Shown here piece by piece: positions 1 to 64,000 of a stretch of 64,000 nt of DNA. How positions within the stretch are numbered: position 1 is the first letter of the stretch; each line of letters opens with the position of its first letter. The notes under the pieces were generated by a model, which did not search any database, was not told the DNA's origin, and saw only the letters and a list, made by a program, of their open reading frames with translations. Source of the stretch: Pseudomonas sp. RIT-PI-S. GTDB lineage: Bacteria > Pseudomonadota > Gammaproteobacteria > Pseudomonadales > Pseudomonadaceae. Position numbers and translations under genes: made by a program. The stretch is taken from the NCBI RefSeq assembly GCF_025642975.1, contig NZ_JANZKJ010000004.1, positions 1 to 64,000 on the forward strand. Reading direction: 5' to 3'.

Positions 1-60
1 CCAGCCGACCCTGCGCCTATCAGCCCTGAAGCGCCCACCGAGCCCGCCCCAGCCCCGTAG
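1..60 (+). CDS. Possible 3' end of a truncated gene
   Basis: The first 60 bases read as 19 codons of a Pro/Ala/Glu-rich tail ending in TAG at 58-60, convergent with the AraC gene that stops at 76. Such tails are common at the C-termini of envelope or secretion proteins, but the body of the gene lies outside the window. A chance open frame in GC-rich DNA is the main alternative. Confidence 0.35.
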   Translation, partial: PADPAPISPEAPTEPAPAP

Positions 61-75
61 CGGCCTGGCCCGGCG

Positions 76-1128
76 CTACGAGATGAACTGCGGCTTGCAG
101 CCTCGCCGATACGCCCCCGGCGGCTGGCCGGCCCAACGCTTGAAGGCCCGCTGGAACGCCTCGGTGGAAGTGAAACCCAGCAGGTAGGCAATCTCCCCAA
201 GGCTCAGTTCGGTGTCCCGGATATACGCCAGGGCCAGGTCGCGGCGGGTCTGGTTGAGGATGTCGCGAAACCCTGTGCCTTCCTCGGCCAGCTTGCGGCG
301 CAGCGTCCAGGGCGGCATTTTCAACCGCGCCGCGACTTGCTCCAGGTCGGGCTCCCGGCGGCCCTCCAGCAGCGGGCCGAGCAGCCCGGCTATGCGCTCG
401 GTCAGGCTGCGGGTGCGGGTTTGCCGTGCCAGAGCCTCTTCGCAAAGCCCCAGCAACTGCTGCCAGGTGCCTGGGCAGTGTTCCGGATTGCGCAGGCCAA
501 GCGCGCTCTGGCCTAGCCGCAGGCGGTTGGCGCTGGCGGCGAACTGCACCGGCGCTTCGCTTAGCTCCACATAGGCCGTGGCGTAATTCGGTTCGGGGAA
601 TTCCATCTGCAGCTGCTCGGCCCTCAGCGGCTGGCCGGCCACTGCGGACAACTGCCGCAGCCAACCGCTGAGCAGTGAGTCCACCACGAAGCGGTTGAAG
701 TCGTTGTAGGGGCTGATGGAGTAAAAATTCAGCCAGGCGCCGCGCGGGTCTTCCTCGAAGCTCGATTGCCCGCGGTAGTTGGTGGCGTATAGCGGCTCGA
801 AGCGGATCAATGCCCGCGCGGCCTCGCGCACATTGGGCGCCTGGGCCGCCGTCACGCCGGCCAGGCCGGCCTGGGCGAGGCGGGCGGCGCGGCCCATGGC
901 CAGGCCCAAGGCCGGGTTACCGGTGAGCTGGATGGCCGCATGGCCCAGGCGCATGTAGCGGGCAATCGACAGCGTGGCGCCGGGTTGGGCCAGGCGGGCG
1001 CTGTCGAAACCGTACTGTTCCAACAGCTGCTCCGGGCTGTGGCTATGCTCGCGCAGGGCGCCGGCCAGCGCCTGTAGCAGGCCCACCGACACCTCGCCGA
1101 GGCGCAGATGGGCGGCCTTCACAGCCAC
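76..1128 (-). CDS. AraC-family transcriptional regulator
   Basis: A 350-residue cytoplasmic DNA-binding protein. Residues about 20-210 match the long N-terminal effector domain of the Arabinose_bd (OruR/ArgR-like) type. The last 100 residues hold two helix-turn-helix units, the second with LSLGEIAYLLGFTSTEAFQR and the PGAYR ending typical of AraC. Its start overlaps the end of the upstream nitrilase-like gene by 10 bases, so the two are translationally coupled. The pair is divergent from fadH, and a similar regulator/hypothetical/fadH arrangement is, from memory, present in P. aeruginosa (PA3092-PA3094 region). A role in controlling fadH or unsaturated-lipid catabolism is inferred from position only. 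Confidence 0.85.
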   Translation of the reverse strand: MAVKAAHLRLGEVSVGLLQALAGALREHSHSPEQLLEQYGFDSARLAQPGATLSIARYMRLGHAAIQLTGNPALGLAMGRAARLAQAGLAGVTAAQAPNVREAARALIRFEPLYATNYRGQSSFEEDPRGAWLNFYSISPYNDFNRFVVDSLLSGWLRQLSAVAGQPLRAEQLQMEFPEPNYATAYVELSEAPVQFAASANRLRLGQSALGLRNPEHCPGTWQQLLGLCEEALARQTRTRSLTERIAGLLGPLLEGRREPDLEQVAARLKMPPWTLRRKLAEEGTGFRDILNQTRRDLALAYIRDTELSLGEIAYLLGFTSTEAFQRAFKRWAGQPPGAYRRGCKPQFIS

Positions 1129-2171
1129 AGGTTGAACATCCCGGCAGCGTCGCCCGCGGTTCTGCCTTGCAGCGGCGCCTGCAGCCGTTGCCCAGCCTGC
1201 CAGGTATAGCCCTCGCCGAAGCCCAGGTGGCTCCAGAAGCGCCCGTGCAGGTACACCACCATGCCCGCCGGCGCCACGTCGGTCAGCGGCGCCAGGCTAA
1301 CCGAAGGCGCTGGTTTGCCCACCCTGCGGGCCATGAACGCCGGGACTGCCAGCACCCGCGCGCCACCCGCGTGCAGCTCGGCCTGTGCCGGCAGCGCCCA
1401 GGCATCCTCGCCCACCGCCACGCCCACGGCGCCGGCGGGGGTTTGCAGGACTTGCACCGCCGGCGCCGGCCCCGCGCTGAGAAAGCGCCGGAAGCGAACC
1501 TGATGCTGGCGCAGGGGTTCGGCCAGCGGGCGGCCATCGCTGCCGAAGGTAACCGCGACGTTGTACAGCGGGCCATCGCCCACCACCAGGCGACCCTCTC
1601 GCAGGCTCGGCTCCGGCAACACGATGGAACCGGCAATCAAGGTGATCCCGAACTGCCGCGCCAGCCCGCCGAACACCCGCTGGTAGTCGTCGGCCATGCG
1701 TGCCGCCTTCATCCGCAGTTGCGCCTCGCTGAAGCGGTTGTGCCCATGGCCGCCGACCCAGGCGCGCAGGAAGGGCAGCGGGTTGCTCAAGGTCAGCCAG
1801 CCGCTGGCGGCACTCAGGTGGTCGGCCTGGTATACCTCGTCTTTTTCGCCGCTCAGCCACAGCCAGGTGCCGATGTGTTCGGGCAGCACCACGATGGTTC
1901 GGGGCCCCAGCAGGCCCTGGGCACGGGCCTGGCGCAGATAGGCCTCGAACTTCATTTGCAGGCGGCGGGCATCCTGGTAATCGGCCGGCGCCATGCGCGG
2001 CTGCAGGCCCAGCAGGTTGCCGGCCGCGCCAGCGCTGCCTTGGTTGACCAGCAGTTGAATGCGCAGGTCCGACAGGTAGTGGGCAACGGGGCGCTGGGTA
2101 GTCCACCAGGCATAGGCGGCAACGCCGGCCAGCAGGACGGTGGAACACAGCAGCAGGGCGATTTTGCGCAT
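1119..2171 (-). CDS. Membrane-anchored nitrilase-like protein, catalytic residues not conserved
   Basis: A 350-residue protein with an N-terminal membrane helix or signal anchor (about 4-23), then a carbon-nitrogen hydrolase fold. VVLPEH at about 94-99 corresponds to the nitrilase Glu strand, and GITLIAGS and LYNVAVTFGSDGR are family-like. By eye, the catalytic Lys position (HQVRF) carries Gln about 224, and the Cys position (GVAVGEDAW) carries Gly about 254, so only Glu98 of the Glu-Lys-Cys triad remains. It is probably a non-hydrolytic or altered relative. First gene of a two-gene operon with the AraC regulator; no strong ribosome-binding site precedes the ATG. Confidence 0.6.
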   Translation of the reverse strand: MRKIALLLCSTVLLAGVAAYAWWTTQRPVAHYLSDLRIQLLVNQGSAGAAGNLLGLQPRMAPADYQDARRLQMKFEAYLRQARAQGLLGPRTIVVLPEHIGTWLWLSGEKDEVYQADHLSAASGWLTLSNPLPFLRAWVGGHGHNRFSEAQLRMKAARMADDYQRVFGGLARQFGITLIAGSIVLPEPSLREGRLVVGDGPLYNVAVTFGSDGRPLAEPLRQHQVRFRRFLSAGPAPAVQVLQTPAGAVGVAVGEDAWALPAQAELHAGGARVLAVPAFMARRVGKPAPSVSLAPLTDVAPAGMVVYLHGRFWSHLGFGEGYTWQAGQRLQAPLQGRTAGDAAGMFNLWL

Positions 2172-2334
2172 AACGGGCCAGGCAGGGCGGACAATGGCCC
2201 ACAGGGTAGCACCCTGTGCATTTGGATCAACGACTTGTTAGTTGTGATCATTGAGCGACTGCGCCGTGCTCTTTACTGTCGCAGCCATAACCGTAGGCGC
2301 CGTATTGAGCTGCCGCGGACCTGATGCGGAGTAA

Positions 2335-5279
<2,945 letters not shown>

Positions 5280-5280
5280 G

Positions 5281-5343
5281 CGCGAGCGCCCGCTCGCGAA
5301 CCTCGTTTACCCGGCTGATTCTGATGCGCAATAGGTTCGCGAG
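5281..5343. repeat. REP-like palindrome with distal inverted partner
   Basis: CGCGAGCG-CC-CGCTCGCG (5281-5298) is a perfect palindrome right after the PLP-enzyme stop. CTCGCGAACCT (5293-5303) is also repeated inverted as AGGTTCGCGAG at 5333-5343. This resembles Pseudomonas REP elements and could end or stabilise the fadH transcript. Confidence 0.6.
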
Positions 5344-5369
5344 TTGGCGGATGTCTTCTCCACATTGAT

Positions 5370-5384
5370 TCCCACAATGTGGGA
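5370..5384. promoter_or_regulatory. Operator-like palindrome upstream of dgoK
   Basis: TCCCACA-A-TGTGGGA is a perfect 7-base inverted repeat, centred at 5377 just upstream of the -35 box. Its form resembles operators of IclR-family regulators, and the only IclR gene nearby is the last gene of this cluster (9685-10464), which makes it the likely binder. Confidence 0.6.
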
Positions 5385-5398
5385 CTAAAATCTATATG

Positions 5399-5428
5399 TT
5401 GAGATATCTGCCGCGCGAGCGTTATAGT
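5399..5428 (+). promoter_or_regulatory. Sigma-70 promoter of the dgo cluster
   Basis: TTGAGA (5399-5404) and TATAGT (5423-5428) are separated by 18 bases. The dgoK ATG at 5467 follows with AGGTGAGG as ribosome-binding site. Confidence 0.6.
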
Positions 5429-5466
5429 CTGACTTTTCAACTCACACAAAAATAACAGGTGAGGCG

Positions 5467-6411
5467 ATGCAGGCACGTTTGATCGGGCTGGACTGGGGCA
5501 CCTCATCGCTGCGCGCCTACCGCTTTGGCGCCGGCGGCCGGGTTTTGGAAACGCGCGAGCGGCCGCTGGGCATCATGCAAGTGCCTAGCGGCGGCTTTGA
5601 CCAAGCCCTGGACGAAGCCTGCGGGGACTGGCGGCGGGATGAGCCGGGGTTGCCGTTGATCGCCTGCGGGATGATCGGCAGCGCTCAGGGCTGGCACGAA
5701 GTGCCTTATTGCCTGGCCCCAGCCAGTGCTGGGGACCTCGCCCAGCGCATGCTCGCAGTGTCGCTCCAGGGCGGCGGGGCCCTGCATATCGTGCCGGGCG
5801 TGCTGCAGCAGGGCGCGCTGCCCAATGTGATGCGCGGGGAAGAGACCCAGGTGCTTGGGCTGCTTCAAGCGTTCGCCAATAGCGCTGACCGCCAGCCGCC
5901 GCTGATTGGCCTGCCCGGTACCCATAGCAAATGGGTGCGCGCGGACGAAGGCTGCATCCGCCATTTCGACACCTTCATGACCGGCGAGCTGTATGCCGCC
6001 GCCTGTGCCCATACCATACTGGGCCGCACCCAGCAGCGGCCGGACAGCTTCCAGGCCCATGCCTTCGACCGAGGCGTCGCGGTGGCGACGTCTGCCGAAG
6101 GGCGCTTGGGGGTGCTGGCCACGCTGTTCAGTGCCCGCACTCTAGGGCTGACTGGTGCCCTGGCACCCACCGAACAACCCGATTACCTCTCCGGCCTGAT
6201 GATCGGCCATGAAATCGCCGCCCTGGCCGGAGCCGTCGGCAAAAGCGGAGCACCCTTGCCGGGCATTGTGCTGATCGGCAGCGCGCCGCTGTGCCAGCGC
6301 TACCAACGTGCGCTGCATGCCTGTGGCTTTGCCCACGTGCAGGTGGCCGAGCAAGCGACCGAGCGTGGCCTGTGGCTGCTGGCGACCACCGCTGGGCTGG
6401 TTCAACCCTGA
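5467..6411 (+). CDS. dgoK: 2-dehydro-3-deoxygalactonokinase
   Basis: A 314-residue sugar-acid kinase that phosphorylates 2-dehydro-3-deoxy-D-galactonate with ATP, the second step of D-galactonate breakdown. GLDWGTSSLRAYR (8-20) is the N-terminal phosphate-1-like motif of the DgoK family, and GLPGTHSKWV in the middle is characteristic. It is the first gene of the dgo cluster, behind a clear promoter and palindrome, with 15 bases to dgoA. E. coli uses the same K-A-D-T order but with a GntR regulator, so the local IclR gene implies different control. Confidence 0.9.
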   Translation: MQARLIGLDWGTSSLRAYRFGAGGRVLETRERPLGIMQVPSGGFDQALDEACGDWRRDEPGLPLIACGMIGSAQGWHEVPYCLAPASAGDLAQRMLAVSLQGGGALHIVPGVLQQGALPNVMRGEETQVLGLLQAFANSADRQPPLIGLPGTHSKWVRADEGCIRHFDTFMTGELYAAACAHTILGRTQQRPDSFQAHAFDRGVAVATSAEGRLGVLATLFSARTLGLTGALAPTEQPDYLSGLMIGHEIAALAGAVGKSGAPLPGIVLIGSAPLCQRYQRALHACGFAHVQVAEQATERGLWLLATTAGLVQP

Positions 6412-6426
6412 TCGAGGAGCTTTTGC

Positions 6427-7050
6427 ATGTTGCTTAAAGACGCCATGGCCAACAACGGCCTGATCGCTATCTTGCGTGGGGTACGGCCTGACGAAGCGCT
6501 GGCCGTGGGGCAGCAGCTGTATGCCAGCGGCCTGCGGGTGATCGAAGTACCTCTTAACTCCCCAGATCCGCTGCGCAGCATCCGCGCACTGCGCGACGGG
6601 CTGCCCGCCGATTGCCTGATCGGGGCCGGCACGGTGCTCAGCGAGCAGGCCGTGCTGGAGGTGCGCGACGCGGGAGGCGAGCTGATCGTGATGCCCCATA
6701 GCGATCGCAAAGTGATGCGTGCGGCCAAGGCGGCGGGCCTACAACTGTCGCCGGGCGTGGTCACGCCGACCGAGGCATTCGCCGCGCTCGAGGAGGGCGC
6801 CGACGTACTCAAGCTGTTCCCGGCCGAAGCGCTTACCCCGGCGGTGGTCCGTGCACTGCTGGCGGTGTTGCCCAAGGGCACTGCACTGGTGCCGGTAGGT
6901 GGCATCACGCCGAGCAACATGGGGCCTTTTCTCGAGGCCGGTGTAGCGGGCTTCGGCCTGGGGTCAGGGCTGTTCAAACCGGGCATGACGGCCGCCGCGG
7001 TGCGCGAGCGCGCGGATGCCTATATGCAGGGTTGGCGACAGGCACACTGA
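6427..7050 (+). CDS. dgoA: 2-dehydro-3-deoxy-6-phosphogalactonate aldolase
   Basis: A 207-residue class I aldolase that splits KDPGal into pyruvate and glyceraldehyde 3-phosphate. Glu40 in RVIEVPLNSP and Lys129 in DVLKLFPAE are the conserved catalytic residues (Schiff-base lysine; Glu37/Lys126 in E. coli). IGAGTVL and PVGGITP are barrel phosphate-binding loops. In E. coli older annotation fused this gene with dgoD; here they are clearly separate, 49 bases apart. A good GGAGC ribosome-binding site precedes the ATG. Confidence 0.9.
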   Translation: MLLKDAMANNGLIAILRGVRPDEALAVGQQLYASGLRVIEVPLNSPDPLRSIRALRDGLPADCLIGAGTVLSEQAVLEVRDAGGELIVMPHSDRKVMRAAKAAGLQLSPGVVTPTEAFAALEEGADVLKLFPAEALTPAVVRALLAVLPKGTALVPVGGITPSNMGPFLEAGVAGFGLGSGLFKPGMTAAAVRERADAYMQGWRQAH

Positions 7051-7099
7051 CCGGCCCCGGTTTTGGTTTCTCCTTCCATCGATATAAAAGAGACACCCG

Positions 7100-8248
7100 A
7101 TGAAAATCACCCGACTGAGCACCTTTATCGTTCCTCCGCGCTGGTTGTTCCTCAAGATCGAAACCGATGAAGGCATCTGTGGCTGGGGCGAGCCAGTGGT
7201 GGAAGGGCGCGCGCATACCGTTGCCGCCGCCGTGGAAGAGCTCGCCGACTATCTGGTGGGCAAGGACCCACGCAACATCGAAGACCACTGGCAGGTGCTC
7301 TACCGCGGTGGGTTCTACCGGGGCGGGGCGGTGCATATGAGCGCCCTGGCCGGCATCGACCAGGCGCTCTGGGATATCAAGGGCAAGGCCTTGGGCGTTT
7401 CTGTCAGCGCCCTGCTCGGCGGCCAGGTGCGCGAGCGCATCCGCGTGTACTCGTGGATCGGCGGCGATCGCCCGGCGGAAACCGCCAAGGCCGCGCAAGA
7501 GGCCGTGGCCCGGGGGTTCACCGCGGTGAAAATGAACGGCACCGAGGAAATGCAGTTCGTCGACAGCTTCGAGAAAGTGGACCGCGCCTTGGCCAGCGTG
7601 GCGGCAGTACGTGACGCGGTCGGCCCTAACGTGGGCATCGGCGTGGACTTCCACGGGCGGGTGCACAAGCCCATGGCCAAGGTGCTGATCAAGGAACTGG
7701 ACCCCTACAAGCTGATGTTCATCGAAGAGCCGGTGCTCAGCGAAAACTACGAGGCCCTCAAGGAGCTGGCGCCGCTGACCAGCACGCCGATCGCCCTCGG
7801 TGAGCGCCTGTACTCGCGCTGGGACTTCAAGCGGGTGCTCAGCGAAGGCTACGTGGACATCATCCAGCCGGACGCCTCCCATGCGGGCGGCATCACCGAA
7901 ACCCGCAAGATCGCCGCCATGGCCGAGGCCTATGACGTAGCGCTGGCGCTGCACTGCCCCCTGGGGCCCATCGCGCTGGCTGCCTGCCTGCAGCTCGACG
8001 CGGTTTGCTACAACGCTTTCATCCAGGAGCAGAGCCTGGGCATCCATTACAACGAAAGCAACGACCTGCTCGATTACATCCGCCAGCCGGAGGTGTTCGA
8101 CTACGACAACGGCTTCGTGAAGATCCCCAATGGCCCGGGCCTGGGCATCGAGATCAACGAGGAGTACGTGCGTGAGCGCGCGGCCGTCGGTCACCGCTGG
8201 CGCAACCCGATCTGGCGCCACGCCGACGGCAGCTTCGCCGAATGGTGA
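7100..8248 (+). CDS. dgoD: D-galactonate dehydratase
   Basis: A 382-residue enolase-superfamily enzyme that converts D-galactonate to 2-dehydro-3-deoxygalactonate. All diagnostic residues match the E. coli numbering: metal ligands Asp183 (GVDFHG), Glu209 (FIEEP) and Glu235 (ALGER), with acid/base residues His185 and His285 ([10 protein letters not shown]). That makes the assignment unusually firm. Preceded by AAAAGAGA as ribosome-binding site and followed 62 bases later by the transporter. Confidence 0.95.
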
Positions 8249-8310
8249 GTGCGGCTTGCCCCTGGCGGTGATCCCAACGTCCACCCCTATAAAAACAAGA
8301 GGCCCAAGCC

Positions 8311-9627
8311 ATGCAAACCCACACAGCAAACCCCGCGGCCACCCGCGCCGCACTGGCCAGCCCGAGCCATAAGCGGTTCTTTATCATGGTGCTGCTGTTC
8401 ATCACAGTGGTGATCAACTACCTGGACCGCTCCAACTTGTCGATCGCCGCGCCGGCGCTCACCAGCGAGTTAGGGCTGGACCCCGCCCATGTGGGGTTGG
8501 TGTTCTCGGCGTTCGGCTGGACCTACGCCGCCATGCAGATTCCCGGCGGTTGGCTGGTGGACCGGGTACCGCCGCGCATCCTCTATAGCGTGGCCCTGGC
8601 CTTGTGGTCCGTGGCCACCCTGGCGCTGGGCTTCGTTGGCAGCTTCGTCGGCCTGTTCATGCTGCGCATGGCGGTGGGCGCGCTGGAGGCCCCGGCTTAT
8701 CCCATCAACAGCCGCGTGGTCACCACCTGGTTCCCGGAGCGCGAGCGGGCTACCGCCATCGGCTTTTATACCTCCGGCCAGTTCGTGGGCCTGGCGTTCC
8801 TCACCCCGGTGCTGGCGTGGCTGCAGCAAGCCTATGGCTGGCACATGGTGTTCGTGATCACCGGCGGTGTAGGTGTTGCCTGGGCACTGGCCTGGTATGC
8901 CTTGTACCGCGAGCCCCGCGCCTTCCGTGGCGCCAATGCCGCCGAGGTGGCCTTGATCGAGCAGGGCGGCGGCCTGGTGGATATCGCCGGCAAACCCAAG
9001 GCGCGTGGCATCGACCTGGGCGAACTGAAGATCGTGCTCACCCAGCGCAAGTTGTGGGGGATCTACATTGGCCAGTTCTGTTTGAATTCCACTTTGTGGT
9101 TCTTCCTCACCTGGTTCCCGACCTACCTGGTGAAATACCGCGGGATGGACTTTATCAAGTCTGGCTTGCTGGCCTCGGTGCCGTTCCTGGCAGCGTTCGT
9201 TGGCGTGTTGTGCTCGGGGCTGTTTTCGGATTGGATGATCCGCCGCGGCGCCAGCGTCGGGCTGGCGCGTAAGGTGCCGATCATTGGCGGGCTGCTGATT
9301 TCCACCAGCATCATCGGCGCCAACTGGTTCGACTCCACTCCCATGGTCATCGCCTGCCTGGCGTTGGCGTTCTTCGGCAACGGCCTGGCGTCGATCACCT
9401 GGTCGCTGGTGTCCACCCTGGCGCCGGCGCGGCTGCTTGGCTTGACCGGCGGAGTGTTCAACTTCATCGGCAACCTGGCGGCGATCGTCACCCCGATCAT
9501 CATCGGCTTGCTCGCCACCGGCGACTCCTTCGCGCCGGCCATCACCTACGTGGCCGCCACGGCCCTGGTGGGCGCGCTCTGCTATGTGGTGCTGGTGGGC
9601 AAGGTCGAGCGAATCGAAGCCCCATGA
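8311..9627 (+). CDS. MFS sugar-acid transporter, probably D-galactonate importer
   Basis: A 438-residue inner-membrane protein with about 12 hydrophobic segments. The motif NYLDRSNLSIAAP after TM1 and GWLVDRVPPR between TM2 and TM3 are typical of the anion:cation symporter family (DgoT, GudP, GarP and relatives). The central cytoplasmic loop around 200-235 is hydrophilic. Its place between dgoD and the regulator suggests galactonate uptake, but related sugar acids are possible because family members are not separable by eye. Confidence 0.85.
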   Translation: MQTHTANPAATRAALASPSHKRFFIMVLLFITVVINYLDRSNLSIAAPALTSELGLDPAHVGLVFSAFGWTYAAMQIPGGWLVDRVPPRILYSVALALWSVATLALGFVGSFVGLFMLRMAVGALEAPAYPINSRVVTTWFPERERATAIGFYTSGQFVGLAFLTPVLAWLQQAYGWHMVFVITGGVGVAWALAWYALYREPRAFRGANAAEVALIEQGGGLVDIAGKPKARGIDLGELKIVLTQRKLWGIYIGQFCLNSTLWFFLTWFPTYLVKYRGMDFIKSGLLASVPFLAAFVGVLCSGLFSDWMIRRGASVGLARKVPIIGGLLISTSIIGANWFDSTPMVIACLALAFFGNGLASITWSLVSTLAPARLLGLTGGVFNFIGNLAAIVTPIIIGLLATGDSFAPAITYVAATALVGALCYVVLVGKVERIEAP

Positions 9628-9684
9628 TGACGGCACACCCTGTGCGCCGGATAATGCGCGCTGTTTTTTGCCCAGGTTGAACCG

Positions 9685-10464
9685 ATGATGCCAAGCGACT
9701 CGCCCGCCACCCCGCCCACGGGCACCCAGACACTGCTGCGGGGCTTGGCCGTCATCCAGGCGGTGGCCGCCGGGGCCCGCGACCTCAAGGCCATCGCCGC
9801 GCATATTGGCACCACGCGCAGCACAACGCATCGGCTGGCCAGCGCCCTGGTCGAAGAGCGTTATCTGCGGGTCAGCGCCACTATCGGCTACCGGCTCGGC
9901 CCGCGCTTGATCGAGCTGGGTTTTCAGGCCCGGGATGAGCTGCCGCTGGCAGTCCTCGCCGGCCCTTGGCTGGACGAGCTGTCGGCGCTCAGCGGAGACA
10001 CGGTCCACCTGGCGATGCGCGACGGCGACCAGGTGCTGTACCTGCACAAGAACCCCGGCCGCAACGGCCCGGAAATGCGCTCGCGGGTAGGCCAGCGCAT
10101 GCCCCTGACCCGTACCGGGATCGGCAAGGCCCTGTTGCTCGACAGCCCGCAAGCGGAGTGGCGGCGGCTGTTCGACGGGCAACCGCCGCCCGCGGCGGTC
10201 TGGGCGGGCAGGGAGGAGCCGGGCTGGGAAGCCTTCCATGAGCGGATGCAGGTTTATGTGGCGGGCCAGTACGCGTTCGACCTGGAAGACAACGAACCGT
10301 CGATCCGTTGCGTGGCCGCGCCGGTACGTGATGCGAGCAAGCGGATAGTCGCGGCCATCAGCGTGGCAAGCACCGTGCCCTACATGTCACTGGAGCGAAT
10401 GCATGCATTGACCCCGGCGGTGCAGGCGGCCGCCCTTGCCTTGAGCCACGAACTCGGCGGCTGA
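9685..10464 (+). CDS. IclR-family transcriptional regulator of the dgo cluster
   Basis: A 259-residue regulator. Residues about 10-75 form the winged helix (LKAIAAHIGTTRSTTHRLASAL) and about 90-255 the IclR effector domain (GDTVHLAMRDGDQVLYL; GIGKALL; SIRCVAAPV). It follows the transporter by 57 bases on the same strand, so it may be cotranscribed and control the cluster through the palindrome at 5370-5384. Two adjacent ATG codons (9685, 9688) are possible starts. Confidence 0.85.
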   Translation: MMPSDSPATPPTGTQTLLRGLAVIQAVAAGARDLKAIAAHIGTTRSTTHRLASALVEERYLRVSATIGYRLGPRLIELGFQARDELPLAVLAGPWLDELSALSGDTVHLAMRDGDQVLYLHKNPGRNGPEMRSRVGQRMPLTRTGIGKALLLDSPQAEWRRLFDGQPPPAAVWAGREEPGWEAFHERMQVYVAGQYAFDLEDNEPSIRCVAAPVRDASKRIVAAISVASTVPYMSLERMHALTPAVQAAALALSHELGG

Positions 10465-10522
10465 ACCAAGCGGTACGGCTGGCAGTCACACCAGCAAAAT
10501 GCCCGTACAAGAAGGCCGAATC

Positions 10523-12256
10523 ATGGAACGACGCTGGCTGCTTTTTCTCCTGCTGTGTGGGCTGGCCTCGGGCGTGCGGGCTGAAACGCCGCTGCGCCTG
10601 GAGCGCCTGGAACGTTGCCGCGATCTGCTCGATACCCAGCATCAGGTGTTCTGCCTCAAGGCCAGCGGCTTGTCGAGCGGGCCGGTGCAGGTGTGGCTCG
10701 GCGGCGCGGCCAAAAGCAGCGAGCGAGAGGGCGACCATCTGCGGCTGACCCTGGAAACCGGCAAGGACGCCAGTGGGCCGGTCCGCTTGGAGGAGGGCGG
10801 GCGCAGTAGCAACAGCGTGTGGCTGAGCATGGCCGGCAACCATGTATTGGCGGCCAAGCCCAACGAACTGGCGACCAACGCCGAAGGCCTTAGCACTTAT
10901 TTGAACTTGGTGAGCGTGATCATCGAGGAACGTTACGACGGCCTCGACCAGGCCCGTCAACTGGCGCAGAAGTACGGCGCCAGCGTGGTCGGCGGCATAC
11001 CCGCGCTCAATACCTGGCAGCTGCGCCTGCCAGTGAAGAACCTGATCGAACGCGATGCGCTGCTGCTGCGGTTGGGCCATGAGCTGAGCGTGGACGCGGT
11101 GGTGATCGAGGAGACCGAGGCTGAAGAGGGCGAGCGCGAGGTGCCGGCCGATGACCGCAGCCACGATGAGTGGGCCGCTAACCGCTTTGCCGATGCGGTC
11201 AACTACTATCGGCGGCGGGTGGCGGCCCGTGGCGCGCCGGTCGAGCCCAGCGCGGTGAGAATCGGGGTGATCGAGCGCAACGTGGACTTCGACTCGGCGG
11301 ACTTCGCCGAATACGTTGGCCCCTGCGCGCTGCCCCGCACCTGTTTGTATGCCCGCGATGCTCAGGGCCCTGCCGCGCACGGTTCGACGGTGGCCGCGGT
11401 GTTGCTGGCGCATTGGCAGAAGGGCGGCAATACCGGCTTCTTGCGCGGCCTGGATGGCGTGAGCAAGGGCTTTGAGGTAATCGTGGACCGGGATTCGGAC
11501 GCGGGCATTACCGCCAACGTGGCGGCATCGGTCAACCTGGTGGAAGACGGCGCGCGCATCCTCAACTGGAGCTGGGGCCTGCACCGGGTCGGTACCCAGA
11601 CGGTGCAAGGCGCCGAGGCCGATACCCAGGTGCGTTCCGGCATCGCCATGGCAGGCTATGAAGAATTGCTCGAAGAGTTCTTCCGCTGGCTCAAGGCCAA
11701 ACACCCTGATGTGGTGGTGATCAATTCCGCAGGCAACGCCGCGGCGGCCGCTGGCCAGGATGAATACCGGCTGCCGTCGTCTTTCGTGACCGACCAATTG
11801 CTGGTTGTGGGCGGGCATCAGCGCGGCGAGCAGCCGGAGCTGCCCGTGGACAGCCCCGATTACGCCGTGCGTCGTGAGTCGTCCAACCTCGACCGGCGTG
11901 TGGACATCTCCGCCGCCGCCTGCACCCACGGCGCGGACCCGGGCGCCGAGGGCGAAGGCTCGGTCCATTGCGGGACCTCGTTCGCCACGCCAATGGTAGC
12001 GGGTACCGTAGCCGCGATGCTGTCGATCAACCCCCACCTTACGCCCCGGCAGCTGCGCACGCTGCTGCGGCGCAGCGCCATGCCGATCGGCGCCGAAGAC
12101 GATTTCGAACCGATGGACGGCGAAGACCTGACCGCGCCCATTTTGCCGTCGGAACGCAACTTCGACCTCAACCACCCAGACGTCGGCCGTTCAGCACGCC
12201 TGGACATGCAAAAGGCCTTGGAGTTGACGGTGCAGAGCCGCGATCGGCGGCGGTGA
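10523..12256 (+). CDS. Exported S8 (subtilisin-like) serine protease with Glu in the Asp position
   Basis: A 577-residue protein with a signal peptide (cut near residue 20, VRA-ET). AAGAAGG upstream supports the ATG at 10523 over one 24 bases earlier. Residues about 130-195 resemble a fervidolysin-type propeptide. The S8 catalytic domain follows: IGVIERN at 248-254 where subtilisins have IDTG, His286 (AHGSTVAA), oxyanion Asn405 (NSAGN) and Ser486 (GTSFATPMVAG). The catalytic Asp is therefore replaced by Glu251. Probably periplasmic or secreted; target unknown. It stands alone, convergent with ETF-QO. Confidence 0.8.
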   Translation: MERRWLLFLLLCGLASGVRAETPLRLERLERCRDLLDTQHQVFCLKASGLSSGPVQVWLGGAAKSSEREGDHLRLTLETGKDASGPVRLEEGGRSSNSVWLSMAGNHVLAAKPNELATNAEGLSTYLNLVSVIIEERYDGLDQARQLAQKYGASVVGGIPALNTWQLRLPVKNLIERDALLLRLGHELSVDAVVIEETEAEEGEREVPADDRSHDEWAANRFADAVNYYRRRVAARGAPVEPSAVRIGVIERNVDFDSADFAEYVGPCALPRTCLYARDAQGPAAHGSTVAAVLLAHWQKGGNTGFLRGLDGVSKGFEVIVDRDSDAGITANVAASVNLVEDGARILNWSWGLHRVGTQTVQGAEADTQVRSGIAMAGYEELLEEFFRWLKAKHPDVVVINSAGNAAAAAGQDEYRLPSSFVTDQLLVVGGHQRGEQPELPVDSPDYAVRRESSNLDRRVDISAAACTHGADPGAEGEGSVHCGTSFATPMVAGTVAAMLSINPHLTPRQLRTLLRRSAMPIGAEDDFEPMDGEDLTAPILPSERNFDLNHPDVGRSARLDMQKALELTVQSRDRRR

Positions 12257-12302
12257 AGGATTCCCGGGGTTCCAGGCTAGCGTCATGCGGTCAGTTGGAG
12301 GA

Positions 12303-12347
12303 GCGGGCAAAGCCCGCGAGCCAGCGGTAGCGGAAGGGGCGCTGGCT
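12303..12347. other. Hairpins between convergent protease and ETF-QO genes
   Basis: GCGGGC-AAA-GCCCGC (12303-12317) is followed by AGCCAGCG-N13-CGCTGGCT (12319-12347). No T-run follows either stem, but as the only structured DNA between two convergent genes they probably act as a bidirectional transcript end or a REP relic. Confidence 0.5.
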
Positions 12348-12370
12348 GGCGGCAGCGCCCGTCCTGTCCA

Positions 12371-14026
12371 TCACATATTGGGATACGTCGGCCCGCCCGA
12401 GCCTTCCGGTGCCACCCAGGTGATGTTCTGGGCGGGGTCCTTGATGTCGCAGGTCTTGCAATGCACACAGTTCTGCGCGTTGATCTGGAAGCGCTTTTCG
12501 CCGTCTTCCTTGGTCACCACTTCATATACCCCGGCCGGGCAGTAGCGCTGTGCCGGCTCGTCATAGAGCGGCAGGTTCTTGGCGATCGGAATGCTTGGGT
12601 CGGCCAGCTTGAGATGGCACGGCTGCTCTTCTTCATGGTTGGTCCCGGAGAGGAACACCGAGCTCAGCTTGTCGAAGCTCAGCTTGCCATCGGGCTTGGG
12701 ATAATCGATTTTCTTCGAGTCTGCCGCCAGCTTGAGGCAAGCGTAGTCCGGCTTGTTGTCACGCAGGGTGAAGGGCAGCTTGCCGCCGAAGATGTTCTGG
12801 TCGATGAAGTTGAAAGCACCGCCCTTGACCGCGCCGAACTTGTGAATGGCAGCGCCGAAGTTACGGCTGGTGAACAGCTCGTCGTATACCCAGCTGGCCT
12901 TGAAGCTTTCCGGGTAGCTGGTAAGCACATCGCCGCCTTCGCTACCGGCGAGCAGGCGCTCGACCGCCGCGTCCGCTGCCAGCATGCCGGATTTCATCGC
13001 GGTATGGCTGCCCTTGATCTTGGCGAAGTTCAGCGTGCCCAGGTCGCAGCCGATCAGCGCGCCGCCAGCGAACACCATCTTGGGCAGCGAGTTCAGCCCG
13101 CCCTTGCAGATCGCTCGGGCACCGTAGGACACACGTTTGCCGCCTTCGAGGTATTGCTTGACCACCGGATGGTGCTTGTAGCGCTGGAACTCGTCGAAAG
13201 GCGACAGGTACGGGTTGCTGTAGGAGAGGTCGACGATCAGGCCCACCACGACCTGGTTGTTCTCCAGGTGATAGAGGAAGGAGCCGCCTGGGTTGGCATC
13301 GTCCAGCGGCCAGCCAGCGGTGTGCACCACCAGGCCCTGCTCATGACGGGCGGGGTCGATATCCCAGATCTCCTTCAGGCCGATGGCGTAATGCTGCGCG
13401 TCGGCGTCACTGTCCAGGTTGTAGCGCTTGATCAGCTGTTTGCCGATGTGACCGCGGCAGCCTTCGGCGAAGAGGGTGTACTTGCCGCGCAGCTCCATGC
13501 CAGGGGTGAACATGCCTTCCTTGGGATGGCCTTCACGGTCCACGCCCATGTCGCCGGTGAGGATGCCGCGAACCACGCCCTGTTCGTCGATGAGCGCTTC
13601 CTGGGCGGCGAAGCCTGGGTACACCTCCACGCCGAGGTTTTCTGCCTGTTGGCCAAGCCAGCGGCAGAGGTTGCCCAGGGAAATGATGTAGTTGCCATGG
13701 TTGTGCATGGTCTTGGGCACGAAAGCGTCGGGAATCTTGCGCGCGCCCTCGGCGTCTTTGAGCAGGTAGATGTCATCGCGCTTGACCGGGGTGTTCAGCG
13801 GCGCGCCGAGCTCCCGCCAGTTCGGGAAGAGCTCATTGAGCGCGCGCGGTTCGAACACCGCGCCGGAGAGAATGTGGGCGCCGACCTCGGAGCCTTTTTC
13901 TACCACGCAGACGCTGATTTCCTTACCGGCTTCGGCGGCCTTCTGCTTGATACGGCAGGCAGCGGACAGGCCCGCGGGGCCAGCCCCGACGATGACCACG
14001 TCGAATTCCATGTATTCGCGTTCCAC
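12371..14026 (-). CDS. Electron transfer flavoprotein-ubiquinone oxidoreductase
   Basis: A 551-residue inner-membrane-associated FAD/4Fe-4S protein that passes electrons from reduced ETF to ubiquinone, linking acyl-CoA and amino-acid dehydrogenases to respiration. The FAD fold is at the N-terminus ([16 protein letters not shown]). The cluster cysteines are C-terminal (CPAGVYEVV then CVHCKTCDIKDP), and the protein ends in GSGGPTYPNM as its relatives do. The GTG start at 14026 is chosen because AGGAGAG lies just upstream; an internal ATG at 14011 has no such site. Divergent from etfBA, its electron donor. Confidence 0.95.
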   Translation of the reverse strand: MEREYMEFDVVIVGAGPAGLSAACRIKQKAAEAGKEISVCVVEKGSEVGAHILSGAVFEPRALNELFPNWRELGAPLNTPVKRDDIYLLKDAEGARKIPDAFVPKTMHNHGNYIISLGNLCRWLGQQAENLGVEVYPGFAAQEALIDEQGVVRGILTGDMGVDREGHPKEGMFTPGMELRGKYTLFAEGCRGHIGKQLIKRYNLDSDADAQHYAIGLKEIWDIDPARHEQGLVVHTAGWPLDDANPGGSFLYHLENNQVVVGLIVDLSYSNPYLSPFDEFQRYKHHPVVKQYLEGGKRVSYGARAICKGGLNSLPKMVFAGGALIGCDLGTLNFAKIKGSHTAMKSGMLAADAAVERLLAGSEGGDVLTSYPESFKASWVYDELFTSRNFGAAIHKFGAVKGGAFNFIDQNIFGGKLPFTLRDNKPDYACLKLAADSKKIDYPKPDGKLSFDKLSSVFLSGTNHEEEQPCHLKLADPSIPIAKNLPLYDEPAQRYCPAGVYEVVTKEDGEKRFQINAQNCVHCKTCDIKDPAQNITWVAPEGSGGPTYPNM

Positions 14027-14188
14027 AGGTTCTCTCCTAACACAGGCAAGTACGGTTTTTTTCTAATAAGGGCAGGACGGCACGTTGGCCAGGCCTGTAG
14101 CGATCGCACGGTTTGCACTACACGGCGGGCGACACAAGCGCTCGCCGCTGGTGGCGCATTATATCTACACCATGCGGGTGGTCCAAAT

Positions 14189-14202
14189 CAAACGTTTGTT
14201 TG
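14189..14202. promoter_or_regulatory. PsrA-type operator
   Basis: CAAAC-GTTT-GTTTG fits the PsrA consensus recalled from the literature, (G/C)AAAC-N2-4-GTTT(G/C). PsrA is a fatty-acid-sensing TetR regulator of beta-oxidation genes in Pseudomonas. The site lies between ETF-QO and etfBA, whose products serve beta-oxidation. Confidence 0.6.
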
Positions 14203-14262
14203 AATTCTCCGTGGCCCCATAAAATCGCCGCGGCGCCCCGCGTGACTGGCCAGTTCCGCGTA

Positions 14263-14288
14263 TTGACCGGGTTTTGCTATACGGTCAA
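14263..14288. promoter_or_regulatory. Inverted repeat upstream of etfB
   Basis: TTGACCG-N12-CGGTCAA is a perfect 7-base inverted repeat 260 bases before etfB. It may be a regulator site or include a -35 box; no well-spaced -10 was found. Confidence 0.4.
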
Positions 14289-14547
14289 GATACGGGCGGT
14301 TTCAAGCCAGCTGTCGCCCGCGATGGCTGGCTTCGCGCTGTGTGACGGCTTCCGGGCCCAAGGCTTTGGGACGGGCGATCCGCAGTGGCCTGCTACGCTG
14401 CTGGTCAGTGCCTGCGAGAGGCGCCACCGGTCAGCTTGCGGGTTTCGGCTGTCGCGGCAATGCCGCCGCCGGACTGCGGGCCGTGCCAAGAGCGATCGCA
14501 TGGCCTGCCCTGCGACATTTTATTCACCGGAGAGTAACGAGGAATCC

Positions 14548-15297
14548 ATGAAGGTTCTTGTAGCTGTCAAACGAGTGGTCGATTACAACGTCAAGGTCCG
14601 CGTGAAAGCGGACAACTCCGGGGTCGATCTTGCCAACGTCAAGATGTCCATGAACCCCTTCTGCGAGATCGCCGTGGAAGAGGCCGTACGCCTGAAGGAA
14701 AAAGGGGTTGCCACTGAAGTCGTCGTGGTCACCGTGGGCCCGGCCACCGCTCAGGAACAACTGCGTACTGCCCTGGCACTGGGCGCCGATCGCGCCGTGC
14801 TGGTAGACACCGCCGAAGAGCTGGGCTCGCTGGCGATCGCCAAAGCCCTCAAGGCCGTGGTCGATAAAGAGCAGCCGCAGCTGGTCATCCTTGGCAAGCA
14901 GGCCATCGACAGCGATAACAACCAGACCGGCCAGATGCTCGCCGCGCTGACCGGTTACGCCCAGGGGACCTTCGCCTCCAAGGTCGAGCTGGCCGGTGAC
15001 AAGGTCAACGTCACCCGCGAGATCGACGGCGGCCTGCAAACCGTCGCGCTCAACCTGCCGGCGATCGTTACCACCGACCTGCGCCTCAACGAGCCGCGCT
15101 ACGCGTCGCTGCCCAACATCATGAAGGCCAAGAAGAAGCCGCTGGAGACCCTCACTCCCGAGGCCCTGGGCGTGTCGACGACCTCCACCAACAAGACCGT
15201 CAAGGTCGAAGCGCCGGCGACCCGCAGCGCTGGGGTCAAGGTCAAGTCGGTAGCCGAACTGGTCGAAAAACTGAAGAACGAGGCGAAGGTAATCTAA
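14548..15297 (+). CDS. etfB: Electron transfer flavoprotein beta subunit
   Basis: A 249-residue AMP-binding subunit of the cytoplasmic ETF heterodimer, which collects electrons from acyl-CoA and other dehydrogenases. The start [20 protein letters not shown] and the recognition-loop segment [17 protein letters not shown] (about 190-206) are family hallmarks, and the length is canonical. ACGAGGA precedes the ATG. The stop codon TAA directly abuts the etfA ATG, giving coupled 1:1 expression. Confidence 0.97.
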
Positions 15298-16227
15298 ATG
15301 GCTATCCTGGTTATCGCTGAACACGAAAACGGCGCACTGGCTGGCGCCACTCTTAATACCGTCGCCGCGGCTCAGAAAATCGGTGGCGATGTCCACGTAC
15401 TGGTGGCCGGGCAGGGCGCTGGCGCCGTGGCCGAAGCCGCCGCGAAAGTTACCGGCGTGGCCAAGGTGCTGGTTGCCGATAACGCGGCCTACGCGCACCA
15501 GCTACCGGAGAACGTTGCTCCGTTGATCGTTTCCCTGGCCTCGGGCTATAGCCACGTGCTGGCGCCCGCCACCACCAACGGCAAGAACTTCCTGCCACGC
15601 GTGGCCGCCCAGCTGGACGTCGATCAGATCTCTGAAATCATCGCCGTTGAAAGCGCAGATACCTTCAAGCGCCCGATCTACGCCGGCAACGCCATCGCGA
15701 CCGTGCAATCGAGCGCAGCCGTGAAGGTTATCACCGTGCGTACCACCGGTTTTGATCCGGTTGCCGCCGAGGGCGGTTCGGCCGCCATCGAGAACGTGGC
15801 CGAGGTCAAGGACGCGGGCCTCTCGGCTTTCGTCAGCGAAGAACTGGCCAAGTCTGACCGGCCTGAGCTGACTGCTGCCAAGATCGTCGTATCCGGCGGC
15901 CGCGGCATGCAGAACGGCGACAACTTCAAGCACTTGTACGCCTTGGCCGACAAGCTCGGTGCTGCCGTCGGTGCCTCGCGCGCCGCGGTCGACGCAGGCT
16001 TCGTGCCCAACGACATGCAGGTCGGCCAGACCGGCAAGATCGTCGCGCCGCAGCTGTACATTGCCGTCGGTATCTCCGGTGCGATCCAGCACCTGGCCGG
16101 CATGAAGGATTCGAAAGTCATCGTCGCCATCAACAAGGACGAAGAGGCTCCGATCTTCCAGGTAGCCGATTACGGCCTGGTGGGTGATCTGTTCGAAATC
16201 ATTCCAGAATTCGAAAAACTGGTTTGA
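15298..16227 (+). CDS. etfA: Electron transfer flavoprotein alpha subunit
   Basis: A 309-residue FAD-binding subunit. The C-terminal FAD domain shows [48 protein letters not shown] (split over about 225-270) and [20 protein letters not shown]. It follows etfB without a gap and ends at a strong terminator, so etfBA is a two-gene unit. Works with ETF-QO encoded divergently upstream. Confidence 0.97.
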
Positions 16228-16248
16228 TCCCACGCTGTCGCAGTCATG

Positions 16249-16277
16249 AGCCCGGGCTATTGCCCGGGCTTTTTTTT
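16249..16277 (+). terminator. Rho-independent terminator of etfBA
   Basis: AGCCCGGGC, a TATT loop and GCCCGGGCT form a 9-base-pair stem (16249-16270) followed by a run of eight T. Confidence 0.93.
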
Positions 16278-16355
16278 GCCGCGGCTGCCGCGTAGCCACC
16301 CCAGGCTTGCGTCTGTACACTCGGCGGCAGTCCAACCCTGGAGCCTGGTCTGAAC

Positions 16356-17174
16356 ATGTTTTCTGTGTCGCGCTGGTTCGTATGCCTTGCATTATTGCCC
16401 TCGCTCGGCTGGGCAGCAGGCAGCTGTGAGCGCCTGGTGGCGACCGCCAGCCCGGACGCACCGCCCTACGCCTGGCGCGACCCGGCCGACCCCGGCAGAT
16501 TGATTGGCGCCAGCGTGGACGTGCTGCACGAAGTCGCCACCCAGCTTGGCCTCAAGATCAGCGTGGTGTATGCCGGCCGCCGCTCCCAGGCCATGGACGA
16601 AGTGCGCACCGGCCGCATGGATATCCTGGCCGATGCAGTGTTGAGCACGGCCGACCTGGAACACTTCGATTACATATACCCTCCGTTGGCGTTCAATGAT
16701 TATCTCGTCTGGTCCCGGCAGGGCGCTTCGATGAGCGTCGGCACTCTGGCCGACCTAGCGGGGCATCCCGGCCTGATCTCGGCAAAAGCTCGGTTGAGCC
16801 CTGGTTTCAGCAACTTTGCCACCACCCACCTGGACCTACACCCGGCGGAGAACCTCACCCGGACCCTTCAGCAACTGATGCTCGGCCAGGCCGAATACGC
16901 TATCGCGCCCCGTTATGCCGGCGCGGCGGCCGTGGCGGCATTGGGCCTGACAGGTCAGTTGATCCCCCATGAGCTGGCAGTGGATCGCCCCGGCATTCAC
17001 CTGGCACTCGCTCAAGACTCAGCCTGTAACGATGGCTGGCTGCGCGGACAGCTCTCAAAAAAAATGACAGAATTGGCCGCCTCCGGCGGGATCCAGGCGA
17101 TCCTGCAGCGCAATGCCGAGCGCTGGAAGCTCCAGCAGCAGGCTGCCGCCGGCGCCGGAGCGGTCAAACCATAG
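16356..17174 (+). CDS. Periplasmic solute-binding protein (SBP_bac_3-like)
   Basis: A 272-residue protein with a signal peptide ending near LGWAAG (about 21). The mature part reads like the type II periplasmic amino-acid-binding fold: ASPDAPPYAWRDP, GASVDVLHEVATQLGLK and GRRSQAMDEVRTGRMDILADAVLS. No ABC permease or ATPase genes are adjacent, so it is either an orphan receptor or a transporter subunit encoded elsewhere. It is followed by two envelope genes with only 10 bases between, so all three are likely cotranscribed. Ligand unknown. Confidence 0.75.
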   Translation: MFSVSRWFVCLALLPSLGWAAGSCERLVATASPDAPPYAWRDPADPGRLIGASVDVLHEVATQLGLKISVVYAGRRSQAMDEVRTGRMDILADAVLSTADLEHFDYIYPPLAFNDYLVWSRQGASMSVGTLADLAGHPGLISAKARLSPGFSNFATTHLDLHPAENLTRTLQQLMLGQAEYAIAPRYAGAAAVAALGLTGQLIPHELAVDRPGIHLALAQDSACNDGWLRGQLSKKMTELAASGGIQAILQRNAERWKLQQQAAAGAGAVKP

Positions 17175-17184
17175 GAAACACTGC

Positions 17185-17535
17185 GTGAATAAACGATTTA
17201 TCTTCGCCGGCGCTTTGCTGGCCCTGTCTGGCTGCGCCACTGCTCCCGCCCCCGACGAACAGCTGCGGCTGACCGAGCAGGCGATCGAGCAAGCCCGAGC
17301 GGTAGGCGCGGCCGATGACAGCGAGCCCCTGGCTGGCGCGCTGAGCAAGACGGTGCAAGCCAGGGCAGACATCGCCGGCCACCACAATAAGGCAGCCCGC
17401 ATGGCGCTGGAGCAGGCGGAGCTGGACGCTCGGCTGGCTGAAGCCAACGAGTTGACCCGCAAGAGCCGCGAGCAGTTGGCCCAGGTCAATGCACGCATCC
17501 AGCGGTTGCACAAACAGCTGGGGGACGTGCAATGA
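17185..17535 (+). CDS. DUF4398-type lipoprotein
   Basis: A 116-residue predicted lipoprotein. The GTG start at 17185 (after AGGAAAC) gives a short signal peptide with lipobox LALSGC; upstream in-frame starts would lie inside the preceding gene. The mature part is an Ala/Gln/Glu-rich helical protein (TEQAIEQARAVGA, AARMALEQAELDARLAEANEL) as in DUF4398 envelope proteins. Its stop overlaps the OmpA-type gene in ATGA, a pairing common in Pseudomonas. Probably tethers or supports that partner at the outer membrane; precise role unknown. Confidence 0.72.
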   Translation: MNKRFIFAGALLALSGCATAPAPDEQLRLTEQAIEQARAVGAADDSEPLAGALSKTVQARADIAGHHNKAARMALEQAELDARLAEANELTRKSREQLAQVNARIQRLHKQLGDVQ

Positions 17536-18347
17536 CCCGGCTGCGCCAAACCGTGAGCCCCTTGCTGGCGGGATGCCTGGCCCTTGGCCTGGCAGGCTGC
17601 GCTACCCATGCCGCCGACGACGCGCTGGCGCAGGCCTCGAGCCACTTCCAGGGCGTGCGGGACAACACTGAAGTCCTGCGTTATGCGCCCAAGGACGTGA
17701 TCCGCGCGGGGGAATCGCTGGCCCGCGCTGAACGGCTGTCCGGCTACTGGGGGGCGAACGATGATGTGCGTCACTACGCGTACCTCAGCAGCCGCTACAG
17801 CGAGATAGCGCTCGCCCATAGCGAAGCTGCCGCCAATCAGGACAAGCTGCAAAAGCAGCAGCTCGAGCGCGAGCGCTTGCAGCTGGCATTGCGTGAATCG
17901 AAGCTGCTGAGTGTGCAGCGCCAAGGGCAATGGTTGGAGGACCAGTTGCTTGCGCTGGCCACGACCGATGCGGACCGCGGCCTGGTGCTGACCCTCGGCG
18001 ATGTACTGTTCGACACGGGAGAAGCGGACCTCAAGCCTTCGGCCAACCGCACCCTGCTCAAGCTGGTGCAGTTTCTGCAAGTGAACCCAAAGCGCGTCAT
18101 TCGCATCGAGGGGTATACCGACAGCACGGGGGCGGCGGAGGAAAACCTCAAGCTTTCCAGGGATCGTGCGCAGGCGGTGGCGGACATGCTGGTCGACCTG
18201 GGCATCGAAGAGAAGCGCATCGAAGTCGAAGGCTATGGCGACCAGTATCCAGTGGAAGCCAATGCAACGGAGCGGGGCAGGGCCCTGAACCGCCGCGTCG
18301 AAATCGTGATCTCCGACCGTCAGGGCGCTCTCGGGCAGAAGCGCTGA
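17532..18347 (+). CDS. OmpA-family peptidoglycan-associated lipoprotein
   Basis: A 271-residue protein with lipobox LGLAGC near residue 23, a DUF4398-like helical region (about 30-130), and an OmpA C-terminal domain (about 150-262). That domain shows GDVLFDTGEADLKP, IRIEGYTDSTG and the peptidoglycan-binding NLKLSRDRAQAVADML, ending RALNRRVEIVI. Likely an outer-membrane lipoprotein that grips the cell wall. Translationally coupled to the DUF4398 lipoprotein by a 4-base overlap. Confidence 0.85.
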   Translation: MTRLRQTVSPLLAGCLALGLAGCATHAADDALAQASSHFQGVRDNTEVLRYAPKDVIRAGESLARAERLSGYWGANDDVRHYAYLSSRYSEIALAHSEAAANQDKLQKQQLERERLQLALRESKLLSVQRQGQWLEDQLLALATTDADRGLVLTLGDVLFDTGEADLKPSANRTLLKLVQFLQVNPKRVIRIEGYTDSTGAAEENLKLSRDRAQAVADMLVDLGIEEKRIEVEGYGDQYPVEANATERGRALNRRVEIVISDRQGALGQKR

Positions 18348-18525
18348 GGCCTGCACTGCTTCCAAAGATCGGCGTGCCCGGTTAGGCGTTGCCAATTTGC
18401 TTGCGAAGCGGCATGGCTGCCGCAACCTGAGCGTTGTGGCAGCGTCGCGGGCCGCCCCGCTACAAGTAGTGGCCCGGGCGCTCGCGCTGGATGCCCGCTG
18501 GCGTTATTCTTTGCGGGCGAGGGGA

Positions 18526-18554
18526 ACTGTTCCCGTACAGTTCCATACTGTTCC
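18526..18554. promoter_or_regulatory. Helically phased repeats upstream of the MocR gene
   Basis: ACTGTTCC (18526-18533), ACAGTTCC (18537-18544) and ACTGTTCC (18547-18554) repeat every 10-11 bases on one face of the helix, 20-48 bases before the start codon. GntR/MocR regulators often bind such repeats at their own promoter, so autoregulation is likely. Confidence 0.5.
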
Positions 18555-18573
18555 AGTGCCGAAGACCTGCGCC

Positions 18574-20019
18574 ATGACCAACCTCTTGCTTTACCAGCGT
18601 ATCGCCCAACAGTTGGCAGAAGACATCCGCAAAGGTGTGTACCAGCCAGGAGAGCGCGTGCCGTCGGTGCGCAAGATGAGCGCTCAGCTCAACGTCAGCC
18701 ACGCCACGGTGCTGCAGGCGTACGCTAACCTCGAAGACCAAGGCCTGATTCGCGCTCGCCCTCAATCGGGTTACTACGTGCACCAGACGCCAGCGTTGAC
18801 GGCGCCCACGCCCGATATCGCACGGGTCGAGCGGCCAGGCCTGGTGACCCGCAGCAGCATCATCCAGCAAGTGCTGGATGAATCCCGCCGTGATGGCGTG
18901 TTCGCCCTCGGCGCGGCGGTTCCTCACGTGGAATACCTGCCGGTCCGCGCCCTGCATCAGCAGATCGCCAAGGTCACCCGGTTCCAGAGCCCGCGGGCGT
19001 TCAGCTATATGTTCAGCCCTGGTTACGAGCCCTTGCGCCGGCAGATTGCCATTCGCATGCGCGACGCCGGCGTGGTCGTGGACCCATCCGAGCTGGTGAT
19101 CACTCACGGCTGCGTGGACGCTCTGCAAATGGCGCTGCGCACCGTTACCCGGCCCGGCGACCTGATCGCCGCCGAGTCGCCGACCTATTACGGCCTGCTA
19201 CAGCTGGCGGATCTGCTGGGGCTTAAGGTCATCGAGATTCCCAGTGACCCGACCGCGGGCATCAGCCTGGAAGCGCTGCAGCTGGCCGCTAACCAGTGGT
19301 CGATCAAGGCCCTGATGATGACCTCGCGCCTGAGCAATCCGCTGGGTGGGATAGTCCCGGAAGAGCGACAGAAGCAACTGCTGCGCCTGGTGGCCGAGTT
19401 CAACATTCAGGTGATCGAGGACGACATTCATGGCGAGCTGATGTTCGATCAGGGGCACCACAAGGCGCTCAAGGCCTATGACCGTCACGGCCACGTGATC
19501 TATTGTTCCAGCTTCTCGAAAACCCTTTCCCCTGGCGTACGCATCGGTTGGATGATCGCCGGCAAGCATCAGGCGGAAATCCAGCGCCTGCAAACCTTCA
19601 GCACCCATTCGGCGTGCAGCGTTACTCAGATGGCAATCGCCAGCTACCTCGAAAACGGTGGGTACGACCGGCATCTCCGGCATATTCGCCAGGAATACCG
19701 CAAGAACCTCACCGCCTATCAGCTGGCGGTGCAACAGCATTTCCCCCAGGGCACCCAAATGACCCGCCCACATGGCGGCTTTATCCTGTGGGTCAGCCTG
19801 CCCGGCCGGGTCAACACCCAGGAGCTGCACGTGCGGGCGCTGGAGCAGGGCATCAGTATCGCGCCGGGGCTGATCTTCAGTAACACCGAGCAATTCAACC
19901 ACTGCATCCGCCTTAACTGCGGCATTCCCTGGAATCGCGAGGCTGAGCGGGCGTTGATGACACTGGGTGTGCTGGCGACCCAGCTGTGCGAAGAGACCGG
20001 GAACGGCGGTTGGTTCTGA
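18574..20019 (+). CDS. MocR/GntR-type regulator with aminotransferase domain
   Basis: A 481-residue regulator. Residues 1-75 form the GntR winged helix (GVYQPGERVPSVRKMSAQLN, VSHATVLQAYANLEDQGLI). Residues about 105-475 are an aminotransferase-like fold I domain with SNPLGG (254-259), EDDIHGE (282-288) and PLP lysine Lys316 in SSFSKTLSPGVRIGW. PLP binding therefore looks intact. The ATG at 18574 is favoured because the GntR domain starts there; upstream in-frame sequence includes the phased repeats. Target operon and ligand unknown. Confidence 0.87.
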   Translation: MTNLLLYQRIAQQLAEDIRKGVYQPGERVPSVRKMSAQLNVSHATVLQAYANLEDQGLIRARPQSGYYVHQTPALTAPTPDIARVERPGLVTRSSIIQQVLDESRRDGVFALGAAVPHVEYLPVRALHQQIAKVTRFQSPRAFSYMFSPGYEPLRRQIAIRMRDAGVVVDPSELVITHGCVDALQMALRTVTRPGDLIAAESPTYYGLLQLADLLGLKVIEIPSDPTAGISLEALQLAANQWSIKALMMTSRLSNPLGGIVPEERQKQLLRLVAEFNIQVIEDDIHGELMFDQGHHKALKAYDRHGHVIYCSSFSKTLSPGVRIGWMIAGKHQAEIQRLQTFSTHSACSVTQMAIASYLENGGYDRHLRHIRQEYRKNLTAYQLAVQQHFPQGTQMTRPHGGFILWVSLPGRVNTQELHVRALEQGISIAPGLIFSNTEQFNHCIRLNCGIPWNREAERALMTLGVLATQLCEETGNGGWF

Positions 20020-20105
20020 AAGGTCAAATCCTGCGTACGCTCCTCTTGCCAAGGCCCTTGGCCGGGGCGAGCATAAGGTGTCTGAACGTGGGTGGCGTAA
20101 TCGTC

Positions 20106-20699
20106 ATGAACTGCATAAAGCCTGTGCTCTGCCTATTGGGTATGCTCGTGCCGTTACTCGGCGCTGCGCCGGTGCTCGCGGGTACGGCGGAGCAGTTCAG
20201 CCTCGGGAACCAGGTTGCCGACCCTGCGTCACTTCCTGCCAAGCCGGTCACGGCGAGTGGTGGCAAAGCTGCTGGTAAGAGCTCCGTCAAGGCAACGAGC
20301 AAGGCAGGGGGCGCGGCGCCAGCAAAAGCAACGGCCAAGGGTTCAGCGCCGGCCAGGAAGGTGGCGACCAAGAACAAGTCTCGCAAGTCTGCCGACGTGA
20401 TCGCCACGGACATTCCTCCGGCGAAGCTCGACCTTACCCTGCCCAAGGATATGGTCGGCCAGTTGCAGCCGCCGGGGAAGGAGGGCACCCAGCCGCAAGC
20501 TCCGAGCGCGCAGGCTGCGCCCGATGGCAAGGCCGATGGCAAGCCCATCCTGCCTTCTTTGTTTGCCCCCAAGGAGGGGGCAGGGGAGCCCTTCCAGCTC
20601 AATGGCCGGCTGCTCACCAATGAAATGGACCTACAGCTGCGTAACGACGCCCGCCGGGACGTTGAAGGCGCAGCGCTGGACTTCAAGTTCAGGCAGTGA
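20106..20699 (+). CDS. Exported Ala/Lys-rich protein of unknown function
   Basis: A 197-residue protein with a signal peptide (LCLLGMLVPLLGAAPVLAG). A low-complexity basic stretch (about 45-95) of Lys, Ala, Ser and Gly follows, with motifs such as KATSKAG and KATAKG, then Pro-rich linkers and a short conserved-looking end (NGRLLTNEMDLQLRNDARRDVEGAALDFKFRQ). A GTG at 20088 with AAGGTG seven bases upstream is an alternative start adding six residues. The basic region suggests electrostatic contact with cell wall, DNA or LPS, but no domain was recognised. Confidence 0.6.
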   Translation: MNCIKPVLCLLGMLVPLLGAAPVLAGTAEQFSLGNQVADPASLPAKPVTASGGKAAGKSSVKATSKAGGAAPAKATAKGSAPARKVATKNKSRKSADVIATDIPPAKLDLTLPKDMVGQLQPPGKEGTQPQAPSAQAAPDGKADGKPILPSLFAPKEGAGEPFQLNGRLLTNEMDLQLRNDARRDVEGAALDFKFRQ

Positions 20700-20791
20700 G
20701 CCCGCTTGGGCGAACAGTGGTTTCAAACGAGCGTTTAGGCGGTTACTATCGACCGGCGTCATCCCATTGCCCTGCTTGGAGCCGTCCTGTC

Positions 20792-21070
20792 ATGTTGTGC
20801 CGTGCTGGTTGTGGTGCTTGCTGTATCGCCCCTTCCATTTCATCCGCCATTCCTGGCATGCCTGCGGGCAAGCCGGCGGGGGAGCGCTGCGTGCAACTTG
20901 GGCTGGACAACCTTTGCATGATCTTTGGCCGGCCTGAGCGGCCAGCGGTCTGCAGTGCCTTCCAGGCGGATCAGGCCTTCTGCGGCAGCGATAACGCCGA
21001 GGCCGTACGAATTCTGACCTGGCTCGAGGGTGAAACCCGTAGCCAGGGGGCAGCGAACAGCATCTCGTGA
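20792..21070 (+). CDS. YkgJ-like cysteine-cluster protein
   Basis: A 92-residue protein starting MLCRAGCGACC. It has cysteines at about 3, 7, 10, 11, 33, 42, 54 and 64, the spacing expected of the YkgJ (UPF0153) family, thought to bind zinc or iron. The ATG at 20792 places the first CxxxCxxCC at the N-terminus as in relatives; an open frame upstream is not cysteine-family-like. Sixteen bases separate it from the START-domain gene. Confidence 0.72.
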   Translation: MLCRAGCGACCIAPSISSAIPGMPAGKPAGERCVQLGLDNLCMIFGRPERPAVCSAFQADQAFCGSDNAEAVRILTWLEGETRSQGAANSIS

Positions 21071-21086
21071 ACAAAAAGGAAAACCT

Positions 21087-21692
21087 ATGAGAGCGATGTA
21101 TCGAGTGGCCGCCTTTTGCGTGCTGCCCTGGATTGCGGCGCAAGCCACTGCCGAGGACTGGCAGCAAGCCAAGCAAGAGGACGGTATCACTGTCTCTCTG
21201 AGCGCCGTCCCGGGGTCCGATTACAAGGCCTACAAAGGCGTTACCACGATCAATGCCAGCGTCGCCAAGGTGCGGGCGCTGCAGGAAGATGTCACGGGCG
21301 CCTGTGCCTGGATTCACGAATGCAAGGCGCAAAAGCTGCTTAAGCATGAAGGTGCCGATAGCTGGACCTACACTCAGTTCAACACGCCCTGGCCGGTAAC
21401 GCCGCGGGACTCGGTGTTGCAGGTCACCACCGTGGAAGGGGTCGACGGCAGCGTCACGCGTAAACTCAAGGGCGTGCCTACGTATATGCCGGAAGAGAAG
21501 GGCTTCGTTCGGGTAGCGCAGGTCGACGGTTTCTGGAAGTTGGAGCCCAAGGGGCCTAATACTACCGTGGTGACTTATCAAGTCCACACCGAGCCGGGTG
21601 GTAGTGTCCCGTCTTTCGTTGCCAACAAGTTTGTGATCGATGCGCCTTTCAATACGCTCAAGGGTCTGAAGGCCCGCGCGGAACAGCCTTGA
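21087..21692 (+). CDS. Exported START-domain lipid-binding protein
   Basis: A 201-residue protein with a signal peptide ending near AQATAE (about 22) and a START-fold mature part (WQQAKQEDGITVSLSAVPGSDYKAYKG; TPWPVTPRDSVLQVTT; FWKLEPKGPNTTVVTYQVHTEPGG). START domains bind lipids or hydrophobic ligands; the bacterial exported class has no firm role. AAAAAGGA precedes the ATG. A START gene convergent with gltA is a Pseudomonas arrangement (PA1579 next to gltA, from memory). Confidence 0.85.
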   Translation: MRAMYRVAAFCVLPWIAAQATAEDWQQAKQEDGITVSLSAVPGSDYKAYKGVTTINASVAKVRALQEDVTGACAWIHECKAQKLLKHEGADSWTYTQFNTPWPVTPRDSVLQVTTVEGVDGSVTRKLKGVPTYMPEEKGFVRVAQVDGFWKLEPKGPNTTVVTYQVHTEPGGSVPSFVANKFVIDAPFNTLKGLKARAEQP

Positions 21693-21708
21693 TCATTGCG
21701 CGATGAAT

Positions 21709-21739
21709 AAAAAAGGCCGCCTTTGAGGCGGCCTTTTTT
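21709..21739. terminator. Bidirectional terminator between START gene and gltA
   Basis: AAAAAAGGCCGCC, loop TTTGA, then GGCGGCCTTTTTT. The A-run and T-run make it a terminator on both strands, between convergent genes. Confidence 0.93.
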
Positions 21740-21750
21740 ATTTGCTCGGA

Positions 21751-23037
21751 TCAGCGAGTTTCGAGTGTTTTCACATCGCGCTGAGTTTCGCCGGTATACA
21801 ACTGGCGAGGGCGGCCGATCTTGTAAGGGCTGGAAAGCATTTCTTTCCAGTGAGAGATCCAGCCAACGGTGCGAGCCAGGGCAAAGATTACCGTGAACAT
21901 GCTGGTTGGAATGCCGATGGCTTTCAGGATGATGCCCGAGTAGAAGTCTACGTTCGGGTACAGATTGCGTTCCTTGAAGTAAGGATCGTTGCGCGCGATC
22001 TCATCCAGACGCATCGCCAGTTCCAGTTGCGGATCGTTCTTGATTCCCAGTTCGGCAAGTACTTCGTCGCAGGTCTTCTTCATTACCGTGGCGCGTGGAT
22101 CGAAGTTCTTATAAACACGGTGGCCGAAGCCCATGAGTTTGAATGGGTCGTCCTTGTCCTTGGCCTTGGCGATGTACTTGTCGATGTTCGACACGTCACC
22201 GATTTCATCGAGCATGGACAATACCGCTTCGTTCGCGCCGCCGTGCGCTGGGCCCCACAGCGCAGCGATACCGGCCGCGATACAGGCAAACGGGTTGGCT
22301 CCGGAGGAGCCAGCCAGCCGTACGGTGGAGGTCGATGCGTTCTGTTCGTGGTCGGCATGGAGGATGAAGATCTTATCCATCGCGCGGGCCAGCACCGGGC
22401 TGATCGGTTTGATCTCGCACGGGGTGTTGAACATCATATGCAGGAAGTTTTCGGCATATGACAGGTCGTTGCGCGGGTACATCATGGGTTGCCCCATGGA
22501 GTATTTGTAAACCATGGCCGCGAGCGTCGGCATCTTCGCGATCAGGCGAATCGCGGAAATTTCCCGGTGTTGCGGGTTCTTGATGTCGAGCGAGTCGTGG
22601 TAGAACGCCGAGAGCGCACCCACTACGCCGCACATGATGGCCATGGGATGGGCGTCACGACGGAAACCGTTGAAGAATGTCTTCAACTGTTCGTGCACCA
22701 TGGTGTGGTTCTTCACGGTGCCGACGAACTTGGCTTTCTGCTCGGCATTAGGCAGTTCGCCATTGAGCAGCAGATAGCAAGTTTCGAGGTAGTCGGATTT
22801 CTCGGCGAGCTGTTCGATGGGGTAGCCGCGGTGGAGCAGTATGCCCTGGTCACCGTCGATGTAAGTGATCTTCGACTCGCACGAGGCGGTGGACATGAAG
22901 CCGGGGTCGAACGTAAAACGACCCGTCGCGGTGAGGGACCGCACGTCGATAACTTCGGGACCAACGGTGCCGGTTAAAATCGGCAGCTCGACGGGGGCTG
23001 CGCCCTCGATGATCAACTGCGCTTTTTTGTCAGCCAT
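21751..23037 (-). CDS. gltA: Citrate synthase (type II)
   Basis: A 428-residue cytoplasmic enzyme condensing acetyl-CoA and oxaloacetate, the entry step of the TCA cycle. Conserved active-site segments are visible: [22 protein letters not shown] and [15 protein letters not shown], with the final Asp-containing [11 protein letters not shown]. Length and the MADKKAQLI start match the NADH-sensitive hexameric type of Gram-negatives. It is transcribed away from the sdh operon, from a promoter at 23096-23123. Confidence 0.97.
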
Positions 23038-23095
23038 GTGGCCTCCTATTAATGCTTCAAATCATCAGACAGACCCCCCACGCAGGGCCCGCACC

Positions 23096-23123
23096 ACTAT
23101 AGTGTGATAAATCCTAAAGTCAA
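23096..23123 (-). promoter_or_regulatory. Sigma-70 promoter of gltA
   Basis: On the minus strand TTGACT (23118-23123) and TATAGT (23096-23101) are separated by 16 bases, with the gltA start about 60 bases downstream. Confidence 0.65.
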
Positions 23124-23238
23124 TTTGCCAGAGGCCCGCCGCGCAGTGCCCGCGCCAGCGGCATTCGAGGCTCTTTTGTTTGCCATTTACGCCTTTTGCG
23201 CAGGCCTTGCAACGCGTGTTGCGAAACAGTCCTTTACG

Positions 23239-23267
23239 TTGTCATTAGTATCCTAACTGTCTATACT
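23239..23267 (+). promoter_or_regulatory. Sigma-70 promoter of the sdh-suc operon
   Basis: TTGTCA (23239-23244) and TATACT (23262-23267) are 17 bases apart. The predicted start leaves a leader of about 110 bases before sdhC, long enough for sRNA or Crc control, though no site is proven. The rest of the 350-base gltA-sdhC gap shows nothing else. Confidence 0.7.
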
Positions 23268-23387
23268 CGGCGTCCGACCGTCAGGGGCTTTTTGGCCCGT
23301 TCCGCTGTCGTGTCACTCCCCGGGTGGTGGGTACCTGACCAGTACACTTCCCTACAACTTTGCCCTGCTTGCTAGGGGCTCTTCAGT

Positions 23388-23774
23388 GTGAAAAAAGCCG
23401 TGAATAGCCAACGACCTGTAAACCTAGACCTAAGGACCATCAAACTCCCCGTCACTGCTTACACGTCCATTCTCCATCGCATTTCCGGTGTCATCCTCTT
23501 TGTCGGCATTGCCATAGCGCTGTACGCGCTGGGTAAATCGCTGGGTTCCGAGGAAGGCTTTGGCGAGGTGAAGGCGTATCTGACCAGTCCGCTGGCCAAG
23601 CTCGTGATGTGGGGCCTGCTCTCCGCCCTGCTTTATCATCTGGTGGCCGGCGTGCGCCACCTGATCATGGACACCGGCGTGGGCGAGACGCTCGAGGGCG
23701 GCAAGCTGGGCTCCAAGATCGTCATCGTTGTTTCTGTAGTGCTGATCGTTCTGGCGGGAGTCTGGATATGGTAA
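23388..23774 (+). CDS. sdhC: Succinate dehydrogenase cytochrome b556 subunit
   Basis: A 128-residue inner-membrane subunit with three transmembrane helices that anchors SdhAB and helps bind heme b and ubiquinone. His84 in ALLYHLVAGVRH is the heme ligand and carries the same number as in E. coli; HRISGVILF (30-38) contains quinone-site residues. The start is GTG. The end overlaps sdhD by 7 bases. First gene of the nine-gene TCA operon. Confidence 0.95.
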   Translation: MKKAVNSQRPVNLDLRTIKLPVTAYTSILHRISGVILFVGIAIALYALGKSLGSEEGFGEVKAYLTSPLAKLVMWGLLSALLYHLVAGVRHLIMDTGVGETLEGGKLGSKIVIVVSVVLIVLAGVWIW

Positions 23775-24136
23775 CCAACGTCACTAACCTGTCCCGTTCG
23801 GGCCTCTACGACTGGATGGCGCAGCGGGTTTCAGCCGTCGTTCTCGCGGTTTACTTCGTTTTCCTGATTGGCTACCTGGTGGCTCACCCCGGGCTCGACT
23901 TCGCCCAGTGGCACGCCCTGTTCTCCAGTAACTGGATGCGCATCTTCAGCCTGCTGGCCCTGGTCGCCCTCAGCGCCCACGCCTGGGTTGGCATGTGGAC
24001 CATCTCCACCGACTACCTCACGCCCATGGCGCTGGGCAAGTCGGCCACTGTTGTGCGTTTCCTGTTCCAGGCGGTATGTGGCGTCGCAATGTTCGCCTAC
24101 TTCGTCTGGGGTGTGCAGATCCTCTGGGGTATTTGA
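23768..24136 (+). CDS. sdhD: Succinate dehydrogenase membrane anchor subunit
   Basis: A 122-residue three-helix membrane protein, partner of SdhC. His71 (HAWVGMW) is the second heme ligand, and Asp82-Tyr83 (STDYL) are the quinone-site residues, all at the E. coli positions. The ATG at 23768 overlaps the sdhC stop and is chosen over longer readings inside sdhC. Three bases separate it from sdhA. Confidence 0.95.
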   Translation: MVTNVTNLSRSGLYDWMAQRVSAVVLAVYFVFLIGYLVAHPGLDFAQWHALFSSNWMRIFSLLALVALSAHAWVGMWTISTDYLTPMALGKSATVVRFLFQAVCGVAMFAYFVWGVQILWGI

Positions 24137-24139
24137 TCC

Positions 24140-25912
24140 ATGTCCAACATCCGTACGCTCAATTACGACGCCATCATCATCGGTGGCGGCGGCGCTGGCA
24201 TGCGCGCCGCGCTGCAATTGGCTCAAGGCGGCCATAAGACCGCCGTAGTCACCAAGGTATTCCCAACCCGCTCGCACACCGTTTCCGCCCAGGGCGGCAT
24301 CACCTGTGCAATCGCCTCGGCCGACCCGAACGACGACTGGCGCTGGCACATGTACGACACCGTCAAAGGGTCGGACTACATCGGCGACCAGGACGCGATC
24401 GAATACATGTGTCAGGAAGGTCCTGCCGCTGTTTTCGAGCTGGACCACATGGGCCTGCCGTTCTCGCGGACCGAAACCGGCCGTATCTACCAGCGCCCAT
24501 TCGGCGGCCAGTCGAAAGACTTCGGCAAGGGCGGCCAGGCCGCGCGCACCTGCGCTGCCTCCGACCGTACCGGCCACGCCCTGCTGCACACCCTCTATCA
24601 GGGCAACCTGAAGGCGGGCACCACCTTCCTGAACGAGTGGTACGCCGTTGACCTGGTTAAGAACCAGGACGGTGCGTTCGTAGGTGTGATCGCCATCTGC
24701 ATCGAAACCGGCGAAACCGTCTATATCCGCTCCAAGGCCACCGTGCTGGCCACCGGTGGCGCGGGTCGCATCTATGCGTCCACCACCAACGCCCTGATCA
24801 ATACCGGGGACGGCGTGGGCATGGCGCTGCGCGCGGGCGTGCCGGTACAAGACATCGAAATGTGGCAGTTCCACCCCACCGGCATCGCCGGCGCCGGTGT
24901 ACTGGTCACTGAAGGCTGCCGCGGCGAAGGCGGCTACCTGATCAACAAGCATGGCGAGCGTTTCATGGAGCGCTATGCGCCCAACGCCAAGGACCTGGCC
25001 GGTCGCGACGTGGTTGCCCGTTCCATGGTCAAGGAAATCATCGCCGGCAACGGCTGTGGCCCGAACGGCGATCATGTGATGCTCAAGCTCGATCACCTTG
25101 GCGAGGAAGTGCTGCATAGCCGCCTGCCAGGCATCTGCGAGCTGTCCAAGACCTTCGCTCACGTCGATCCAGTGGTCGCGCCGGTGCCGGTCGTTCCTAC
25201 CTGCCACTACATGATGGGCGGCGTTGCCACCAACATCCACGGCCAGGCGATCACCCAGGACGCCAACGGCGTCGATACCATCATCCCGGGCCTGTTCGCG
25301 GTCGGCGAAGTGGCCTGCGTATCCGTGCATGGCGCCAACCGCCTGGGTGGCAACTCGCTGCTCGACCTGGTGGTCTTCGGCCGCGCCGCTGGCTTGCACC
25401 TGGAAAAAGCCCTGAGCGACGGTATCGAATACCGTAATGCCAGCTCTACCGATGTCGACGTTGCCTTGGCGCGCCTCAGCGGCTTGAACGAGCGCACTAC
25501 TGGCGAAGACGTCGCGACCTTGCGTCGCGAGCTGCAGAACTGCATGCAGAACTACTTCGGCGTATTCCGCACCGGCGAGTACATGCAGAAGGGTATTGCC
25601 CAGTTGGCCACCCTGCGTGAACGAATCGCCAACGTGAAGATCAACGACAAGAGCCAGGGGTTCAACACCGCCCGTATCGAGGCGCTGGAATTGCAGAACC
25701 TGCTGGAAGTCGCCGAGGCCACCGCTGTCGCGGCCGAGGAGCGCAAGGAGTCGCGCGGGGCGCATGCCCGTGAAGACTACGAAGACCGTGACGACGAGAA
25801 CTGGCTGTGCCACACCCTGTACTTCCCGGGTGAGAAGCGCGTCGCCAAGCGTGCCGTGAACTTCGCGCCGAAAACCGTGCCGGCTTTCGAACCTAAAGTC
25901 CGGACCTACTAA
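24140..25912 (+). CDS. sdhA: Succinate dehydrogenase flavoprotein subunit
   Basis: A 590-residue subunit that oxidises succinate to fumarate with covalent [17 protein letters not shown] is the dinucleotide fold and His46 in [11 protein letters not shown] is the covalent FAD attachment residue. [28 protein letters not shown] and the [18 protein letters not shown] segment (about 397-414) form the active site and capping domain. Canonical length. Confidence 0.97.
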
Positions 25913-25926
25913 GGGTGATGACCGCT

Positions 25927-26631
25927 ATGTTGCAAGTCAGTGTTTATCGTTACAACCCGGACCAGGACGCCGCGCCAAAGATGGTGGACTTCCAGGTCGA
26001 CACCGGCGGCAAGGACCTGATGGTTCTGGATGTGCTCGCGTTGATCAAGGAACAGGACGAAGGTTTCTCCTATCGTCGTTCCTGCCGCGAGGGCGTTTGC
26101 GGCTCCGACGGCATGAACATCAATGGCAAGAACGGCCTGGCCTGCATCACGCCGCTGTCGGCCGTGGTCAAGGGCAACAAGCTGGTTCTGCGTCCGCTGC
26201 CTGGGCTGCCGGTCATTCGTGACCTGGTCGTCGATATGAGCATCTTCTATAAGCAATACGAGAAGGTGAAGCCGTACCTGCAGAACGATACGCCGGCCCC
26301 GGCCATCGAGCGCCTGCAAACGCCCGAAGACCGCGAGAAACTGGACGGCCTGTACGAGTGCATCCTGTGCGCTTGCTGCTCTACGTCCTGCCCGTCGTTC
26401 TGGTGGAACCCAGACAAGTTCCTCGGCCCCGCCGCGCTGTTGCAGGCTTATCGGTTCCTTGCCGATAGCCGCGATACACGCACCAGCGAGCGTCTGGCAG
26501 CGATGGATGACCCGTTCAGCGTCTTCCGTTGCCGTGGGATCATGAACTGCGTGAATGTGTGCCCCAAAGGCCTGAACCCAACAAAAGCCATCGGTCACGT
26601 GCGTAACATGCTGCTGCAAAGCGGCATCTGA
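25927..26631 (+). CDS. sdhB: Succinate dehydrogenase iron-sulfur subunit
   Basis: A 234-residue subunit carrying 2Fe-2S, 4Fe-4S and 3Fe-4S clusters between the flavin and quinone. Cys53, Cys58, Asp61 and Cys73 are the 2Fe-2S ligands, with Asp replacing Cys as in E. coli. CILCACCSTSCP and CRGIMNCVNVCPKGLNP hold the other clusters. The ATG at 25927 (MLQVSVYRY) fits the family start and lies eight bases after GGGTGA; an ATG at 25918 would add three residues. Confidence 0.96.
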   Translation: MLQVSVYRYNPDQDAAPKMVDFQVDTGGKDLMVLDVLALIKEQDEGFSYRRSCREGVCGSDGMNINGKNGLACITPLSAVVKGNKLVLRPLPGLPVIRDLVVDMSIFYKQYEKVKPYLQNDTPAPAIERLQTPEDREKLDGLYECILCACCSTSCPSFWWNPDKFLGPAALLQAYRFLADSRDTRTSERLAAMDDPFSVFRCRGIMNCVNVCPKGLNPTKAIGHVRNMLLQSGI

Positions 26632-26753
26632 TACAAACTGCTGCACCAGAAGCACGCCGTATCCAGGCCCGCCAGTCTGGCTGCGGCGAAAACTTGAGCG
26701 GCGGCCCAAAAGGCCGGTGCTTTTACTTTGAAGAAATGAGACCAGCAGGGGCA

Positions 26754-26771
26754 TCCGGGCTGGTACCCGGA
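26754..26771 (+). other. Hairpin in the 245-base sdhB-sucA spacer
   Basis: TCCGGG, loop CTGGTA and CCCGGA form a short stem without a T-run. It could be an RNA processing point between the sdh and suc parts of the operon. Nothing else is seen in the spacer. Confidence 0.35.
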
Positions 26772-26876
26772 CTATCTGCCAGACCCTTGGTGCCTTTGTT
26801 CAAGTCGCTGCACTGGACGTGTTCAGGCTAACCGTGGTTCGCGCCGGTAGCGGCCCCTAACCGAGGGTGACCAAGC

Positions 26877-29708
26877 ATGCAAGAAAGCGTGATGCAGCGC
26901 ATGTGGGACAGCGCCTACCTTTCAGGTGGTAACGCTGCCTATGTGGAAGAGCTCTATGAGCTTTACCTGCACGACCCTAACGCTGTGCCAGAAGAGTGGC
27001 GCACCTACTTCCAGAAGTTGCCCGCCGAAGGCAGCACCGCCCCCGATGTTTCGCACTCGACCGTTCGCGATCACTTCGTCTTGTTGGCCAAGAACCAGCG
27101 TCGCGCTCAGCCGGTTTCCGCCGGGAGCGTGAGCAGTGAGCACGAGAAGAAGCAGGTAGAAGTGTTGCGCATGATCCATGCGTACCGGATGCAGGGCCAC
27201 CAGGCGGCCCAGCTGGACCCGCTGGGCTTGTGGCAACGGCCCGCCCCGGCAGACCTGTCGATCAATCATTACGGCTTGACCAATGCCGACCTTGATACGA
27301 CCTTCCGTACCGGCGACCTGTTCATCGGCAAGGAAGAAGCGAGCCTACGCGAGATCCAGGAAGCCTTACAGCTGACATATTGCCGCACCATTGGCGCGGA
27401 GTTCACCCACATCGTCGATTCCGATCAGCGCGCCTGGTTCCAGCAGCGCCTCGAAAGCGTACGTGGCCGCCCGGCGTATTCGCCTGAGGTGCAGGCCCAC
27501 GTGCTCGAGCGCGTGACCGCGGCCGAGGGCTTGGAAAAGTACCTGGGCACCAAGTACCCGGGAACCAAGCGTTTCGGTCTGGAAGGCGGCGAAAGCCTGA
27601 TCCCGATGCTGGACGAAATCATCCAGCGCTCCGGATCCTACGGCACCAAGGAAATCGTCATCGGCATGGCTCACCGTGGGCGCCTCAACGTGTTGGTCAA
27701 CACGTTCGGCAAGAACCCGCGGGACCTGTTCGACGAGTTCGAGGGCAAGAAGAAGGTCGAGCTGGGTTCCGGTGACGTGAAATACCACCAGGGCTTCTCG
27801 TCCAACGTGATGACCTCCGGCGGCGAAATGCACCTGGCCCTGGCGTTCAACCCTTCGCACTTGGAAATCGTTTCTCCAGTGGTGGAAGGTTCGGTGCGCG
27901 CCCGCCAGGATCGCCGTAACGATGCCATTGGCGACAAGGTCGTGCCGATTTCGATCCACGGCGACGCGGCCTTCGCCGGCCAGGGCGTGGTGCTCGAAAC
28001 CTTCCAGATGTCGCAGACCCGCGGTTTCAAGACCGGCGGTACTGTGCACATCGTGATCAACAACCAGGTCGGCTTCACCATCAGCAACCCGCGCGACGCT
28101 CGCTCGACCGAGTATTGCACCGACGTTGCCAAGATGATCCAGGCGCCGATCCTGCACGTGAACGGCGACGATCCGGAAGCGGTGCTGTTCGTGACCCAGT
28201 TGGCCATCGATTACCGCATGCAGTACAAGCGTGACGTGGTCATCGACCTCGTCTGCTACCGTCGTCGGGGCCATAACGAAGCCGACGAACCAAGCGGCAC
28301 CCAGCCGCTCATGTACCAGCAGATCGCCAAGCAGCGCACCACTCGCGAGCTCTATGCCGAGCGCCTGGTCCAGAGCAACGCCCTGACTGCCGAGACCGCG
28401 CAGGCCCAGGTGGACGAATACCGCAGCGCGCTGGACAACGGCCTGCACGTGGTGAAAAGCCTGGTCAAGGAGCCGAACAAGGAACTGTTCGTCGACTGGC
28501 GCCCTTACCTGGGCCATGCCTGGACCGCCCGCCACGACACCCGTTTCGACCTCAAGACCTTGCAAGAGCTGTCGGCCAAGCTGCTCGAACTCCCAGAAGG
28601 CCTGGTGGTTCAGCGTCAGGTGGCGAAGATCTACGAAGATCGCCAGAAGATGCAAGCGGGCGGCCTGCCGATCAACTGGGGCTACGCCGAAACCATGGCC
28701 TACGCGACCTTGCTGTTCGAAGGCCATCCGGTGCGCATGACCGGCCAGGACATCGGTCGCGGGACCTTCTCGCACCGTCACGCGGTCCTGCACAACCAGA
28801 AAGACGCCACCAGCTACGTGCCGATGCGTCATCTGTTCGCCGGCCAGCCAAGCTTCGAGCTGTATGACTCCTTCCTTTCCGAAGAAGCCGTACTGGCGTT
28901 CGAATATGGCTACGCAACCACTTCGCCCAACTCCCTGGTTATCTGGGAAGCGCAGTTCGGTGACTTCGCCAACGGCGCCCAGGTCGTGATCGACCAGTTC
29001 ATCACCAGTGGCGAGAACAAGTGGGGGCGCCTGTGCGGCCTGACCATGTTGTTGCCGCACGGTTATGAAGGGCAGGGGCCTGAGCACTCGTCCGCGCGCT
29101 TGGAGCGTTACCTGCAATTGTGTGCCGAGCACAACATCCAGGTGTGCGTGCCCACGACCCCCGCGCAGATCTATCACTTGCTGCGTCGCCAGGTCATTCG
29201 GCCGCTGCGCAAGCCGCTCGTGGTGCTTACGCCCAAGTCTCTGCTGCGTCACAAGCTAGCCGTGTCGACCCTGGAAGACCTCTCCGAAGGTTCGTTCCAG
29301 ACCGTGATCCCGGAGCTCGACAACCTCGATCCGGCCAAGGTGACTCGCCTGGTCCTGTGCAGCGGCAAGGTGTACTACGACCTGTTGGAAAAGCGCCGCG
29401 CCGAAGGCCGCGAAGACACCATCATCCTGCGTCTGGAACAGCTGTACCCGTTCCCGGACAACGACCTGGCGGAGATCCTCGCACCCTACACCAACCTGCA
29501 GAATGTGGTCTGGTGCCAGGAAGAACCGATGAACCAGGGCGCCTGGTACAGCAGCCAGCATCATATGCGCCGCATCATCGGCAACCACAACAAGGCGCTG
29601 GTTCTGGAATACGCCGGCCGCGAGGCGTCCGCCGCGCCTGCCTGTGGTTATGCTTCGATGCACGCCGAGCAGCAGGAAAAACTGCTGCACGATGCCTTCA
29701 CTGTCTAA
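26877..29708 (+). CDS. sucA: 2-oxoglutarate dehydrogenase E1 component
   Basis: A 943-residue thiamine-diphosphate enzyme that decarboxylates 2-oxoglutarate and transfers the succinyl group to SucB lipoate. The N-terminal MWDSAYLSGGNAAYVEELY helps bind E2. The ThDP/Mg site is in the middle (GMAHRGRLNVLVN, GDAAFAGQGVV, GHNEADEPSGTQP), and the C-terminal transketolase part has EGHPVRMTGQDIGRGTFSHR. GAGGGTGACC lies upstream of the ATG. Canonical length. Confidence 0.97.
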   Translation: MQESVMQRMWDSAYLSGGNAAYVEELYELYLHDPNAVPEEWRTYFQKLPAEGSTAPDVSHSTVRDHFVLLAKNQRRAQPVSAGSVSSEHEKKQVEVLRMIHAYRMQGHQAAQLDPLGLWQRPAPADLSINHYGLTNADLDTTFRTGDLFIGKEEASLREIQEALQLTYCRTIGAEFTHIVDSDQRAWFQQRLESVRGRPAYSPEVQAHVLERVTAAEGLEKYLGTKYPGTKRFGLEGGESLIPMLDEIIQRSGSYGTKEIVIGMAHRGRLNVLVNTFGKNPRDLFDEFEGKKKVELGSGDVKYHQGFSSNVMTSGGEMHLALAFNPSHLEIVSPVVEGSVRARQDRRNDAIGDKVVPISIHGDAAFAGQGVVLETFQMSQTRGFKTGGTVHIVINNQVGFTISNPRDARSTEYCTDVAKMIQAPILHVNGDDPEAVLFVTQLAIDYRMQYKRDVVIDLVCYRRRGHNEADEPSGTQPLMYQQIAKQRTTRELYAERLVQSNALTAETAQAQVDEYRSALDNGLHVVKSLVKEPNKELFVDWRPYLGHAWTARHDTRFDLKTLQELSAKLLELPEGLVVQRQVAKIYEDRQKMQAGGLPINWGYAETMAYATLLFEGHPVRMTGQDIGRGTFSHRHAVLHNQKDATSYVPMRHLFAGQPSFELYDSFLSEEAVLAFEYGYATTSPNSLVIWEAQFGDFANGAQVVIDQFITSGENKWGRLCGLTMLLPHGYEGQGPEHSSARLERYLQLCAEHNIQVCVPTTPAQIYHLLRRQVIRPLRKPLVVLTPKSLLRHKLAVSTLEDLSEGSFQTVIPELDNLDPAKVTRLVLCSGKVYYDLLEKRRAEGREDTIILRLEQLYPFPDNDLAEILAPYTNLQNVVWCQEEPMNQGAWYSSQHHMRRIIGNHNKALVLEYAGREASAAPACGYASMHAEQQEKLLHDAFTV

Positions 29709-29748
29709 CGCCAACGCGCACTGAAACCGAATTAAGGAACCACTGATA

Positions 29749-30999
29749 ATGGCTATCGAGATCAAAGCCCCCACTTTCCCGGAATCGGTCGCCGACGGTA
29801 CCGTTGCCACCTGGCACAAGAAGCCAGGGGAGGCCGTCAAGCGTGACGAGTTGATCGTCGACATCGAAACCGACAAGGTCGTGCTGGAAGTTCTCGCCAC
29901 CGCCGATGGCGTGCTGGGCGCTATCGTCAAGAACGAAGGCGACACCGTTCTCTCCGACGAGCTGCTTGGCTCGATCGAAGCAGGCGGTGCCGCTGCTGCC
30001 GCGCCCGCCGCGGCACCCGCTGCTGCCGCGCCCGCCGCGGCACCCGCTACTGCCGCCGCTGCTCCAGCCGCGGCGCCTGCCAATGCCGACGAAGATCCGC
30101 TGGGCGGCCCTGCCGCTCGCAAGCTGGCGGAAGAAAACGGCATCGCCCTGGGCAGCATCAAGGGCACTGGTAAAGACGGTCGCATCACCAAGGAAGACGT
30201 CGTCGCCGCGGTAGAAGCGAAGAAGAACGCTCCAGCGCAAGCACCGGCGGCCAAGCCCGCCGCTGCCGCCGCCGCGCCGGTTACCGCCGCCGGCGACCGC
30301 GTCGAGAAGCGCGTGCCGATGACCCGCCTGCGGGCCAAGGTTGCCGAGCGCCTGGTCGAAGCACAGTCCAACATGGCCATGCTGACCACCTTCAACGAAG
30401 TCGACATGACCGAAGTCATGGCGCTGCGTTCGAAGTACAAGGACCTGTTCGAGAAGACCCACAACGGCGTGCGCCTCGGCTTCATGTCGTTCTTCGTCAA
30501 GGCTGCGACCGAAGCCCTCAAGCGCTTCCCGGCAGTGAATGCCTCCATCGACGGTTCCGACATCGTTTACCACGGCTACGCTGATGTTGGCGTCGCCGTG
30601 TCCAGCGACCGTGGCCTGGTAGTCCCCGTACTGCGTAACGCCGAGCAGATGAGCCTGGCCGAGATTGAAAACGGCATCGCCACCTTCGGCAAGAAGGCGC
30701 GCGACGGCAAGCTGTCCATCGAAGAGATGACTGGCGGTACCTTCACCATTACCAACGGTGGTACGTTCGGTTCGATGATGTCGACCCCGATCGTGAACCC
30801 GCCGCAGGCGGCGATCCTGGGGATGCACAACATCCTGCAACGGCCGATGGCGATCAACGGTCAAGTGGTTATCCGCCCGATGATGTACCTGGCGCTGTCG
30901 TACGATCACCGTCTGATCGATGGCAAGGAAGCCGTAACCTTCCTGGTCACCATCAAGAACCTGCTGGAAGATCCGGCTCGCCTGCTCCTCGACATCTAA
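29749..30999 (+). CDS. sucB: Dihydrolipoyl succinyltransferase E2 component
   Basis: A 416-residue core of the 2-oxoglutarate dehydrogenase complex. It has a lipoyl domain (2-76) with Lys43 in ETDKVVLEV, an Ala/Pro linker (about 80-110), an E3-binding domain (about 112-155, [24 protein letters not shown]), a second linker, and the catalytic domain with [12 protein letters not shown] near the end. The first linker contains a perfect 27-base duplication at 29992-30045. AAGGAA serves as ribosome-binding site. Confidence 0.97.
29992..30045 (+). repeat. Perfect 27-base tandem duplication in the sucB linker
   Basis: Two identical in-frame copies encode AAAAPAAAP twice, after which the pattern decays (GCTACTGCC). 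It lengthens the flexible arm that swings the lipoyl domain, and such repeats may vary in copy number between strains. Confidence 0.85.
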
Positions 31000-31038
31000 A
31001 ACCAGCAGCAAGCTGCAGACGTCAAACTGCAAGTGGAA

Positions 31039-32563
<1,525 letters not shown>

Positions 32564-32773
32564 CAACAAGAAACCACGTCGTGCTGCCCGTCGTTCGCCT
32601 TCACAGGCTTGCCGCGGAACGCACGGCGGACTCATCCTTGCAGCCCGGCGCCCCGGCGCAGAGAAGCCTGCTTCTTTCGACCGGGCGCGGCTGCAAGCAG
32701 TGGTCACAGGTGGCGCGGCACTCCAACGAGCGCAGCGCCGAGAGCGCAGTACCTAACGAAGACGGTAATAAGC

Positions 32774-33939
<1,166 letters not shown>

Positions 33940-33940
<1 letters not shown>

Positions 33941-34821
33941 TGAGCGTCCTGATCAATAAAGACACCAAAGTCATCTGCCAGGGCTTCACCGGCTCCCAGG
34001 GCACTTTCCACTCCGAACAAGCCATCGCCTACGGCACCAAGATGGTCGGCGGCGTGACCCCGGGCAAGGGTGGCACTACCCACCTGAACCTGCCCGTGTT
34101 CAACACGGTCAAGGAAGCGGTAGAAGCTACCGGCGCTGAAGCATCGGTCATCTACGTACCCGCTCCGTTCTGCAAGGACTCCATCCTTGAAGCGGCCTTC
34201 GCCGGTATCAAGCTGATCGTCTGCATCACCGAAGGTATCCCTACCCTCGACATGCTGGATGCCAAGGTCAAGTGCGACGAGCTGGGCGTACGCCTGATCG
34301 GCCCGAACTGCCCGGGCGTGATCACCCCCGGCGAGTGCAAGATAGGCATCATGCCCGGTCACATCCACCTGCCAGGCAAGGTCGGCATCGTCTCCCGTTC
34401 CGGCACTCTGACCTACGAAGCGGTCAAGCAGACCACCGACGCAGGCTTCGGCCAGTCCACCTGCGTGGGTATCGGCGGTGACCCGATTCCGGGTTCGACC
34501 TTCATCGACATCCTGAAGCTGTTCCAGGAAGACCCTCAGACCGAGGCGATCGTGATGATCGGCGAGATCGGTGGTTCGGCCGAAGAAGAAGCTGCTGCTT
34601 TCATCAAGGCCAACGTCACCAAGCCGGTGGTGTCTTACATCGCTGGCGTAACCGCGCCTCCCGGCAAGCGCATGGGCCACGCGGGCGCAATCATCTCCGG
34701 CGGTAAAGGCACCGCTGACGAGAAATTCGCTGCCCTGCAAGACGCCGGCGTTAAAACCGTGCGTTCCCTGGCTGACATCGGCAAGGCCCTGGCCGAGCTG
34801 ACCGGTTGGGCCGTGAAGTAA
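33940..34821 (+). CDS. sucD: Succinyl-CoA synthetase alpha subunit
   Basis: A 293-residue subunit with the CoA-binding fold ([18 protein letters not shown]) and the phosphorylated active-site His247 in [13 protein letters not shown] (His246 in E. coli). Its ATG shares a base with the sucC TAA (TAATG), so the two are coupled for 1:1 assembly. Last gene of the operon, followed by a strong terminator. Confidence 0.97.
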
Positions 34822-34852
34822 TTCACCGCCTACCGAGCGTCTAGCTGCCAGC

Positions 34853-34884
34853 AAAGGCCACCTTCGGGTGGCCTTTGTTTTTTT
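34853..34884 (+). terminator. Terminator of the sdh-suc operon
   Basis: AAAGGCCACC, a TTCG tetraloop and GGTGGCCTTT, then G and seven T. A textbook intrinsic terminator 32 bases after sucD. Confidence 0.95.
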
Positions 34885-34968
34885 AAGCAAAGCCAATCGT
34901 ATAAACTCAGCGCAATCCGCGTCGGCTAACTGGGCCGGCGTTTGAAGCACGCGAAAAAGAGAATAGTC

Positions 34969-35673
34969 ATGGGCGCACAGTGGAAAGCTAAACACAAAGA
35001 AGCAGCGGCCAACGCCAAGGGGCGGATTTTCGGCAAGCTGGCCAAGGAGCTTCAGATTGCCGCCCGCGCCGGCGCCGATCCGGACATGAACCCGCGCCTG
35101 CGCCTGGCGGTGGAGCAAGCGAAAAAAGCCTCGATGCCCCGGGATACGCTGGAGCGCGCCATCAACAAAGGTGCGGGTTTGAGCGGGGAGGTGGTGCAAT
35201 ACACCTTGGTCAAATACGAAGGCTTTGCGCCGCATCGGGTGCCGGTGATCGTCGAATGCCTGACTGACAACGTAAACCGTACCGTGGCGGAGATCCGCGT
35301 GCTCTTCCGCAAAGGGCAACTGGGCGCGGAAGGCTCGGTGTCCTGGGATTTCAGCCACCTGGGCATGATCGAAGCCGCACCAGCGAGTGCTGATGCGGAC
35401 CCTGAACTGGCCGCCATCGAAGCGGGCGCTCAAGACTTCGAGCCCGCCGATGAAGGCGCAACCCTATTCCTGACCGAAACCACTGACCTGGACGCCGTTC
35501 AGAAAGCGCTGCCTGAACAGGGTTTTACCGTGCTGTCCGCCAAGATCGGTTACGTGGCCAAAAACCCGGTCACGCTCACCGACGAGGCCGAGCTGGCCGA
35601 AGTGGAGGCCTTTCTCGACGCCATCGATGGCCATGACGATGTGCAAAACGTCTATGTGGGCCTCGCGGGCTGA
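34969..35673 (+). CDS. YebC/PmpR-family (TACO1-like) protein
   Basis: A 234-residue protein of the YebC family, annotated as transcriptional regulators and more recently linked to translation. [29 protein letters not shown] matches the YeeN-like branch rather than the classic MAGHSKW start. [31 protein letters not shown] and [11 protein letters not shown] are family segments. The ATG at 34969 is taken because the conserved N-terminus begins there. It stands alone after the suc terminator. Confidence 0.88.
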
Positions 35674-35692
35674 GATGCCCGTGTCCCGGTTC

Positions 35693-35708
35693 GCGGGCTA
35701 ACGCCCGC
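35693..35708. repeat. REP-like hairpin
   Basis: GCGGGC-TAAC-GCCCGC preceded by GGTTC and followed by TTCCAGG looks like a Pseudomonas REP unit between the YebC-type gene and the convergent kinase gene. Confidence 0.5.
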
Positions 35709-35768
35709 TTCCAGGATTATGGGAAGAGCGCGGGAGCAGCATGTGGGCGCTTGTGCAGGTACCCCGGT

Positions 35769-37049
35769 TCATGATGCCAGCGCCGCCTCCAGCGCCGTGA
35801 AGCGTGGCCGCGCTTCTAGGTCCGGCTGCTGGCAGGCTTCGCTCAGGGCGCGCCAGTGGGGCGGTGGCATCTCGCAGCGCGCCCACACTTCCTCCAGCAG
35901 AATGCCGAATGCTCGTACCTCGATGGCTTCCAGCGCCCTTGCCGTATGGCCTCCATCAGCACGGTAAAGGCTGGCGGCGCCAAAATCTCCGATCAGCGCA
36001 TGCCCGTCATCACGGCGCAGTATGTTATGGGCATATAGGTCGCCGTGCATCACGCCATAGCGGTGAAAGTGAGCGGCGGCGCTGGCGATTCCGGCCAGCA
36101 GCGTCCGCGCGGTGCTGGCGCTGAAGCGGGTGGCAGGGGCGTACTGGTCACGTGTGCAGCTCTGTAGGCTCGGTGGCCCTGCCAGCACTTGGTAACTCGG
36201 CTCGATCAGGCCCATCACCAGCCCCGGCAAACTTTCCGGATGCCCCTCTAGCCGGCCACGCATGGGTACCAGGTTAGGGTGGCGCCCTACCTGCAAGGCT
36301 GCGGCGATTTCATCCTCGGGCGAGCCGTCGCTGGTCTGGGTGCCTTTGAAACACTTCACGGCTACCGATTCACCTTCGGCCAGACGTGCCTGGTATACCT
36401 GCCCAGAAGCGCCTTCTCCCAGCTTGTGCTCTAGCGTCAGCGCCTGCCACTCGATGGATGCAGCGCTTGTTGGGCAAACGTCCGTCGATGTGCACAAGGG
36501 ATTGCCCGCGTAAGCCAGCCAAGCCAAGCGTGGCAGTTGCAGCAACCACGGCGGCAAGGCGCCCAGCTGGTTGCTGGAGATTCGCAGCAGCTCCAACCGA
36601 CGGCACTCGGCAAGGCTCGGCGGCAACTCGCGCAGGTCGTTCGCGGCCAGCATCAGTTTTTGCAGCCTGGTGTAGCGCTCGAAGGTGTCAGGTAGTCGCG
36701 CAATGCGGTTGTCGGTGAGGATCAACCAACGCAGGCCAGGCGGCAGCGCCTGCGACGGAACGTGTGTGAGCTCGCAAGCCTTGAAGCCAATCATCTCCAG
36801 CGCCGGGCAGGCGCCCAGCACCTCCGGCAAGGCGCTGAAGGGGTTATTCGAACAGAACAGGACTTTCAGCCGCTTCAAGCGGGGCATCTCGGCTGGCAAG
36901 GCACTCAGGCGGTTGCCACTGAGGTTGAGCACTTCGAGGGTATCTGCCAGCGAGAATACCTCCGGTGGCAACTCGCTCAGGCCCAGGCTGAGGTCCAGCC
37001 GAGTGGCGCCGGCCAGTTTGCCGCTACGCAGCTTCTCCAGAGTGTTCAC
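35769..37049 (-). CDS. Leucine-rich-repeat protein kinase
   Basis: A 426-residue fusion. Residues about 15-185 are leucine-rich repeats (LEVLNLSGNRLSALP, LRWLILTDNRIARLP, LELLRISSNQLGALP, about 23-residue period). Residues 203-426 form a eukaryote-like protein kinase with Gly-rich loop GEGASGQV (211-218), Lys232 (VAVKCF), catalytic loop HGDLYAHN (335-342, Asp337) and DFG (355-357), so it looks active. No transmembrane segment. The GTG start overlaps the ZapE-like stop (GTGA). Partner substrates unknown. Confidence 0.85.
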   Translation of the reverse strand: MNTLEKLRSGKLAGATRLDLSLGLSELPPEVFSLADTLEVLNLSGNRLSALPAEMPRLKRLKVLFCSNNPFSALPEVLGACPALEMIGFKACELTHVPSQALPPGLRWLILTDNRIARLPDTFERYTRLQKLMLAANDLRELPPSLAECRRLELLRISSNQLGALPPWLLQLPRLAWLAYAGNPLCTSTDVCPTSAASIEWQALTLEHKLGEGASGQVYQARLAEGESVAVKCFKGTQTSDGSPEDEIAAALQVGRHPNLVPMRGRLEGHPESLPGLVMGLIEPSYQVLAGPPSLQSCTRDQYAPATRFSASTARTLLAGIASAAAHFHRYGVMHGDLYAHNILRRDDGHALIGDFGAASLYRADGGHTARALEAIEVRAFGILLEEVWARCEMPPPHWRALSEACQQPDLEARPRFTALEAALAS

Positions 37050-38221
37050 TCATGCCCCCCAGGCTGCCGCAACTGGCCGAGGCGGCTCTGGCTGCGCATC
37101 AGGTCGATCGCGGTCGCGGCGAGGGCCTCGGCGAGCGGGTACTGGCTCAGGACGGTGAGTCGTTTGTCTCGGTCGTAGAGCACATCCACCAGGTTGATGA
37201 AGCGCTGTTGAACCGCGATGGAACAGCCGGCCAGTAACGGTAGGTCCGTGATGACCCATTCATCGTAGCGCTCACAGAGCGTCAAGTAGTCCATGACCGC
37301 GGTGGGCGCTTCGCATAGCTGAGCGAAACTGAAAGCCACCCGGCCACCCTCGCTCATTCGCGCTTGAAGTGGGCGGTTGCCCACCTGCAGCAAGATCGCC
37401 AGGGCGTGTTCGCTAAGCCCCAATGCTCGGTAGTGTTGCTCGGTGGGGTTCACCACATAGGCACCTGTGACGAAGCGCTGGAGGCTACCGGAGCCGGGTT
37501 GGGCGCGGTAGTCCTGCTCGCCACCCACCTCCAGCACTTCCATCTCGGCTTCGATCAAACGGATCACCGGCAGGAAGCGCTCGTGATAAAGCGGGTTCGG
37601 TAGCAGGCCCTCGGGTGAGTAGTTGGACGTGACGATCAACAGCACGCCGCGGGCAAAGAGCGCGGCGAACAGGCGCCGGATAAGCATGGCGTCGCCGATG
37701 TCGTGTACATGGAATTCGTCGAAGCACAGCAGGCGGCAGCCGCTGAGGAGTTCGTCCAGGGTGCGTTCCAGTGCGTCCTCCTGCCCCTGATGTCGAAACA
37801 TGCCGGCATGCAGGTCGTTGAAGAAGCCATGGAAATGCAAGCGGCGCTTGCCCTTGAGTTCGACCGCTTCATAGAAGCCGTCCAGCAGCCAGCTCTTGCC
37901 GCGCCCTACCTTGCCGTAGAGATAGAGGCTGGGCGGGCCTTCGAGTCGCGACCGCGGATCGTTCAGCAGTGGGGCGCGCACGGCGAGCCGGTCGATCACA
38001 CGAACCTGGCTGTCACCGAGGGTGTAGCCCTGGCGTTCGGCGCGGGCGCTGAAAAACGCCTTAACGTCCAGCGCCTCTTCCGGAGCCACCGGTGGGCCGT
38101 TGAAGGCTGCCGAACCGAAGCTGAACCAGGAGCGTTTCGAAGCCAAGGGGCGGTCTCGTCTAAGCGTTGAATGGCGCAGAGTATATACATACCGCCCGCT
38201 AGATGCCGCCGCCCATGGCAC
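37046..38221 (-). CDS. ZapE/AFG1-like ATPase
   Basis: A P-loop ATPase of the AFG1/ZapE family, known for Z-ring modulation in bacteria and protein quality control in mitochondria. Walker A is GKVGRGKS (103-110) and Walker B is LLCFDEFHVHDIGDAM; LIVTSNYSPEGL is the sensor segment. The longest reading (391 residues) starts at GTG 38221 inside the anti-sigma gene with no Shine-Dalgarno, so the true start may be up to about 30 codons later. Pseudomonas may encode another ZapE elsewhere, so this could be a paralogue; the gene symbol is left empty. Confidence 0.8.
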   Translation of the reverse strand: MPWAAASSGRYVYTLRHSTLRRDRPLASKRSWFSFGSAAFNGPPVAPEEALDVKAFFSARAERQGYTLGDSQVRVIDRLAVRAPLLNDPRSRLEGPPSLYLYGKVGRGKSWLLDGFYEAVELKGKRRLHFHGFFNDLHAGMFRHQGQEDALERTLDELLSGCRLLCFDEFHVHDIGDAMLIRRLFAALFARGVLLIVTSNYSPEGLLPNPLYHERFLPVIRLIEAEMEVLEVGGEQDYRAQPGSGSLQRFVTGAYVVNPTEQHYRALGLSEHALAILLQVGNRPLQARMSEGGRVAFSFAQLCEAPTAVMDYLTLCERYDEWVITDLPLLAGCSIAVQQRFINLVDVLYDRDKRLTVLSQYPLAEALAATAIDLMRSQSRLGQLRQPGGHE

Positions 38222-38960
38222 GTTCCAGCAAGGCTTGAGGCGGGGTGCCGACCGCGCTCACCATGGCGTAGTTGTAGGTGGGGTCTGACCAGTAGTCGGC
38301 CTGCAATTCACCCTCGCGCCGGCTGCCCCTTGGCAACATGTGGAAGCCCGGCCCGGGCGGTCGCACGTAGAAGCTCGCGCGCTGGCCCTCAGCATTTTCG
38401 TAGACGACCATCACGGCAGGGCCCTGGTCGGTGTTGAGCAGGCGCGCGCTCCGTGGCTCGAAGCCGGCGGCGTGTAGGTCGGGCAGTCGCTGCGCGCGGC
38501 TGAAGTAGCGGTCAAGCCAGGCCTGCAGGTCTGCGTTCCCCCGGGGGGTATAGTCGGCTGGCAAAATGCCCTGAACCGCGAACATTCGGTAGGCCTGCAA
38601 GGCATCGGCCATCGGCGCCGCAACAAGCCCTGGGGCCTGAGGCCCACGCGCTTGCCAGCCCCCCAGCGCGCCTGCGCCTACCGCCAGCATCAGCACGGCT
38701 GCCCGGGCCAGGTTGCCGAGGCGGCGCCGGCGCCGGCGCTGGTTTATCATGGCGGGGTCCAGGTCCGGATTGGGCGGCAATTGCAAGGCGCCGACCCAGG
38801 CTGCGCGAAGCTGCTGGGCATTGTGTTGCCAGGCGCGTACCTGCGCTGCTGCCTCTGGGTGGGTGGCCAGCCAAACTTCCAGACGCTGCCGATCCTCAGG
38901 CGGCAGGCGCTGATCCACATAGGCATTGAGATCGTGTTCGGACGGGGGCAGGGCAATCAT
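38199..38960 (-). CDS. Membrane anti-sigma factor
   Basis: A 253-residue single-pass membrane protein. The cytoplasmic N-terminus (1-75, SEHDLNAYVDQRLPPEDRQRLEVWLATHPEAA) is the zinc-less anti-sigma domain type, followed by a basic stretch (RRRRRR, about 74-79), a transmembrane helix (about 85-105), and a periplasmic part ending in repeats of Tyr/Phe. Its start overlaps the ECF sigma stop in ATGA, the usual sigma/anti-sigma coupling. The inducing envelope signal is unknown. Confidence 0.83.
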   Translation of the reverse strand: MIALPPSEHDLNAYVDQRLPPEDRQRLEVWLATHPEAAAQVRAWQHNAQQLRAAWVGALQLPPNPDLDPAMINQRRRRRRLGNLARAAVLMLAVGAGALGGWQARGPQAPGLVAAPMADALQAYRMFAVQGILPADYTPRGNADLQAWLDRYFSRAQRLPDLHAAGFEPRSARLLNTDQGPAVMVVYENAEGQRASFYVRPPGPGFHMLPRGSRREGELQADYWSDPTYNYAMVSAVGTPPQALLERAMGGGI

Positions 38961-39460
38961 TTGAGCATCCGCAGAGGGGGCGTGATTTCGCCTTCGGTGA
39001 GATGGTGCAGCGCCTTACGCGCGCGCGAAAGCCGAGACATCACCGTGCCAATAGGGATGCCCAGCATGTCTGCGGCCTGTTGATAGCTCAAGCCTTCTAC
39101 GGTGATCGCGAACAGCAAAGCGCGTTGTTCCGGCTTGAGTAGGTCGAACGCGCCCAAGGCGGCCTCGGCCATCACTGTACGTTCGGCCGACGGTTGGGCA
39201 TCTTCTCGGCCGCTGAACAGCTCGAGCATCCGTGCGTAGCGACGGGCGCTACGATGGCCGTCGATAAAGCGGCGGTACAGGATGGAAAACAGCCAGGCAC
39301 GCAGGTCGCCGTCGGCGCGCTTGCCTTTCCATCGGGCGAGCGCGCGCTCAAGCGTTGCCTGCACCAGGTCGTCTGCGTTGTTGACGTCGCGCGTCAGTGA
39401 CAAGGCAAAGCGCCTCAGCCGGGGCAACAGGTCGCGCAGTTGGTCGTTGAGCTCTGTCAT
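38957..39460 (-). CDS. ECF sigma factor
   Basis: A 167-residue extracytoplasmic-function sigma factor. Region 2 (about 10-80) has DVNNADDLVQATLERAL and LRAWLFSILYRRFIDGHRS; region 4 (about 108-160) has LLKPEQRALLFAITVEGLSYQQAADMLGIPIGTVMSRLSRARKAL, split here as a typical helix-turn-helix. Preceded by an ECF-type promoter (39488-39515), implying autoactivation. Head of a four-gene overlapping chain. Confidence 0.9.
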   Translation of the reverse strand: MTELNDQLRDLLPRLRRFALSLTRDVNNADDLVQATLERALARWKGKRADGDLRAWLFSILYRRFIDGHRSARRYARMLELFSGREDAQPSAERTVMAEAALGAFDLLKPEQRALLFAITVEGLSYQQAADMLGIPIGTVMSRLSRARKALHHLTEGEITPPLRMLK

Positions 39461-39487
39461 GGGGATCAGTTTAGAGGGCGAACCAGC

Positions 39488-39515
39488 AAGACGACGGCAC
39501 CCTGCTGGTTATTCC
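39488..39515 (-). promoter_or_regulatory. ECF-type promoter upstream of the sigma gene
   Basis: On the minus strand GGAATAA (39509-39515) precedes CGTCTT (39488-39493), with 17 bases between GGAAT and CGTC. A GGAA-type -35 and CGTC -10 are hallmarks of ECF promoters, so the sigma factor probably drives its own operon. Confidence 0.6.
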
Positions 39516-39531
39516 CCTCGGCACTAACCCA

Positions 39532-40680
39532 TTAGCGGAGCTGAGGCACCATTTGGGCCACGACCTGGAGCAGGTCCTGAGCCAGCTGGCGCGAACGCGC
39601 ACCCGACCAGCCGGTGCGCGGGTCGGGCGCATCCAGGTGGTCCTTGAAGGGCATTTCCAGGGTCAGGGACAGGCAATCGAAACGCTGCCCTATGGCATTG
39701 CACGCCAGGCGCATGTTGGCTTGGCCGGGGAGGTCGCGGTTGTAGCCATGGGTTTGCTGGAAGTCAGCGGTCTGCTCGCACAGCGCCTGGCAGAACGCCG
39801 ACTCCAGCCCAGCGATGCGGGGGCTATAGCCAGGGTTGCCCTCGCATGCGGCGGTGAACACGTGAGGGATTTCTTCATCGCCATGCACGTCAACGAAGAG
39901 ATCGACACCATATCGGTCCATCTGCTCCAGAACGAAGTGCACTTCTGGCGTTTCCTCTCGCGTGGCGTCTTGCCATGCACGGTTGAGGTCGCGGCCAGCG
40001 GCGTTGGTGCGCAGATGGCCATGGAAGGCGCCGTCCGGGTTCACGTTCAGTACCAGGTACAGCTCCGCCTGCTGCAGCAATGCCTGCATCCAGGGCTTGG
40101 ATTGCTCCAGTGCGTCGACAACACCCTCCATGAACCATTCAGCCATGTGTTCGCCAGGATGCTGCTGGGCGATCAACCAAAGCTTGCGCTTGCCCGCTGT
40201 ACCGTCACCCATGCGGAACAATGGAATCTCGCGGCCTTCGAGGCTGCTGCCCTGTGCCAGCAACTGCATCCCTGGCAGCGCCTGGGCTCGCGCGAGCAGC
40301 TGTAGATGACGCGCTTCGCGATAAGGCTCGAAGTAAGCGAAGGAGATCTCCGAATGTTCAGGGGCTATGGAGAATCGCAGCGCTTGGCCATCGTACTCGC
40401 TAGGTACGCGGAACCAGTTGAACTGGTCGTAGGAGGCCACGGTGTCATAGCCTGCCCATGCGTTGGGGTACGACGACTGCCCGGCGTTGTCGAGTACGAA
40501 GGTGTAGCGTTGCTGTGGCTGTAGGCCTTTTGCCCGGAAGTGGAACCATTGGAAGTGCCCGCTCCGGGTATCCGGGCGTATGGCGAGGCGGATGTCGGTG
40601 GGGTCGCTGGCATCGAGTACCTGAATGTTTCCGGTGTCGAAGTCCGCGCGAATGTCAACGATAGGGGCCGTGGCGTGCAT
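39532..40680 (-). CDS. M14 zinc carboxypeptidase, cytosolic (CCP-like) type
   Basis: A 382-residue cytoplasmic metallocarboxypeptidase. An N-terminal beta domain (about 10-120) precedes the catalytic part, as in cytosolic carboxypeptidases. Zinc ligands are His174 and Glu177 (QQHPGEHMAEW) and His266 (DVHGDEE); RDLNRAW (230-236) is the substrate-carboxylate motif and Glu342 (LTLEMPF) the catalytic base. No signal peptide. Eukaryotic relatives trim polyglutamate from tubulin; bacterial substrates are unclear. Confidence 0.87.
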   Translation of the reverse strand: MHATAPIVDIRADFDTGNIQVLDASDPTDIRLAIRPDTRSGHFQWFHFRAKGLQPQQRYTFVLDNAGQSSYPNAWAGYDTVASYDQFNWFRVPSEYDGQALRFSIAPEHSEISFAYFEPYREARHLQLLARAQALPGMQLLAQGSSLEGREIPLFRMGDGTAGKRKLWLIAQQHPGEHMAEWFMEGVVDALEQSKPWMQALLQQAELYLVLNVNPDGAFHGHLRTNAAGRDLNRAWQDATREETPEVHFVLEQMDRYGVDLFVDVHGDEEIPHVFTAACEGNPGYSPRIAGLESAFCQALCEQTADFQQTHGYNRDLPGQANMRLACNAIGQRFDCLSLTLEMPFKDHLDAPDPRTGWSGARSRQLAQDLLQVVAQMVPQLR

Positions 40681-40751
40681 TGAAGGTTTCGCTTGAGAAC
40701 AAAAAGAAAAGTGTACACCTTGATACCGTATTGGCCCCAGTCTTGGGCTGA

Positions 40752-41018
40752 TCAGTCGTCGGCTTCGGCGGCTTTGGTATCCCCCGGCGCCGGATCCGCC
40801 TCCAGCCCGTGAACCACCAGCACGCGGGCCATATCGACCAGGTGCACCACCGTTAGGGCCAAGTGCCGAGCTTGCCCTTTATGCTGGTCGGCGCTTTCAT
40901 ACGCGACCGCCGAAGCGCAATGCAACAGGGCGTCTGCATGAGCGAGCGCCTGCGCTGTTCGTAACGCCCTGGCAGGCTGGAAGGAGAGAGGCAAAGGGGG
41001 GGTTGGGAAGTCAATCAT
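40752..41018 (-). CDS. Small Pseudomonas-type protein of unknown function
   Basis: An 88-residue helical, Ala/His-rich protein (ALRTAQALAHADALLHCASAVAYESA, then LALTVVHLVDMARVLVVHGLEAD). It resembles the C-terminal half of small Pseudomonas DUF proteins (DUF3077/DUF6124 group), an identification by eye only. AAGGAG precedes the ATG. It is divergent from the S24 repressor gene and shares its control region, which suggests regulation by that repressor. Confidence 0.55.
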   Translation of the reverse strand: MIDFPTPPLPLSFQPARALRTAQALAHADALLHCASAVAYESADQHKGQARHLALTVVHLVDMARVLVVHGLEADPAPGDTKAAEADD

Positions 41019-41070
41019 GGGGGGAGGCTCCTTGCGCGAGATGTCGTCGCTCGACGATTCGAAGCGTCAG

Positions 41071-41113
41071 TATAATTACGCCCCGTATTTCATGGGCTTT
41101 GGATATATTACGC
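41071..41113. promoter_or_regulatory. Control region between the 88-residue gene and the S24 repressor
   Basis: TATAAT (41071-41076) overlaps TACG-CCC-CGTA (41077-41087). ATTACGC occurs at 41075-41081 and again at 41107-41113, 32 bases apart (three helix turns), both preceded by a TATA-like string. Likely repressor half-sites and a sigma-70 -10 box; the -35 is weak. Confidence 0.45.
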
Positions 41114-41156
41114 AGTATGTATGGTTCGAGCCGTTTCGCTCGGTAAGGTACGCGGC

Positions 41157-41822
41157 ATGGAAACCTGGATCGAACTCGTCAAACAGAAAATGCGCGAGCG
41201 CAGGCTCACTCAGGAGCAATTGGCCGAACGCATCGGCCGCTCCCAAGGCGCGCTCAATCACTGGCTCAGCGGGCGGCGGCGCCCAGACCTCGAAACCATG
41301 AACGATGTACTCCGCGAGCTGGGCGAAGTGGACCTTGAAGTGGTCCAGATCCTCCGGGTCAACGAACAACGTGGTCAATACAACCCCGCGCAGGTGGCAT
41401 CCGGCCCGGAATGGGCGATCAGTGGGCCGGGCTTCAGCTACCCGCTGCTGGAATGGGCCGCGGCGGCTGACGAGAAGCCCTCGATTGCCCACTACAGTAC
41501 CGGGGTAAGCCATTTCTCCGACTACCATGCAAGAGGGCCTGCCTTCTGGCTCACGGTCGAGGGCGAAAGCATGAGTGCGGCGTTTGGCCGTAGCGTTCCC
41601 GCCGGCTCGCTTATTCTGGTCGACCCCTATGCGCAAGCCCACACCGGCAGCCTGGTGATCGTCAGTGCGCCTGAGCACCAGCAAGCGGTGTTTCGGGAGT
41701 TGTTGGAAGAGGGCGGCCGCCGTTACCTCCGGGCGCTTAACCCGACGTGGCCGGTATTGGGCTGGGAGCCTGGGTGGCAGATCAAGGGCGTGGTGGTGAG
41801 AGCGATGCTCATGCTGGATTGA
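41157..41822 (+). CDS. XRE-S24 (CI/LexA-like) repressor with Arg in the Lys position
   Basis: A 221-residue regulator. Residues 5-60 form the XRE helix-turn-helix (LTQEQLAERIGRSQGALNHWLSG), and about 115-215 an S24 peptidase domain with nucleophile Ser138 (VEGESMSAAF). The expected catalytic Lys of the (V/L)KRL motif is read as Arg180 (AVFREL), so self-cleavage may be lost. TAAGGT seven bases upstream supports the ATG at 41157. No prophage genes adjoin it, so it is likely a domesticated phage-type regulator. Confidence 0.82.
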   Translation: METWIELVKQKMRERRLTQEQLAERIGRSQGALNHWLSGRRRPDLETMNDVLRELGEVDLEVVQILRVNEQRGQYNPAQVASGPEWAISGPGFSYPLLEWAAAADEKPSIAHYSTGVSHFSDYHARGPAFWLTVEGESMSAAFGRSVPAGSLILVDPYAQAHTGSLVIVSAPEHQQAVFRELLEEGGRRYLRALNPTWPVLGWEPGWQIKGVVVRAMLMLD

Positions 41823-41836
41823 AGGCGAAATGCACA

Positions 41837-41858
41837 GAGGGGAGCCGAAGCTCCCCTC
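41837..41858 (-). terminator. UUCG-capped hairpin ending the sRNA
   Basis: On the minus strand GAGGGGAGC, a TTCG loop and GCTCCCCTC form a perfect 9-base stem. The U-tract after it is weak (TGTGCATTTC). It also lies 14 bases after the S24 gene stop and may serve both strands. Confidence 0.65.
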
Positions 41859-42189
41859 AAGGTATGTAGCATTTGCTCTTCTTATTGGTCTCAGGCCGCC
41901 TGTTGTTGTTATTGGCAGCGAACCTGTGCACGTATCGGGGCCCCCATTCAGGGCCAAGAGCAAACGTATTTTTTTGAGCGCTGATCCATTCTCACCTCAG
42001 GTCCAACCGTACACCTGCTGCCTCGGGGCAGTTTTATTCTTGTGTGTTCAGTTGCGGGTAATACCCTGGAAAACGCACCTTCCTCAAAAAAATCTGTTGG
42101 CTTCGCCTCTGCCGCGGTTGTTCTTGTTATGTCAGAGTCGTTTGTATTGTTGTTATTGGGTGAAGCATCGTTTTTGTTGTTCTTGTGCG
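41837..42189 (-). ncRNA. Hfq/Crc-decoy small RNA of the CrcZ/CrcY/CrcX type
   Basis: A predicted RNA of about 350 bases that would sequester the Hfq/Crc catabolite-repression complex. On the minus strand six AAnAAnAA clusters are visible: 42174-42184, 42147-42157, 42118-42128, 42034-42041, 41903-41913 and 41879-41886, four of them the extended AAnAACAACAA or AACAAGAACAA forms. A sigma-54 promoter lies just upstream, with IHF and activator-like sites, and a hairpin ends it. The size and promoter type match known CrcZ/CrcY RNAs, which depend on CbrB and RpoN. Which family member it is cannot be told without synteny. No open frame here looks coding. Confidence 0.85.
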
Positions 42190-42198
42190 AATCAACAT

Positions 42199-42215
42199 AG
42201 CAGGCCGCGTGCCAA
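42199..42215 (-). promoter_or_regulatory. Sigma-54 (-24/-12) promoter of the sRNA
   Basis: Minus strand TTGGCACG-CGGCC-TGCT: the GG (42213-42212) and GC (42201-42200) elements are exactly 10 bases apart, as RpoN requires. The predicted transcription start is near 42189. Confidence 0.82.
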
Positions 42216-42233
42216 CTTATAAAAAATCAATAT

Positions 42234-42246
42234 TATCAATGATTTA
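42234..42246. promoter_or_regulatory. IHF site
   Basis: TATCAATGATTTA fits WATCAANNNNTTR with no mismatch. It lies between the sigma-54 promoter and the upstream inverted pair, where IHF bends DNA for enhancer contact. Confidence 0.65.
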
Positions 42247-42297
42247 GCGTTTTCGCGGTTTGCTTTCAGGGTTGCATTGCCCCGTTTGTGTTTCCCC

Positions 42298-42337
42298 GTT
42301 ACCCGCTTCGGTGGGGGGAGCGCCGCGGCTGGTAACA
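42298..42337. promoter_or_regulatory. Candidate CbrB upstream activating site
   Basis: GTTAC (42298-42302) and GTAACA (42332-42337) are inverted half-sites about 85-135 bases upstream of the sigma-54 promoter. The half-site sequence matches recalled CbrB targets, but the 29-base gap is longer than the usual spacing. Confidence 0.5.
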
Positions 42338-42343
42338 CTTTTT

Positions 42344-43285
42344 TCACACAGCCTGCGCTTCAGCCGCCATTGCCTCCCGTTCACGGCTGACGATCGTTGC
42401 ACACAGTTCTATCAGCTGCTCGCGCATCCAGCGGTTCGCTGGGTCCTGATCGGTGCTTTCATGCCAATAAAGATGAGTTTCCACCCTGTTCACACCGGTG
42501 ACCGGCAAAGGGCTGCATGGCAGTTCGTGGCGGCGAGCGAAACGCTCGGGCACTGTCATGACCATGTCCGTTTGCTGTAACACCTGCGAGGCCATCATGT
42601 AATGCTGGGAGCGAAGGGTGACTTTGCGCTGCAGGCCCATTTTGCCCAGCGCCAGGTCGACCTCGCCCAGGCCGTTACGGCGGCTGGAAATGTGGATATG
42701 GGCCTGGGCGAGGTAGCTGTCCAGGGTCAGCGGCTTGCCTTCGAGCGGGTGGCCACGACGCATCGCGCACACATAGCGGTCTTCCATCAGCTTGACGTGG
42801 CGAACCTGGGGGTCGGTATTGAGCGGGGCATCCACGGCGAAATCCAGCCGTCCTGCCGCCAGTTCCTTGGTGGTTTCCCGCCGCTTGCACAGAAAGCTTT
42901 CGATCACCAGCGCGGGCGCCTGGCGCCGGAGGCGGCGCAGCAGCGGAGGTAACATCACCGCCTCGAGCAAGTCAGTCATGCTGATGCGGAACGTCTTGCT
43001 CGCCTGGGCAGGGTTGAACAACCGGCTTTCCTGCACGGAAACGCGCAGCAGCGACAACGCGTTACGCACCGGCCCGACGATGTTCTGCGCCATGGGAGTA
43101 GGGACCATGCCCTGGGCGGTGCGCACGAAGAGCGGATCGTTGAAGGTTTCGCGTAGGCGTGCCAGCGCATTGGACACCGCGGGTTGGGTAATGCCGACGA
43201 TCTGCCCGGCCCGGGTGAGGTTGGCCTCGGTATAAATAGCGTCGAAGACAACAAACAGGTTCAGGTCTACCTTGTTGAGGTTCAT
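42344..43285 (-). CDS. LysR-family transcriptional regulator
   Basis: A 313-residue regulator. Residues 6-65 are the winged helix (LNLFVVFDAIYTEANLTRAGQIVGITQPAVSNALARLRETF), split here as typical LysR sequence with NodD/LeuO-like features; about 95-300 form the effector-binding domain. It is divergent from an acyl-CoA dehydrogenase gene across 147 bases, the usual arrangement for a LysR and its target. Ligand unknown, perhaps an acyl-CoA. Its 3' end sits next to the sRNA activator site. Confidence 0.87.
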   Translation of the reverse strand: MNLNKVDLNLFVVFDAIYTEANLTRAGQIVGITQPAVSNALARLRETFNDPLFVRTAQGMVPTPMAQNIVGPVRNALSLLRVSVQESRLFNPAQASKTFRISMTDLLEAVMLPPLLRRLRRQAPALVIESFLCKRRETTKELAAGRLDFAVDAPLNTDPQVRHVKLMEDRYVCAMRRGHPLEGKPLTLDSYLAQAHIHISSRRNGLGEVDLALGKMGLQRKVTLRSQHYMMASQVLQQTDMVMTVPERFARRHELPCSPLPVTGVNRVETHLYWHESTDQDPANRWMREQLIELCATIVSREREAMAAEAQAV

Positions 43286-43432
43286 CGGCGGCGCGCTCCT
43301 TTTGTTGTAGATGAAGTGGGCGTATAGAGCTTATGAATGTTTATACACGAGGATAATAGGCTCGCCAAATACTCACCGCGCTTCTAGGATCTTCTCGTCG
43401 GGCCGCCGGCCCCTTGGAGCATCGGACTTCCT

Positions 43433-44644
43433 ATGGATTTCGCCTATTCGCCGCGGGTTGAAGCGCTGCGCGCCCGCATCAATGCCTTCATGGAAGCCGA
43501 GGTCTTTCCGGCTGAAGCACGCTTTGCCGAGGAGCTCGCCCAGGGTGACCGCTGGCGCCCTACCGGGACCATGGAAGAGCTCAAGCGGCGGGCACGGGCC
43601 GAGGGTTTGTGGAACCTGTTCCTGCCAGAGTCCGAGCTGGGCGCTGGCCTTACCAACCTTGAGTATGCTCCGCTGGCCGAGCTGATGGGCCGCTCGATGC
43701 TCGGCTCCGAGCCCTTCAACTGTTCGGCGCCTGATACCGGGAACATGGAAGTGCTGGTGCGTTATGGCACGCCAGAGCAGAAGAAACAGTGGCTCGAGCC
43801 TCTGCTCGAAGGTGAGATTCGCTCCGCCTTTGCCATGACCGAGCCGGACGTGGCTTCGTCCGACGCAACCAACATGCAAGCCACGGCCGTGCGCGACGGC
43901 AATCAATGGGTCATCAACGGTCGCAAGTGGTGGACCTCCGGCGCCTGTGACCCACGCTGCCGCGTCATGATCTTCATGGGCCTGACCGATCCCGGCGCTC
44001 ACCGGCACCGCCAGCATTCCATGGTACTGGTGCCTATGGACGCGCCAGGTGTGAAGGTCGTGCGGCCGCTGACCGTATTTGGCTACGACGACGCCCCCCA
44101 CGGCCATGCCGAAGTGCATTTCGAGGACGTGCGGGTGCCCTTGGATAACGTCATTCTCGGGCCCGGCCGCGGCTTCGAGATCGCCCAGGGGCGGCTTGGC
44201 CCAGGCCGGATCCATCACTGCATGCGTTCGCTTGGCATGGCGGAGCGGGCGCTCGAGCTGGCCTGCCGCCGCGCGCTGGACCGCGAGGCCTTCGGCAAAC
44301 CGTTGGCCCGGCTGGGCGGCAATGGAGACGTGATCGCCGACTCGCGAATGGAGATTGATATGGCTCGCCTGCTCACCCTGCGCGCCGCCTATATGATGGA
44401 CACGGTGGGTAACAAGGTCGCACGCAGCGAGATCGCCCAGATCAAGGTGGTGGCGCCCAATGTGGCGCTGCGCGTCATCGACCGCGCCATCCAGCTGCAT
44501 GGTGGGGCAGGGGTCAGCGGCGATACGCCCCTGGCGTATATGTATGCCATGCAGCGCACGCTGCGCCTGGCCGATGGCCCCGATGAGGTGCATCGCGCGG
44601 CAATCGCCAAATGCGAGCTGGACCGCCACCGCCTCGCTCAGTGA
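43433..44644 (+). CDS. Acyl-CoA dehydrogenase (ACAD10/11-like)
   Basis: A 403-residue FAD enzyme. [37 protein letters not shown] (flavin/substrate loop) and [21 protein letters not shown] match the ACAD10/11 subgroup of bacterial acyl-CoA dehydrogenases. The last third holds [34 protein letters not shown], split here, the FAD-binding end. It would feed electrons to EtfBA. The substrate chain is unknown. Convergent with and overlapping the next gene by 7 bases. Confidence 0.87.
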
Positions 44645-45972
44645 ACCCAGACCTCTACTCGCCGGTTGCGCATCCGCCCGCTTTCATAGGCGTTACTCGC
44701 CACCGGCAGTTGTTCCCCCAGCCCCACCACTTCACGTGGTGTGATGCCACGCCGAGTCAGCTCGCGCCGAACGGTCATCGCCCGCAGGTGTGACAGCAGC
44801 TGAGCGCGCCCGGGTTCGCTCTTGGTATCGCCAAACCCAACAAGCACCACTTGCTGACGCTCTGTCGGATGATCTTGCAAATAGCCGGCCAAGCGTTCGA
44901 TATCTGCCATGGCCTTGCTGTCGAGGCTGGCGCTCGCTCCGGCGAAGCGGAAATTCACGGTTAATCGGCGCCCTTCGCGCGCCAGCGCAAGGTAGCGCTC
45001 CGGCATGCCCGCGGCTGGTTGCACCGCCACGGCATGGATCTGTTGGGCTACGAAGCCTTGCTCGGCGACGATGCGCTGACCGGCCTCGCTCTGGGCGAAC
45101 CGGCCAAGGGCGGTGGCCCAGGCGTTGGCTGCGACAGGGGCGGTATATAGGTAGAGCCTGCGCGATAACAGGTAGTCCTCGGTTGCGATGGCGTCTGTGG
45201 TCGGTGCCAGCGGCCTCGCTTCGTTATCGCCAATGGCCAGGGCCCGGCTGCTCAGCACATAAGGCAGGCCAATGAAGCCGATGGCCTGCGGGTCCTGGCT
45301 CACTGCCGAGCTAAGCTGGGCGCTGGATTCCAGCCGTTGGGCGCTGTCCACCAGCGTGAGGCCGCGCGGGGCCAGCACCAGGTCGCGGAAGGTTTCCCAA
45401 GTGCCGGACCGGTTATCGCGGGCATATAGATGGATCGGGCCCAGGGGTACAACCAGTTGCTCCCAGCGGGTGACGGTACCGGAGAATACGTTCGCCAGTT
45501 GCCCGGCATCCAGGCTGCGTAGAGGGTTGCCGGGATGGACGATAATCGCCAAGCCGTCGATTCCGATCACCTGTTCGGTGCCAGTGGCCGCCGGGTCGGC
45601 CGCGCCATACAGCTCCGCTTGCTCCTGGGGATGGATCGGCCGCGACGCCGCGGCGAGGTCGGCGCTGCCTGTCGCGAGCGCGGCGAACCCGGTGGCGGTA
45701 CCGTGGGCGTCGATTTCGGCTTGCAGCGCCGGGCCTTGAGGCGCATGGCCGATCACCTGCCACTCGTTATCCGCGCCTAGCGGTGTGGTACGGACCTCGC
45801 TCAGGCCGCGGCTGACAAACAGCCCCTGCACCAGCGCTGGCAACAGCTCGGTGCCCATGGTGTTCGACCCTTGGATGCGCAGCACCGGCAACGGAGCAGC
45901 ACCTGCCTCGGGGGCTGTTATAAGGCTAGCCAGGCAAGCGAACAGCAGATGTCGGGCCCTGAATGAGAGCAT
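44638..45972 (-). CDS. PstS-like binding domain fused to OmpA domain, exported
   Basis: A 444-residue protein with a signal peptide (about 1-25, PEAGA-AP). Residues 30-300 resemble the phosphate-type periplasmic binding fold ([67 protein letters not shown]). Residues about 330-444 are an OmpA peptidoglycan-binding domain ([39 protein letters not shown]). It could hold a phosphate or anion sensor at the cell wall. No transporter genes adjoin it. Confidence 0.8.
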
Positions 45973-46035
45973 GGCGAACCCTGCGCAATGAGGCTGGCAG
46001 AATAAGACGGCGTCATGACCGCCAGATGACAGCGG

Positions 46036-46848
46036 TCAGCCCAGCTCAAGCCAGATAGGTGCGTGGTCCGAAGGCTTTTCCATCCCTCGCAGCTGGTAGT
46101 CCACGCCTGCCGCCCGCACGCGTGGCAGGAGGCCGGTCGAGGCCATGATCAGGTCGATACGCAGCCCGCGGCGAGGGGTATCCTCGAAGCCGCGGCTACG
46201 GTAATCGAACCAGCTGAATACATCGTTGACCTCTGGGTGCAGGTGGCGCCAGGTATCCACCAGGCCCCATTGCTTGAGCCGGCCGAGCCATTCCCGCTCC
46301 TCGGGCAGGAAGCTGCACTTGCCCGTGCGCAGCCAGCGCTTCATGTTTTCCGGGCCTATTCCTATATCGCTGTCTTCGGGGGAAATGTTCATATCGCCCA
46401 TCACCACCACCGGCATCGCCTGTTGGTGATGGCGCTCGAGCAATTGCTGGAGGTCGGCGTAGAAACGCTCCTTGGCGGGGAACTTGGTGGGGTGGTCGCG
46501 GCTTTCGCCCTGGGGGAAATAGCCGTTCATGATGGTGATCGGCTGGCCGTCGTGATCAGCGTACTGCCCGCAGATAAACCGCCGTTGAGCGTCTTCCTCG
46601 TCGCCCTCGAAGCCCTTTTCCAAGCGCAGCGGTGGTTTCAGCGACAGCAGGGCGACGCCGTAATGGCCCTTCTGCCCGTGGTAATGCACTTCATAACCCA
46701 GCGAGCGTACCGCCTCGAGTGGGAACTGATCATCTGCGACCTTGGTTTCCTGCAGGCCGATCACATCGGGGCGGTGTTTTTCGATCAACGCCTCCAACTG
46801 GTGCGGTCGCGCGCGAAGGCCGTTGATATTGAACGAAACGATTTTCAT
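46036..46848 (-). CDS. xthA: Exodeoxyribonuclease III
   Basis: A 270-residue DNA repair nuclease (AP endonuclease and 3' exonuclease). The ATG at 46848 gives [15 protein letters not shown], with Asn7 and Glu34 (GLQETKV) at the E. coli positions; an upstream in-frame start would add 40 unrelated residues. [16 protein letters not shown] and [11 protein letters not shown] are the remaining catalytic motifs. Divergent from tamA. Confidence 0.95.
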
Positions 46849-46959
46849 GACGCGACAACCTTGCAGGAAAAACGCTGATCCTAACGGAGCTGCTTCGGTC
46901 AGGCCAGCCGGACGCGCCAGGAACCAGTTCAGGGGCAGAACCGTGCTAGGATCGCGTGC

Positions 46960-48687
46960 ATGAAGCATTCAGGACGAACAAGCGGCGGGCTGTTGCTCGC
47001 CTGCCTTGCGGCGAACGCCGCGGCACAAAGCCGCCTTCAGGTAGAGCTGAGCCCCCCCAATCCGGCGTTGCGAGCCAATATCGAAGCCTATGTAGGCAAT
47101 GTTGCCGACCGCGACGAGCATGCGCTGCAACAGCTTCGCCGGATCGCCGAGGCTCAGGCACGCGATGCCGTGGAAGCGCTGGGGTTTTATCACGCAGTCA
47201 TTCATGCCGACGTCCGCGGCGGCGCTGAGCCGGCGCTGCGCGTACGAGTGCAACCCGGTGAGCCGGTGCGCTTGCGCGAGGTGTCGGTGCGCATTGACGG
47301 CCCCGCTGCGGCCATGCCTGAGTTCCGCGTGCCCCGCAGCCCGGCGCTGGCGCCCGGCATGCCGCTCAATCATGGCCATTATGAGGATGCCAAGCGGCTG
47401 ATCCTCAACCAGGCCTCACGCTTCGGCTTTTTCGACGGGCACTTCGAGCAACAGCAGTTGCGGGTCGATCCCGCCGCCGGCACGGCTGATATCGCCTTGC
47501 ATTACCTGAGCGGGCCGCGCTATCACTTTGGCGAAGTGGCCTTCAAAGGCGACTCGATCATCGATACGCGGCTGCTGCAGCGCATGGTGCCCTTCAAGGC
47601 GGGCGATCCATACAACGCCGACCTGGTGGCCCAGCTGAACCACGACCTGCAATCGAGCGGTTATTTCCAGGGCGTTACCGTGGAAGCGTCGCCACAGCCG
47701 GCGGAAGGGCAACGGGTCCCGGTTCAGGTAGACCTGGCCGCCCGCGCACCTCGTACCTTGGGCCTGGGCGGGGGGTTCTCCACCGATGTAGGCCCGCGGC
47801 TGAAGGCCAACTGGACCCGGCATTGGGTCAACGCCCAGGGCCACAGCTACGGTGCCGAGGCGGAGCTGTCCGCCCCCCGCCAGAATGTGGGGCTGTGGTA
47901 TGACGTGCCGCTGGCCTCGCCCCTGACCGACAAGCTGCGCTATGCCGCGGGCTACCAGTACGAAGAGATCGCCGACACGGACAGCCTGAGCAAGCTGCTG
48001 ACCGTAGGCCCCGAGTGGCACAGCAAGCTGCCCGGTGGCTGGCAGCGGGTGATCTCGCTCAAATGGCAACGCGAGGAATACCGGCTGGGCGACGACGCTG
48101 GCCTGAGCAACCTGGTGATGCCGGGCATCAGCTATAGCTACCTGCACAGCGACAGCCGGGTGGACCCCAACAACGGCTATCGCCTTCAGTTCGACGCCCA
48201 GGTTGCCAAGGAGGGGTTGCTGTCGGATGCCAACCTGCTCCATGCCGACGTGCAATTGCGCGGTCTGACGACGCTGTTCGAACGCCATCGGTTTCTTGCC
48301 CGGTTGCAGGTCGGGGGGAGCGCAACGAATGGCTACAAGGCGATTCCGCCGTCATTGCGCTTCTTTGCCGGCGGCGACCAGACGGTCCGCGGCTACGACT
48401 ACCAGAGCCTGTCTCCGGAAAACAGCGACGGCGACCGTATCGGCGGCCGCTATATGGTCGCTGGAACCGCGGAATATCAATACAGCTTCGCCCCTAAATG
48501 GCGGGTGGCGACGTTTATCGACCAGGGCAATGCCTTCAACAGCCTTGACCTCCCTAGCCTGAAAACCGGTGTGGGCGTAGGGTTGCGCTGGGTATCGCCG
48601 GTGGGCCCGATCCGTGTGGACGTGGCGCGCGGGCTCGATGACGGGGGAGGGTTTCGCTTGCACTTTTCCATGGGGCCGGAGCTATGA
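46960..48687 (+). CDS. tamA: Translocation and assembly module protein TamA
   Basis: A 575-residue Omp85-family outer-membrane protein. A signal peptide ends near ANAAAQ (about 22); residues about 25-260 form three POTRA domains ([21 protein letters not shown] is the third) and about 265-575 the beta-barrel with the [15 protein letters not shown] loop motif. It works with TamB in outer-membrane assembly or phospholipid transport. The TamB start overlaps its stop in ATGA. Confidence 0.95.
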
Positions 48688-51600
48688 CTCGGCGTTGGCG
48701 CTGGGCGCTGATTGTCGCAGGTACGCTGGTGGGCATGTTAATGGCCCTGGTCGGTATCATCACCGTGGGGCTTGGCACCGAGCGCGGCAGCCGTTGGCTG
48801 CTGGACCATGCGCCTGGGGTTCAAGCCGAAGGCTTCGAAGGGCGGCTCGGCGGAAGCTGGCAAGCCCGGCAGCTCAGCTGGGCCGATTCCAGCGGCCTGC
48901 GCATAAGCGTCCAGGAGCCCCGGTTGAGTTGGGCGCCGTCTTGCTTGCTGCGCCTGACGCTCTGTGTTCGGCAGCTCGCGGCAGGCACCGTGGCCATCGA
49001 GACAGGGCCTGCGACCGAGGCCGCACCTTCGACCGGCCCTCTGCAGTTGCCGGGGCTGCGCTTGCCGATCGGCCTGGAACTGGGCGACGTCGATGTGGGA
49101 GAGGTGCGTTATGGCGGCCAGCCGTTGCTCACCGACGTGCACCTGGCCGGGCTATGGAACGCCTCCGGCCTGCAAGTTGGCACGCTGCGCCTGGCCTATG
49201 CCGGCATGCATCTGGACCTGAGCGGGCAAGTGCGCCCCGAAGGTGAGTGGCCGCTGGATGCCCAGCTTGCTCTGGCGCTGCCTAGCGTAGATGGCCGGCC
49301 CTGGGAGGTGAAAGGCGCGCTCAAAGGTGATGTCGCCGGCACGCTCGAACTGGCCGCGCGCAGTTCCGGCTACCTCGAGGCTGCCCTCAACGGTTCGCTG
49401 CAGCCTTTGGCCGAACATCTGCCGGCGAAACTTCAACTGCACGCCGATAGCTTTGTCGCCGAGCAAGCGCTACCCACTACCTTGACGCTGCAAGGGCTCC
49501 GGTTGCGAGCCGAGGGGGACCTGCAGCAGGGGTACGCGATTCAAGGCGACGCCAGCCTGCCGGGCGAGCAAGGAGCGGTTGCGCTGGCCCTGCGCGGCAA
49601 GGCAGACGCCAATGGGGCGCAGCTGAATGAGCTGAGCTTGACGGCGGACGCGCAGCATCGTGCGAGTGTCATCGGCACGCTCAGCTGGGCAGGAGACTTG
49701 ACGGCCGAGGCCAACCTGGACTGGCAGGATTTTCCTTGGACCAGCCTGTATCCCCAAGCCGAGCCACCGCCTGTTACTGCTCGTTCCCTCAAGGCACTGG
49801 TGCGATACGGCAGCGGCCATTACCTCGGTAACCTGGCCGGTGAGTTCCAGGGGCCCGCCGGGCCGTTCAGCCTGACTACGCCGTTCAGCGGAGATAGCAC
49901 GCAACTGGTATTGCCCCAACTGCAGCTGGTCGCGGGTCAGGGGCAAGTGGCTGGGCAGCTAAAGCTTGGGTTCGAAACGTATATCCAGTGGGCTGCGGAC
50001 TTGACCCTGGCCAATGTAAACCCTGCTTACTGGCTGGCGGCACTGCCGGGCAAGCTGGCGGGCACCGTAACCAGTGAGGGGCGCGTGCAGGGCGGTGTAC
50101 TCAGCCTCGATGCGCGGCTTGGGATCACCGGCCAACTGCGGGGGCAACCCGCGCGGTTGCAAGGCGCGGTCCATGGCGGTGGTGCCCGCTGGCAAGTGGC
50201 CGGGTTGGACGTTGCGCTGGGTGCCAACCACCTGACTGGCAGCGGCAGCAGTGACGAGCGGCTGGATGCCGTCTTCGCCCTGGATGCACCCCGCCTGGAT
50301 CAACTATGGCCAGGGCTGGCGGGCACGCTCAAAGGGCGCTTGAAGCTGGCGGGCAGCCCCGCTCGGCCGCAAGGGGACGTGCAGTTGGACGGGCAACGCC
50401 TGGCCTGGGAAACCAGCCGCCTGGGCAGCCTCGCCGTGCTTGGCCGCATTGATGACCGGCAACAGGCGACGCTTTCACTCAAAGGCGCGGGGCTGAACTT
50501 CGCCGATACCGACCTGGGCACCTTCACCGGCAAGGGCGGCGGCGATCTCAAGCACCACAACGTGCAGTTCAACCTCGACGGCCCGCGCCTGGCGCTTGCC
50601 CTTGGCGTGGATGGCAATTGGGCCGACGGCGCCTGGAAGGGGCGCCTGGCGAGCGGAAACGTTGCCAGCAGCGGGCAAGCGTGGGCGCTGCAGGCGCCAG
50701 CGAGCCTTCGCCGGCTGGCCGATGGGACGGTAGAGCTGGGCGCACACTGCTGGAGGTCTGGCGTCGCCAGCCTATGCGCCGATGACCAGCGCCTGGCCCC
50801 AGATCCGCGGCTGCGGTTGCGGCTGCGGGGTTTCCCGATGGCGAGCCTTAAACCTTGGCTGCCGCCGGAACTTGGCTGGGAGGGGACTGCCAGCGCTGAT
50901 GTGCAGCTGGACCTTGGCGGAGTGGGCACTCGTGGCGCGTTATCGCTGGATGTCAGTAATGGCACGTTATCGCTGCGCCAAGGCGAACAGCAGGTGAGGT
51001 TCCCCTACGGCACATTGCGGGTAGCCAGCAAGGTCGAGCCGCGCCAGGTGAACACCGAAGTGACGTTCGACGGGCGTGGGCTAGGGCAATTGCACCTGCA
51101 GGCCAGCATCGATCCGTTCGGCCCGCAAAAGCCGTTGTCCGGTAACTTCCGTCTCGACGGCCTGGACGTCGCCTTGCTGCGCCCTTTGATCGAACAGGCC
51201 GAGCGAGTTGCAGGGCACTTGCAGGGCAACGGCCAGCTCGGTGGCACTTTGCTCGACCCGCGCGTGGATGGCGCCTTTTCGCTTACGGGCGGCAGCGTCT
51301 CTGCACCCGACTTGCCGCTGAGCGTGGAAGACCTCAGCCTACAGGCACGCATGAACGGCAGCCACCTGCAGCTCGACGGCGGTTGGCGCAGTGGCGCGCA
51401 GGGGCAGGGCAAGGTCAGCGGATACCTGGATTGGGCTGGCCCGCTCAAGCTGGACCTGGCTGTGGTGGCGACCCAGCTACCGGTGGCGGTTCAGCCGTAT
51501 GCCCAGGTGGAGGCAGGCGCTGACCTGCACCTTACCCTGATAGAACAGCAGCTGGCGCTCAGTGGGCAGGTGACGGTACCTAGGGGCAGCATCACCGTTC

Positions 51601-52370
51601 GCCAGCTGCCGCCTTCGACGGTAAAGGTGTCCAGCGATGCGATCGTGGTGGGGCGTGAGGCGCCCACGCGGGGGCAACTGGGAATCAAGATGGACGTGAA
51701 CGTCGATGTGGGCCAGGACAAGCTCACCTTCACAGGGTTCGGCTTACAGTCTGACATCGCCGGGCATTTGCACATTGGCGATGATCTCGATACGCGTGGC
51801 TCGCTGGAATTGCGCAACGGCCGGTATCGCGCGTATGGCCAGCGGCTGACGTTGCGCCGCGCCAGGCTGTTTTTCACCGGGCCCGTGGATCAGCCTTACC
51901 TGGATGTGGAAGCGATCCGCCAGACCGGCGATGTGACCGCTGGCATCCGCCTTAGCGGCAGCGCTCAGCAGCCCACCAGCGAGGTGTTCGCCGAACCTGC
52001 GATGAGCCAGGAGCAGGCGCTGTCCTGGCTGATTCTGGGGCGACCTTTGAGCACCGATGGCGAGGACAGCAACCTGCTTGCGCAAGCGGCACTGGGCCTG
52101 GGATTGATGGGCAGTGCCTCGACTACTGGCAAGCTGGCCAAGAGCCTGGGCGTGCAGGACTTCGAGCTCGATACCGAAGGCAGCGGCAATGCCACCAGCG
52201 TGGTAGCCAGCGGCAACCTGACCGACCGCTTGACCCTGCGCTACGGGGTGGGGGTCTTCGAGCCTGCCAGCACTGTGGCGCTGCGTTATGCCCTGACCCG
52301 CCAGTTGTATCTAGAAGCCGCCAGTGGCGTGGCCAGCTCCCTGGACCTGTTCTACAAGAAGGATTTCTAG
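48684..52370 (+). CDS. tamB: Translocation and assembly module protein TamB
   Basis: A 1228-residue AsmA-like protein with an N-terminal inner-membrane helix (about 5-30) and a very long periplasmic beta-rich body spanning to TamA. The C-terminal 350 residues form the TamB domain (GRYRAYGQRLTLRRARLFFTGPVDQPYLDVEA; SWLILGRPLS; LTDRLTLRYGVGVFEPAS; LFYKKDF at the end). It is thought to carry phospholipids or help outer-membrane assembly. Translationally coupled to tamA. Its TAG stop shares the sequence CTAG with the convergent DUF2589 gene. Confidence 0.95.
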   Translation: MTRRWRWALIVAGTLVGMLMALVGIITVGLGTERGSRWLLDHAPGVQAEGFEGRLGGSWQARQLSWADSSGLRISVQEPRLSWAPSCLLRLTLCVRQLAAGTVAIETGPATEAAPSTGPLQLPGLRLPIGLELGDVDVGEVRYGGQPLLTDVHLAGLWNASGLQVGTLRLAYAGMHLDLSGQVRPEGEWPLDAQLALALPSVDGRPWEVKGALKGDVAGTLELAARSSGYLEAALNGSLQPLAEHLPAKLQLHADSFVAEQALPTTLTLQGLRLRAEGDLQQGYAIQGDASLPGEQGAVALALRGKADANGAQLNELSLTADAQHRASVIGTLSWAGDLTAEANLDWQDFPWTSLYPQAEPPPVTARSLKALVRYGSGHYLGNLAGEFQGPAGPFSLTTPFSGDSTQLVLPQLQLVAGQGQVAGQLKLGFETYIQWAADLTLANVNPAYWLAALPGKLAGTVTSEGRVQGGVLSLDARLGITGQLRGQPARLQGAVHGGGARWQVAGLDVALGANHLTGSGSSDERLDAVFALDAPRLDQLWPGLAGTLKGRLKLAGSPARPQGDVQLDGQRLAWETSRLGSLAVLGRIDDRQQATLSLKGAGLNFADTDLGTFTGKGGGDLKHHNVQFNLDGPRLALALGVDGNWADGAWKGRLASGNVASSGQAWALQAPASLRRLADGTVELGAHCWRSGVASLCADDQRLAPDPRLRLRLRGFPMASLKPWLPPELGWEGTASADVQLDLGGVGTRGALSLDVSNGTLSLRQGEQQVRFPYGTLRVASKVEPRQVNTEVTFDGRGLGQLHLQASIDPFGPQKPLSGNFRLDGLDVALLRPLIEQAERVAGHLQGNGQLGGTLLDPRVDGAFSLTGGSVSAPDLPLSVEDLSLQARMNGSHLQLDGGWRSGAQGQGKVSGYLDWAGPLKLDLAVVATQLPVAVQPYAQVEAGADLHLTLIEQQLALSGQVTVPRGSITVRQLPPSTVKVSSDAIVVGREAPTRGQLGIKMDVNVDVGQDKLTFTGFGLQSDIAGHLHIGDDLDTRGSLELRNGRYRAYGQRLTLRRARLFFTGPVDQPYLDVEAIRQTGDVTAGIRLSGSAQQPTSEVFAEPAMSQEQALSWLILGRPLSTDGEDSNLLAQAALGLGLMGSASTTGKLAKSLGVQDFELDTEGSGNATSVVASGNLTDRLTLRYGVGVFEPASTVALRYALTRQLYLEAASGVASSLDLFYKKDF

Positions 52371-52885
52371 CCGCCGGTGGCGTCTGTGGAAGGCCCGCCC
52401 CGCGGCGCCCGCAGGGGCGAGATGAGCTGGGTGTATTCCTCGATAAGCCGGTGCACTGCTTCCGGGGGCTCACAGGCCTTGAAGCTCAGGCTGATCTGAA
52501 TCTCATCGGCATTGCGCTGCGCGGGATCCGGGCGGGCACCGCCGAGCGTGACGTAGAACCGCTCGCAGCTGAGCTCACCATTTTCCAAGGCGTGGCTCAC
52601 GGCCTCGGCTTCGGTCCCGGCCACCTTCACCGACAGGTCGACGTTCATCGTCTCCAAGGCCAGCCCTCGGGGTGAAACCAGGGTAATCAGTGGCACCCGC
52701 ATACTGTGATGGTCGTCCAGGGCGACCTCGACCATCTTGGCCTTCATGGGTGTGCCAAGGTCGTCAGGGTCGTAGTCGAAGAATTGGTCGAACAGTTTGA
52801 TGTACTGCTGGGCAATCAAATTGTTGGCGCTGCTGGCGGCTTCATGAAGGCCGCGGGTGATGTCCCGCAAGTCGCTGGGGATCAT
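52367..52885 (-). CDS. DUF2589-like protein A
   Basis: A 172-residue protein without signal peptide or membrane segment. AAGGA precedes the ATG at 52885 (MIPSDLRD), favoured over a GTG nine codons earlier. It has LHEAASSANNLIAQQYIKLFDQF at the N-terminus, then VEVALDDHHSMRVPLITLVSPRGLALETMNVDLSVKV, the pattern of the DUF2589 family (a charged helix, then an amphipathic beta sheet). It pairs with protein B upstream. Function unknown. Confidence 0.7.
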   Translation of the reverse strand: MIPSDLRDITRGLHEAASSANNLIAQQYIKLFDQFFDYDPDDLGTPMKAKMVEVALDDHHSMRVPLITLVSPRGLALETMNVDLSVKVAGTEAEAVSHALENGELSCERFYVTLGGARPDPAQRNADEIQISLSFKACEPPEAVHRLIEEYTQLISPLRAPRGGPSTDATGG

Positions 52886-52934
52886 GGGTTCCTTTCGGGA
52901 AAAAAATCCCACGTGAGCAGTCTCCTTGGCACGG

Positions 52935-52960
52935 TGTCGCCCCCGGCGCGGGGGGCGACA
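52935..52960 (-). other. Strong hairpin between the two DUF2589 genes
   Basis: TGTCGCCCCC, a six-base loop and GGGGGCGACA form a perfect 10-base stem in the spacer before protein A. No T-run follows, so partial termination or RNA stabilisation of the upstream part is more likely than a full stop. Confidence 0.6.
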
Positions 52961-52994
52961 GCTTCAACGGTAAAGGTTAAGAAAGCCGGGCGTG

Positions 52995-53684
52995 TCAGAC
53001 CACGGTGCCGGGCCGTACAGAGGCGCCGGGGCCAATGGACGATGCCGGTGCGGAGGAGCCCTGCGGGCCAGGGAGCGCCGAGGCCGTCAAGGCAGCCTCT
53101 TCTGTATTAAGTGTGGAGTTGCCCAGGCGCACCGGTTTCACCGCTGCGTCGGTAAGCATATCGATAACGCGCATCAGGGCTTCGGGCGGATCTTGGCGAA
53201 CGACCTTGGTGTTGAAGGCGTAGCGCGCACGGGTGTCTGTCTTGCGGGTTTGCGCCTTGCTGTGAGAAACCTGGGCCTTTACCGATAGTTTGAAAGGCCC
53301 CCAGCCCAACTCACTCTGGATATCAGCGCTTGAAGCCGTTTGGCTAGTGTCCTCCGCCGCTTGTGTGATGTTGAGCTCGAACTCGATCGTACCCTCGCTG
53401 ATAGAAATGTTCGGGTGAGTGACCGCAGCGAGCAGAGGGATCTGCATGGACTTAGCCACGGTGCCTTTGTAGGTGCCGTTTTCGTCGGTGATGGTTTCGT
53501 CATAGTCGAACTTTACCGAAACAGCCTTGCCGTCCTGGACGCATACGCCGAGAAGGAAGTCAGCATAGGATTTGCTGGCGGCGGTTTGTGCCTGGATCAT
53601 CGCTTGCAGGGGGCCGGCGATCATGCGGTCGAGCGGCAGTGCGTTGATGACCGAGCCAATCAGGTCGTTGTGTTCATTAGCCAT
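52995..53684 (-). CDS. DUF2589-like protein B
   Basis: A 229-residue soluble protein. GSVINALPLDRMIAGPLQAMIQAQTAASKSYADFLLGVCV is the family N-terminus and MQIPLLAAVTHPNISISEGTIEFELNITQ the conserved beta segment. A polar mid-region (DTSQTASSADIQSELGWGPFKLSVKAQVSHSKAQTRKTDTRARY, split) and a Pro/Ser/Ala-rich tail follow. AAGGGA precedes the ATG. DUF2589 proteins often occur as pairs; no activity is established. Confidence 0.72.
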   Translation of the reverse strand: MANEHNDLIGSVINALPLDRMIAGPLQAMIQAQTAASKSYADFLLGVCVQDGKAVSVKFDYDETITDENGTYKGTVAKSMQIPLLAAVTHPNISISEGTIEFELNITQAAEDTSQTASSADIQSELGWGPFKLSVKAQVSHSKAQTRKTDTRARYAFNTKVVRQDPPEALMRVIDMLTDAAVKPVRLGNSTLNTEEAALTASALPGPQGSSAPASSIGPGASVRPGTVV

Positions 53685-53772
53685 GTTGGATATCCCTTCC
53701 GTACGTTATCAGCGCGGCATGCGCCGCGCGGTCGACTATGCCGCCGCCCAGGCAGATGGCGAATAGGGAAAC

Positions 53773-54156
53773 TCAGGCCTGGGCCGTGGTCTGGCTGCGA
53801 CGGATGTTGCCGATCTGGCGCAAGCTCAGCCCATAGCGGTTCGCCAGCTCCGCGCGCGAAAGGCCCTGCGTGCTTTCTTCAAGGATCCGTCGGTCCCGTA
53901 GCTGACGCTCGAAATGGTCGGGCTTGGGGATTTCCAGCGAAGTACCGGCGAAACGGGCGGTCAGCGCTTCCAGGGCCGCGGCGGGCAGCAGCTGGGCGAG
54001 GGCCGAGCGGGCAGGGTTCTTGGGAATGTAGCGTGGGCGGCCGCCATATAGGCAGGTGAGGCGGTAGGCTTGTTCGACGCCGATGCAGTCGATCAGCGCG
54101 CGTAGGGAATGGGGCAGTCTGGCGGTATCGACCTGGCTCAGATCAAGGGTGTCCAT
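53773..54156 (-). CDS. Mor-family transcription activator-like protein
   Basis: A 127-residue protein resembling phage Mu Mor/C regulators. An N-terminal dimerisation part (LPHSLRALIDCIGVEQAYRLTCLYGGRPRYIPKN, split) is followed by a helix-turn-helix (LSRAELANRYGLSLRQIGNIRRS, about 100-122). AAAGGA precedes the ATG. No phage genes adjoin it, so it is probably a domesticated regulator of the neighbouring DUF2589 genes, 88 bases downstream. It could also be read as an orphan phage remnant. Confidence 0.72.
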   Translation of the reverse strand: MDTLDLSQVDTARLPHSLRALIDCIGVEQAYRLTCLYGGRPRYIPKNPARSALAQLLPAAALEALTARFAGTSLEIPKPDHFERQLRDRRILEESTQGLSRAELANRYGLSLRQIGNIRRSQTTAQA

Positions 54157-54311
54157 GCTGAAATCCTTTCATTGCGAAGTGTCCGTTTTGCCAAGTGGCG
54201 CCGGCATTGTGCGCAGGCAACGCCGGCACTGCATGGGCAGGGTGCACGTGGGCGGCAACGGAAATTTCGGCCTGGCGTGTGCGCAACATCCGCTTCAGCG
54301 GTGGGGCGAAT

Positions 54312-54326
54312 CGACAAAAATTGTCG
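54312..54326. promoter_or_regulatory. Inverted repeat upstream of the Mor-like gene
   Basis: CGACAA-AAA-TTGTCG is a perfect 6-base inverted repeat 156 bases before the Mor-like start, in a 201-base gap. It may be an operator or activator site for that gene. A GCCGGC-bounded stem lies further downstream. Confidence 0.45.
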
Positions 54327-54357
54327 CGGAAGGCTCTGTTATGCGGCTGCCCGTTTT

Positions 54358-54822
54358 CTAACACGGTTCAGCTTTGGCAAAGCTGACATAGAACAGGTCC
54401 GCGGCGCGCAGTGGTTTCTGGGTAGTTTTCTCTGGAGCCCCTCGCCAGTCCACCAGCAGGCAAATCGCGGTCAAGGGGCGCTCAGCGACCTGGCCGGTCA
54501 CCCTGGGGCTGAAGTCTCGGCGCAGCCGAGTGAGCGTGGGCGTTTGAATACGTAGCTGGTGAGGCTCGGCGAGCGTTTGCCGGACCATCCCCGGGATGTC
54601 CCGCAAGGGGAGGGTGAACCGAGGCTGGGCGCCGGCGGAGTCGAAATGCCCTGCGCGGCGGCTGTGATGCCAAAGCTGCTGCCAACGCGAGCTGCTCGTT
54701 TGTTCGGCAAGGGCCGCGGTATACCCGCGTAATTCGGCTTCGCTGATGTGTTCGACCGTCAGGGCTGCGGCCGGTGCGCTAAGTACGTTGATAAAGGCTA
54801 ACAGGCGCGGAGAGATAAGCAT
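54358..54822 (-). CDS. Exported protein of unknown function
   Basis: A 154-residue protein. The ATG at 54822 gives a signal-peptide-like start (MLISPRLLAFINVLSAPAAAL, split) and has GGAAGG nine bases upstream; a longer reading adds ten residues without such a site. The mature part (HISEAELRGYTAALAEQTSSSRWQQLWHHSRRAG, then RPLTAICLLVDWRG) matches no family I recognise. Its ribosome-binding site lies in one arm of a 12-base inverted repeat. Confidence 0.6.
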   Translation of the reverse strand: MLISPRLLAFINVLSAPAAALTVEHISEAELRGYTAALAEQTSSSRWQQLWHHSRRAGHFDSAGAQPRFTLPLRDIPGMVRQTLAEPHQLRIQTPTLTRLRRDFSPRVTGQVAERPLTAICLLVDWRGAPEKTTQKPLRAADLFYVSFAKAEPC

Positions 54823-54831
54823 GATCAGATT

Positions 54832-54873
54832 CCTTCCAAGGGGAGCTGGCAAGCTTGCTGGCCCCTTGGAAGG
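54832..54873 (-). promoter_or_regulatory. 12-base inverted repeat masking a ribosome-binding site
   Basis: CCTTCCAAGGGG-N18-CCCCTTGGAAGG. On the minus-strand RNA the second arm ends in GGAAGG, the Shine-Dalgarno of the 54822 gene. Folding would hide it, while also separating that gene from the lipoprotein gene upstream. Confidence 0.65.
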
Positions 54874-54927
54874 TTGTTAAGCGGGAACGGCTTGAGCCGG
54901 AAAACTCGCCGTTCCCGTGGACGCCGC

Positions 54928-55095
54928 TCACCGCGGGTTCATGAACCCAGGGCCACCGCCGCCGCCAGGGCCGCCACCGTGACCGCCACCTCCGTGGCCA
55001 CCACCGCCCGGGCCGCCTGGCGGCATGAACAACCAGCAGCCGCTAAGGCTGGCGGTGAGCAGAACTGGAATCAGCCAAGCGATTCGACGCAACAT
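54928..55095 (-). CDS. Tiny Gly/His-rich lipoprotein
   Basis: A 55-residue predicted lipoprotein. MLRRIAWLIPVLLTASLSGC is a signal peptide with lipobox LSGC (Cys20). The mature 35 residues are almost only Gly, Pro and His (two GGGGHGGG-type units) with PGFMNPR at the end. GAGGAG six bases upstream fixes the start. The His/Gly composition suggests metal binding or a surface role. First gene of the minus-strand module that ends with the DUF2589 genes. Confidence 0.7.
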   Translation of the reverse strand: MLRRIAWLIPVLLTASLSGCWLFMPPGGPGGGGHGGGGHGGGPGGGGGPGFMNPR

Positions 55096-55224
55096 CGGGT
55101 ACTCCTCGTGGTTTAAAGCACCGCACCACATGAGTGGGCGCGGTAATATGACGCCGGTACGGCGTGAATATTGCCGTGCGTTCGTTTCCACTTGGTATGC
55201 ACACCGATACACACAGAGCCTCGT

Positions 55225-55413
55225 ATGACACAAATGCAGCGTTTGAAATATTCCCTCCTTCTGTCGATGGTCATCGTCGCCATCATGCTTGGGCTGTCTT
55301 GGTTGCAGGCGCAGGGGCGCCTGGACGAGAAGACTTTCCAGTACCTGGCTATCGGCGTGGCGGTCCTCGCGGTGGTGATCAACGGCGTAATGCGCCGCAA
55401 GGTCCAGCGTTGA
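55225..55413 (+). CDS. Small two-helix membrane protein
   Basis: A 62-residue protein with two hydrophobic helices (about 9-27 and 40-57), separated by a short polar turn (QAQGRLDEKTFQ) and ending in RRKVQR. The ATG at 55225 lacks a strong ribosome-binding site; another at 55237 is possible. No family recognised. It precedes dpkA by 58 bases on the same strand. Confidence 0.55.
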   Translation: MTQMQRLKYSLLLSMVIVAIMLGLSWLQAQGRLDEKTFQYLAIGVAVLAVVINGVMRRKVQR

Positions 55414-55471
55414 CACTCCAGTGCCCGCGGTGTGATTAATACCGGCTGGTTCCAAAAGTCGAGGAAAGGGC

Positions 55472-56506
55472 ATGTCTGCAGCAGTGGGCGCGAACGCGCC
55501 GAGCGAAACCATAAGCTTCACCGAGCTGAGTGCGTTGCTGGAGCGAATATTCGTCACCCATGGCGCTTCTGCGGAGGTCGCCGCGGTGCTGGCGCACAAT
55601 TGCGCCACGGCCCAGCGTGATGGGGCGCAAAGCCACGGCGTGTTTCGCATGGCCGGCTACCTTTCGACCCTGGCCAGTGGCTGGGTGAACGGGGCGGCGG
55701 TGCCACAGGTGGAAGACGTCGCCAGCGGTTACATCGCCGTGGATGCAGGGAACGGTTTTGCGCAACCGGCACTGAGCGCCGCGCGCCCGCTGCTGGTACG
55801 CAAGGCCCGCGAGGCAGGGATCGCCGTATTGGCCATCCGCAACTCCCACCACTTCGCCGCCCTCTGGCCGGACGTCGAGCCCTTCGCTGAGGAAGGGATG
55901 ATCGCCCTGAGCGTGGTGAACAGCATGACCTGCGTGGTGCCCCACGGGGCCAGTCGCCCGGTCTTCGGCACCAACCCGATCGCTTTCGCCGCGCCTTGCG
56001 CCGGCCGCCCGCCCCTGGTGTTCGACATGGCCACCAGCGCATTGGCCCACGGGGATGTGCAGATAGCAGCGCGTGAAGGCCATTCGTTGCCTAGCGGCGC
56101 CGGGGTAGACCGGCATGGCCAGCCAACCACCGATCCCAAGGCTGTACTGGATGGCGGGGCCTTGCTTCCGTTCGGCGGGCACAAGGGCTCGGCGCTGTCG
56201 ATGATGGTCGAGCTGTTGGCCGCTGGGCTGACGGGCGGGAATTTCTCGTTCGAATTCGATTGGTCTCGCCACCCTGGCGCACAGACGCCCTGGACTGGCC
56301 AGCTATTGATCGTTATCGATCCCGCCAGGGCGGCGGGCAACGATTTTGCCGAGCGGGCACGGGAACTGGTCGACCGTATGGCGCAGGCCGGTGTCAGCCG
56401 GCTGGCCGGTGAGCGGCGTTACCAGAACCGCGCCCAAGCGCAGCAGCAGGGCATTGCCCTGGCCCCTGAGCACTTGGCGCAGTTGCGGCAGTGGGCGGAG
56501 GGCTGA
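55472..56506 (+). CDS. dpkA: Delta1-piperideine-2-carboxylate/pyrroline-2-carboxylate reductase
   Basis: A 344-residue NAD(P)H-dependent reductase of the malate/L-lactate (Ldh2) family, acting on cyclic imino acids of D-lysine and D-proline catabolism. NCATAQRDGAQSHGVFRM, IRNSHHFAALWPDVEPFAEEG, FGTNPIAFAAPC and FGGHKGSALSMMVELLAAGLTGG (split) agree closely with Pseudomonas DpkA from memory. No D-amino-acid transporter adjoins it. The stop codon lies in a perfect palindrome shared with the convergent gene. Confidence 0.87.
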   Translation: MSAAVGANAPSETISFTELSALLERIFVTHGASAEVAAVLAHNCATAQRDGAQSHGVFRMAGYLSTLASGWVNGAAVPQVEDVASGYIAVDAGNGFAQPALSAARPLLVRKAREAGIAVLAIRNSHHFAALWPDVEPFAEEGMIALSVVNSMTCVVPHGASRPVFGTNPIAFAAPCAGRPPLVFDMATSALAHGDVQIAAREGHSLPSGAGVDRHGQPTTDPKAVLDGGALLPFGGHKGSALSMMVELLAAGLTGGNFSFEFDWSRHPGAQTPWTGQLLIVIDPARAAGNDFAERARELVDRMAQAGVSRLAGERRYQNRAQAQQQGIALAPEHLAQLRQWAEG

Positions 56507-56528
56507 TCAATCGCTGCGATTGATCAGC
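56502..56528. terminator. Perfect 12-base palindrome across two convergent stop codons
   Basis: GCTGATCAATCG-CTG-CGATTGATCAGC. It contains the dpkA TGA (56504-56506) and the stop and last codons of the convergent DUF883 gene. No T-run, but a hairpin of this strength on both RNAs could define both 3' ends. Confidence 0.55.
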
Positions 56529-56821
56529 AAGGCCACGAGCACGCCCACCCCAGCGGCGATTCCCAATGCCTTGAGCGGATTCTCGCTCACATAGCGTTCC
56601 GTGCTGCGCAAGGCCGGTGCGGCCTGATCGCCCAGTTCCTGAACCAAGCCGGTCGCGCGCTGCAGCGCGCGGTCGAACTGGCGTTTTGCCGCGCGGCGAC
56701 GCCCGAACCCAAGGCGACCGCCGAGCAAGCCCTCGGATTCTTCCACCAATGCCGCCAGTTCGCTGAAGGCTTGGTCCATGATCTGCTCGTCAATCAAGGG
56801 GTTAGAAGGTTTTCGGGCCAT
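56507..56821 (-). CDS. DUF883/YqjD-like membrane-anchored protein
   Basis: A 104-residue protein of the ElaB/YqjD/DUF883 type. An N-terminal helical part (DQAFSELAALVEESEGLLGG, LQRATGLVQELGDQA) is followed by the GxxPLKALGIAAGVGVLVALLI C-terminal membrane segment, in which SENPLKALG is typical. Relatives associate with ribosomes at the inner membrane in stationary phase. GAGGAAG six bases upstream fixes the ATG at 56821. Confidence 0.82.
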   Translation of the reverse strand: MARKPSNPLIDEQIMDQAFSELAALVEESEGLLGGRLGFGRRRAAKRQFDRALQRATGLVQELGDQAAPALRSTERYVSENPLKALGIAAGVGVLVALLINRSD

Positions 56822-56928
56822 GGCGGCTTCCTCGTTCGCGACTGTGGTCAATGGGATTGCCCGTGACCCTGAAAGTTGCAGGGCGGTGTAAACTACGGCA
56901 CTTGAAACAATCACCGCAGGTGGGGTGC

Positions 56929-57183
56929 ATGAGTCTGAATCTTGCCAACAAAACATTCGCCGAACGCCAGGCCATCGAAGCCGAAAAAGCTCGGCATTTC
57001 GAAAGCTGGAAAGCCAACCTTGGCCGCGCCAAGGCCGAGGCCGCCCGGCTTATCGCGGAAAAGCCCCGGCGCAAGGGCAAATGGGCTGAGTGGGTGCGCA
57101 CGGAGCTCGAACAGCTCTCCCCGCCGGACTACGCCAACCTGGTTCGTGGCGAAGTCAACAAGCTGATGGCCGCCGCCCGCTGA
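56929..57183 (+). CDS. Conserved small basic protein
   Basis: An 84-residue soluble, Lys/Arg/Glu/Ala-rich helical protein (NKTFAERQAIEAEKARHFESWKANL; AEWVRTELEQLSPPDYANLVRGEVNKLM). AGGTGG precedes the ATG at 56929. It looks like a small conserved Pseudomonas hypothetical; charged composition suggests nucleic-acid or protein contact, but no domain was recognised. It converges with the LEA-type gene three bases away. Confidence 0.68.
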   Translation: MSLNLANKTFAERQAIEAEKARHFESWKANLGRAKAEAARLIAEKPRRKGKWAEWVRTELEQLSPPDYANLVRGEVNKLMAAAR

Positions 57184-57186
57184 TCT

Positions 57187-57672
57187 TCACGGCAGGGTCC
57201 CCGGCGGGGCCAACGTGAGCGGGTCCAGGCGACCGCTGTCGCTGAAGCGTACCGCGCCCATCAGCCCGGGCGTATCCAGTTTGCCGTTGAGCCGATAGGC
57301 CACCCCCTTGCTCGCTTGCAGGTCGGCCAAGGCCCAGGCTTGGCGCAGCACGGAAAACGCCGAAACCGTCACCGGGATGGTCAGCAGCGCCTCGCTATAG
57401 CCGCCCAGGGTGCCCTTTTCGGCACTTACACCACTGGCTAACGGCTGGCCATTGACCTCCAGCGCAAGGGCGACCCCGGCATAGTCCACCGGTTCGCGAT
57501 TAGGGTTTTGCACTCTAAGCTTTACCTGAGCGCGCCACTCAAGGTCAGCGCCAGGTGCGGGCTCCAAGCCCGCTACCTGTACGATCAGCGGATCCCGCGG
57601 GCTGAACACTGCACAGGCGCCGAGGCTCCCGCAGAGCATGAATAGCAAGGCGCGGCGAAGCAAAACAACCAT
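57187..57672 (-). CDS. LEA14/WHy-type lipoprotein
   Basis: A 161-residue predicted lipoprotein (lipobox LGAC near residue 20). The mature part is a water-stress/hypersensitive-response (LEA type 2) fold: LEWRAQVKLRVQNPNREPVDYAGVALALEVNGQPLASGV, split here, and LLTIPVTVSAFSVL. The family is linked to desiccation or membrane stability. The ATG at 57672 fits; the DUF883 and 84-residue genes are neighbours without clear functional tie. Confidence 0.8.
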   Translation of the reverse strand: MVVLLRRALLFMLCGSLGACAVFSPRDPLIVQVAGLEPAPGADLEWRAQVKLRVQNPNREPVDYAGVALALEVNGQPLASGVSAEKGTLGGYSEALLTIPVTVSAFSVLRQAWALADLQASKGVAYRLNGKLDTPGLMGAVRFSDSGRLDPLTLAPPGTLP

Positions 57673-57737
57673 GGCAAACTCCGTAGGGCTCAGTGTTGCG
57701 ACACCACAGGGCAGGCGGGGTTCGCGAGGACGGCCCT

Positions 57738-58046
57738 ATGTCGAGACTTTCAACCGCGTTTTGCCTGCTGGTTTTGATGATGACCGCAGCCCCGCAGGCT
57801 ACGTCCGCACCGACGGCAGCGGCCAACGCGGGGGTGAACGCAAACCCGCTGAGTAGCCCGATACGGCGGGCGAACCCTAATAGCCGCCAAGGCAGCGTGC
57901 CCAGCAATCCAGCTCAGCGCCAGGGCCTGCAAGCAATGCCAGGTGGCCGGCCGCCTACGCTGGAGAACGGTGGCATTGGCAATGGGCAGCGTTTTCCTGC
58001 CCCAGCGCCAGCGCCTATGCCAGCCAAGCCCGGCGAGCGGCGCTAA
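57738..58046 (+). CDS. Exported Pro/Ala-rich protein
   Basis: A 102-residue protein with a signal peptide (STAFCLLVLMMTAAPQATSA) and a low-complexity Pro/Ala/Asn/Gly mature part (ANPNSRQGSVPSNPAQRQG; FPAPAPAPMPAKPGERR). GAGGA eight bases upstream supports the ATG at 57738. No family recognised. Its TAA overlaps the stop of the convergent dehydrogenase by 4 bases. Confidence 0.55.
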   Translation: MSRLSTAFCLLVLMMTAAPQATSAPTAAANAGVNANPLSSPIRRANPNSRQGSVPSNPAQRQGLQAMPGGRPPTLENGGIGNGQRFPAPAPAPMPAKPGERR

Positions 58047-59017
58047 GCGCTGCCCGGCCTTGGCCCGAGCAGGCGAATCGGTTGGCCTGCATGCCAGGCG
58101 AGAATGTCTTCGATCATGGCGCTGAAAAAGGCTCGGTAGTTGTTCTCGCTGACGTAACCGATGTGTGGTGTGGCGAGGACGTTCGGCAGGCGCCGGAAGG
58201 GATGGTCCAAGCCAAGCGGCTCCTGGTCGAACACGTCCAGCGCCGCTCCGCCCAGCCGGCCGCTTTCCAAGGCCGCCAACAGCGCCTGCTCGTTCACGAT
58301 CGGGCCCCGCGAAGTGTTGACCAGCAGCGCGCCGCGCTTCATCCAGGCCAGCGCCTGGGCGTCGACCAAGTGCTGGGTGCGCTCACTCAGCACCAGGTGC
58401 ACGCTGAGGATATCCGCTTGTTCGAACAGCGCCTGTTTGTCTACCAGGCGGGCGCCTGCTGCGGCAGCGCGCTCCGGGGTCAAGTTCTGGCTCCAGGCGA
58501 TCACCTGCATGCCAAAGGCCTTGGCATAGCCCGCAAGGGTGCCGCCGATGTTACCTAACCCTAGGAGGCCAAGGGTCTTACCGTGCAAGTCACCGCCCAA
58601 GCCAACCTGCCAGCCGCCACTGCGTAGCGAAAGCGCCTCCTGCACCAGGTTGCGATTGAGCGCCATCAGCAACGCCCAGGTCAGCTCCGGCGTGGCGTGC
58701 CGATAACTGTCGCCACCGCACACGGTAATGCCTTGGGCTTCGGCTGCCGCCAGGTCGATCGCGGCGTTGCGCATGCCGCCGGTCACAATCAGCTTGAGCC
58801 TGGGCAGGCGGCGCAGCAGTTCGGCGTTGAACGAAGTTCGCTCACGCATCACGCAGATCACGGCATAGGGCGCCAGGCGCTCTGCCAAGGTGTCAACGCC
58901 CGCCGGGTACTGATGTAAAAACTCCACCTGGCCCACCTGGGCCAAAGCCGTCCAATCCACCACGCCTTGGGCAACGCCTTGCCAGTCGTCCAGCACGGCA
59001 ATCCGCAGTTCGCTCAT
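58043..59017 (-). CDS. D-2-hydroxyacid dehydrogenase family protein
   Basis: A 324-residue NAD(P)H enzyme. MSELRIAVLDDWQG starts at ATG 59017 after AGGAG; longer readings extend into the hydrolase gene. LGLLGLGNIGGTLAGYAKAFGM is the dinucleotide fold, with NTSRGPIVNE (Arg), FDQEPL (Glu) and TPHIGYVSE (His) as the catalytic triad. Substrate class (glyoxylate, phosphoglycerate or other 2-oxo acids) cannot be fixed. It sits five bases after the alpha/beta hydrolase gene in one operon. Confidence 0.85.
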   Translation of the reverse strand: MSELRIAVLDDWQGVAQGVVDWTALAQVGQVEFLHQYPAGVDTLAERLAPYAVICVMRERTSFNAELLRRLPRLKLIVTGGMRNAAIDLAAAEAQGITVCGGDSYRHATPELTWALLMALNRNLVQEALSLRSGGWQVGLGGDLHGKTLGLLGLGNIGGTLAGYAKAFGMQVIAWSQNLTPERAAAAGARLVDKQALFEQADILSVHLVLSERTQHLVDAQALAWMKRGALLVNTSRGPIVNEQALLAALESGRLGGAALDVFDQEPLGLDHPFRRLPNVLATPHIGYVSENNYRAFFSAMIEDILAWHAGQPIRLLGPRPGSA

Positions 59018-59022
59018 CCGTT

Positions 59023-60051
59023 TTACTCCTGCTTGGTAGGGGGCGTGGCCGGCTGCCCGAGCCAGTCCAGCACCGCTTTGTGGAAGCGCTTCGGTTCTTC
59101 CATCTGCGGGGCGTGGCCCAGGCCCGGGAATTCGACTAGGGTGGCCCCAGGAATTCGCTGGCTGGCCTGCTTGCCCAACACATCGTAGTGCCCCAGCCTG
59201 GCTTTGACCTCCGGTGGCGCTACATCGCTGCCGATGGCCGTGGTGTCGGCGGTCCCGATCAGCAGCAGTGTGGGCACCTTGATGTTGCCGAATTCGTAGT
59301 ACACCGGCTGGGTGAAAATCATGTCGTAGATCAGCGCCGAGTTCCACGCCACCACGTTGTGACCGGGGCCTTGGTTGAGCCCGGCAAGCATGGTCACCCA
59401 ACGTTCGTAGGCCGGCGCCCAGCGGCCGCTGTAATACGTTTTGCGCTCGTATTCGCGAATGCTGTCGACATTGAGTTTGACCTCCCGGGCAAACCACTCA
59501 TCCACGCTACGGTAGGGCACGCCAAGGGCCTTCCAGTCCTCCAGGCCGATGGGGTTCACCAACAGCAGGCGCTCGGTTTCCTCGGGATAGAGCAGCGCGT
59601 AACGGGCTGCGAGCATGCCGCCGGTGGAGTGGCCCAGGACGATCGCATCCTTGATGCCCAATTCCAGCAGCAGGTTGTGGGTATTGTTCGCCAGTTGCTG
59701 GAAGCTGTACTGATAGTGCTCGGGCTTGCTGGACGTGCAGAAGCCAACCTGGTCCGGCGCGATAACCCGGTAGCCGGCGTCGCTCAGCACCTTGATGGTG
59801 GCCTCCCAAGTCGCGGCGCAGAAGTTCTTGCCATGCAGCAGCACCACCGTATGGCCGTTGGCCCTGCCGCCGGCGGCCACGTCCATGTAGCCCATCTCCA
59901 GCGAGGCGCCCTGGGATTCGAAGCGGTAGTGTTGCAGGGTGTAGGGGTAATCGAACCCCTCGAGTTGTGGCCCATACAGGGGCTGCTGGTCGGCGTGGAG
60001 CGAAGGGGCGAGCAGCGCGGCGAGGGCGAAAGCGATGAGGCGCAGGCGCAT
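59023..60051 (-). CDS. Exported alpha/beta hydrolase
   Basis: A 342-residue protein with a signal peptide (AFALAALLAPSLHA-DQ). It has a classic alpha/beta hydrolase core: HGKNFCAATWEATI (oxyanion), VIAPDQVGFCTSSKP, nucleophile Ser142 in GHSTGG, and PGLGHAPQMEEP near the end with the catalytic His. AAGGA precedes the ATG at 60051. Periplasmic esterase or lipase-like action is likely; the substrate is unknown. First gene of an operon with the dehydrogenase. Confidence 0.83.
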   Translation of the reverse strand: MRLRLIAFALAALLAPSLHADQQPLYGPQLEGFDYPYTLQHYRFESQGASLEMGYMDVAAGGRANGHTVVLLHGKNFCAATWEATIKVLSDAGYRVIAPDQVGFCTSSKPEHYQYSFQQLANNTHNLLLELGIKDAIVLGHSTGGMLAARYALLYPEETERLLLVNPIGLEDWKALGVPYRSVDEWFAREVKLNVDSIREYERKTYYSGRWAPAYERWVTMLAGLNQGPGHNVVAWNSALIYDMIFTQPVYYEFGNIKVPTLLLIGTADTTAIGSDVAPPEVKARLGHYDVLGKQASQRIPGATLVEFPGLGHAPQMEEPKRFHKAVLDWLGQPATPPTKQE

Positions 60052-60168
60052 GGCGGTTTTCCTTGAACGAAAGTATTGGCCAAGCCCGCGGAACGGCGAG
60101 GGGGCGGTCCGCTGACTTTCCCGCCGCGGCACTCTACCATGGGTCGCCAAAAGCCAGCGCGGACGGCC

Positions 60169-61188
60169 ATGATCAAAGACAGCATTTCCATCGAGTTGGT
60201 GCGCCAGGCGCTGCACGCGATTGCTCCCGGCTGCGCCGCACAGGCGCTGGCCCAGGCCCACATCCCGGCAGCGGCCCTCGCTGACGACAGCGCGCGGGTA
60301 TCGGCCAGTACGTACGCCGGCCTGTGGCGGGAGCTGGCCGTTGCCATCGACGACGAATTCTTCAACATGGCGCCTCGCCCCCTGAGAGCCGGCAGCCTGG
60401 CTTTTTTGTGGCGCAGCGCCATGGGCCAGGCCAGTGTGGCCGACGGCTTGGGCCTGGGGCTGGAGTTTCTTCGGCTGATGCTTGGCGGCTTTTGCGCCAG
60501 CCTGGAACGCCAGCGCAGCGTGGCGGTGATCAGCCTCGAGGAAGCCGCGCAGCCAGCGCCTGCGTTCACGTACTTTACGTTCTGGATGATCGTGCATGGG
60601 CTTACCTGCTGGCTGGCGGGGCGGCGGGTGCCGATCCTGGCCGTGGAGCTGCGTGGCCCGGCGCCGGAATATTGCGAGGACTACCGGCGGTTTTTCGGCA
60701 CCAACCTGCGCTTCGATCAGCCCTGCACACGCCTGATCTTCGCAGCTGATTGCCTGGACCTGCCCGTGCGTCGCACCGAGGCCGACCTTCAGGCCGTGTG
60801 CGCCGAGCTGCCAGGCAACCTATTGGTGAAATATCGAGACCCGGGCGGGTTGGCACGCAGGGTGCGCGACCGCCTGCGCACAACGCCACCCGCCGCCTGG
60901 CCAGAAGCGAGCCAGCTGGCAGTGGACTACGGCATGTCGGTGGCCACCTTACGCCGGCGGCTGGCGGCCGAGGGCCAGAGCTTGCAGCAGGTGAAGGCCA
61001 GCGTGCGCAAGGAGCGCGCGGTCACCTGGCTGGCCGAGGAGGGCGTAAGCATGGCGCAGATCGCCGAGCGCCTGGGCTTCGCCGATGAAAGCTCGTTCTA
61101 CCGCGCCTTCCGCCAGTGGTTCGGCTCCAACCCCGGGCATTACCGCAGCCTGGTACTGGGCACTGGCGAAAACGCTCACCGCGATTGA
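60169..61188 (+). CDS. AraC-family regulator of the downstream catabolic genes
   Basis: A 339-residue regulator of the same architecture as the one at 76-1128: an Arabinose_bd-type N-terminus and a C-terminal pair of helix-turn-helix units (GMSVATLRRRLAAEGQSLQQVK and SMAQIAERLGFADESSFYRAF). ATG 60169 (MIKDSISIELV) fits the family start better than ones at 60139 or 60076, although its ribosome-binding site is weak. It precedes the SDR-thiolase-hydratase genes by 72 bases on the same strand and probably controls them. Confidence 0.82.
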   Translation: MIKDSISIELVRQALHAIAPGCAAQALAQAHIPAAALADDSARVSASTYAGLWRELAVAIDDEFFNMAPRPLRAGSLAFLWRSAMGQASVADGLGLGLEFLRLMLGGFCASLERQRSVAVISLEEAAQPAPAFTYFTFWMIVHGLTCWLAGRRVPILAVELRGPAPEYCEDYRRFFGTNLRFDQPCTRLIFAADCLDLPVRRTEADLQAVCAELPGNLLVKYRDPGGLARRVRDRLRTTPPAAWPEASQLAVDYGMSVATLRRRLAAEGQSLQQVKASVRKERAVTWLAEEGVSMAQIAERLGFADESSFYRAFRQWFGSNPGHYRSLVLGTGENAHRD

Positions 61189-61260
61189 CCGGCCACGCCA
61201 TTGCCGAACTCCGCGCGAGCGCGGAGCATGCGGCGTGACGGTGTTTCCCAGGAGCTGAGC

Positions 61261-62022
61261 ATGAACATTCAAAACAATAACTTTGTGGTCAGCGGTGCCG
61301 CCTCAGGATTGGGCGCAGCGACCGCGACGGCGCTGGTCCACGCCGGTGCCCGAGTGTTACTGGTCGACCTCAACGCCGCAGGCGTGGCGGCTACCGCCGA
61401 CGCTTTGGGCATGCCGTCGGCGGTGGCCGACATCACCGACGTGGCCCAGGCTCAGGCGGCCATCGACGCCGGCATCGAGGCCTTTGGCTCCTTGCACGGC
61501 CTGGTCAATTGCGCGGGCGTGGTGCTCGGTGAACGCATTCTTGGGCGCGACGGGCCCCATGGGCTGGAAGCGTTCAAGCGGGTGATCGACGTCAACCTGA
61601 TCGGCAGCTTCAACTTGCTGCGCCTGGCCGCTGCGGCCATGGCCAATAATTCCCCCGATGCCAGCGGCAGCCGTGGAGTGATCATCAATACTGCCTCGGT
61701 GGCGGCCTACGACGGGCAGATCGGCCAGGCCGCCTATGCGGCGTCCAAGGGCGCGATCGCCAGCCTGACCTTGCCGGCGGCGCGAGAGCTGGCGCGCCAT
61801 GGCATTCGCGTGATGACCATCGCGCCAGGGCTGTTCGAAACGCCGATGATGGCTGGGATGACCGATGACGTGCGCGCGTCCTTGGCCGCGGCCGTGCCCT
61901 TTCCCCCCAGGCTCGGCAAGCCTGCCGAATATGCCGCCTTGGCGTTGCACATCATTACCAACGACATGCTCAACGGCGAAGTGATCCGCCTCGACGGCGC
62001 CTTGCGCATGGCCGCTCGCTAG
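61261..62022 (+). CDS. HSD17B10-like 3-hydroxyacyl-CoA dehydrogenase (SDR)
   Basis: A 253-residue short-chain dehydrogenase. SGAASGLG (11-18) binds NAD, and Ser146, Tyr159 and Lys163 (YAASK) form the catalytic triad. The long inserts (GRDGPHGLEAFKRVIDVNL; GLFETPMM) are typical of the type II 3-hydroxyacyl-CoA (2-methyl-3-hydroxybutyryl-CoA) dehydrogenase branch. CAGGAG lies upstream of the ATG. Acts between the hydratase and thiolase steps encoded next door. Confidence 0.87.
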   Translation: MNIQNNNFVVSGAASGLGAATATALVHAGARVLLVDLNAAGVAATADALGMPSAVADITDVAQAQAAIDAGIEAFGSLHGLVNCAGVVLGERILGRDGPHGLEAFKRVIDVNLIGSFNLLRLAAAAMANNSPDASGSRGVIINTASVAAYDGQIGQAAYAASKGAIASLTLPAARELARHGIRVMTIAPGLFETPMMAGMTDDVRASLAAAVPFPPRLGKPAEYAALALHIITNDMLNGEVIRLDGALRMAAR

Positions 62023-62032
62023 GAGAACCAAC

Positions 62033-63217
62033 ATGAATGATCCAGTAGTCATCGTAGGCGCCGCCCGCACCCCCATGGGCGGCCTGCAAGGCGCGCTCAG
62101 CGGCTTGAGCGCCACCCGCTTGGGCAGCGCGGCCATAGCCGCCGCGGTGGAGCGTGCCGGTGTGGCGCCCGGCGCGGTGGATGAAGTGCTGATGGGCTGC
62201 GTGTTGCCTGCCGGGCTCGGTCAGGCGCCCGCGCGCCAGGCGGCCCTGGGCGCCGGGCTGGCGAAGAGTACGCCCTGCACCACGCTCAACAAGATGTGCG
62301 GCTCGGGTATGCAGGCGGTCATCCTCGGCCATGACCTGTTGCTCGCCGGCAGCGCCGATACCGTGGTCGCCGGCGGCATGGAGAGCATGTCCAATGCGCC
62401 GTACCTGCTGGACAAGGCCCGCAACGGCTACCGCATGGGCCATGGCAAGGTCATCGACCACATGTTCCTAGACGGCCTCGAAGATGCCTACACCCCGGGG
62501 CGGCTGATGGGGACCTTCGCAGAAGACTGCGCTGCCAGCGAGGGTATCGATCGCCAGGCCCAGGATGACTACGCCGTGGCATCCCTGGAACGCGCGATGC
62601 GGGCCATCAGTGACGGCAGCTTCGAGGAGGAGATTGTCGCCGTCACCGCGCCAGCCGGCCGCGAAACGCGCTCGGTAAGCCAGGATGAGCAGCCACCCAA
62701 GGCCCGGCCGGAAAAAATCCCCACGCTCAAGCCCGCCTTCCGCGAAGGCGGAAGCGTGACCGCGGCCAACGCCAGCTCTATCTCGGACGGCGCCGCCGCG
62801 CTGGTGCTCATGCGCCAGAGCCAGGCCCAGGCCCGTGGGCTGCAACCGCTGGCGGTGATTCATGGGCACGCCGCCTTCGCTGACGAGCCAGCCTTGTTCC
62901 CCTTGGCCCCTGTGGGCGCCATCAAGCGGCTGCTGACCCGTACCGGCTGGGCGCTGGAAGACGTGGACCTGTTCGAGATCAACGAAGCCTTCGCCGTGGT
63001 CGCGCTGGCGTGCATGCGCCGCCTGGAGCTGCCCCACGAGAAGGTGAACGTCAACGGTGGCGCCTGCGCGTTGGGCCACCCGATCGGTGCTTCCGGCGCG
63101 CGCATCGTGGTGAGCCTGCTGGCCGCCCTGCGCCAGCGCGGCCTGAAGCGCGGGATCGCCGCCATTTGTATCGGTGGCGGCGAAGCGACCGCGATCGCCA
63201 TTGAATGCCTCGGCTAA
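62033..63217 (+). CDS. Acetyl-CoA acetyltransferase (thiolase)
   Basis: A 394-residue thiolase that cleaves 3-oxoacyl-CoA with CoA. Cys89 in NKMCGSGMQ is the nucleophile, His349 in [14 protein letters not shown] the base and Cys379 in AICIGGGEA the second catalytic cysteine; [10 protein letters not shown] is also conserved. It resembles the FadAx-type thiolase of Pseudomonas branched and short-chain acyl-CoA pathways, by context. AGGAG precedes the ATG, 11 bases after the SDR. Confidence 0.9.
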
Positions 63218-63236
63218 GCCTCATAAGGAGCTACAA

Positions 63237-64000
63237 ATGCCCGAATTCGAAACCATAGTGCTGACCTTTCACCAGCGCGTAGCGCTGATCACCCTGAACC
63301 GGCCGCAGGCGCTGAATGCCCTGAACGCCCAGGTGATCAGTGAACTGAATCGAGTGCTGGATCAGGTCGAGCGCGACCCCGGCATCGGCTGCGTGGTCAT
63401 CACCGGCTCGGAGAAAGCCTTCGCCGCCGGCGCCGATATCAAGGAAATGGCCACGCTGGACTACCCCGGCATCTACATGGACGACCTCTTCCACGAGGCG
63501 GACCGTATTGCCGCTCGCCGCAAGCCGATCATCGCCGCGGTGGCGGGTTACGCCCTGGGCGGTGGCTGTGAGCTGGCCATGATGTGCGATTTCATTCTCG
63601 CGGCAGACAACGCCCGCTTCGGCCAGCCGGAAATCAACCTCGGGGTGCTGCCGGGCATGGGCGGCACCCAGCGCTTGACCCGCGCCATCGGCAAGGCCAA
63701 AGCCATGGAGCTGTGCCTCACTGGCCGGCTGATGGACGCCGAGGAAGCCGAGCGGGCTGGCTTGGTCGCGCGGATCGTGCCGAAGGCGTCGCTGGTGGAA
63801 GAGGCGCTGGCGGTGGCCGCGGTCATCGCTGAAAAATCCTTGCCGGTAGCGATGATGGTCAAGGAGAGCGTGAACCGCGCCATGGAACTGGGCCTGGCCG
63901 AAGGGGTGCGCTTCGAGCGGCGGGTGTTCCATGCCGCCTTCGCCACCCAGGATCAAAAAGAGGGCATGGCCGCTTTCATCGACAAACGCTCACCCGGCTT
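63237..64000 (+). CDS. Enoyl-CoA hydratase (3' end beyond window)
   Basis: About 254 residues of a crotonase-family hydratase, open to the edge; relatives of about 257 residues suggest that only a few codons are missing. [27 protein letters not shown] (oxyanion/CoA loop), [16 protein letters not shown] and [17 protein letters not shown], which carries the catalytic Glu, are all present. AAGGAG precedes the ATG. It completes a hydratase-dehydrogenase-thiolase set; no acyl-CoA dehydrogenase or acyl-CoA ligase is in the window part of this operon. Confidence 0.9.

Follow-up and report, generated by a model that had tools for sequence, protein, structure and literature searches.

A crcY-type small RNA gene, predicted to relieve catabolite repression, directly behind a LysR-family regulator in Pseudomonas sp. 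RIT-PI-S

The 64,000-nucleotide stretch of Pseudomonas sp. RIT-PI-S DNA analysed here (the window) carries on its minus strand, from 42340 to 41827, a complete gene for a small RNA of the CrcZ/CrcY/CrcX family, and we are highly confident that it is the CrcY member: its transcription is predicted to be activated by CbrB from a sigma-54 promoter on loss of the preferred carbon source, and the RNA would sequester Hfq/Crc through six A-rich clusters, upon which silenced catabolic mRNAs would likely be translated. What the sequence shows is family membership, a promoter in the crcY register, the six clusters, covarying helices, a separate crcZ copy and the genes of the partner proteins. A previously unannotated stretch is in this way assigned to the switch by which Pseudomonas lifts carbon catabolite repression, with the copy identified. 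Apart from the absence of the two genes that usually precede it, this crcY is an ordinary member of a well-known family; the identification as crcY, the set of regulatory partners encoded in the genome and the missing neighbours go beyond the initial annotation of this DNA, which had recognised a decoy RNA of this family and left the member open. The features are as follows.

41827..42188, minus strand: crcY small RNA, predicted start at about 42188 and 3' end near the hairpin (Rfam RF01675, fold z-score)
42171..42184, minus strand: A-rich Hfq/Crc motif cluster 1 (this and the other clusters from AAnAAnAA scan and alignment)
42147..42157, minus strand: A-rich motif cluster 2
42118..42128, minus strand: A-rich motif cluster 3
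42034..42041, minus strand: A-rich motif cluster 4
41903..41913, minus strand: A-rich motif cluster 5
41879..41886, minus strand: A-rich motif cluster 6
41839..41856, minus strand: 3' hairpin GGGGAGCTTCGGCTCCCC (GGGGAGC-UUCG-GCUCCCC), likely terminator
42199..42214, minus strand: sigma-54 promoter TGGCACGCGGCCTGCT, -24 GG at 42213-42212 and -12 GC at 42201-42200
42234..42246, minus strand: IHF-consensus site TAAATCATTGATA, 32 bases upstream of the sigma-54 box
42297..42302, minus strand: predicted CbrB R-type half-site GTAACG, 88 bases upstream of the sigma-54 box
42332..42337, minus strand: predicted CbrB F1 half-site TGTTAC, 123 bases upstream of the sigma-54 box
42344..43285, minus strand: LysR-family regulator (Pfam HTH_1 and LysR_substrate), directly upstream of crcY
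41121..41822, plus strand: HTH_3/Peptidase_S24 repressor-like gene, convergent, downstream

Membership of the family, as claimed in the initial annotation, is borne out by the Rfam search that it had suggested: the CrcZ model (RF01675, gathering cut-off 95 bits) matches 42186-41805 on the minus strand at 257.8 bits (E 9.8e-71) over its entire length (positions 1-398 of 398). The RNA is divergent, the best copy per genome in a sample of the genus mostly scoring above 300 bits, and the stretch 41827-42189 has an RNA fold z-score of -3.61 relative to 100 shuffles. That the RNA was hidden is true of protein-based annotation, to which it is invisible, but not of Rfam, which finds it at once.

The six AAnAAnAA clusters that had been counted are present, 11 overlapping matches on the minus strand falling into six groups, a number that none of 2000 dinucleotide shuffles of this 363-nt segment attained (mean 0.50 clusters, maximum 4); among 363-nt slices of the window taken on both strands at steps of 20 away from the crcY locus, none reached two. 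Clusters 2-6 recur within six alignment columns in 77-79 of the 79 aligned family rows, and cluster 1 is present in 48 of the 79. Within the lineage of the window (which comprises the window itself, P. quercus, P. massiliensis and "P. japonica" 66C3) clusters 1 and 6 are each found in three of five tree rows, and at least five clusters per RNA are retained throughout.

The RNA can be drawn as four hairpins with 23 pairs (five helices by the tool's grouping), and across 44 distinct aligned sequences 94.8% of the cells are paired, a share that falls to 46-50% once the pairing partner is shifted by one to three columns, a control that leans towards the structure since the latter was drawn from the window row and the 44 relatives were picked by class from those available. 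Changes on both sides of a pair were counted in 45 cells, compared with 15.2 in shuffles, none of 500 of which reached that number; two weaker measures of covariation, pairs with a double change (7 versus 3.9, reached in 5 of 500 shuffles) and further pair types (16 versus 14.1, reached in 45 of 500), point in the same direction. Covariation of the helices across relatives thus argues for an RNA under selection. The UUCG hairpin that had been placed at the end of the RNA is indeed found there, running from 41856 to 41839 on the minus strand, and its six counted pairs are paired in 100% of the 44 distinct rows. The U-tract after it is weak and a terminator scan did not call this hairpin, so that the 3' end of crcY is not fixed by sequence.

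At the other end, the sigma-54 promoter stands where it had been proposed, 12 bases before the start of the RNA: with the -12 element at 42200, the +1 position would lie at about 42188. The box TGGCACGCGGCCTGCT is the sole match to TGGCACGNNNNYTGCW in the window at no more than one mismatch, and has none; shuffles contain on average 2.64 such matches, therefore the box taken alone is not beyond chance and it is its position that counts. A sigma-54 site scoring at least 9 of 12 is found in all 158 of the compared rows, the window among them. In these promoter comparisons, where some genomes are counted twice, an IHF match is found in 97 of the 116 crcY-type rows, in all 97 at 30-36 bases upstream, and the R half-site occupies 85-90 in the window and in 109 of the 116; none of the 16 crcZ rows has it there, 15 of them carrying R half-sites at 100-106 and 80-84 instead. 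TGTTAC occurs within 180 bp in 112 of the 116 crcY-type rows, at 120-126 in only 79 of them. The half-site sequences and the role of IHF are taken from a study of P. putida promoters (PMC6296734).

The window has 390 TGG-N10-GC sites, both strands counted, and of these the crcY sigma-54 box alone has the register of F1, R and IHF sites upstream, one other site having both hexamers at a different spacing. The exact R-type hexamer and the IHF consensus are each present in only two of six rows from the lineage, one genome being counted twice. In P. ogarae F113 the crcY promoter is reported to have an ANR box (TTGAT-N4-ATCAA; PMC12552145); this pattern was not found in the corresponding region of the window, and a slightly relaxed form of it was missing from the 180 bp before the sigma-54 box in all 158 compared rows. 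A sigma-70 scan added nothing.

The question of which member this is can be answered from the other copies of the family. The assembly (99.13% complete, 50 contigs) has two RF01675 matches, the window copy on contig C34 and a second one (281.2 bits) on contig C8, where the cbrB-pcnB synteny put forward as a check in the initial annotation is found: this RNA, crcZ, is preceded by genes for a PAS/HisKA sensor kinase and then a sigma-54-type response regulator and followed by pcnB (TIGR01942), an order that corresponds to cbrA-cbrB-crcZ-pcnB, the Cbr names being assigned by position and domains rather than by model matches. The window copy therefore occupies a locus of its own. In the genus sample all 149 genomes, including this one, have at least one family match, the number of copies being one in 19 genomes, two in 115, three in 14 and four in one.

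An ortholog of the window LysR protein (E <= 1e-90) is found in 147 of these 149 genomes, and in at least 96 of the 149 (again with the window genome included, and with 4 of the 295 family matches unplaced in this count) a family RNA lies within 15 kb downstream of it on the same strand. Among the matches listed, the gap between the two is at least 1.5 kb in 94 of the 96, and only in the window genome (161 bp) and in G146 (182 bp; genomes of the sample are numbered, the window genome being G000) does the LysR gene immediately precede the RNA. What usually fills this gap is a cluster in which one member is named HMG-CoA lyase by NCBIfam (NF004283) and the gene before it is MerR-like. Of the best 80 of 578 named loci of the LysR protein, 66 have the RNA in the fetched stretch, the lyase cluster being directly upstream of it in 63 and LysR in three, which are labelled P. 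japonica 66C3, P. massiliensis CB1 and P. quercus; the cluster is also upstream in 15 of 20 second copies fetched that are not linked to LysR. The crcY of P. putida KT2440 is listed as PP3540b (PMC6296734, Table 1), and longer PP3539-mvaB-crcY transcripts are reported in P. putida, where they are processed to CrcY*, the basal form of CrcY (PMC6292655); because of these two reports, the locus of MerR gene, HMG-CoA lyase gene and RNA is taken to be that of crcY, PP3539 being, from its position, probably the MerR gene. What the common locus shares with the window is the outer neighbours (acyl-CoA dehydrogenase and LysR) and the promoter register, and the window copy can accordingly be identified, as far as order and sequence go, as a crcY without the MerR-lyase pair, crcZ being the one further copy in the assembly.

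In a midpoint-rooted tree of 79 RNA sequences, 14 of the 15 crcZ rows, those of the window genome (G000), G146 and G080 among them, fall into one clade, supported at 100, from which the window copy is absent. The window RNA joins the other RNAs of its lineage (support 100) in the neighbourhood of further crcY rows; the branches leading there on the crcY side are weakly supported (32-81). Two further arrangements were seen in the course of these comparisons. Tandem crcY-type RNAs are present in Pseudomonas sp. T1-3-2 and in G086 (L109, 6434-6805 and 6970-7344; L145, 3385-3724 and 4056-4399). A third locus type, with genes for a choline-binding-like protein and a conserved 432-aa protein close by, is found in at least 12 of the 149 genomes (L133-L144) and may be crcX; it nests among the crcY rows at a support of 72, which leaves the border between X and Y soft.

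It is this soft border, together with the fact that promoter parts and A-rich clusters are common to all members of the family, that would allow the window copy to be read as a second crcZ-type or crcX-type gene behind LysR, either a recent duplicate of the genome's own crcZ or a member of the P. syringae type. We consider this very improbable, given that the own crcZ falls into the 14-row clade and the window copy outside it, that the promoter register of the window fits crcY and not crcZ, and that its upstream genes match those of the common crcY locus, while those of the third locus type are different. A recent duplication of the own crcZ is ruled out by the RNA tree and the promoter register.

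The identification as crcY leaves one departure from the usual locus: in this lineage the MerR gene and mvaB (HMG-CoA lyase) are gone from it, and crcY lies some 160 bp behind the LysR gene and still has its CbrB/sigma-54 module. LysR thus stands where mvaB would be expected directly before the RNA (PP3540), a difference in a neighbour and not in a part of the RNA. Three loci with the lyase in front and those with LysR in front can be aligned with each other over the intergenic module that extends from GTGTTACC to the sigma-54 box; in the window, five bases lie between the LysR stop codon and GTGTTACC.

Some 160 kb from the locus, the same contig carries a group of genes for a MerR regulator, an acyl-CoA dehydrogenase, a carboxyl transferase and the lyase, whose products share 67-79% identity with the query proteins; this group is probably the leucine (liu) cluster. 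Among 18 genomes, the least similar lyases are those of G000, G146, G080 and G043 (67-70% identity versus 77-100% in the other 14), and all four have a family RNA outside cbrB-pcnB without an adjacent lyase. In seven others (G001, G042, G060, G069, G082, G138 and G147) a family RNA is found in other neighbourhoods and the lyase is 80-83% identical, so that the link between a divergent lyase and the altered locus is not one to one; replacement of the native lyase cluster is possible. The divergent HMG-CoA lyase of the lineage, at 67% identity to the query (L180, 6444-7328, on contig C34 of G000), is perhaps of foreign origin. In G043 (L128) the family RNA is directly behind a PstS/OmpA-like gene, with no lyase at this spot and no LysR ortholog at E <= 1e-90 in the genome, possibly an independent loss in which the RNA was kept. 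No description of the crcY locus of this lineage was found in a library of open-licence PMC papers, to which the search was confined.

Since the MerR gene and mvaB no longer precede crcY, any basal supply by read-through would have to come from the LysR transcript or be absent. We offer, as a tentative proposal that is more likely to be wrong than right, that crcY of this lineage has been cut loose from the PP3539-mvaB operon and is now either purely dependent on CbrB and sigma-54 or supplied with a basal level from LysR, in which case both the floor and the trigger of repression relief would have been rewired by a change of neighbours, with the RNA and its enhancer unchanged. The loss of the usual upstream genes leads in this way to a testable prediction on basal CrcY, and species with and without crcY behind mvaB constitute a natural experiment in which the role of basal CrcY* can be tested across species.

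The same loss of neighbours, the divergence of the RNA sequence and the fact that single members of the lineage have lost some promoter and cluster matches would also be expected of a decaying relic, a copy on its way out while crcZ does the work. Against this, every RNA of the lineage retains at least five clusters, the helices, the sigma-54 box and the F1 half-site are likewise conserved throughout it, and the promoter module is whole though the genes up to its very edge are gone, which makes decay even less probable than a misassigned copy.

Least credible of all, to the point of being negligible, is that the stretch encodes a protein on the other strand: an antisense frame of 130 aa is open at 41830-42222 on the plus strand, which is the one caveat to calling the stretch gene-free, a description that otherwise holds, and antisense frames of 102-136 codons are open in four relatives from the lineage too, for which reason openness is evidence neither way, but the 130-aa frame has no Pfam match at E 0.1 and the conservation is explained by the RNA helices and the A-rich motifs. 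An antisense protein was accordingly ruled out.

If the RNA is CrcY, the proteins that it would work with are encoded in the same genome. The Crc gene, beside pyrE, encodes 259 aa and matches the P. aeruginosa-type Crc chain 4jg3 with an E value of 4.2e-157 (in the PDB search the top chain, 2myi, is labelled exodeoxyribonuclease III and the next two catabolite repression control protein), and Hfq, a sigma-54 factor and the CbrA/CbrB-type pair are encoded as well; with these partners present, CrcY and CrcZ together would release catabolic mRNAs. CbrB and RpoN are reported to drive crcY in P. putida and A. vinelandii (PMC6296734, PMC6292655), and CrcZ of P. aeruginosa, in which six A-rich stretches are described, binds and titrates Hfq via the distal face (PMC4063720). 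By analogy with other Pseudomonas and with Azotobacter, CbrB and IHF would activate the sigma-54 promoter of crcY when the carbon source is poor, CrcY would titrate Hfq/Crc through its six A-rich clusters and catabolic mRNAs silenced by Hfq/Crc would then likely be translated, CrcY probably being redundant with CrcZ in this respect.

Several neighbouring catabolic genes had been put forward as Crc targets, a proposal that stands in part. Outside the RNA the window holds 19 AAnAAnAA motifs, two of which, at 5448 and 8291 on the plus strand, begin 19-20 bases before the starts of dgoK (PF05035) and dgoT (TIGR00893), while another lies just inside the start of a short-chain dehydrogenase gene at 61261; given that number of motifs, these are only suggestive of possible local Hfq/Crc targets. 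The same scan finds no AAnAAnAA near the starts of the FadH-like gene (2338) and the acyl-CoA dehydrogenase gene (43433), which had also been proposed. The window further contains matches to Rfam sucA-II (26656-26873, 142.2 bits) and sucC (32703-32772, 79.6 bits), both on the plus strand and by their names elements of TCA-cycle genes.

When compared with known systems, the window copy belongs to the same family as CrcX of P. syringae, which requires RpoN and CbrB according to PMC8657755, and differs in its neighbours from the third locus type, perhaps crcX. With CrcZ of P. aeruginosa (RF01675), reported to be 407 nt long (PMC4063720), it shares the match to the model over the whole length and the six A-rich stretches; crcZ lies between cbrB and pcnB, whereas the window copy lies elsewhere and has one R half-site, at 88. 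The likeness to CrcY of P. putida KT2440 (PP3540b) and of Azotobacter vinelandii extends from the family to the sigma-54 promoter with its CbrB half-sites and IHF site and to the status of a second copy besides crcZ; the difference is that P. putida is reported to have the arrangement PP3539-mvaB-crcY, while in the window it is the LysR gene that stands directly before crcY.
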